The notes beneath the pieces are model-generated. The model made no database searches and was not told the DNA's origin. It was given only the letters and a program-made list of their open reading frames with translations. A stretch of 32,622 nt of DNA from contig VGYC01000073.1 in assembly GCA_016873095.1 (NCBI GenBank), positions 1-32,622 of the forward strand, read 5' to 3'. Source of the DNA: Planctomycetota bacterium. Lineage in GTDB: Bacteria > Planctomycetota > Planctomycetia > Gemmatales > Gemmataceae. Shown piece after piece: positions 1 through 32,622 of the stretch (positions are counted from its first letter, which is position 1; every line of letters begins with the position of its first letter). The position numbers were made by a program, and so were the translations under genes.

Positions 1-1014
1 CTTGCGGAAACGTGGGACGGCGAGCTGGATCCCAGGGGCTACTGGCTCAGTGAAAAGCTAGACGGCGTGCGGGCGTTCTGGGACGGCAAGCAGTTCCTGT
101 CACGGCAGGGCAACCGGTTTCACGCGCCGGCCTGGTTCACAGCAGGGTTGCCCCTTGAACCTCTTGATGGCGAGCTGTGGATCGGCCGTAAGAGCTTCCA
201 GCGTACGGTTAGCATCGTTCGGCGGCATGACGAGCCTGATCTGTGGCGAGCAATCCGCTTTCTGGTGTTTGATGCCCCCGCCGATGATGGCCCGTTCGAG
301 ACGCGGCTCAAGCTGATCGACACGATCATGCATATCAACCGCCCGGAGTTTGCCAGCGCCCACCAGCACGTCATTTGTTCCGGCCGTGACCAGCTGGATC
401 GTGAAATGGCCCACATTGAGCAACTGGGCGGCGAGGGCCTGATGCTGCGCCGGCCTGGGTCTGTTTACGCTGCTGGTCGGTCGTCCATTTTGCTCAAAGT
501 CAAACGGTTCCATGATGCGGAGGCCCGCGTGATCGGCTACGAGCCAGGGAGCGGCAGGCACAAAGGCCGGATGGGTGCCATTGTGGTCGAGATGGCCAAC
601 GGTGTGCAATTCGAGATCGGCACCGGCTTCACGGATTCCCAACGAGACCGGCCCCCGCCAATCAATGCTACGGTCAAGTTTGCCTACCAGGACCTGACCG
701 AGAATTGCGTTCCACGTTTCGCGTCCTACCGGGGCATCCGCGCCGATCTGCCGGTTACTGACCACATTCCACCAACACAAGGAGACATCATGCCAACCAG
801 CATCAGCAAGCGCCGCTTCGAGTTCGTCGGCGGATCGAGCGACAAATTCTGGGAGATCGGCGTCAACGGCAGCGAAGTCGAGGTCCGCTTCGGCCGCAAC
901 GGCACCAGCGGCCAAACGACGACGAAGACGTTCCCCGACAACGCGGCCGCCGAAAGGCACGCCGACAAGCTCATCCGCGAAAAGCTCGGCAAGGGCTACT
1001 GCGAAGTGAAATGA
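1..1014 (+). CDS. ATP-dependent DNA ligase fused to C-terminal WGR domain (5' end cut by window)
   Basis: The frame is open from the first base, so the true start lies to the left. The nucleotidyltransferase signature EKLDGVR (positions 52-72) holds the lysine that would be adenylated. It is followed by FLVFDAP (motif III), EGLMLR (motif IV) and LLKVKR (motif V), then an OB-fold-like stretch ending near position 770. The last ~75 residues are a WGR domain (FEFVGGSSDKFWEIGV, then RFGRNG), a nucleic-acid-binding module known from PARPs and MolR-type proteins. Such ligases seal nicks using ATP, unlike the NAD-dependent LigA that bacteria use for replication, so a role in repair or in the mobile element is likely. 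A strong ribosome-binding site sits before the WGR part, which may also be made alone. The ligase call is firm; the biological role is inference. Confidence 0.9.
   Translation, partial: LAETWDGELDPRGYWLSEKLDGVRAFWDGKQFLSRQGNRFHAPAWFTAGLPLEPLDGELWIGRKSFQRTVSIVRRHDEPDLWRAIRFLVFDAPADDGPFETRLKLIDTIMHINRPEFASAHQHVICSGRDQLDREMAHIEQLGGEGLMLRRPGSVYAAGRSSILLKVKRFHDAEARVIGYEPGSGRHKGRMGAIVVEMANGVQFEIGTGFTDSQRDRPPPINATVKFAYQDLTENCVPRFASYRGIRADLPVTDHIPPTQGDIMPTSISKRRFEFVGGSSDKFWEIGVNGSEVEVRFGRNGTSGQTTTKTFPDNAAAERHADKLIREKLGKGYCEVK
779..792 (+). promoter_or_regulatory. internal ribosome-binding site and ATG at the ligase/WGR junction
   Basis: AAGGAG (779-784) lies five bases before an in-frame ATG (790-792). 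Translation from there gives a 74-residue protein consisting almost only of the WGR domain. This is either a remnant of two formerly separate genes or a working internal start giving a second product. Confidence 0.5.
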
Positions 1015-1050
1015 ACGGATCGCCCAAAAGAGATGGGGGAGGAGGCAACA

Positions 1051-1212
1051 ATGGGAGCACGAGACAAACTCAACAGCGCCTACACCACGGGGTGCCTTGC
1101 CGTGGCCGGGCTTTTCGGATGGGCCACCGAGTCCTGGATGGTCTTCTTCATCGCCTTGGTGGTGCTGCTCGGCCTGGCTGTGAACAACGGTGACATCAGA
1201 CCGGGCAAATAA
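1051..1212 (+). CDS. small single-pass membrane protein, 53 aa
   Basis: ATG at 1051 is preceded by GGAGG (1041-1045) at good spacing, and the frame closes with TAA at 1210-1212. The protein has a short polar N-terminus, a hydrophobic stretch (roughly residues 15-46, including WMVFFIALVVLLGLAV) and a short polar tail. It lies 36 bases after the ligase and points the same way, so it may be co-transcribed. No family recognised. The good ribosome-binding site and clean hydrophobic segment support a real gene despite its length. Confidence 0.6.
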   Translation: MGARDKLNSAYTTGCLAVAGLFGWATESWMVFFIALVVLLGLAVNNGDIRPGK

Positions 1213-1259
1213 CGGCGCACGAGGATTGATACGGAACCTACGAACCAAGGAGAACAAGT

Positions 1260-1502
1260 ATGTCGCAAGTGAGCATCGAGAAGGCGGTCAACTTCGTCAC
1301 GGCGAAGCCGCTCGCGTGGATCCTGTACTGGCTCTGGCTGGCACTCAAGCACGGCTGGCTGGGCGCGATGTGGAGCGCGAGGTGGATTCGGGAACGGTGG
1401 CGGGCATGGCGAGCGGCCCGCACCAAGTCCGTGGCCGATTCGGAAACGCTGACAAACGGCCGTGCTGGTCGCATAGCCAAGCGTGGGCTGGCGAAAGGTT
1501 AG
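1260..1502 (+). CDS. small membrane-associated basic protein, 80 aa
   Basis: ATG at 1260 follows AAGGAG (1247-1252). The protein has a tryptophan-rich hydrophobic stretch in its first half (AWILYWLWLALKHGWLGAMW) and an Arg/Lys-rich second half, which suggests one membrane segment with a basic cytoplasmic tail. It is third in a row after the ligase and the 53-aa protein and is followed by a clear intrinsic terminator, so it probably ends that transcript. No known family recognised. Confidence 0.6.
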   Translation: MSQVSIEKAVNFVTAKPLAWILYWLWLALKHGWLGAMWSARWIRERWRAWRAARTKSVADSETLTNGRAGRIAKRGLAKG

Positions 1503-1530
1503 GTGTCGTGGCCACGTTCATCGTGGTCTT

Positions 1531-1566
1531 GCCGGCCCAGCAGACGTTGGGCCGGCTTTTTCTTTT
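1531..1566 (+). terminator. rho-independent terminator after the ligase/small-protein genes
   Basis: A perfect 9-bp stem GCCGGCCCA / TGGGCCGGC with an 8-base loop is followed directly by TTTTTCTTTT. It is 29 bases after the 80-aa gene, on the same strand. Confidence 0.85.
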
Positions 1567-1592
1567 AGCCATCGACGCCACGATTGCACGGT

Positions 1593-1769
1593 TCAGTTGC
1601 AGCCCTTCACGATCATCAAGAGAATGCCGCCGAAGAACGCGATTGTCAGAACGGACATGCAACCCTGAAATCCCTTGTAACCCGCCGGATCGTGGACGGC
1701 CGAAGGAGGCTTTCCCATCGCCGACGCAATGATGATTGCCAGAACTAGCAACGCAATTCCCCATGCCAT
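1593..1769 (-). CDS. small two-pass membrane protein, 58 aa
   Basis: On the minus strand, ATG at 1769 is preceded by GGAGGG at good spacing, and the frame closes with TGA at 1593-1595. The protein has two hydrophobic segments (WGIALLVLAIIIASAM and SVLTIAFFGGILLMIV) joined by a short polar loop containing HDPAGYKGFQ, so both ends probably face the same side. No family recognised. It is converging with the two small membrane genes to its left and diverging from the zinc-ribbon gene at 1971. Confidence 0.6.
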   Translation of the reverse strand: MAWGIALLVLAIIIASAMGKPPSAVHDPAGYKGFQGCMSVLTIAFFGGILLMIVKGCN

Positions 1770-1869
1770 ATTGCCCTCCCTTTACGTTCGTTGGTTTCGT
1801 TCACCCCTGTCAAGCCCTGCGGGAACCGCTCCCTTCATTCGCCACATTTTGTGGAAGTGATGGTTTCGG

Positions 1870-1919
1870 GTTCTCACAAGAACTTGGCGGATGAACTGGG
1901 CGGCGTCCGCAATGCTGGG
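1870..1919 (+). promoter_or_regulatory. shared leader element, copy 1
   Basis: A dyad GTTCT-CACA-AGAAC (1870-1883) is followed by TGGCGGA, then GCGGA-N14-TCCGC (1887-1910) and AATGCTGGG. The same layout precedes the next two genes at near-identical distance (61 bases from TCCGC to the ATG here). It could be a promoter/operator or a hairpin in the 5' untranslated region. Confidence 0.55.
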
Positions 1920-1970
1920 CAGTGACAGTCAGTCCAAACGAACGAGCTTTCAACGAAGGGGAGAATTGTC

Positions 1971-2561
1971 ATGGAGATTGCTTGCCCGCATTGCAGCCAA
2001 GCGCTGCCGGTCCCGGATCATAGTGCCGGCCAGTACATGCCCTGCCCCGAATGCAAAGTTCCGTTTGTAGCACCCCATATCGCAAGCAGGGTCATGGAAT
2101 GCACAATCCGGCGTCGCGGCGACAAAACGAAATGTCCGGCATGCGGTTGGGGACTCGATGAAGACGCCTATCGCTGTCCGAAATGCCGCATCTACTTCTG
2201 CTACACGTGCCGTGCCCGCGTGGGCAGGCAGGAAGACCAGTACCAGTGTGCCGACCAGTCGTGCAGCTGTTACGGCAAGCTACTGTGCTCGGCTTGCACT
2301 GTCATGGTTTCCCAAGAAGGGCCTGTCACTCGCCCGACGTTCCCCATCGACGAAGGGATGGCGTGGTTGGGATTCTGGGTGGGTGTAATCATCGGGTGTA
2401 TCGGTTGGTACTTCGCCGGCAGCTTTTGGGTTGGGCTGGGGACGGCCATCTCCATCTGGGGCATCTTGGTGTGGCTGGCGGTCCAGACGACAACCACAAC
2501 AGAGACGCTCGCCACGCCTCGTTGTTGCATCCAGTGCCGGCACCCGATCAAGTGCCTGTAA
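1971..2561 (+). CDS. multi-zinc-ribbon membrane protein, 196 aa
   Basis: ATG at 1971 has a GGGGAG ribosome-binding site. The N-terminus has two CPxC knuckles (CPHC, CPECKVPF) typical of planctomycete zinc ribbons. A second cysteine-rich cluster follows (residues ~50-105: CPACGW, CPKCRIYFCYTC, CADQSCSCYG, CSAC), then two hydrophobic helices (WLGFWVGVIIGCIGWYF and the following segment), then a cytoplasmic-type tail with CCIQC and CL. It is first of three consecutive genes with the shared leader element. Function unknown; a membrane-anchored zinc-binding regulatory or scaffold protein is a guess. Confidence 0.75.
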   Translation: MEIACPHCSQALPVPDHSAGQYMPCPECKVPFVAPHIASRVMECTIRRRGDKTKCPACGWGLDEDAYRCPKCRIYFCYTCRARVGRQEDQYQCADQSCSCYGKLLCSACTVMVSQEGPVTRPTFPIDEGMAWLGFWVGVIIGCIGWYFAGSFWVGLGTAISIWGILVWLAVQTTTTTETLATPRCCIQCRHPIKCL

Positions 2562-2586
2562 ATGCGGCCGGTCCAACTTTTCAGAA

Positions 2587-2636
2587 TTCTTGCGAAGAAC
2601 GTGGCGGACGACAAAGGCGGCATCCGCAAGGCTGGG
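2587..2636 (+). promoter_or_regulatory. shared leader element, copy 2
   Basis: Dyad TTCTT-GCG-AAGAA (2587-2599), then GTGGCGGA, GCGGA-N14-TCCGC (2604-2627) and AAGGCTGGG. TCCGC ends 55 bases before the ATG of the next gene. The order and spacing match copies 1 and 3. Confidence 0.55.
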
Positions 2637-2681
2637 TGGAAGCGGGAACCAATGGAACTTTCAACACAAGGGAGCGCGGTC

Positions 2682-3185
2682 ATGGAAAACAACGAATCGT
2701 CGATGGGGAAGGTGCTTGCGGAAGCGTTCGGCTCGCTGTTCACGCTTGTCGGCATCACGGCTTTTTGCATGTTCAACGGCTGCGGTACTTATCAGCCGCC
2801 GCCAAAAGGCGGGCCGATCCCTGTCGTGAATCCGACCAACGGTGATGTGGGAATGCTGACCAAGAATAGCGTCGTGGGCGAATGGCGAGGCATGTGTGCC
2901 CAGCCAAACTTTGCTCCCTATCCAATGATCATGTCCATGTCGGCGACGAAGGGCAGCGAGATTTCGGGGACCATCCACTGGCCCACGCTTAGAAACAGCA
3001 CGACGCGGTTCAGCGGCACCATCTACGGCACCAAGGTTCGTTTCGTCGAGACCGAGTTACTTTCCGGCTCCGGAATTGGAATCCCGTGCATCTATGAGGG
3101 TGACGTGCTTGGGAACACCATCGCGGGCACCTGTATTCATGCTGAGCAGAAAGCGACCTTCTCGGTTTCAATGGCGGCACGGTGA
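2682..3185 (+). CDS. secreted or lipid-anchored lipocalin-like protein, 167 aa
   Basis: ATG at 2682 was chosen over an upstream in-frame ATG at 2562 because AAGGGAG lies seven bases before it and the upstream 40 codons run through the leader element. The N-terminal hydrophobic segment (SLFTLVGITAFCMF) ends in NGCG, which resembles a weak lipobox. The rest is beta-rich (GEWRGMC, GTIHW, TTRFSGTIYG, IPCIYEGDVLGNTIAGTC) with paired cysteines, like small lipocalin-type domains. It lies between two other genes with the same leader and faces a kinase whose outside domain is also lipocalin-like. Function not known. Confidence 0.7.
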   Translation: MENNESSMGKVLAEAFGSLFTLVGITAFCMFNGCGTYQPPPKGGPIPVVNPTNGDVGMLTKNSVVGEWRGMCAQPNFAPYPMIMSMSATKGSEISGTIHWPTLRNSTTRFSGTIYGTKVRFVETELLSGSGIGIPCIYEGDVLGNTIAGTCIHAEQKATFSVSMAAR

Positions 3186-3230
3186 ACGGCATTCGCATGT
3201 CGCATGGAGTGGGCCACAAAACAGAAATTG

Positions 3231-3286
3231 GAACAAGTTCAACGGTGATTGTGGCGGATCTGATAGGTCATCTCCGCAAGGCTGGA
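3231..3286 (+). promoter_or_regulatory. shared leader element, copy 3
   Basis: Dyad GAAC-AA-GTTC (3231-3240), then GTGGCGGA, GCGGA-N14-TCCGC (3254-3277) and AAGGCTGGA, 57 bases before the next ATG. The dyad is in the opposite sense to copies 1 and 2 but in a similar place. Confidence 0.5.
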
Positions 3287-3333
3287 TAGACCCAAGAAGA
3301 CAAAGCACACAACTACGATTAGGAGTGAAAATC

Positions 3334-3789
3334 ATGCTAAAGAATAACTCTTCCGCCCTCGGTCAGATTCGGTCCCGACGCGGTGAAGGTAACGGGGGCC
3401 TGATTGCTGTCGTCCTCATTGTCGGTGGACTCATCTGGTGGTGGGGCAGCAACACGCAGGAAGGCAAGCAGGCATTCAAACAGACGGTCGCGGCCGTCCA
3501 GCCGCCGGTGCAGGTATCTCTCACACCCTACCTGATCTTCAATGGATACTACGTCAATGTCACGAACACGTCGAGCCACATCTCGCTCACAGACGTGACC
3601 GTAACTTACACCGATGCAACCGGAAATTCAGTGATGCAGAGAGTTGGCTCGTTGCGTCCTGGGGAAACGAAGACGCTTGATCCGTCCGACGCACGTTGGA
3701 CTGTGGAACGGCATGAGACGATCAGCGTTGCTGCGAATGGCCTCTACGTTCCCAAAGCGCTGGACACCAACGTACTGATCCACCGATGA
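3334..3789 (+). CDS. single-pass membrane protein with exported beta domain, 151 aa
   Basis: ATG at 3334 follows AGGAG (3321-3325). The upstream part of the open frame covers the leader element and is not translated in this model. The protein has a short basic N-terminus, one membrane helix (GLIAVVLIVGGLIWWW, residues ~22-37) and an outside domain with repeated beta-type segments (YYVNVTNTSSHISLTDVTV, RVGSLRPGETKTL), reminiscent of FxLYD/DUF3426-like interaction domains. It is third in the shared-leader array and ends 25 bases from the convergent kinase gene. Family unknown. Confidence 0.7.
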   Translation: MLKNNSSALGQIRSRRGEGNGGLIAVVLIVGGLIWWWGSNTQEGKQAFKQTVAAVQPPVQVSLTPYLIFNGYYVNVTNTSSHISLTDVTVTYTDATGNSVMQRVGSLRPGETKTLDPSDARWTVERHETISVAANGLYVPKALDTNVLIHR

Positions 3790-3814
3790 TCCGGCCGGTG
3801 GCAGCGGCCAGCGG

Positions 3815-5455
3815 TCACTTTCGCTTGTAGACTTGAACAATTATCTTGGAGCCCTTTGGGGACGTGAAATCGGTCGGCCTGTTGCGGTCGCCAGTCGGAG
3901 AAAACGCGTAGGTCAGCCGATCTCCTTCCAGCTTGTATATGCCGAGCACAACCTTGGTGCCGGACATTCTGTCGAACGCCTTTGGGCTCTTCGTGGGGTC
4001 AATCACGAACCTCCAGACAGCCTCTTGTTTGGCGATATAGGTGTAAGTCATCCTGTCGCCGCTCAAGAGCACTTGGGTTGATGTTGGTGTTTGTGACGTT
4101 TTGCCGTTTGACGTAATCGACTGCCTGATCCAAACGCCGGATAGCCGCTTGGATTCATCCGCCATGACGAGGGGTGGGTCCACGCTTGGGGGACGTGGGT
4201 CCTCAATCTCGACATCGGGCCATTCATCGCCTTCATCGGGAAGGCTAACGCGATCCTTGTCGGGGCTAACCTGCGGCCCTTTGTTCTGCCAAGGGCCGAA
4301 ACGCCATGCCAGCGAGATGACCGCAATTACCAGAACGGCCACAAGCACGCCGGGCAACAGGAGTCGAGCCACCTTCGGCCGCCTGGCCGACGACGTGCTT
4401 GTCATGGATGCTGAGCCGTCGATTGTCAGAGCGTTTACGAATTCCGAACAGGTCGGCCAGCGGGCATGCGGGTCTTTGTCAAGGGCACGCGCCACGGCAG
4501 CTCGCTCGCCTTCGGGCAGCATGGTGAGATCGGGCGTGCCTTTGAGGTGGCCTTCCATGACCTGCCCCGGATTGCCGACGAACGGCAGGCGGCCGCCGCG
4601 CAACTGGCAGTACGTGACCGCAAGCGAATACTGGTCGGACGTGCGAGCGGTGTGGCCCTGGAAGAACTCCGGCGGCGCATAGCTCAGCGTGAGGCTACCA
4701 GTGTGGTCGGTTACCGTCTTCTTGAGGATTCGCATGAGGCCAAAGTCGCCGATCTTGACGCCGCCACCCATCAGGAAAAGGTTTTGGGGCTTGATGTCAC
4801 GATGCTGGATTGCTTCCTTCGCGCTGTCTCCCAGATTGGCGTTCGGCTGATTCAAGTAATCGAGGCCCTTGGCGATCTCCTGCATGTACTGGATTAGTTC
4901 AGCTTTCGGGATTCCAATCTGGCCGTTCGTGGTCACCTCCGTTAGCCGATCCAGAAGGGTCTTGTCCGCTTGTTCCATCGCAACCATCAGGAAACCATGA
5001 GCCTGCCATGCGCCAAGGATGGAAAGCAGATTTGGATGATGTACCTTCTTCAGCACATCCAGCGAGCGAATCTCGCTGGCACCGAGTTGGCTGCTCAGCG
5101 GGACAAATTTCAGCGCGACGCCGAAGCCGCCCGGACCGATGGCCTTCCAGACTTCACCGAAGCCGCCTGCTCCCAGCTTCTTCTCCAGACGATAACCGCT
5201 AATCGGTTCCCAGCCAGGTCGTAGGTCGTCGTAGCGGGTGCGCCGCTGATTCGGGCTCATAGGGGCCTGGTCAGTCGGCGAAAAATCGAGCATGGCATCC
5301 ATCTTTTCGAGCGCGGCGATCTGCGACCGCAAAACGCTGAGCAGTTCCGGGCAGTCGCGGCAAAGCTCGTCAACGGAAACGGGATTACCGCCTCGCCGGC
5401 CCAGTTCCCATCGCAACAGCAGGTCATCCAGTTTCTGCGACACGCCCTTCTCCAT
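3815..5455 (-). CDS. membrane Ser/Thr protein kinase with extracytoplasmic TIGR03067 domain
   Basis: 546 aa. The N-terminal helical region (1-80) is of the type seen in planctomycete kinases. The kinase domain spans ~88-345: glycine loop GAGGFG (95-100), ATP-binding lysine in VALKFV (K116), catalytic loop HRDIKPQN (218-225), DFG (237-239) and PPE in the APE position. All catalytic residues are present, so it should be active. One membrane helix follows (364-384), then a linker and a C-terminal TIGR03067-type domain (~437-544: LSGVWIR, DPTKSPKAFD, VLGIYKLEGDRLTYAF), a lipocalin-like fold frequent in this phylum. It starts six bases after the sigma factor stop and is probably co-transcribed with it. 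Phosphorylation of the sigma factor or a partner is inference. Confidence 0.93.
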   Translation of the reverse strand: MEKGVSQKLDDLLLRWELGRRGGNPVSVDELCRDCPELLSVLRSQIAALEKMDAMLDFSPTDQAPMSPNQRRTRYDDLRPGWEPISGYRLEKKLGAGGFGEVWKAIGPGGFGVALKFVPLSSQLGASEIRSLDVLKKVHHPNLLSILGAWQAHGFLMVAMEQADKTLLDRLTEVTTNGQIGIPKAELIQYMQEIAKGLDYLNQPNANLGDSAKEAIQHRDIKPQNLFLMGGGVKIGDFGLMRILKKTVTDHTGSLTLSYAPPEFFQGHTARTSDQYSLAVTYCQLRGGRLPFVGNPGQVMEGHLKGTPDLTMLPEGERAAVARALDKDPHARWPTCSEFVNALTIDGSASMTSTSSARRPKVARLLLPGVLVAVLVIAVISLAWRFGPWQNKGPQVSPDKDRVSLPDEGDEWPDVEIEDPRPPSVDPPLVMADESKRLSGVWIRQSITSNGKTSQTPTSTQVLLSGDRMTYTYIAKQEAVWRFVIDPTKSPKAFDRMSGTKVVLGIYKLEGDRLTYAFSPTGDRNRPTDFTSPKGSKIIVQVYKRK

Positions 5456-5461
5456 CGTGGT

Positions 5462-6064
5462 TCATTCTGGCAACGTACCATTCATGGCCTGGAAGATCTT
5501 CAGCCGTGCTGATTGCCACCGGCGTTGCAGCGTGCGCTCGGACAGATTCAGAAGCGTGGCCGCTTCGGACTGCGGGATGCCGTGATACCAGAGGATGTTG
5601 AACACTTCCCGCTCCTCTGCCGGCAGTGCTTCGACCTGCTTGTGAAATTCACTCCACTGCGCCAGCTTGCCAGGGTCCATAGTCGTTTCTGATGCCACCG
5701 CAATCGGCGTCTCGGCTTGGCCTGCTCCTGTGTCGTGATGGGCACCCGGCCCTTGGGGTCCGTAATGGTGTCGAGCCAGGTCGATGAGTTCACGGCGGAT
5801 GTGCAAGGCCGCCAGGTTCAGGAAGTGCTTCACGGATTCGGGGGCAGTGTCATTCAATGCCCGGCAGAGCCGAATCACGGCGTTTTGAAAAATGTCGTCG
5901 GTTTGCTCCCAGCGGGCAACTCCGGGATATGACTTGAGCATCTTGCGGGTGAGCCGTTGCAAGCGGTCGCAGGCGCAGCTTATCAACTCGTCCTTGGCTT
6001 TCGCGTCACCCGCCTTCAGCCGGTCGATGTAGGATTGCAATCGTGTTGTCTGGCTCTCGACCAT
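5462..6064 (-). CDS. ECF-type RNA polymerase sigma factor
   Basis: 200 aa from ATG at 6064, preceded by GGGGAC; a TTG six codons earlier (6082) is possible but has no better ribosome-binding site. Region sigma-2 lies in the first half (RLTRKMLKSYP, WEQTDDIFQNAVIRLCRAL, with the DDxxQ core). Sigma-4 is at the C-terminus (LPAEEREVFNILWYHGIPQSEAATLL, a helix-turn-helix ending LQRRWQSARLKIF). No C-terminal extension or anti-sigma gene is seen; the downstream kinase takes that place, as in the kinase-linked ECF groups described from planctomycete genomes. It may drive the three shared-leader genes across the convergent junction; that is inference. Confidence 0.9.
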   Translation of the reverse strand: MVESQTTRLQSYIDRLKAGDAKAKDELISCACDRLQRLTRKMLKSYPGVARWEQTDDIFQNAVIRLCRALNDTAPESVKHFLNLAALHIRRELIDLARHHYGPQGPGAHHDTGAGQAETPIAVASETTMDPGKLAQWSEFHKQVEALPAEEREVFNILWYHGIPQSEAATLLNLSERTLQRRWQSARLKIFQAMNGTLPE

Positions 6065-6129
6065 CTGCGTCCCCGAAAGCAAAGAGTGCCGAACCTCGAC
6101 ACTGCTCGCAGGACGCCGACGAAGGCGCA

Positions 6130-6339
6130 GACGAACAGCGCGAGGCCGGCACCCTTTCGGGTGCGGCCAAGCACTGCCTCGTCAGATACAAGAGCCTTTC
6201 GGCTCAGGTTAGTCGTTTCCCTGAAGCAGTAACTTGACTCGCAAGAGTCAGAACAGATTGTTGCCGCAGCGATCGCTTTCGCCGCGGGTCAGGTTCGTGT
6301 CGTTCTCCTGGTTGTCTTGATGGGCCGGCACGCGCCGGC
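6130..6339 (-). ncRNA. strongly folding leader upstream of the sigma/kinase operon
   Basis: Read on the minus strand, five hairpins follow one another: GCCGGC-GCGT-GCCGGC (6324-6339); a 9-bp stem CCGCGGCGA/TCGCTGCGG with one G-U pair (6264-6287); TGACTC-TTGC-GAGTCA (6235-6250); GAGCC-GAAA-GGCTC (6192-6205); and a 54-base extended hairpin (6130-6183) capped by GCACCC-GAAA-GGGTGC with further pairing GGCC/GGCC, CAGTGC/GCGCTG and GACGA/TCGTC. Two GNRA loops on this strand favour it as the transcribed one. It ends 65 bases before the sigma factor ATG. A structured leader, attenuator or small RNA is likely; no known Rfam class recognised. Confidence 0.5.
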
Positions 6340-6439
6340 TCGATGATGCCAATTTACCCGCTTTTCGCGGTTTTGCCACTGGCTTGCGGCATTCCGCGAG
6401 GACTTCACCATCCTCCCATTCAGCCGCGCCGACGGGCAA
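6248..6439 (-). CDS. possible small protein, 63 aa, TTG start
   Basis: An open frame from TTG at 6439 to TGA at 6248-6250 that ends inside the third hairpin of the leader. The peptide is polar (its end reads NDTNLTRGESDRCGNNLF), without membrane segments or known motifs. There is no clear ribosome-binding site. It could be a leader peptide or a fragment of a decayed gene. Weakly supported. Confidence 0.25.
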   Translation of the reverse strand: MPVGAAEWEDGEVLAECRKPVAKPRKAGKLASSSRRVPAHQDNQENDTNLTRGESDRCGNNLF

Positions 6440-7356
6440 TCCGTTTGGCGCTCGGTGCCAAGTCCGGCGGCACGGTGACGGGGCAGCAGCCGATTGGTCG
6501 GCCGGGGTTCGCGTATGGGGCCGGAAATAGTTGCGGGCACACCTCCTGGTGGGACTCCCGGTGCCTCTTGCGCCCAGTTAATTCGGGGCGTGGGTAAGGC
6601 CGAGGCAAAGGCTGCGCGGTGTCATCAGGAAAGGCCCATGCAGAAACGTGCAGGCGAAGGGCCACGCGCAAGTCTGTCGAGCGGGGTAATGAGGCTGGTG
6701 TCGGAGGTGATCTCGGCCGCCCAATCGAGGCCCTGGCTGACCCCGGTTCTTGCTGCCGATCCAGGTCTCGGCGTCCTGGCCGACGCCTACCCCGATGCAA
6801 GGCTTGACCGGCCCCAAAGCACTGGCTTTCAAGCCCCTGCTTGCGGGCCGTGACGTTGCCAAATCGTCCCTTCATGGGCCGGCAATGCAGCCGTTCTGCG
6901 GGCTGTGGCGGAAGGGGTACGCGAAAGGCAACGGAAGGAGGGGTCGGAGGTGGTGCGGAAAGGTGTGGCCACGGTATTGCAGACGGGTGTGGCAAGGGGC
7001 ATTTTCACTTGTGCCCGCTGGGTCCGTTGGCAGCCGGGGCATGGCGTTGGGCACCGGCGGCGATGAGGTCACCGAGGGATGGCCGAAACGGGGATCCGTA
7101 GCATAGGCGATGGCCCCTCTGAACGCTCGCCGCCAGGGTGTCGAACCAAGCAAGGAACGGATAGTTAGGGGCAATATCGGACAAAGAGTGACAGCCGCTC
7201 TGATTCCAGCCTTCCCAGGCTGAACCGGGATCGGCACGCAGGCATGTGGAATGCAATCGCGGTCGCAACATCCGATTGGCTGACAGTGTGTGAAAGGGTG
7301 CCTGCCTGCAACTGGATTGCCTACAGTGGATGTCGATGAATCAGCGGAATGGAGTG
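6340..7356. other. 1.0 kb without a convincing gene
   Basis: Open frames occur on both strands, but all have biased, low-complexity translations, overlap one another, and lack ribosome-binding sites. Several inverted repeats are visible, such as GGCCC...GGGCC enclosing TGCA-GAAACG-TGCA (around 6629-6660) and GGCTTGA...TCAAGCC (around 6803-6836). It may be a decayed mobile gene or a non-coding RNA locus; I cannot decide which. Confidence 0.5.
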
Positions 7357-7405
7357 ATGTTGTTGTAGCAGCAGCTATATACTATAGCTGCTGCTACAAC
7401 AACAT
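7357..7405. repeat. large perfect inverted repeat, 23-bp arms
   Basis: Two perfectly complementary 23-base arms (7357-7379 and 7383-7405) flank the three-base centre TAC. The arms contain TTGTTGTAGCAGCAGCTATA and its complement. The symmetry continues imperfectly outwards: GGAATGG before the left arm and CCATTCC after the right arm, with small gaps. There is no T tract on either strand, so a terminator is unlikely. It lies 91 bases beyond the stop of the AAA ATPase gene. A replication, recombination or protein-binding site is more likely. Confidence 0.85.
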
Positions 7406-7496
7406 GATCACTACCATTCCCAATGGAGCGACGATGTGATGGCATGTCGAATCATGTCGTTGCAGTCGAAGCTTGATACGGCATGATTCAGCATGC

Positions 7497-9005
7497 TCAA
7501 GCCGAGCTACTGGTTTCCAGGCTCTCGTCCAAGAAATCCGTGTCGGTGTCGTCCCCCTTTCCCATCAGGTTGGCAATTCGCCCGTCAGCCGATGATGATG
7601 CCGACGCAGTTGCCTCCTCGTTCATCCTGGCTGCCACGATCTCGGTCGCTGATGCTAACCGCCATGCGTCATACGGCGTCTCACCCTGCCCGGATTTCTT
7701 CTTGATCTGCGTGCGGACGACCTTACTCCGGGCCAGCAAGTTAGCCAGTACTGGCCCGACGACTCGTGCTTGAAGCCCTGTCAGCTTGCAAATGCTCGAC
7801 TGGGTTTCGCCGTCGCGAACAGTGCTCAATGCCGTTATTACCTTCTCGGTCGCCTCGACGAACTTGGCGGTCCTGGTCGCTTCCTGCCTACGCTCTTTGG
7901 CTTCAAGGATAACTCTCATGGCGTCATTCATCGACCGCACCTGCACCAACCACTGTCTGCCGGAGAAGTTGTCGTTTAGTTTGCCCTCCTCCACGTCGAT
8001 GCCCCAGCAGCCGGAATGCCCGGCACTGCCGCCCAGGTTGAGCCAAAGCAGATGCTTGCCCGTGCCTGGCTCATACTTCTGGCGGCGATTGATTAGAAGC
8101 CATTGGCGGGCGAATTCCTGAAAGCCCGAATACGCCAGATCTTCAAGCTCCAATGGCTCACCCGCCTGCATTCGCAGCATGCCGGCCGGCTTGGTCGTGT
8201 GGTGGACGAGCACGAGCGTCGTGCCGACCACCTGGCACACTTTGGCAATCCGCATGAGCAATGGTCCGACCTGGAACATATTGTTGGCTTGCAGGTCGGG
8301 CGTTCCGGCCAGCAAGCACAGGTAAGCGGGATCGACGAATACGACGGCCACCTGTTGCTCCCGAAGTGCCGACGCCAACGCCTGGATGTCCGCTTCGACG
8401 CCGAGACGGGGAAGCTCAAATCCCCAGAGCACGTCACATGCACCGAGCGGCACGCCTTTGTATTTGGCGATCCGGCGTGCCGTTTCGCGAATCGTAATCT
8501 GGCCGCTCTCACCAGAAAGCACGGCCACCCGCACCCGCTCGGGGATTTCAAACTTGTTGAGAAAGGGCATGCCCGACCCAAGGCTGATAGCTGCGTCCAG
8601 CATGATCGACGTTTTAAGGGACTTCTTCGGTCCACCTAGCAGCACGGGCTGATCGCGGACCAGCACATGCTTGATAAGCCAGCGGTGCCGGGCGTCCAAC
8701 TTTTCAAGGGCGGCCGAGGTCAAGAAGTTGGCCTGGAAGCCCTCGCTTGCCGGTTGCAACTGCTGATACCGTGCCCACCAGTCCCGTGCTTGCAGCACGA
8801 CGCCCGTAAGTTGTTGCTCGATCTCGTTCAAGCTGATACCCGTCGCCTGCGATGCCTCGTTCGTAAGCCGGATGACTTCGTCTCGTTCATTCCCAAGGAT
8901 GACGCCGTCGTAAATCTCCTTGTCGTCCTGACCGAACATGACGTGAAGCAGGAGCCGACCCTTTGATGAAATCGGCTCGTAACTGATTTGAATGCGTGAG
9001 TCCAT
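7497..9005 (-). CDS. RepA-like AAA ATPase (AAA_25 type), probable replicative helicase of the element
   Basis: 502 aa. ATG at 9005 is two bases after the stop of the prim-pol gene, so the two are translationally linked. Walker A is GGPKKSLKTS (residues ~124-133), the lysine-rich variant common in RepA-type plasmid ATPases. Walker B is VVFVDPAY (~221-228), and LVLVHHTTK (~265-272) matches the conserved histidine/sensor region of this family. The C-terminal third has a winged-helix-like segment (SSICKLTGLQARVVGPVLANLL) that would bind DNA. With the prim-pol this forms a compact replication module. Helicase activity is inferred from the family. Confidence 0.85.
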   Translation of the reverse strand: MDSRIQISYEPISSKGRLLLHVMFGQDDKEIYDGVILGNERDEVIRLTNEASQATGISLNEIEQQLTGVVLQARDWWARYQQLQPASEGFQANFLTSAALEKLDARHRWLIKHVLVRDQPVLLGGPKKSLKTSIMLDAAISLGSGMPFLNKFEIPERVRVAVLSGESGQITIRETARRIAKYKGVPLGACDVLWGFELPRLGVEADIQALASALREQQVAVVFVDPAYLCLLAGTPDLQANNMFQVGPLLMRIAKVCQVVGTTLVLVHHTTKPAGMLRMQAGEPLELEDLAYSGFQEFARQWLLINRRQKYEPGTGKHLLWLNLGGSAGHSGCWGIDVEEGKLNDNFSGRQWLVQVRSMNDAMRVILEAKERRQEATRTAKFVEATEKVITALSTVRDGETQSSICKLTGLQARVVGPVLANLLARSKVVRTQIKKKSGQGETPYDAWRLASATEIVAARMNEEATASASSSADGRIANLMGKGDDTDTDFLDESLETSSSA

Positions 9006-9007
9006 TG

Positions 9008-10189
9008 TTATTGTCCTTCCCTGACCGTAGTTTCCGATGATGCAATCCGAACGCCGCCCGACACGTGCCGCTTACCCGACGGCAGTTGCGGCGGGCCGAA
9101 GCCCTTCTCCTGCAACGCCTGGGCTGCCTTCACGAAATCGCTGTCGTGATTCAATGCGGCAAACGCCGAGAACTTTGAATAACCCCTTCCTTCCTCGAAC
9201 GGGTAGCCGTTGGTGGAGAACACGTAGAGCAACCCGCTCCCGGCGTAATTGATGGTGGCACTGATGCCGTCGTCCTTGCCCGGCCGCCGCCAATCTTCAA
9301 TCTCTCCGCGTCGTCGCACGAGCACCCAGCCGTGCGGAACCAAGATGTCCGACCAGGTTGACCTTCGCTCGAAATCATCACCGGGCCGTTTGCCATCCTT
9401 TGCTGCATTCCTCGCCACTGGACGAACCGGCTTCGCTTCGTGCTCTGTCCACCGATTAAAACTGCGAGCGGCATCCAGAAGGACAGCACGTTCTTCCGGT
9501 GTGATTACGGGGATCTGAGTCAAGTCGGGGCTGCCATCAAGGAGACGATAGAGCCCGTTGCGTGGATGACACCTCCGTGGACTTGGGCACACCAAGCAAT
9601 AGCCGCCTTCGGCCTTCAACTCTATCAAGGTGTTTTTTGTTGGTGGGTTGCTTACGGCCGCAGCACAGGCCAGCTTCTGATTGCCGCCAAACTGACGACA
9701 ACGGTAGTAGCAATGAAGGCCGGGCCGTGGCGATTGAATCATTACGAGTTTCGCCGTCAGTTCAGGGATACTCTCTTCGACTTTCTCAATCCACGGTGCC
9801 GCCAGTTCAAGCGTGTCGAAGTCGATGATTTCAAGACCGTGGCCACGATCTTTCCCACTTACGCCGCCACCAATTACCGCCAATCCGAAGGGGCCGCCGC
9901 GTTCGTACCAGGCCCGCACTTCATCCAGGCGTGGCGGACGAATTTGATAGACCTGCCACGATCTCAGCCTGCGTGGGTCCGGCGATTTGCTTGGCTCCTG
10001 GGCGTCAATCGGGATCACAGAAAGACCGGCCTCGATGTATTTTATGGCGGCCTCATAGACAGCTTCGGGTGATGTTGCCAAAGCGTCTGGATCAACAGCG
10101 AGCCAAGCGAGCGGCCAGCCGTTCGACATAAGCTGCGTGGTATCAGGCTGGATGCCATTGGGAATGGCATCGAGATTTGGTAAACTCAT
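9008..10189 (-). CDS. bifunctional DNA primase/polymerase (prim-pol) protein
   Basis: 393 aa. ATG at 10189 is preceded by GGAGC. The prim-pol domain (~45-225) has the typical pattern: AIKYIEAGLSVIPI, a WQVYQIRPP segment, the metal-binding pair in IIDFDT (D123, D125), SPRPGLHCYYR with the conserved histidine (H159) and ELKAEGGYCLVCPSP. The C-terminal part has a second domain (around WSDILVPHGWVLVRRRGEIEDW) often found in prim-pol proteins of integrated elements. It would make primers, or copy DNA, for the element's own replication with the AAA ATPase encoded just downstream. A hairpin and a palindrome overlie its start region. Confidence 0.88.
   Translation of the reverse strand: MSLPNLDAIPNGIQPDTTQLMSNGWPLAWLAVDPDALATSPEAVYEAAIKYIEAGLSVIPIDAQEPSKSPDPRRLRSWQVYQIRPPRLDEVRAWYERGGPFGLAVIGGGVSGKDRGHGLEIIDFDTLELAAPWIEKVEESIPELTAKLVMIQSPRPGLHCYYRCRQFGGNQKLACAAAVSNPPTKNTLIELKAEGGYCLVCPSPRRCHPRNGLYRLLDGSPDLTQIPVITPEERAVLLDAARSFNRWTEHEAKPVRPVARNAAKDGKRPGDDFERRSTWSDILVPHGWVLVRRRGEIEDWRRPGKDDGISATINYAGSGLLYVFSTNGYPFEEGRGYSKFSAFAALNHDSDFVKAAQALQEKGFGPPQLPSGKRHVSGGVRIASSETTVREGQ
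10151..10171. promoter_or_regulatory. 21-base palindrome inside the start of the prim-pol gene
   Basis: Arms GATGCCATT and AATGGCATC flank GGG, a perfect 9-bp inverted repeat covering about codons 7-13 of prim-pol. Its inner 13 bases recur in inverted form at 7414-7426, just outside the large inverted repeat at the other end of the operon. A candidate initiator or repressor binding site. Confidence 0.45.
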
Positions 10190-10211
10190 TGTTCAGCTCC
10201 ATCAATACAAC

Positions 10212-10245
10212 CACCAACGCCAAGACCGTCATCTTGGCGTTGGTG
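10212..10245 (-). promoter_or_regulatory. 14-bp perfect hairpin upstream of prim-pol
   Basis: CACCAACGCCAAGA pairs perfectly with TCTTGGCGTTGGTG around a six-base loop, ending 22 bases before the prim-pol start. No T run follows on the minus strand, so it looks more like an operator or translational control hairpin than a terminator, though it could slow transcription after the 111-aa gene. Confidence 0.6.
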
Positions 10246-10253
10246 TGTGCAAA

Positions 10254-10589
10254 TTATGAAAAGCTGCCATCACTCACGCAGCAGCCGCAGTTGCGACATG
10301 GTGGCAGAGCTTCCAGCAGTGCGTCACGAGCTACATCCCATGCCTGCTGCGTCGCCAGAAACGAGTCGTGATGGCATGATCCGAAGCCCACGAGATGGGA
10401 AAGGCTGTCCTTGATGCCGCGACGACCTTGCCATGCTTCGTCGCGACAGAAATAACCTCCATCATCCGGGATAGAAAGTGCTTCGATTAGTCGGTCGTTG
10501 AGCCTGGGCTCATGAGCAACTAACTCGTCCCAGACAATCACGTCCGGCGTGATTTTGGTGGGCTTTCGCCTTACGTTCTTCTTACTCAT
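10254..10589 (-). CDS. hypothetical protein, 111 aa, cysteine-containing C-terminus
   Basis: ATG at 10589 with GGAG nine bases upstream. The protein starts with a basic stretch (MSKKNVRRKPTKI), continues with a soluble alpha/beta-like middle (IVWDELVAHEPRLNDRLIEAL) and ends with CRNCGCC, a possible metal-binding cluster. No family recognised. It sits between an intrinsic terminator upstream and the prim-pol hairpin downstream, so it may have its own promoter or depend on readthrough. Confidence 0.6.
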   Translation of the reverse strand: MSKKNVRRKPTKITPDVIVWDELVAHEPRLNDRLIEALSIPDDGGYFCRDEAWQGRRGIKDSLSHLVGFGSCHHDSFLATQQAWDVARDALLEALPPCRNCGCCVSDGSFS

Positions 10590-10600
10590 AACAAAAACTC

Positions 10601-10646
10601 CAAAAACAAAAGGGCCCTGGTAACCAGTGTTGAGTCACTGGCTACC
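10601..10646 (-). terminator. intrinsic terminator/attenuator between HTH gene and 111-aa gene
   Basis: On the minus strand GGTAGCCAGTG pairs with CACTGGTTACC (11 bp, one G-U) around a six-base loop. AGGGCCC and then TTTTGTTTTTG follow. It ends 11 bases before the start of the next gene, so it would split the minus-strand gene row into two units or act as an attenuator. Confidence 0.7.
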
Positions 10647-10663
10647 ATCATGCGTTAGACTGC

Positions 10664-10906
10664 TTACCGTAAGCAATCTTCGTGCTTCGTAGCTTCGGCC
10701 GATTCGTTGATCAGCCGGTCAATATCTTGTTTCCGCCACCTGCGGCTGCCACCGATCCGGATCGGTTTCGGAAGTTGCCCGGTCTGGCACAAGCGGAAAA
10801 CCGTCCGGCGGTCGATTCGTAGGATGTATTCCAGCTCGCCAATTTTCAAAAGCGGCTGGGGGTGCATCTCGGCCCCAGGCTCCGTGTCGGTTGCAAGGTT
10901 GGACAT
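10664..10906 (-). CDS. AlpA/excisionase-type helix-turn-helix protein, 80 aa
   Basis: ATG at 10906 was chosen because AAGGAG lies seven bases upstream; an ATG at 10942 would overlap the preceding gene. The core is the MerR-like HTH_17 fold: LLKIGELEYILRIDRRTVFRLCQTG, then LPKPIRIGGSRRWRKQDIDRLI, with the R-W contact segment typical of excisionases. Proteins of this kind assist the integrase during excision or regulate the element. Last gene before the terminator. Confidence 0.85.
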   Translation of the reverse strand: MSNLATDTEPGAEMHPQPLLKIGELEYILRIDRRTVFRLCQTGQLPKPIRIGGSRRWRKQDIDRLINESAEATKHEDCLR

Positions 10907-10929
10907 GCTTGGCTCCTTTGCAGTAAGGG

Positions 10930-11148
10930 TCACGGTTGACATCCGGGGTTTTCTGAGTTTGTCCCGAAATGTCCTCCGCTACCCTCCCTGTGAACGCCGT
11001 ACAAAACTGAGTGCGTCTGCCCACGAAGCCGTACTGTCGTAGGCGTGTGAGGAGGCGCGGCAGGTGTCAGACGGTCAAAATCGACCTCCCAGGATTCCAA
11101 GCGGGCGGAATCTCGATTAGTGGACTGTGCAAGGGATGACGTGGTCAT
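10930..11148 (-). CDS. small coupled protein, 72 aa
   Basis: ATG (11146-11148) overlaps the TGA of the zinc-motif gene as ATGA, a typical sign of translational coupling. It ends 23 bases before the start of the HTH gene. The product is polar, with ARLESWEVDFDRLTPAAPPHTPTTVRLRG reduced here to its core WEVDFDRLTP; no motif is recognised. The ATGA overlap and the position in a tight row are the only support. Confidence 0.5.
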   Translation of the reverse strand: MTTSSLAQSTNRDSARLESWEVDFDRLTPAAPPHTPTTVRLRGQTHSVLYGVHREGSGGHFGTNSENPGCQP

Positions 11149-12653
11149 TGTGGCAGTGCGTTTGCTGCCAGGGGCGTGAGTTCTTCGAGAGATGCAGTCG
11201 ATTCGACCGCGAAGCGGCAATTCGTACAAAAGTGCTTGAAGGTTGCACTGACTTCGTCTTGGCAAATGAGCTGGTCATCCCAGAAGGGAGTGGCGCATGG
11301 GCAACGGACCTGCTTCTGCTTCCGTACCAATGCAGCCAGCGCTGCGACGAACTCTCTAGGCCAAGTGCCAGAACGAGCCGCCGATGAGATCGGCTTGCCC
11401 TCGACCGTCCTGTTCATATCGTCCTCGCCGCCGGCCTCGTCAGGGCCCGCTTCGTCAGAATCGTCGTCGGCACTCTCGGGGGGCAGCGGCCCGATCAGAG
11501 GAACTCGTCCGCCGCCGAGCCGCATGTCATCGCGTCGTTGCTGGACGCGACGGTCGATATTACGCCGCGTCGAGGCCATCTCGGCGTAGTAGGCCAAGAG
11601 CCGATGGAGCACGGCAATGGGCTCGGGCTCGCCGGGATTCTCCCATATCTCCCAGAGCACGCTGTGCAGGAAGGGGAAGCGCTCGACTAGCAGGACCAAC
11701 GGCAGGTTTCCAAAACACGGTTGCGGGCAGAGCATTTGCTCGAACCACCGCAGCTCGTCGGCACTGAGGGGAGCCGGGAACAAGCGCCTGAACAGCCACA
11801 TCTGGGCGTGGATGCAGCCGGCCAAATGGCTGTAAGCTTGCCAGCCGAGTTCCTGGAGTGCCCAGCGAACGAGGCGCAAATCCAGAATGCCACCGAGCCG
11901 AAGCTTTCGCCTCGCAATCTGTTGCACGAAGCTGTTCTTGGGGCCGGCAAACCAGGTGGTAAAGGCCGCGGCTGGTTCCTCCAGATGCTCGGGTTCTTGC
12001 ACCGCGGTCAGGGCCCGCTGAATGACGTATCGCAGTACCGTGGGTTTTCTGATTTCTTTCTCGTCCCAGGGAATGGACTCGTACAGAGCCATTCGGACTA
12101 ACGGAAGAACCTCCTGGTCACGAACGTATGAAGGGTTCAGCCGGGCGGCCGCGACCAGCCCGTAATGGACGCAGTCTTCTTCGGTTGGCCGTGCGATCCC
12201 AGCGCCGCTAGCGGCAACTCTGCCCTCGCGGAGCAGTGTTTCGAGACTCCACGGATCCCCTTCACCTTTGGCATTTTGGCCAAGCGACGCGGGTAGGATA
12301 TCTCGTTCTTCGGCGATGTCGCGTCCAGCTCTGGCGATGCGTAGGCTAGTTGAGTTGAGTAACCTGTTACCAAGATGTTCCCTGCTCCGACGCAACCTCT
12401 CGAAGAACAGGTACATGGCCCCGTAGGCACTTCGCTGGGCCTCGGTGAAGTTGAATAGCACCGAAAGAATGGCCAGGCCGCCGGTGAAGCCCCTGGCGAT
12501 CATCCCTTCAAAGCTGGAAGGATAGAAGCGGCGCAGTCCGTCCGGGCACGATACGCAGCGCAGGGGAAAGCTGAAGTCAGCCGGCAGGTACGCTGCCAGA
12601 GCGGATGATGGGCGCCAGGCGTAGTTGATACCTTTGATCGGCCGGCCGTCCAA
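11145..12653 (-). CDS. element protein with paired CxxC motifs; start uncertain
   Basis: The frame ends at 11145 and codes convincingly from about 12,750: LPDLGRVRVTADDLPELFDL, a CVSCPDG knuckle, a long helical middle (AMYLFFERLRRSREHLG, LEEPAAAFTTWFAGPKNSF) and a C-terminal cluster CPCATPFWDDQLIC...HFCTNC, so it probably binds zinc. The only canonical start after the upstream stop is TTG at 12653, which would cut off a likely coding stretch. Three ATGs at 12884-12890 are in frame but would overlap the previous gene by 134 bases and lack a ribosome-binding site. CTG 12710 or ATA 12743, or a +1 shift near 12757, are other options. No family recognised. Confidence 0.65.
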   Translation of the reverse strand: MDGRPIKGINYAWRPSSALAAYLPADFSFPLRCVSCPDGLRRFYPSSFEGMIARGFTGGLAILSVLFNFTEAQRSAYGAMYLFFERLRRSREHLGNRLLNSTSLRIARAGRDIAEERDILPASLGQNAKGEGDPWSLETLLREGRVAASGAGIARPTEEDCVHYGLVAAARLNPSYVRDQEVLPLVRMALYESIPWDEKEIRKPTVLRYVIQRALTAVQEPEHLEEPAAAFTTWFAGPKNSFVQQIARRKLRLGGILDLRLVRWALQELGWQAYSHLAGCIHAQMWLFRRLFPAPLSADELRWFEQMLCPQPCFGNLPLVLLVERFPFLHSVLWEIWENPGEPEPIAVLHRLLAYYAEMASTRRNIDRRVQQRRDDMRLGGGRVPLIGPLPPESADDDSDEAGPDEAGGEDDMNRTVEGKPISSAARSGTWPREFVAALAALVRKQKQVRCPCATPFWDDQLICQDEVSATFKHFCTNCRFAVESTASLEELTPLAANALPQ

Positions 12654-12756
12654 GTCGAAAAGCTCGGGCAGATCATCAGCAGTGACACGGACGCGGCCGA
12701 GGTCAGGCAGGGAGCGCGCCTGGGCAGCGCGCTCCGCGAGTATTTGACTAGGACGG

Positions 12757-13533
12757 TCAGGACTTGGGACGCTGCTTGACGGGAGAGCGGGAACCCTTGG
12801 TGGCCGGCGATTTTGGCGCCGGCTCCTTATCTTCCTCCTCGGGGGTCTCCTCTTCGGAAGCTTCGGGGTCCTCCTCCTCGTCATCATCATCCATGTCAGC
12901 GTCCGTCTCGTCCTCCGGCTCGCCTTCACTCTGCTCGGCGCTGTCCTCCGAAGGCGGCGCCTTAAAGGCACCATCCAACTCTTCGCGCAGCTGCTGTAGG
13001 AGGTCATCCAATTCCTCAGCGAACTCTTTGCGTCCGGCATCGTCGAGTTTCTTGACATCCTTGACAAGCTTGGCCACAAAGCCATCCCACCTGTTGAGGA
13101 CGGTGAGCACGGGGTTTGGGGCCGACTGATCTTCGGCCGTCTTGCCCAGCAACGCCTTGACCGTTGCGATAACTTCGGTGCGCTCTCGCTTGCGCAGATC
13201 GGATTGGTCAGCCAATGTCTTGAGCTGCTCCAACGAAAGGTCGCAGAGCACTTCCAACTTGTGCAGGTCAGAAGGCAACTTCCCAACCATATCGGACCCA
13301 GGGGTCCGATCCGGGCTTGACCACTTTTCGCCGATCTTGACATAGCGGCGGGCCACGCGCTTGTTGATCTGGAGCTTTTCTTCGCAGGTCTTTTCCCAGT
13401 TCTTCCGCGCCTTCGTCCGCAGCTGGACCATGAGGCGACCTTGGTCGATGACGACCAGCACGGCCGCCTCATCACTTTTCCGGAGCAGTTCGGCTTTCTC
13501 TTTGAACCGCTCGACGATCTGATTGAGTGTCAT
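12757..13533 (-). CDS. DUF3102-like element protein with acidic tail, 258 aa
   Basis: ATG at 13533 follows AAGGAG; the open frame extends 13 codons further without support. The N-terminal half (residues 1-130) resembles DUF3102-type proteins of phages and integrated elements: VLVVIDQGRLMVQLRTKAR, then ARRYVKIGEKW, a pattern that looks like a helix-turn-helix. The C-terminal half is helical, then strongly acidic (DADMDDDDEEEDPEASEEE), then basic (KGSRSPVKQRPKS). The role is unknown; DNA binding in replication or segregation is possible. The following gene begins in the +1 frame at its stop codon. Confidence 0.75.
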   Translation of the reverse strand: MTLNQIVERFKEKAELLRKSDEAAVLVVIDQGRLMVQLRTKARKNWEKTCEEKLQINKRVARRYVKIGEKWSSPDRTPGSDMVGKLPSDLHKLEVLCDLSLEQLKTLADQSDLRKRERTEVIATVKALLGKTAEDQSAPNPVLTVLNRWDGFVAKLVKDVKKLDDAGRKEFAEELDDLLQQLREELDGAFKAPPSEDSAEQSEGEPEDETDADMDDDDEEEDPEASEEETPEEEDKEPAPKSPATKGSRSPVKQRPKS

Positions 13534-13585
13534 ACTCGCTCCTTGAATAGAAAATCCTCTGCCGTCGCACATCTTCAGAGGACCG

Positions 13586-13653
13586 GCTGACGGCGGCGAC
13601 GACGATAACCGTCAGCGGTAGAACAATTTTTTTGGCTTTTGACCACCTCCTTT
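13586..13653 (-). promoter_or_regulatory. leader with perfect ribosome-binding sequence and hairpin
   Basis: AAAGGAGGTG (13644-13653, minus strand) is a perfect match to the anti-Shine-Dalgarno sequence but has no ATG at a normal distance. It is followed by a hairpin GCTGACGG/CCGTCAGC (13586-13616) before the 258-aa gene start at 13533. Possibly a leader peptide or ribosome standby site. Confidence 0.35.
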
Positions 13654-13681
13654 CGGATGCAGGTTTCGGCCGACATTGCAG

Positions 13682-14071
13682 CTAATGATGCCTGGTATTC
13701 CGTTCCTTCGGCGGGCGGACTCTCCTGGAGCCGGCCCGCCTCAAGATCGCCTCGATCAAACGCTTGCCGTGTCGCAAGATTTCCTTCTGGGACCGATCCA
13801 GCGGGAGAATGTCACGCCTGCAAGACAAGGCGTCGATTGCGCGTTCGATGGCCCGAAGGAACACTCCTACCGCGTCCTCGGCGCCGATGGGGATTCCCTG
13901 ACCGTCCGGAAGAAAGCGGCTTCCTACAAGAAAGCTGGTCGTGCAAATCTGAATGAACTGATCCAGCGAGATCCCCAAGAACCCTGCCTCCTCTTTCGCA
14001 GCCGCCGCGACCCATGCCTCAAGTTGAACATTCATCCGGCTCATTCGTCGTTTCGCTGTGTTCTTCGACAT
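13682..14071 (-). CDS. hypothetical element protein, 129 aa
   Basis: ATG at 14071 is preceded by GGAGGAAAAG. The protein has a basic N-terminus (MSKNTAKRRMSRMNVQ), then a helical segment with EEAGFLGISLDQFIQICTTSF and a basic C-terminal half (SQKEILRHGKRLIEAILRRAGSRR). The N-terminal pattern recalls ribbon-helix-helix regulators, but this is not certain. Second in the minus-strand row after the HTH protein at 14182-14397, with which it shares the word GFLGIS. A longer plus-strand open frame across it was judged a shadow because only this strand has a ribosome-binding site. Confidence 0.65.
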   Translation of the reverse strand: MSKNTAKRRMSRMNVQLEAWVAAAAKEEAGFLGISLDQFIQICTTSFLVGSRFLPDGQGIPIGAEDAVGVFLRAIERAIDALSCRRDILPLDRSQKEILRHGKRLIEAILRRAGSRRVRPPKERNTRHH

Positions 14072-14181
14072 GTCTCTTTTCCTCCTCTGCTAATGTTGCC
14101 GCTGCACTTTGGTGTCACCTTTCCCAGTGTCGGCAAAACGGTGAATCACCGGAATCGACGCTCACCTTCGGGCCGTTGGCG

Positions 14182-14397
14182 CTAGGTCTCTTCGTGTGAC
14201 ACGAGGAACTTTGCGGCGAGTTCTACTAGCGCGCGCCTGGGAATCCGCCTGGATCTGCCGAGCTTGACGTAAACAAGCTCACCCCGACCCATCATTGCGT
14301 AAAGACTGCCGACAGAAATCCCCAGGAAGCCGGCCGCCTCCTTGATGGGGACCAGGCCGTCGCATACCAGGTTTTCGCGCACATTTTTTTCCAACAT
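14182..14397 (-). CDS. excisionase-family HTH protein, 71 aa
   Basis: ATG at 14397 with AAGGAG upstream. Core HTH_17 fold: LVPIKEAAGFLGISVGSLYAMMG (recognition part LGISVGSLYAMM), then LVYVKLGRSRRIPRRALVELA. The length and pattern fit small excisionase/regulator proteins. It is the first gene of the minus-strand row and diverges from the 14599 gene and the integrase. It probably binds the dyad just upstream (14433-14455) and controls both directions; that is inference. Confidence 0.85.
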   Translation of the reverse strand: MLEKNVRENLVCDGLVPIKEAAGFLGISVGSLYAMMGRGELVYVKLGRSRRIPRRALVELAAKFLVSHEET

Positions 14398-14432
14398 CGG
14401 CTTGACTCCTTGCCGCCACGCCTAGAATGGTA

Positions 14433-14455
14433 ACGGATATTAAATAACGATCCGT
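14433..14455. promoter_or_regulatory. candidate operator ACGGAT-N11-ATCCGT
   Basis: A 6-bp inverted repeat separated by an AT-rich 11-base centre lies 36 bases before the start of the HTH gene, in the 201-base divergent region between it and the 14599 gene. The centre (ATTAAATAACG) is unusually AT-rich for this window. A binding site for one of the element's HTH proteins is plausible. Confidence 0.4.
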
Positions 14456-14598
14456 AAATTCTACCGGTGCCGAACACCTGGAAGCAATCGTGGCAATTTC
14501 AGTATAGTTGAGAAAAAAGGCGACAATTCCGGCGCATGCGCGGTAAAGCCGGTTTCGTGATAACTGCGTCATAGTCGTAAAATGAAAGGAAGCACGTC

Positions 14599-15693
14599 AT
14601 GAAGAAAAAGAAGAGAATAAAGGGCAAGAAGCTGGAAACCGTTTGGCATCTGCCATATTTCGGAGTGGTGTTTGACACCTTTCCGGGACGACCGCCTATC
14701 GACAATGCCGATGTGGGGGAGATCTGTCTGCGCCCAGCGTATTCTGCCGATGATGTCGGCTTGCCCACGGAGGAGGTGACGCGCGTTCTTGAGAACAAGC
14801 ATCAGTGCGATGGCGTCGGCAAATCGACCTTGTGGATAACACCCCAACGCGTCGAGGCGGAAACTCTAGCGGATACCTGGAGCAGCAATCATCACAAACC
14901 GTATCGAGCGGCTGATCGCCCTGTAATGCTCGACACCGCGCTGTTCATGATGTTTGCGTCAATGGAGCCGAGCCCCGAAGGGATTCTTCAGTTCGCACGA
15001 GAATATGGGAATCTCACCGAAGGCTACTGCCCGATCCTGGTGTGGCAAGAAGAGGTGGTGGCTATGCGCTGGGCTTTGCGAATCTGGGAATGCCTGAAAG
15101 CGAACAACTCCGCCAATATCCGCAAGCACTTTCGCTGGCGCCCTTTTCCCAAGGAGCTGCGCGAGTATCTGAAAAACCCAAGCCATGCGCCGTTGTCAAA
15201 TGAATATCTCTACGAGTGGTTGACGGGAACGGTGGGAAAATGGAACTACCTGGAGTTCGACAGCCACCCTGATCTGGCCCACGGCAGGCAGGCGAAGTTT
15301 CCTGATAAGCGATTGACCGAAACGATTTCCCTGCGTTGCCTGTCCCAGGAAGAATGGAATCGCCAGACTGAGAGCTTGAATCCCCTGGCGGTGGCGAGCG
15401 CGTACCTCCTTCAAGTTCTCAACGACCGAACCAGGACATATTTGCAGCCACGGCTCGATTGGAAAGATGCAATAACACTCACTCGGTCTTTCGCACCGAA
15501 ACATCTCCTCGGCAGGCTTTGGTTGCAGTTCGAGGAGAGTATCACGGGTCGAAAGGAATACCGCGTTTGCCAAGGACCGGGATGTGGCAAGAGCTTCGAG
15601 GTTTCGCCAGCAATCGCCAGGTCTGACAAGCTATACCATAGCGAATCGTGCCGAGTCAGGGCGTACCAGGCCCGCGCGAAACAAACACGGTAA
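14599..15693 (+). CDS. zinc-finger protein upstream of the integrase, 364 aa
   Basis: ATG at 14599 follows AAAGGA. The N-terminus is very basic (MKKKKRIKGKKLE). The large middle part is soluble and aromatic-rich, with no recognised motif. The last ~40 residues hold a cysteine/histidine cluster CQGPGCGKSFEVS, then YHSESCRVRAYQARAK. That tail is like the CGNR-type zinc finger, a DNA-binding module. It ends 76 bases before the integrase, same strand, so the two are likely one transcript. A role in recombination or control of the integrase is inference. Confidence 0.75.
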   Translation: MKKKKRIKGKKLETVWHLPYFGVVFDTFPGRPPIDNADVGEICLRPAYSADDVGLPTEEVTRVLENKHQCDGVGKSTLWITPQRVEAETLADTWSSNHHKPYRAADRPVMLDTALFMMFASMEPSPEGILQFAREYGNLTEGYCPILVWQEEVVAMRWALRIWECLKANNSANIRKHFRWRPFPKELREYLKNPSHAPLSNEYLYEWLTGTVGKWNYLEFDSHPDLAHGRQAKFPDKRLTETISLRCLSQEEWNRQTESLNPLAVASAYLLQVLNDRTRTYLQPRLDWKDAITLTRSFAPKHLLGRLWLQFEESITGRKEYRVCQGPGCGKSFEVSPAIARSDKLYHSESCRVRAYQARAKQTR

Positions 15694-15769
15694 ACCGGGA
15701 CTAAGGATTGTGATGTTGACGAAGGCAAAGTCGATTAGTGGACTTGAGCAAACAGAAGGGAAGTGCATC

Positions 15770-16924
15770 ATGAAAAAGGAAAAGCAAAACAGAAGGCGTC
15801 GAGGCAGAGGAGAGGGCGGCATCTACCAGCGCGGAGATGGCCGGTGGGTGGGCTGCGTTAGCCTCGGGTGCAGTGTGGAGGGCAAACGCAAGCGCCGCGT
15901 AGTCTACGGTGCAACAAAGCAAGAGGTGGCGACCAAGCTCCGCAAACTGTATGATGCGGCCAGCCTGCCCCGCGAACTGGCCCGCATCACGCTTGAAAGC
16001 TACCTGACGAGATGGCTGGATCTGGTCAAGCCGACGGTCGAGTTCGGGACGTACAGGCCGTACAAGCACCACGTCAACAATCATATTGTCCCGATCATCG
16101 GCACGTTGAAGCTTGTCGAGCTGAAACGATTCCATGTCGAAGAGCTTTATGCGGCGCTGACGAAGAAGGCGGTGTCGGCGGCCATGCAACGCAAGATCGG
16201 TACGACGCTCACGATCGCTCTGGGGGCGGCCGTTGACAAGGAAATGATCGCATTCAATCCGGCCTCACGCGTGCGAAAGCCCAAGGCGGCTAAGCCGGAG
16301 ATTCACCCTCTTGATCCCGACCAGGTTGCTGCCTTCCTTTCGGAGGCGAAGGAGGATCGGTTTTATGCCTTCTACGTCATGGCCGTGGACACCGGGATGC
16401 GACCGGGCGAGCTTTTCGCCCTGCGTTGGTCGGATATTGATTTCGACGCCGGGCGCGTGACAGTGAAGAGGTCGGTAGCTCCGAACGAATGGGGCCAGCT
16501 GGAAGCCAAAGATGTGAAAACGCAGAAGGGGCGGCGGCAGATTCGTCTTTCAGCATTCACCCTGGCGGCGCTTCAGGATCATCGCAAGAAGATGCTCGCC
16601 GAGGGGCACGCCGCCGCGCCGGTTTTCTGCAACACGGCCGGGCATTACATCCATCTCAAGGACCTCCACCGCCATTCATTCAAGCCGATCCTGAAGCGGG
16701 CGGGGTTGGCCGACGTTCGGCTCTATGACCTGCGGCACACATGCGCTACGTTGCTGCTGCTGGCGGGCGAAAACGTGAAGGTGGTGTCGGAGCGACTGGG
16801 GCACTCCACGACGGTCATGACCCTGGACGTGTATAGCCACGTGCTTGAAGGCATGCAGGAACAGGCGGCGTCCAAGATGGAAAAAATCCTGACGCACCGC
16901 CCCAGGAAGGCCGCGCATGCGTAA
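15770..16924 (+). CDS. tyrosine recombinase / integrase
   Basis: 384 aa. ATG at 15770 was chosen for its AGAAGGGA ribosome-binding site; an ATG at 15713 is the alternative. The N-terminal arm-binding domain begins RGEGGIYQRGDGRWVG, and a SAM-like core-binding domain follows (~72-170). The catalytic domain has the arginine in TGMRPGELFALRW (R211), YDLRHTCATLLLLAGE (R322, with tyrosine at the usual first histidine), ERLGH (H345) and the nucleophile in TLDVYSHVL (Y355). It would insert and excise the element at the adjacent tRNA-Leu gene. Confidence 0.95.
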   Translation: MKKEKQNRRRRGRGEGGIYQRGDGRWVGCVSLGCSVEGKRKRRVVYGATKQEVATKLRKLYDAASLPRELARITLESYLTRWLDLVKPTVEFGTYRPYKHHVNNHIVPIIGTLKLVELKRFHVEELYAALTKKAVSAAMQRKIGTTLTIALGAAVDKEMIAFNPASRVRKPKAAKPEIHPLDPDQVAAFLSEAKEDRFYAFYVMAVDTGMRPGELFALRWSDIDFDAGRVTVKRSVAPNEWGQLEAKDVKTQKGRRQIRLSAFTLAALQDHRKKMLAEGHAAAPVFCNTAGHYIHLKDLHRHSFKPILKRAGLADVRLYDLRHTCATLLLLAGENVKVVSERLGHSTTVMTLDVYSHVLEGMQEQAASKMEKILTHRPRKAAHA

Positions 16925-17020
16925 TCTGCCTCGGATTGGCTACACTTAGGCTACATTTTGCCTCACCAGTCCCGAACCGGAATCGACGTAACTCTAGTGG
17001 CCGCGGTGGGATTCGAACCC
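16925..17020. other. probable attachment-site junction
   Basis: The integrase stop is 73 bases from the 3' end of tRNA-Leu. Two direct GGCTACA repeats (16938-16944 and 16949-16955, 11 bases apart) could be recombinase arm sites. The 3' part of the tRNA gene is the likely core. No second copy of that core was found in the window, so the other end must lie to the left of position 1. Confidence 0.5.
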
Positions 17021-17082
17021 ACACGGGGGTTACCCCCCAGGGGATTTTAAGTCCCCAGTGTCTGCCATTCCACCACGCGGCC
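16998..17082 (-). tRNA. tRNA-Leu (UAA anticodon)
   Basis: The 85-base gene has a GGCCGCG/CGCGGCC acceptor stem, an anticodon stem GGGGA/TCCCC with loop CTTAAAA (anticodon TAA), a long variable arm GGGGG-GTAA-CCCCC as in leucine tRNAs, and TTCGAAT in the T loop. The discriminator base is A, and CCA is not encoded. Its 3' end faces the integrase, the classic arrangement for integration into a tRNA gene. Confidence 0.95.
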
Positions 17083-17208
17083 GATGGATGCCTTCACGCG
17101 CAAACGCTATGGATCTCGAGGGACAGGACAACCCCGGCCGGCGCTGGTTCGCGGACGCGCGGCTCGCGTCGGGACGTCATTGCGCTCGCTTTCGCCAGAT
17201 TGCATCTT

Positions 17209-17308
17209 AGAGGCCCGAAAAGAAAGGGGACAGGACCTCTACGAACGCCCAGAAACGACGCTATTCAGCGACAGCCAAAGATCCAGTCCTCTTTCTTTTC
17301 GGGCCTCT
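17209..17308. repeat. inverted repeat with 23-bp arms, REP/MITE-like
   Basis: The arms 17209-17231 and 17286-17308 are complementary apart from one base. They contain AGAGGCCCGAAAAGAAAG and its complement, with a 54-base spacer. It sits between the tRNA and the end of the M48 protease gene. The GGGGACAGGAC word is of a type often seen in palindromic intergenic repeats, and the element may be a dispersed non-coding repeat. It might also help to end transcription. Confidence 0.65.
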
Positions 17309-17315
17309 TGGCGGA

Positions 17316-18314
17316 TCAATTTGCTGCGGGAACTTGGCGGGTGGCTCCGGCTCCGGCCAGGGCTTCGAGCCGCGCGATGCGCTCCTGGATGGGCGGGTGG
17401 CTGGCCCAGATATGCTGGCCGCGGTCGGAGAACTTCTTGATGGGGTTGGCGATGAACAGGTGAGCGGTGCCGCGATTGGCGGACTTGAGCTCGTGCGGGT
17501 CGGCGTCGAGCTTGCGCAGCGCACCGGCCAGTCCCAGCGGGTTGCGCGTCAACTCCACGGCGGAGGCGTCCGCCAGGAACTCGCGCTGGCGGCTGACGGC
17601 GAGCTGGATGATCTGCGCCAGAATCGGGGCCACGAGGGCAAAGAGCAGCGCCAGCACGAGAATGACCAGCACGATCACGCCGCCGCCCTTGTCGCTCTTG
17701 CTCTTGCTGCCGCGGCTGCCGCCGGAGGTGAAGCGCAGCATCTGCCAGAACAGGTCGGAGAGCATGACGATGGTGCCGATCAGCACCGCGAGCAGCAGCA
17801 TCAGACGAATGTCATAATTGCGAACATGGCTCATCTCGTGAGCGATCACGCCTTGCAGCTCGTCGCGGTTGAGCATGGCGCGCAATCCGGTGGTGATGGC
17901 CACGGACGCGTGCTCGGGATCGCGGCCGGTGGCAAAGGCATTGGGCGCCGGGTCCAGGATGAGATAGACGCGCGGCATGGGCAGCCCGGCGGCGATCGCC
18001 ATCTCTTCTACCACGTTGAACAGCTCCGGATCGTCCCGATGCGCGATCTCGCGGGCGCCGCTGATGCCGAGGATGAGCGAATCGCCCTCGAAGTACGACA
18101 GCGTGGACACCAGGAACGCGAAGCCGCCGGCCAGCGCGCCCACCAGCGCTGCCTGGCGAAAGTCGAGATGGGCGATGGCGTCCGGAAACCAGTAGGCAGC
18201 CACGCCCAGCGCCAGGATCAGTGCCGCGGCAATGATGAACAGGCAGAAGCCGGCCACAAGCCAGAAGCTCTTGCGCTTGTTGTCGGCGATCAGGTCGCGG
18301 AAGGTGACGGGCAT
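17316..18314 (-). CDS. htpX: M48-family membrane metalloprotease (HtpX-like)
   Basis: 332 aa from ATG at 18314 (MPVTFRDLI); the open frame upstream is a shadow of lemA. Two N-terminal membrane helices (SFWLVAGFCLFIIAAALILA and the next). The active site HEMSHVRNYDIR has the HExxH zinc motif; a further membrane segment (IVLVILVLALLFALVAPILAQ, two parts) and FLADASAVELTRNP supply the third zinc ligand (E). The C-terminus has HLFIANP and HPPIQERIARL, conserved in HtpX. It probably degrades damaged membrane proteins. It lies 29 bases after lemA, a pairing seen in many bacteria. Confidence 0.92.
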   Translation of the reverse strand: MPVTFRDLIADNKRKSFWLVAGFCLFIIAAALILALGVAAYWFPDAIAHLDFRQAALVGALAGGFAFLVSTLSYFEGDSLILGISGAREIAHRDDPELFNVVEEMAIAAGLPMPRVYLILDPAPNAFATGRDPEHASVAITTGLRAMLNRDELQGVIAHEMSHVRNYDIRLMLLLAVLIGTIVMLSDLFWQMLRFTSGGSRGSKSKSDKGGGVIVLVILVLALLFALVAPILAQIIQLAVSRQREFLADASAVELTRNPLGLAGALRKLDADPHELKSANRGTAHLFIANPIKKFSDRGQHIWASHPPIQERIARLEALAGAGATRQVPAAN

Positions 18315-18343
18315 CGGTTGGCAAATGCTATCCGTGGTGGGTT

Positions 18344-18916
18344 TCAGAATTTCACTTGCGGCGCCTGGCGGACGGCGGCGGCCTCGGCGGCGTCGAGCTG
18401 GAAGAAGTCGGCCGGGCGGAAACCGAACATGCCGCCGACGACGTTGGCCGGAAACTGCATCAGCGTCGTGTTGTACTGGCTGACCACGTCGTTGTAATGC
18501 TGCCGCGAGAAGCCGATGCGGTTCTCGGTCGAGGTCAGCTCCTCTTGCAAGGCGAGGAAGTTCTGGTTGGCCTTGAGGTCCGGATAGGCCTCGGCGACGG
18601 CGAACAGCGTCTTGAGCGTGCCGGTCAGGACGTTCTCGGCAGCCGCCTGCTCGGCCACGCCTTTCGCGCCCATCGCCAGGTTGCGGGCCTGGATCACCTT
18701 CTCCAGCGTGTCCTTTTCGTGACTGGCGTAACCCTTGACCGTCTCCACCAGGTTTGGAATCAGGTCGTAACGGCGCTTGAGCTGCACGTCGATCTGCGAC
18801 CAGGCGTTCTGCGTCTCGACGCGTCTGGTGACGAGACCGTTGTAGACGCCGATGAGCCAGAGCACGAGCAGCAAGCCCACGCCGCCGAGGATGGCGGGAA
18901 TGACCCAGGGTTCCAT
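18344..18916 (-). CDS. lemA: LemA family protein
   Basis: 190 aa, ATG at 18916 with GAGGTG upstream. One N-terminal membrane helix (IPAILGGVGLLLVLWLIGVYN), then the coiled-coil LemA domain: RRVETQNAWSQIDVQLKRRYDLIPNLVETVKGYASHEK is the family signature (core RRYDLIPNLVETVKGY), followed by YPDLKANQNFLALQEELTSTENRI (core YPDLKANQNF) and the C-terminal FPANVVGGMFGF. Exact function is unknown in the family. Forms an operon with the M48 protease. Confidence 0.95.
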   Translation of the reverse strand: MEPWVIPAILGGVGLLLVLWLIGVYNGLVTRRVETQNAWSQIDVQLKRRYDLIPNLVETVKGYASHEKDTLEKVIQARNLAMGAKGVAEQAAAENVLTGTLKTLFAVAEAYPDLKANQNFLALQEELTSTENRIGFSRQHYNDVVSQYNTTLMQFPANVVGGMFGFRPADFFQLDAAEAAAVRQAPQVKF

Positions 18917-19051
18917 GCAAGCACCTCAAGGATCTGACACCAGGATTTGACACCGCGTTGTCGCCGCTGGCTTCATCCTATTCATTCGCCGGCGGCCAGC
19001 ATGGATTTACATCAGGCGCCGCGCCAGATCAATCAAGCGAGGCAAAGTGTC

Positions 19052-19163
19052 GCAGCCCCAACGGGGCGCAAGACACTCTCGTCCCGTTGGGACTTGTTCC
19101 GGGAATCGTCTCGTCCCAGGGGCTTTTGCCCCTGGCTATTGACGGTCGCCCCGTTGGGGCTGC
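19052..19163. repeat. cluster of GC-rich intergenic palindromes
   Basis: In the 335-base gap between lemA and the LptC/A-like gene, GCAGCCCCAACGGGGCG (19052-19068) recurs as its exact complement CGCCCCGTTGGGGCTGC (19147-19163). Between them is the hairpin CCAGGGGC-TTTT-GCCCCTGG (19116-19135). The 17-base arms together could form one large structure. Looks like a dispersed intergenic repeat; the rest of the gap shows nothing clear. Confidence 0.65.
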
Positions 19164-19251
19164 CATCAGATGTCATTCAGAGTTATTTAGGCGCGGCGCC
19201 TTGGCTGCCGAGTATGCGCAGCACGGGGAAGTTGGCGGCCGGCATGCTCCG

Positions 19252-22200
19252 CTACTGGATGTTGTTGCCGCCTTCGAGGCTGAACTCGCCGGTGCGGCGA
19301 TTGTAGAGGATGCTCATGCCCTGGATCTGCCGCGGGTCGCGGCCCTGGCCGAGGTCCTGGTAGATCGTGGCGGGGTTGCCGGGCGTACCCTCGAAGATGA
19401 TGATCTCACGCTCCTGGTTGTACTTGACGACGTCGGCCCGTCCGTAGAAGTCCTTGGAGCGGAAGAAGACCTTGCGATCGGCGCGCATGAACTGCGTGTT
19501 CTTGCCCTTGCCCTCGCTGCGCGTGAAGACGCTGAGCATCTCGGACTTCAGGTAAAAGCCGTTCTCGGGGGGGCGATCCGGGTTCATCTCCATGTCGGGC
19601 CGGTCGCCGGGTGCGTGAAACACCTGGCAGTTGTCATAGAAGCGCGAGGTGCGAATAGTGTCCTTGTTGCTCGACGACATGTTGCCGGAGAACTCGATGC
19701 GCGTCCACAGCATCTGGTCCTTCTTGTCGTTGCCCTTGGCCTGAGTGCCGGGCTTTGCCGCCGGGTTGATGACCGTGTCTTCGCCACCCTTCTGGACGAT
19801 GATGACCCGTCCCGGTCCGGACGCGTTGGTGGTCTCGACCGGGTTATCGAGGCGCACCTGCGTGGCGGCCAGCTGCTGATAGCCGGTCAGCACGCCCTTG
19901 TCGTCGCGCTTCTCATCGACGATGAAGACCTTGCGGTCGCAAACCATGATCTCGACCTTGGCCTTGTTCCCGTCCTTCTCGCCGTCCTTGAAGGAAACGA
20001 CGCGGTCGAGCGTGACCTGCAAGTCCTGGCAACGCAGCGACGCGGTGTCCTGGTAGGCGACGACGCCGCCGTGGAAGTGGGCATACTTACCGTCGAAGAG
20101 CATGTTCTTGTTCCAGTGGATGGTCAGGCGTGTGCCTTCCTTCGTCGGCTTTTCTCCCTTGAAGGTCGTGTTGCTGGGCATCTGCATGGCGCCGACACCC
20201 TCGACCTCGGCGATGTTCTCGCGCTGGTTGATGGTGACCTTGGGGCCGATGAGAATGAGTTCGCCCATCTGCAGGTTGGCCGGCCGGCGCGAGTCGCCGA
20301 AGACGTGCATCGTGTCCCCCTGCAGGTCGTGCAGCAGGTTGAGCATCTCGCCCTTGATGTCCACGCCCTTGTCCTTGGGCGTGGCCGGTTCTTGCTGGAC
20401 GACGACATTGCCCTCGCAAACGACCTCGCGGATGTGGTTGCGCGCGCCGATGCGCTTGACGTAGACGACCATCTGCCGGGCTTCCAGGTCGAAGGGCTTG
20501 CGATTCTTGCCGGACTTGTCGGTGAGGCGTGTATCGCGTGCATCCTCCGGCAGCTTGGCCGCGGCATTGGCGGGGGCCGCGCCGACCTGGGCGGTGCCCG
20601 GTACCGGGGCGGTGCCCGGGACCGGGGCGGCGGCATTCTTGCCTTGCGGGTCGGCCGCCGGCAACGTCAACGCCGGCGCGATCGCGTCGGGGAGTTGCTC
20701 GCGGGCAAGGCCGTTGTCGTCAAAATGCACAAGCAGGTGATCGGTCTTGCGAACCTTGAGTTCCGGGGCGATGACGAAGACGTTGTCGAAGGCCTCGATC
20801 TTCGACGGCCGCTGTCCGGACAGTGCCTGCGAAGCGCCCTTCGTCTCGTTCTCGACCCTGGCAACGCTGTCGGTCCTGTTCGGCGGCTGCAGCCAGACCT
20901 GGATCTTCTGCCCGTGGAGTTGCTGTTGCTGCTCGTCATCCACGAAGGCCGCGTCACCGGAAAGGGTGATCAGATCATAGGTCTTGCCGCTCACCTGGTC
21001 CTTGACCGAGGTGAGCGTGTCCTTCCAGAAGGCGTGCCAGGGATAGAGCGGGTGGTCCGGCGTGCTCTTGGCCTTGTCGTACATGTCGATCTGTCCCGGC
21101 CCCTTGGCGAAGGCGCGCTGGCCCTTGCCGTCCTTGTTGGCGCCGACCAGCAACAGTTCCTTGGCGGTGATGATGTGGCCTTCCTTGATGGCCTTCATGG
21201 GGTCGCCCTTGATGATCGTCTGCGGACCGCTGTCCGCCGTCGGGCTGTAGTAGATCAGCTCGCTGCCGAGCGCTTCTAGCTGCTCGGTGTCCATGGTGAG
21301 CTTGATTTCTTTGCCGGGCAGGGCAGTGGCCAGGGCGGATTCGATTTCCTTGTCAAGCGTCTGTCCCCGATTTTCCTTGGGATCCTTCGATTCGGGGGCC
21401 GACTTGTCCGGCGGCTTGCGGCGGAACTGCAGCTCCAGGCGATGGCAAACCAGCTGGTCGTAAAGGGTCGGCAACGGCTCGGCGGCCTGGTCCGGGTCGC
21501 GCTTGATCTTGCTCTCGCCGATGCGGTGTTCACGCATGACCAGGACTTCGTCCGGAGTCGTTGCTTTGGGGTTGGGCGGCGGGCTCTCGAAGACGGCCTT
21601 GTCGTTGCGCACGTCGTAGACGAACGGTCCCTGCGTCTTGACGAATAGATGAGCCTTCTCCGGTTCGGGCTGGTTCTTCTTGTGCGCGTCGTTGCCCAGG
21701 AAGCCGGACGATGAATCCACCCACAGGTGCATGTCCACGTTGGAGCGGAGCACAAGCTGCTCGATGCCGGTGAGTCCGCCGCTCCTGTTCGCCGGCTTAC
21801 CTTGTGGCGGCTGGCCCTGCTGCGGCTGGTTGCGCGCGTCCTTGACCAGGTGGATCTCCATGCGCCGGGCAGTGATGATGGTCGGGTTCGGCCGGCTCTG
21901 CTTGTCCAGCAGCTTGACGATGCCGGCCGTCCAGATCAGGTTGCGCTTCTCGTCGAAGAACACCGGGCTGTTGGGATCGATGAACAGCTCGACGTCATCG
22001 CTTTCTTCCGGGGTGCCGCGGTTGTTCTTGACGACGATGCCCAGCTTGTTTTCGGGCTTGCACTTCAGCTCGACGGCGACGACCTTGCGATTGCCGAGCT
22101 CGGTGGTATTGCTGATGGGCCGGTCGAGCGTCAGATAGGCTTCATCGCAACGCAGCGAGTTGATCTCCGGAAACTTGTCGCCGCTCTGCTTCTTGGGCAT

Positions 22201-22527
22201 GATCAGGCAGCTGAACGGCGTCAGCTTGACACGGCCGTCCGGCAGCGGATCGAATTCGTCGGAGGCCAGCGCCCAGTTCTTCGACGCCAGGTCGAGCTTG
22301 ATGCGGCGCTTCAGCTCGGGGCAATACGGACCGAACGCCTGGCCCAGCTTCTCGTCGATCTTCAGCGGTCCTGGGGGCGGACGTTCGATGCGCTCGCCCG
22401 GCAGGTAGTCCGGCGGCAAGGGCGGCAGGCCGTCGATGCCGCCCAGGAAAAAGGCGTACACGCCGTAACCGGACAGGAACACCGTCAGGCCGGTCAGCAA
22501 GATCAGGATTCGCTTCGGTGTCCACAC
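19252..22527 (-). CDS. giant LptC/LptA-like LPS-transport protein (OstA-type repeats), 1,091 aa
   Basis: GTG at 22527 with GAGGTG upstream was chosen; an upstream ATG would overlap kdsC by 34 bases. One N-terminal membrane helix (RILILLTGLTVFLSGYGVYAFF), as in LptC. The rest is a long row of beta-jellyroll segments in the OstA/LptA style: GDAAFVDDEQQQQLHGQKIQVW, VVCEGNVVVQQE, VTINQRENIAEVEGVGAM, and the ending IIIFEGTPGNPATIYQDLGQG followed by QIQGMSILYNRRTGEFSLEGG. A Pro/Ala/Lys-rich linker with a short tandem repeat lies in the middle. LptC and LptA are normally separate ~180-190-aa proteins next to kdsC; here one protein may bridge the periplasm alone. Function is by position and weak fold similarity. 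Confidence 0.7.
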   Translation of the reverse strand: MWTPKRILILLTGLTVFLSGYGVYAFFLGGIDGLPPLPPDYLPGERIERPPPGPLKIDEKLGQAFGPYCPELKRRIKLDLASKNWALASDEFDPLPDGRVKLTPFSCLIMPKKQSGDKFPEINSLRCDEAYLTLDRPISNTTELGNRKVVAVELKCKPENKLGIVVKNNRGTPEESDDVELFIDPNSPVFFDEKRNLIWTAGIVKLLDKQSRPNPTIITARRMEIHLVKDARNQPQQGQPPQGKPANRSGGLTGIEQLVLRSNVDMHLWVDSSSGFLGNDAHKKNQPEPEKAHLFVKTQGPFVYDVRNDKAVFESPPPNPKATTPDEVLVMREHRIGESKIKRDPDQAAEPLPTLYDQLVCHRLELQFRRKPPDKSAPESKDPKENRGQTLDKEIESALATALPGKEIKLTMDTEQLEALGSELIYYSPTADSGPQTIIKGDPMKAIKEGHIITAKELLLVGANKDGKGQRAFAKGPGQIDMYDKAKSTPDHPLYPWHAFWKDTLTSVKDQVSGKTYDLITLSGDAAFVDDEQQQQLHGQKIQVWLQPPNRTDSVARVENETKGASQALSGQRPSKIEAFDNVFVIAPELKVRKTDHLLVHFDDNGLAREQLPDAIAPALTLPAADPQGKNAAAPVPGTAPVPGTAQVGAAPANAAAKLPEDARDTRLTDKSGKNRKPFDLEARQMVVYVKRIGARNHIREVVCEGNVVVQQEPATPKDKGVDIKGEMLNLLHDLQGDTMHVFGDSRRPANLQMGELILIGPKVTINQRENIAEVEGVGAMQMPSNTTFKGEKPTKEGTRLTIHWNKNMLFDGKYAHFHGGVVAYQDTASLRCQDLQVTLDRVVSFKDGEKDGNKAKVEIMVCDRKVFIVDEKRDDKGVLTGYQQLAATQVRLDNPVETTNASGPGRVIIVQKGGEDTVINPAAKPGTQAKGNDKKDQMLWTRIEFSGNMSSSNKDTIRTSRFYDNCQVFHAPGDRPDMEMNPDRPPENGFYLKSEMLSVFTRSEGKGKNTQFMRADRKVFFRSKDFYGRADVVKYNQEREIIIFEGTPGNPATIYQDLGQGRDPRQIQGMSILYNRRTGEFSLEGGNNIQ
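20591..20626 (-). repeat. 18-base tandem repeat coding APVPGT in the linker
   Basis: Two adjacent 18-base units, differing at one base, encode APVPGT-APVPGT in the flexible linker of the LptC/A-like protein. Likely variable in number between strains. Confidence 0.8.
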
Positions 22528-22553
22528 GGTGTCGTCACCTCGCTCGCAAGCAG

Positions 22554-23084
22554 CTATCGCCGATATGCGTCGACCAACTTCTGCCACAGTCCCTGGCAGC
22601 GCAAGATGACTTCGATCACCTCGCGAACGGCGCCGCGGCCGCCGGGCAGCCGCGTCACGTACTGAGCGTCTTCGCTCGCTTCGCGGCAGGCGTCAGCCAC
22701 CGCAACGGCCAGTCCGCAACAGCGCAGCGCTGGCACATCTGGCAGATCATCGCCGATGAAGCACGTCTGCTCCACCTGCACGCCCAGGCTCGTGGTCATC
22801 GCCAGCAGGGCGGCCTGCTTGTCGGCGGCGCCCTGGACGACCGTGTCGATGCCCAACTCGGCGGCCCGGATGTCCACCGCCTTGCACGCCCGCCCGCTCA
22901 GGATGCCGACCCGCTTGCCGGCCTTCTGCCACAGCTTGATGCCCGAGCCGTCGCGAACGTGAAACTCCTTGATCTCGACGCCGTCGCCGCCGTGGATGAT
23001 CCGGCCATCCGTCAACACGCCGTCCACATCCAGGACCAGCAGCTCGATCTTTGCACAGCGTTCCTGCAATGACACGGTCGCCAT
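22554..23084 (-). CDS. kdsC: 3-deoxy-D-manno-octulosonate 8-phosphate phosphatase (KdsC)
   Basis: 176 aa from ATG at 23084; the upstream open frame is unsupported. It is a HAD-family phosphatase without a cap domain: DVDGVLTD (19-26, nucleophile D19 and acid D21), SGR (S63), K89 in ADKQAAL and GDDLPD (111-116) for magnesium binding. The length fits KdsC (~180 aa). It removes phosphate from Kdo-8-phosphate to release Kdo for LPS inner core. It lies 61 bases after kdsD and 26 bases before the LptC/A-like gene, the same order as in proteobacterial LPS operons. Confidence 0.93.
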   Translation of the reverse strand: MATVSLQERCAKIELLVLDVDGVLTDGRIIHGGDGVEIKEFHVRDGSGIKLWQKAGKRVGILSGRACKAVDIRAAELGIDTVVQGAADKQAALLAMTTSLGVQVEQTCFIGDDLPDVPALRCCGLAVAVADACREASEDAQYVTRLPGGRGAVREVIEVILRCQGLWQKLVDAYRR

Positions 23085-23145
23085 AGGTCCCCGGCTCGGC
23101 AGGAGCCTCACCCTCCCGGATTGCGCTCGCCCATGCCTCCCTTGC

Positions 23146-24186
23146 TCACGCGACTCTTGAGAACCAGGCCGTCTCCTGGCGCGGCACCAGGCCAATCAGG
23201 TCGGTGACGTCGAGCAGTCCCGCCGGCCGGCCGCTGCTATCGACCACGGGGAGTTCGCTGATCTTGTGCCGGCGCATGACCTCGACGGCATCGGCCAGGC
23301 GCGTGCCCAGGGGCAGCGTGATCGGCTCTGCCGTCATCACGGTGCGGATGGCCTGGTCCAGGGCGTGGTCGCGGCGCTCCTCGAACAGCCGCGCCAGATC
23401 GCTATCGGTGAACAGGCCGCGCAGCTTGCCGGCATCGTCGACGAGCATGATGGCGCCAGTGCGCCGGCCGGGAACCCTGGCCTTCGCAAACACCGCACGC
23501 ACCGTTTCATCGAAATGGGCGATGCGCAGATCGTCGTCGCGGCGCATGACGGCCTCGACCTTGAGCAGCTTGCGGCCCAGGCTGCCGGCCGGATGATAGC
23601 GGGCGAAGTCCTCGCGGCTGAAATCGCGCAACCGCGAGAGAACGAACGCCAGCGCGTCGCCCAGCGCGATCATCGCCGTGGTGCTCGTACTCGGCGCCAT
23701 TCCCAGCGGGCAGACTTCGTCGATGGGTCCATAGGCCAAGGCAACGTCGGCCTTGCGGGCCAGCGTGCTCTCCGGCTGCCCGGTGACCGCGATGATGGCC
23801 AGCGCCATCTGCCGTAACGAAGGCAAGAGCCGGACGATTTCCTCGCTCTCGCCGCTATGCGATAGCGCCAGCACCACGTCGGTGTGGTGGACCATGCCCA
23901 GGTCGCCGTGCACCGCGCGCGTCGAATCGAGAATGTAAGCGCGCGTCCCGGTCGAGTTGAAAGTGCCGGCCATCTTCTGGCCGACGTCCGCCGACTTGCC
24001 GGTGCCGGTGATGGCGATTCGCCCCGGACAGCGCAGGATGAGATCGACCGCCTGCAAGAACGAATCGTCGAGGCGGTCGGCGACGAGTTCCAGCGCAGCC
24101 GCCTCGGCGCGCACGATCTGCCGTCCATACGCGAGCCGATCGCCGTCTTGAGTGAGATCGAGGTCCTGATGAACTTGAAGGGTCAT
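23146..24186 (-). CDS. kdsD: arabinose-5-phosphate isomerase (KdsD/KpsF family)
   Basis: 346 aa from ATG at 24186, preceded by AAGGA. The N-terminal SIS sugar-isomerase domain (~20-200) has ITGTGKSADVGQKMAGTFNS (core GTGKSADVGQK), ALSHSGESEEIV and PLGMAPSTSTT. It is followed by two CBS domains (~205-340: VEAVMRRDDDLRIA, GLFTDSDLARLFE, RTVMTAEPITLP, HKISELPVVDSSG). This is the standard layout of the enzyme that converts ribulose-5-phosphate to arabinose-5-phosphate, the first step of Kdo synthesis. First gene of the kdsD-kdsC-LptC/A-like row. Confidence 0.95.
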   Translation of the reverse strand: MTLQVHQDLDLTQDGDRLAYGRQIVRAEAAALELVADRLDDSFLQAVDLILRCPGRIAITGTGKSADVGQKMAGTFNSTGTRAYILDSTRAVHGDLGMVHHTDVVLALSHSGESEEIVRLLPSLRQMALAIIAVTGQPESTLARKADVALAYGPIDEVCPLGMAPSTSTTAMIALGDALAFVLSRLRDFSREDFARYHPAGSLGRKLLKVEAVMRRDDDLRIAHFDETVRAVFAKARVPGRRTGAIMLVDDAGKLRGLFTDSDLARLFEERRDHALDQAIRTVMTAEPITLPLGTRLADAVEVMRRHKISELPVVDSSGRPAGLLDVTDLIGLVPRQETAWFSRVA

Positions 24187-24568
24187 GACCGCATCCTTGC
24201 CGCTACTCGGGTCGCATCCTAAAGTCACATCCCAGCGACACTACCGGCCACGCCGACTATAACGGGCAGGCGCGGAAAAACAAGCGCAGGCCAGGTGTGG
24301 TGCATCCTCCAACATCGGCAGCCGCCGTATCGCGGGTCAATTCCCCAAGAGAAAAAAGCCGGACAGGCTGACGCGACCCTGCTGGCCAGGCAAGATGGGG
24401 CTGCGGCGGGGACTCTCGAGTCTGTGCGAAATCGGGCTGCCGGTTTCCGGGCCTGCGCAGCTTAGCCAGCTTCATGCGTTTTCGGGGAGCGAGACCACAC
24501 CCCCTGAATAAAAGGAACTTCGAGCATATATTGCCCTGACCGCGCATCCCTTGCTGGTCGAGCGCAGC
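24187..24568. other. divergent intergenic region between kdsD and the MFS gene
   Basis: 382 bases with no credible gene; the minus-strand open frame here has a low-complexity translation and no ribosome-binding site. It should contain both promoters. TATATT at 24527-24532 in a locally AT-rich patch is a possible -10 box for the transporter. Nothing else stands out. Confidence 0.4.
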
Positions 24569-25942
24569 ATGAGCCTCATGGCCTTTTCCCTCTCCAAGGA
24601 TCACATCCAGGCGCCGCCTGGCTTCAATCGCTGGCGGGTGCCGCCGGCGGCGCTGGCCATCCATCTGTGCATCGGGCAGGTGTACGCCTTCAGCGTCTTC
24701 AACCTGCCGCTCACCCGCGCTCTTGGCATCACGCATTCGACCTCAGCGGACTGGCAATTGACCGAACTGGGGTGGGTGTTCACGCTGGCGATCGTGTCGC
24801 TGGGGCTGTCGGCAGCGGTGGGGGGCCGGTGGGTGGTGCAGGCCGGTCCGCGGAAAAGCGGCATGGCGGCGGCCTGCTGCTGGGGGCTGGGTTTTTTTGT
24901 CGCGGCCGCGGGCGTCACGGCCCACAACATCTGGCTGCTGTACCTTGGCTACGGCGTCCTCGGCGGCTGCGGGCTTGGCATCGGCTACATCACGCCGGTC
25001 TCCACTCTCATCCAGTGGTTTCCGGACCGCCGCGGCATGGCGACCGGCCTGGCCATCATGGGCTTCGGCGGGGGCGCCTTGCTGGCGTCGCCTCTCTCCG
25101 AGTGGCTGATGTCCAGGTTTGCCTCGGCCGAATCCGTCGGCGTGGCCCAGACCTTTTGCGTGCTCGGCGCCGTGTATCTGGTCGTGATGCTGTATGGTGC
25201 GCTGGCTTTTCGGGTGCCGCCGCCCGGCTGGCGGCCTCCCGGCTGGGCTCCGCCGGCCGGCAGTACCGCGTCGTCCACGCAGTCCACACCGTCCACGGCG
25301 GCCGATGTCCGTCCAGATCAGGCGATTCGCACGCGCTCCTTTTACATGCTGTGGCTCGTGCTCGTTGTGAACGTGACCGCGGGCATTGGCGTGCTGGGCC
25401 AGGCATCCGCGATGAGCCAGGAGATCTTCCCCGATGCGATCGATCCTGGCCGGGCCGCTTATTTCGTCGGCTTGCTGAGCTTCTTCAATTTGGTGGGGCG
25501 TTTCGCCTGGTCGTCCGCGTCGGACAAGATCGGCCGCAAGCCAACCTATGCCATCTTTCTCGGACTGGGCGCGGTCCTGTATGCGGTCGTCCCGCTCACC
25601 GGGCTGCTGGACAACGCCTGGCTGTTTGTGGCCTGCTTCGCGATCATCATGAGCATGTACGGCGGCGGCTTTGCGGCCATCCCGGCATACCTGGCGGATG
25701 TCTTCGGCACGCAGTTTGTCGGCGCCATCCACGGCCGGCTCCTGACGGCCTGGTCCACCGCCGGCGTCGCCGGTCCCGCGCTCGTCAACTACATCCGCCA
25801 GTTTCAGATCGAGCGCGGCATCCCGAGGGCCGAGGCCTACAACGTCACGATGCTCTTGATGGCGGTACTGCTCGTCATCGGCTTCGTGTGCAATCTGCTG
25901 GTTCGGCCGGTTGCGGCTCGGCATGACGCCGGACCAGCCTGA
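24569..25942 (+). CDS. MFS transporter, OxlT (oxalate/formate antiporter-like) family
   Basis: 457 aa from ATG at 24569 (a TTG at 24551 is also possible). About twelve membrane helices with a polar central loop (around PPPGWRPPGWAPPAGSTASS). Family signs: GQVYAFSVFNLPLTR in helix 1, GLGIGYITPVSTLIQWFPDRRGMATGLAIMGFGGGA (core YITPVSTLIQWFPDRRG), and FNLVGRFAWSSASDKIGRK in the second half. Members move small carboxylates; the substrate here cannot be told. Its end overlaps the convergent 228-aa membrane protein gene by 68 bases. Confidence 0.9.
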   Translation: MSLMAFSLSKDHIQAPPGFNRWRVPPAALAIHLCIGQVYAFSVFNLPLTRALGITHSTSADWQLTELGWVFTLAIVSLGLSAAVGGRWVVQAGPRKSGMAAACCWGLGFFVAAAGVTAHNIWLLYLGYGVLGGCGLGIGYITPVSTLIQWFPDRRGMATGLAIMGFGGGALLASPLSEWLMSRFASAESVGVAQTFCVLGAVYLVVMLYGALAFRVPPPGWRPPGWAPPAGSTASSTQSTPSTAADVRPDQAIRTRSFYMLWLVLVVNVTAGIGVLGQASAMSQEIFPDAIDPGRAAYFVGLLSFFNLVGRFAWSSASDKIGRKPTYAIFLGLGAVLYAVVPLTGLLDNAWLFVACFAIIMSMYGGGFAAIPAYLADVFGTQFVGAIHGRLLTAWSTAGVAGPALVNYIRQFQIERGIPRAEAYNVTMLLMAVLLVIGFVCNLLVRPVAARHDAGPA

Positions 25943-26561
25943 TGGGACTGCGTGTTGCGATTCCGGCACGCATGTTCCGGCGCGCACCGCCGATGAGCGT
26001 CAAGCCGATGACATTGAGCACGAGCCACCACGCCAGCGCAAAGATCAGGTAAGCATGGAGCAGGTGCGCCGCGCTGAGCAAGCCGGCGGCGAACAACACC
26101 AGCACCGCACCCAGGAATCGCCAGCTGACGACGACGCTCATCATGATGAACGCGAATGAGGCCAGCGACGCCACGGCGGGGAAGAACTCGAACAGCGCGT
26201 GCCCGCGCAGCATGTTCATCGAACCGAGATTGAATGCCAGCAGGAAGTAGGCGATCCACACTCGGCGGACGAATCGCTCCAGCGGCAACACCGGCTCATC
26301 AGTGCGGCGCCGGCCGCCCACGACCCGGAAGATGGCCCACGCGCCCAGCAATTCGCCGATCCAGATCGCCATGTACCCGGCTGATTCGTGGAAGTCGCGG
26401 GCGATCGTCAGATAATAGCACAGCGAGAAGGCGGCCAGATGCAACCAGCCGGTCAGCAACAACGCCCAGCCCCAGTTGCGCCGGGCCGCCAGGCAAGCCA
26501 ACTCGCCATGCTGGTCGCCGGTCGCCAGGTCCGCTTGCAATATCCTCGCGAGGTTGTCCAT
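25875..26561 (-). CDS. polytopic membrane protein, 228 aa
   Basis: ATG at 26561 with GGAGGG upstream. The soluble N-terminus (MDNLARILQADLATGDQHGEL) is followed by about six hydrophobic helices (WALLLTGWLHLAAFSLCYYL, YMAIWIGELLGAWAIFRVVGG, WIAYFLLAFNLGSMNML, FFPAVASLASFAFIMMSVV, ALVLFAAGLLSAAHLL, FALAWWLVLNVIGLTLIGG) and a basic tail. No known family. It resembles small integral membrane proteins common in planctomycetes. The 3' ends overlap the MFS gene. Confidence 0.7.
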   Translation of the reverse strand: MDNLARILQADLATGDQHGELACLAARRNWGWALLLTGWLHLAAFSLCYYLTIARDFHESAGYMAIWIGELLGAWAIFRVVGGRRRTDEPVLPLERFVRRVWIAYFLLAFNLGSMNMLRGHALFEFFPAVASLASFAFIMMSVVVSWRFLGAVLVLFAAGLLSAAHLLHAYLIFALAWWLVLNVIGLTLIGGARRNMRAGIATRSPIRLVRRHAEPQPAEPADCTRSR

Positions 26562-26857
26562 GGCATTGCCCTCCACGGATGGAGAATACCATGCCACAGT
26601 GCTGACTTCGACGCGGAGGTCAGCGCCGGCCGGCCTGCGCCGTGAGCCTGCCGGCCGAATAATGCAAAGAACCGGCACGCCCGGTAAAGAGAGGTGCCAT
26701 CACGGCTGTGCGTGAATATGGAGTCCCAGCCGGCGACCGTGTCGTGTCGTGCGGGCAGCACGTGCGCGAATGCGCTCCCAGCCACTTGCTTTACCCCCCG
26801 CGAGTCGGGAAAATGAGGTTCGGGCGATCTCAAGGATGCTGACTCTGGGGGGAGATC

Positions 26858-29443
26858 ATGCGCAGGTGCATCGGCGTGATGAGAAAGTTTGGCGTCGCAT
26901 TCCTCACAACATGGGCACTGTACGCGGGCTGGAACACGGCCGGCGCCCAGGAGGCGCTGCCGCCGTTGCTCCTCAACGTATCACCGGCGGGCGGGCAGGC
27001 CGGGACGAGTTTCGAGATCACCGTCAGCGGTCAAAACCTGGATACCACCGAAGGGCTGTACTTCAGCACAGCCGGGATCAAGGCCGAGCTCATTTCACCG
27101 CCAGCGCCGCCGGAGAAGTCGTCCAAGGACAAGCAAGACAAGAAGACCAAGGGCCCCAAGGGGATGGCGCCGAAAGGACAGAAGAACCAGTTCCAGTTCA
27201 AGGTCACGCTGGCGGAAAACGCCCGCCTCGGCGTGCACGACGTCCGCGTCATCACGAAAGGCGGCATCAGCAATCCGCGCGCTTTTGCCGTCGGCGATCT
27301 GACCGAAGTGCGTGAAGCCGAGCCGAACGACGATGTGCCGGTGGCTCAGAAGATCGACATCAACACCACGGTCAATGGCGTCATCTCCGCCGCCACTGAC
27401 GTCGATTACTACGCCTTCCATGGCAAGAAGGGACAGCGCGTCGTCATCTCCTGCTTGACGACCAGCGTTGACAGCAAGCTGCCGGCGCTCGTCGAGGTTT
27501 ACGGCCCTGCGGGGAACTACATCGGCAAGGGGCGCGGCTACCAGGAGAATGATGCGCTCATCGACGTGGCCATCAACCAGGACGGCGAGCATCATGTCCG
27601 CGTCGCCTGTTTCGCATACACGCAGGGAGGCACGGACTACTATTATCGGCTCAGTGTCAGCACGGCCCCGTGGATCGACGCCGTGTATCCGCCGGTGGTG
27701 GAAGCGGGCAAGACGACGTCGGTGACCGTGTACGGCCGGAACATTCCTGATGGGACGCGCGATCCAAGCACTCTGCTGAGCGGCAAGGACCTCGACAAGG
27801 CGCTCGACAAGGCGACGATGGCGGTGAAGGCGCCGGGGGATCCACGGGCCGCGTCGCGCCTCGACTTCACCGGCTATGTGCCGCCCAAGGCCTCGGGGCT
27901 GGACGGCTTCGAGTTCCGCGCGCGCAATCAGGCGGGCGCATCCAATCCATATCTCCTCGACTTCGCCACTGCGCCCGTCATCGTGGACAACGAGAAAAAC
28001 GACACTGCGGAGACCGCCCAGGAAGTGACTCTCCCCTGCGAGATCGTCGGCCGCATCGAGAAGAAGGGAGACGCCGACTGGTACGGCTTTTCCGCGAAGA
28101 AGGGGGATATCTACACGATCGAGGCCTGGGCCGACCGTCTGGGCGTGCCGATGGATCTGTTCTTCCTGCTGCGCAACGCCAAGGGGACGACGATCACGGA
28201 GCAGGACGACGTGCCCGAGGTGCTGAGCCCGGTGTTGTTCAGCCGCACCTATGATCCGCCACGTTATCGCTTCGTGGTGCCGGCGGACGGCGAATACCGC
28301 TTGCAGGTCGGCAGCCGGGATGCGTTCGTGGAAGCCGGTCCGCGGCATGTGTACCGGATCCGGATCGCCGCCGAGAGACCGGATTTTCGGCTGATCGCCA
28401 TGCCGCTGGGGACACAGAATCCGGAAGCCACCGTCCTGGGCCAGGGAGGCAACCAGGTGTTCACGGTCTACGCCTGGCGCATGGACGGGTTCAACGGTGA
28501 CATCGCGTTGACAGCCGACGATTTGCCGGCCGGCGTGACCATGAAGCCGCAATGGATTCCGGCGGGGCAGAAGCAAGCGACCGTCGTGCTCAGCGCCGGC
28601 GGCGACGCCCGTCCCTGGACCGGCGCCATCCGCATCGTCGGCACGGCGGTCATCAACGGCGACAAGCTCGTGCGCGAGGTTCGCTCGGCCACCATGACGT
28701 ACCCGGTGCCGCAGCAGAACATTCCGGCGGTCAGCCGGCTTGACCGTTCGCTGGTGCTGGCCGTTCGTGACAAGGCCCCATTCAACGTGGCCCTGGGCAA
28801 GGAGCAGTTCGTCGTGGCGGCGGGGGCCAAGATCACGATTCCGGTGAAGGTGACGCGTTTCAGCGCCGCCGCCAAGGCGAACCTGCAGCTGGCGGCGCTC
28901 AATCTGCCGCAGGGATTCACCTTCCCGAACTTCCCACTGCCCGCCGGCAAGGATAGCGGCGACGCCACGCTGAACATCCCCAACGGCGCCAAGCCTGGGA
29001 AATACGCCATCGTGCTCCGTGCCCAGACGGGCATTCCCGGCAAGCCGAACCCGCCCAAGGGGCCGCGGCTTCTGGCACAGCCATCCACGCCGATCTCCAT
29101 CATCGTGCTGCCCAAGCAGCTGGCGAAGCTTTCCGTGCCGAACACCGTCAAGCTCAATATCGGGCAGAAGACGATGATCCCCGTGACGCTGGCCCGGCTC
29201 TTTGAGTTTGACGGGCCGTTCACGGTGGAATTGATCCTGCCGCCGAACACCAAGGGACTGCAAGGCAGCGGCGCCGTCCGTGTCGCTGCCGACCAGAACG
29301 AGGCAAAGATTCTGCTGACTGCCGACGGCGACGCGCCGCCGGGAACGAGGCAGAACCTTGTCATCCGGGCCACGGGCACGTTCCACGGCACGGCCATCGT
29401 CCAGGAAGCCAAGTTCAATGTCAACGTGGTCAAGACGAAGTAA
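26858..29443 (+). CDS. secreted protein with IPT/TIG and PPC domains, 861 aa
   Basis: ATG at 26858 sits close behind GGGGGGAG; ATG at 26879 is an alternative. A signal peptide (RKFGVAFLTTWALYAGWNTAGA, cleavage near A30) is followed by an IPT/TIG-like domain (~35-150, NVSPAGGQAGTSFEITVSGQNL), a PPC domain (~155-260, beginning EAEPNDDVPVAQKID and containing DVDYYAFHGKKGQRV), a second IPT-like part (YPPVVEAGKTTSVTVYG), a second PPC domain (~385-490, GDADWYGFSAKKGD) and Ig-like beta domains to the end. No catalytic domain is seen, so a cell-surface or matrix role is likely. Such proteins are typical of planctomycetes. Confidence 0.85.
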   Translation: MRRCIGVMRKFGVAFLTTWALYAGWNTAGAQEALPPLLLNVSPAGGQAGTSFEITVSGQNLDTTEGLYFSTAGIKAELISPPAPPEKSSKDKQDKKTKGPKGMAPKGQKNQFQFKVTLAENARLGVHDVRVITKGGISNPRAFAVGDLTEVREAEPNDDVPVAQKIDINTTVNGVISAATDVDYYAFHGKKGQRVVISCLTTSVDSKLPALVEVYGPAGNYIGKGRGYQENDALIDVAINQDGEHHVRVACFAYTQGGTDYYYRLSVSTAPWIDAVYPPVVEAGKTTSVTVYGRNIPDGTRDPSTLLSGKDLDKALDKATMAVKAPGDPRAASRLDFTGYVPPKASGLDGFEFRARNQAGASNPYLLDFATAPVIVDNEKNDTAETAQEVTLPCEIVGRIEKKGDADWYGFSAKKGDIYTIEAWADRLGVPMDLFFLLRNAKGTTITEQDDVPEVLSPVLFSRTYDPPRYRFVVPADGEYRLQVGSRDAFVEAGPRHVYRIRIAAERPDFRLIAMPLGTQNPEATVLGQGGNQVFTVYAWRMDGFNGDIALTADDLPAGVTMKPQWIPAGQKQATVVLSAGGDARPWTGAIRIVGTAVINGDKLVREVRSATMTYPVPQQNIPAVSRLDRSLVLAVRDKAPFNVALGKEQFVVAAGAKITIPVKVTRFSAAAKANLQLAALNLPQGFTFPNFPLPAGKDSGDATLNIPNGAKPGKYAIVLRAQTGIPGKPNPPKGPRLLAQPSTPISIIVLPKQLAKLSVPNTVKLNIGQKTMIPVTLARLFEFDGPFTVELILPPNTKGLQGSGAVRVAADQNEAKILLTADGDAPPGTRQNLVIRATGTFHGTAIVQEAKFNVNVVKTK

Positions 29444-29586
29444 CCTGAGGGCCATGCGGACGCAGGGGAGTTGTCAGAGGCTGGCTGCCGAGATGCTCTG
29501 TGGAGCGTGACATTCCTCAGGCCGGCAGCCCACCGGTTTGCGCTTGAACGGGCAACCAGGCAACGTGTTTTCGGGAAAGTGACATC

Positions 29587-30645
29587 GTGGCGGCATTCAC
29601 ATTCGATTGCCAGAGGTGCGGGGCGCCCATCATGGCGGCCGAGGACATGGTCGGCAAGCGTGGCCGTTGCCCCCATTGCTCGACCATCTTCAGCATACCG
29701 GATCCGCACACGGCCATCGCGCCCACGACCATGCCGTTGCGCGTGCCAGCGGCGCCGGATGTCAATCGCGGCGGCGCCGGCTGGCGCGAGATCGACGTCA
29801 GCGACGACCCGCCGCGCGGCGCCGCCTCCCGCCAGTCGCGGCGCGACGATGATTATGACGATTACGATGCCCCATACGATCGCGAGCCGCGCAGCCTGGC
29901 GCATCTGGCCCCGGGCTGGAGCACGGTCGCCAGCGGGATTTCGCTGATGCGCACGGCGATGATCATCTTCATCATCGTCGCCCTGGTCATGGTCCTGTTC
30001 TTCATCCTGTCGCTGGCGGCGCGCGGAAATCTCATGCGCAATCGCCAGGCAGAGATGCTGCTGGTCATCTTCACGCTCATGGGCGGGCTCACAGGCCTGG
30101 TCGCGATCATCCTGTTCGTCGTCGGTCAATGCATGTGCTGCGCCGCGCCGCCGGAATCGGGCACCAAGGGGCAGGCCGTCGGCTCGGTCATCTGCCTCTT
30201 CGTCGGCATCGGTCTGGGGCTGGTCGGTTTCCTGTTTCTGATTGTCGCCGCGGAACGCGTCGGCCGCATGAGGGGCGAGGGCGTGGCGATCATGGCCGGC
30301 CTGCTGTGGCTCCTGACCACCGTGCTGGCCATCGTCAGTCATGCCCTGTTCGTGCTGTTCCTCCGCAATGTCGGCCGCTACTTCCGCAATCAGCAGCTTT
30401 CATCCGGGGCCAGCACCTACCTGCTCATGATGGGCATCTTCTCCGGCTTTCTGCTGCTCCTGGTGTTTCTCAGCATCATCATGAGCAGCGCCGGCCGCCC
30501 GCCGGACCAGGCAGCCTTGAGCGTGCTGCTGGTCATCCTGGCCATCGGATTGACAATCTTCGAACTCGTGCTGTTTCTGTACTTTCTCGACCTGCTGGCG
30601 CGTACCCGGACAACGATCTATCGCGCCACGGAGGCACGCGGGTGA
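29587..30645 (+). CDS. zinc-ribbon polytopic membrane protein, 352 aa
   Basis: GTG start at 29587. The N-terminal zinc ribbon CQRCGAPI...CPHCSTIF (residues 8-34) is followed by a disordered acidic/proline stretch (DDDYDDYDAPYDREPRS) and about seven hydrophobic helices. It is a second planctomycete zinc-ribbon/membrane fusion in this window, larger than and unlike the one at 1971-2561. Its TGA overlaps the GTG start of mnmE, so the two are translationally coupled. Function unknown. Confidence 0.8.
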   Translation: MAAFTFDCQRCGAPIMAAEDMVGKRGRCPHCSTIFSIPDPHTAIAPTTMPLRVPAAPDVNRGGAGWREIDVSDDPPRGAASRQSRRDDDYDDYDAPYDREPRSLAHLAPGWSTVASGISLMRTAMIIFIIVALVMVLFFILSLAARGNLMRNRQAEMLLVIFTLMGGLTGLVAIILFVVGQCMCCAAPPESGTKGQAVGSVICLFVGIGLGLVGFLFLIVAAERVGRMRGEGVAIMAGLLWLLTTVLAIVSHALFVLFLRNVGRYFRNQQLSSGASTYLLMMGIFSGFLLLLVFLSIIMSSAGRPPDQAALSVLLVILAIGLTIFELVLFLYFLDLLARTRTTIYRATEARG

Positions 30646-31964
30646 TCCCCAACCCGTCCGAGACAATCGTCGCGCTGTGCAGCGCTCCGGGCCCGGGAGC
30701 CCGAGCCATCGTGCGACTGAGCGGACCGACCGCGTTTGCCATCGTGACCGGGTTTGTTGCGGACTTGCCTGCCGAACGGCGCCGCCGCTGCATCTCAACA
30801 TGCCTCGAGTTGCCGTCGGCGATTCGCCTGCCCGCGGATGTCTACCTCTGGCCGGGCCCGCGCAGCTACACCGGGCAGGACGTGGTGGAGCTTCATACGC
30901 TCGCCGCGCCGCCGCTCATCGAGTTGCTTGTGCAGGCGTGTCTCGACCGGGGCGCCCGCGCGGCCCTGCCGGGCGAGTTCACGATGCGTGCCTTTCTCGC
31001 GGGCAAGCTGGATCTGACGCGTGCCGAGGCCGTGCTTGCCGTCATCGATGCTGGTAACCGCAACGAACTGAAGCAGGCTCTCGCTCAGCTGGCCGGCGGC
31101 GTGGCCCGGCCGCTCGCCGAGTTGCGTGAAGACTTGCTGAATCTGCTGGCCGACGTGGAAGCCGGCCTCGACTTCGCCGACGAGGACATCCGTTTCGTGC
31201 CGCAGGAGCAGTTGCTGCATCGCCTGACCCGGGGGCTGGCCCTGCTCACGCTGCTGCGCAAGCAACTGGACGAGCGTGCGCTCAGCGGGCAGGCGTTTCG
31301 CGTCGTGCTGGCCGGCAAGCCCAATGCCGGCAAGAGCAGCCTGTTCAACGCGCTGGCGGGCAAGCCGGCCGCGCTCGTCCATACCGAACCAGGCACGACG
31401 CGCGACTACCTGGTCGAGCGCTTGCAGATCGACGGCACGCCGATCGAACTGGTGGACACGGCCGGCCTGCGAGACAGTCACGACGACATCGAATCGCGCG
31501 CCCAGACACTCGGACAGAAGCAAGCCGAGATCGCCGATCTGATCCTGGTGTGCCGGGAGGCGGGCGCCCCTCACACGAACGGCGCGGCGACAACGCCCCA
31601 TTCAGGCACGGCACAGGTTCGCGTCGCCACCAAGTGCGACATGGCGGCGGCGGGGCCCGGCGAACTGGCCACCAGCGCCGTCACCGGCCAGGGCATCGCC
31701 GGTCTGCGCAAGCTCCTGGTGGAGCGGGCCCGGGCGGCCCAGCGCTCGCCGCTGGCGCCGAGCCTGAGCCGGTGCCGTCACCATGTCGAGGCCTGCCTGG
31801 CCAACCTGCGCCGCGCCCACGCCGAGGCCCTCGACGATTCCCCCGCAGAACTCATCGCCCTGGAACTGCGCGACTCACTCGACCAGATCGGCGCCCTCAC
31901 CGGCGCCGTGCATACCGACGACCTTCTCGACCGCGTCTTCAGCCGTTTTTGCATCGGGAAGTGA
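30642..31964 (+). CDS. mnmE: tRNA uridine-5-carboxymethylaminomethyl modification GTPase MnmE
   Basis: 440 aa (E. coli 454). GTG at 30642 overlaps the previous stop as GTGA, with GGAGG seven bases upstream. The N-terminal folate-binding domain includes IVALCSAPGPGARAIVRLSG and PGEFTMRAFLAGKLDLTRAEAV (core GEFTMRAFLAGKLDLTRAEA). The inserted G domain has G1 GKPNAGKSS (225-233), TTRDY, DTAGLR (272-277) and TKCD (330-333). The C-terminus is FCIGK with the conserved cysteine. With MnmG it modifies the wobble uridine of several tRNAs. Confidence 0.97.
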   Translation: MIPNPSETIVALCSAPGPGARAIVRLSGPTAFAIVTGFVADLPAERRRRCISTCLELPSAIRLPADVYLWPGPRSYTGQDVVELHTLAAPPLIELLVQACLDRGARAALPGEFTMRAFLAGKLDLTRAEAVLAVIDAGNRNELKQALAQLAGGVARPLAELREDLLNLLADVEAGLDFADEDIRFVPQEQLLHRLTRGLALLTLLRKQLDERALSGQAFRVVLAGKPNAGKSSLFNALAGKPAALVHTEPGTTRDYLVERLQIDGTPIELVDTAGLRDSHDDIESRAQTLGQKQAEIADLILVCREAGAPHTNGAATTPHSGTAQVRVATKCDMAAAGPGELATSAVTGQGIAGLRKLLVERARAAQRSPLAPSLSRCRHHVEACLANLRRAHAEALDDSPAELIALELRDSLDQIGALTGAVHTDDLLDRVFSRFCIGK

Positions 31965-32141
31965 AGACGACGTATGGCCGTGACGTTTTCGCGGCGGCAT
32001 AGTGGCGACCCTCCGTCGCAACGAGTGGCACGGTGGGGATGTAATGGACCCCATTTTTTGGACCACGGAGTAAGATAGTCTTTAATACAAAACTCGCCCG
32101 GAGGGGAGAGGCCTGGCGGTGCGTGGTTCAGGAGGTGAGGG

Positions 32142-32426
32142 ATGCCTCGGAAGCGGAAGCATGATGCGGGGTTCATGGCGAAGGTGGCGTTAGCGGCGGT
32201 GAAGGAGACGCACACGGTCAGCGAACTGGCGGGCCGGTTCGAAGTGCACCCGACCCAGATTCACAAGTGGAAGCGTCGACTGCTGGACGGCGCCACCGAG
32301 CTGTTCACGCGGCCGGCGAAGCCGCGGCAGGATGAGGAGGACGCGGCGGCCGAACTGTACGAGCAGATCGGCCGGCTCAAGATGGAGCTGGAGTGGCTCA
32401 AAAAAAAAGTTGCCCAGCTCGATTAA
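32142..32426 (+). CDS. IS3-family transposase OrfA
   Basis: 94 aa. ATG at 32142 is preceded by AGGAGGTG. The N-terminal helix-turn-helix (AKVALAAVKETHTVSELAGRFEVHPTQIHKWK, core SELAGRFEVHPTQIHKWKRR) binds the IS ends. The C-terminal leucine-zipper helix (LYEQIGRLKMELEWLKKKVAQLD) mediates dimer formation. It stops just after a run of nine A residues at which orfB takes over in another frame. Confidence 0.92.
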   Translation: MPRKRKHDAGFMAKVALAAVKETHTVSELAGRFEVHPTQIHKWKRRLLDGATELFTRPAKPRQDEEDAAAELYEQIGRLKMELEWLKKKVAQLD

Positions 32427-32622
32427 AGCACGTCGGCAGCTTGTCGAACCCAATCATCCGCAGTTGAGCATTCGGCGTCAGTGTGGCCTACTCGGTTTGC
32501 ATCGGTCCACCTGCTATTACGAGGCGGTGCCCGAGTCGGCGGCGAACCTGGCGTTGATGCGGCGGATCGACGAGCAGTATTTGCGTCGGCCCTACTTCGG
32601 CAGCCGGCGGATGACGAAGTGG
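32407..32622 (+). CDS. IS3-family transposase OrfB, N-terminal part (cut by window)
   Basis: The frame beginning in the A run reads LVEPNHPQLSIRRQCGLLGL, then STCYYEAVPESAANLALM, RRIDEQYLRRPYFGSRRM, the well-known N-terminal region of IS3/IS150-type OrfB, before the DDE integrase core. It is in the +1 (or -2) frame relative to orfA, and no ATG is present at its start; only a TTG at 32410 could be used. The fused OrfAB product would need slippage at the A run. The catalytic part is outside the window. Confidence 0.85.

Follow-up and report, generated by a model that had tools for sequence, protein, structure and literature searches.

Genes and features of the locus

The window, that is, the whole stretch of DNA analysed here, comprises 32,622 nucleotides of contig VGYC01000073.1 from a member of the Gemmataceae (Planctomycetota). 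Judging from its genes, the left half of the contig (1-17000) looks like a tRNA-integrated mobile island that carries the gene cluster described below. A tyrosine recombinase gene (15584-16924, plus strand) lies at the island end and adjoins the 3′ end of a tRNA gene (16998-17082, minus strand), and other island genes encode a Prim-Pol protein, an AAA_25 replication protein, and a WGR-domain DNA ligase of the ATP-dependent type. Two helix-turn-helix proteins of the island (10664-10942 and 14182-14397) appear excisionase-like, as read from their translations. A related locus (L100), reached through the AAA_25 protein, contains 44-bp direct repeats, tRNA-like by eye, 13.2 kb apart, which matches the expectation for tRNA-integrated islands. 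The draft genome that carries the island yielded no second attachment site.

Four genes of the cluster carry a common upstream element, and their proteins are mutually dissimilar, with hydrophobic segments in all. The minus-strand gene (1593-1769) encodes a 58-residue protein with two hydrophobic segments (MAWGIALLV...). On the plus strand, gene 1971 (1971-2561) encodes a 196-residue protein whose N-terminal half is zinc-ribbon-like and which has two hydrophobic segments, gene 2682 (2682-3185) a 167-residue protein with an N-terminal hydrophobic anchor and a predicted β-barrel, and gene 3334 (3334-3789) a 151-residue protein with an N-terminal hydrophobic helix and a β-rich region. The earlier note described the three plus-strand genes as otherwise unlike each other, which is borne out: BLASTP gives no relation among them, and each contains a hydrophobic segment. 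Gene 2682 has no homologue in 95 family genomes, and the best matches to its predicted fold are weak, none at E 0.001 or better. Gene 3334 has two homologues, rare and distant (family genomes G090 and G151), and the structure model of its protein was too poor to use. Viral and plasmid searches with the cluster proteins returned nothing useful. No sigma-70-like promoters were found 5′ of the four genes.

The clearest family homologue of gene 1971 (48%, residues 38-194) is in genome G070, among integron attC-like sites. It is carried by one cassette of an integron-like array with four such sites (L079, G070:C44, 9272-11447). The window's own genome contains two integron-type integrases (C132 and C83).

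The convergent neighbour of the cluster is a gene for a Ser/Thr protein kinase with a C-terminal TIGR03067 domain (3815-5455, minus strand); the name of the domain model (Planc_TIGR03067) hints at planctomycetes. Upstream of the kinase gene lies a gene for an ECF sigma factor (PF07638; 5462-6082, minus strand; probable ATG at 6064). Neither gene has the element upstream.

Two small genes, 1051-1212 (53 residues, hydrophobic) and 1260-1502 (80 residues, below the hydrophobicity cut-off), also lack the element. Both lie close behind the DNA ligase gene, with a terminator-like hairpin (1531-1556) at their end, and the missing element is as expected if it is limited to genes with their own promoter.

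A 38-bp core in four copies

The core of the element is 38 bp in length and is present in four copies, each oriented towards the gene that it precedes and starting 75-86 bp 5′ of the ATG. Copy 1 (TGGCGGATGAACTGGGCGGCGTCCGCAATGCTGGGCAG; 1885-1922, plus strand) starts 86 bp 5′ of the ATG of gene 1971, copy 2 (2602-2639, plus strand) 80 bp 5′ of that of gene 2682, and copy 3 (3252-3289, plus strand) 82 bp 5′ of that of gene 3334. Copy 4 (1807-1844, minus strand; TGGCGAATGAAGGGAGCGGTTCCCGCAGGGCTTGACAG, read from 1844 to 1807) starts 75 bp 5′ of the ATG of the divergent gene (1769). In an ungapped alignment, all four cores begin with TGGCG(G/A)A, followed by ~15 variable bases that include an inner G and, in most copies, GGCGG, and then by a 3′ part that reads (T/C)CCGCA(A/G)(G/T)GCT(G/T)G and a closing G.

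The earlier note had reported the dyad GCGGA-N14-TCCGC before genes 1971, 2682, and 3334, and an exact match to this pattern, with AA(T/G)GCTGG(G/A) following, is present on the plus strand at 1887-1918, 2604-2635, and 3254-3285. The block after the dyad is thus present as described, with two corrections: it begins with AA(T/G) rather than A(A/T)(G/T), and it starts 54-60 rather than 55-61 bases before the ATG. A dyad of 4-5 bp lies 5′ of all four cores, with sequences and spacings that differ between copies; by chance, roughly a third of 33-bp stretches contain a dyad of 4 bp or longer, and roughly a tenth contain one of 5 bp or longer.

Copy 4 was missed by the earlier note. It was found, as a minus-strand match at 1850-1761, by searching the 8.36-Mb draft genome with a sequence-only profile built from the three plus-strand leaders. 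Scored on a matrix of copies 1-3 alone, it reaches 21.9 bits, compared with 8.6 for the runner-up position in the window. Copy 4 stands directly 5′ of the 58-residue gene, which is divergent from gene 1971, so that copies 1 and 4 are back-to-back, their core starts 41 bp apart and each facing its own gene. It retains the sequence blocks and has lost the full dyad.

The likeness among the leaders was assessed as the best joint match across the three 150-bp regions before the ATG. In copies 1-3, 21 of 34 columns are invariant, compared with 10-15 in 400 dinucleotide shuffles. With up to three mismatches, the extended pattern occurs in the window only at copies 1-3; at this loose threshold, one in 100 shuffles had it at three or more places. 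A profile from all four copies gives exactly four strong matches in the window, at 42-48 bits, and the match ranked after them has 11 bits. Pairwise alignment z-scores are 3.7-7.5 for the core, -1.7 to 2.1 for the 40 bp upstream, and -0.5 to 3.5 for the downstream tail, where likeness is clear between copies 1 and 2 only (z 3.5). Conservation is therefore confined to the 38-bp core, with little or none upstream. We note that this conservation is judged on four sequences from one genome, and that recent copying may contribute to it beside selection.

Occurrence of the element elsewhere

At the threshold used, a search of the whole draft genome with the four-copy profile returned the same four copies only. 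The three-leader profile gave a few weaker genome matches outside the window, at E 0.0016 and above and with poor alignment over the core. The pattern was also sought with as many as three mismatches in the window's own genome and with one at most across the family; all other matches examined as loci lie inside longer open frames. The genome-wide pattern scan proposed by the earlier note thus reveals no dispersed repeat, and the element is tied to gene starts.

Among 95 family genomes, the four-copy profile found weak matches only; 19 of them were examined, nearly all in long open frames and none convincing. No convincing copy was seen in 94 family members or at 20 related-island loci, the latter identified through the AAA_25 helicase; at these loci, the best score of a matrix scan was 14.8 bits, compared with 41-46 bits for the four copies. 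The element was also absent from the loci of the proteins' homologues, as judged by a matrix scan. One exact consensus, TGGCGGA-N14-TCCGCAAKGCTGG, had three matches in public bacterial genome and viral collections, all in coding frames. So far as the searched collections show, the element is private to the cluster.

The element as a putative promoter or operator

Directional copies at a near-constant distance precede four genes, and no further copy was detected in the draft genome. We consider it reasonably probable that the element is a directional promoter or operator common to an island-borne mini-regulon of four accessory genes. A function at the DNA level fits best because of the directionality, the fixed distance, the confinement to 38 bp, and the back-to-back arrangement of copies 1 and 4. 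The element could be a promoter for an alternative form of RNA polymerase, or an operator that overlaps the transcription start or lies a short way 5′ of it. Its two blocks, TGGCGRA and YCCGCARKGCTKG, are separated by ~21 bp from centre to centre (TGGCGRA to CCGCA), or two helical turns, and may both be reached by a protein on the same face of the helix. The transcript would begin just past the core and have a leader of ~40-50 nt with a Shine-Dalgarno sequence. A helix-turn-helix protein of the island is a candidate reader, and the neighbouring ECF sigma factor is a less likely one. The kind of mechanism proposed here is probably right, its details less so.

The first alternative is a structured RNA leader, in which the core, as part of the 5′ untranslated region, would fold by pairing GCGGA with TCCGC and control translation or attenuation. 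The position of the element 5′ of each gene is consistent with such a leader, as are the outer dyad, which is perfect in copies 1-3, and the choice of the outer stem by RNAalifold. However, two of the five pairs are broken in copy 4, and there are no compensatory changes in the stem across the four copies, with zero pairs changed on both sides. Single-sequence RNA folds do not surpass those of shuffles (z -0.5 to 0.8), copy 2 prefers another fold to the motif hairpin, and Rfam gives no match in the region 1000-4500 at E up to 5. Moreover, because just 41 bp separate cores 1 and 4, an RNA leader would force two upstream promoters into one gap. An inner dyad, GCGG-N3-CCGC, is found in copies 1, 2, and 4 and not in copy 3. 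We consider an RNA leader unlikely. The conserved feature is, on our reading, the sequence blocks rather than the pairing, because the dyad is broken in copy 4 without compensatory change and the folds are at the shuffle average. For the same reasons, we do not uphold the suggestion of the earlier note that a dimer site with fixed N14 spacing, or a hairpin, is the essence of the element.

A short conserved peptide, [LV]AD..G.[VIL]R[KN]AG, was considered as well. The pattern fitted three copies and was also matched in frame by chance in public genomes. It was rejected, as copy 4 has a stop at the Gly position together with non-conservative changes, three codons have invariant third positions across copies 1-3, and a codon-degenerate search of 95 genomes returned only copies 1 and 2 and one match with two mismatches.

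Relation to the neighbouring sigma factor and kinase

A second alternative follows a suggestion of the earlier note, that the genes face an ECF sigma factor and a receptor kinase with which they might form one signalling and effector system. The neighbouring sigma factor would read the element as its promoter, the kinase would act as the switch, and both would belong to one system with the four membrane proteins. Autoregulation of ECF sigma operons is common, and such sigma-kinase pairs are numerous in planctomycetes, the latter counting against this alternative. The genes are indeed adjacent, the element resembles ECF promoters in that its two blocks, spaced by about two helical turns, precede genes for exported or membrane proteins, and Ser/Thr kinases are well established as regulators of ECF sigma factors (review PMC8103513). 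However, most ECF -35 boxes (GGAAC type) have a central A-tract (PMC8103513), which is missing from the first block of the element, TGGCGRA in each of the copies. The sigma/kinase operon is itself without a copy, as there is no strong profile match upstream of 6082 on the minus strand. The related-island loci have no sigma homologue, and weak kinase matches occur at two of them only. Taken as a single system, the sigma factor, kinase, and four membrane proteins make an improbable reading, and the proposal of an ECF promoter, read by the neighbouring sigma factor, does not hold up. The sigma factor is a possible reader of the element, a candidacy suggested by its position. What stands of the earlier proposal is a tiny set of genes with a common directional leader element; the putative signalling link to the kinase is suggested by neighbourhood.

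Duplication of leaders and recombination

The four copies could also have arisen by duplication with no dedicated regulator, one gene's leader having been copied before incoming genes, so that the core would be residual likeness. The cluster sits on a mobile island, and leaders 1 and 2 are alike beyond the core, which points to a duplication of whole leaders. However, the flanks are largely randomised, and many core columns are invariant in all four copies. A core so well kept amid largely randomised flanks speaks for selection on it, and we regard duplication without a regulator as quite improbable.

The weakest alternative is a recombination site, either attC-like or a cassette boundary, that brought the genes in singly. 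The element resembles integron attC sites in placing inverted repeats between small genes, GCTGGRY is similar to the GTTRRRY core site, with one change, and the G070 homologue of gene 1971 and the two integrases of the host genome noted above are in line with this origin; but this reading is very improbable and largely refuted, as no paired RYYYAAC/GTTRRRY surrounds the inner arms in the window from 1 to 6500 with one mismatch allowed, sites were found in the G000 integron contigs and in G070, both unlike the element, no copy lies 3′ of the last gene, and the divergent pair conflicts with a one-way cassette array.

Comparison with known systems

A promoter or operator of a local mini-regulon, the reading that we prefer, is familiar in type. 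Small local regulons with a common operator or promoter are a general class on mobile islands and prophages. The present case resembles them in that accessory genes each have a copy of a short directional element near the presumed transcription start, and differs in that the targets are four dissimilar membrane proteins. Like sigma-54 promoters (TGGCAC-N5-TTGC), the element has a first block that starts with TGGC; unlike them, it has no GG-N10-GC common to the four cores, whose doublets are without a fixed 10-bp spacing. To our knowledge, the sequence of the element matches no known motif. A literature search on planctomycete promoters, including those of the many sigma factors of these bacteria, returned nothing directly on topic, and very few such promoters seem to have been described.

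The novelty of a small private regulon on an island is modest. Four natural copies of a private element nevertheless make a clean small test case, with a defined consensus, few possible regulators, and a single island. If the element represents a new promoter class, it would aid the reading of cargo control on mobile elements of planctomycetes. A bolder reading, which we hold to be doubtful, is that the island owns a transcription system, with an unusual sigma factor or activator and a promoter type not yet described, whose targets are only the four membrane or exported proteins. If true, this would be a private surface programme for a mobile element.

One further feature of the island is a perfect inverted repeat at 7357-7405, just 3′ of the AAA_25 gene, with 23-bp arms (ATGTTGTTGTAGCAGCAGCTATA and TATAGCTGCTGCTACAACAACAT) and 3 bp between them. 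Other large palindromes lie near the AAA_25 gene of L100. These palindromes are perhaps replication origins or terminators.
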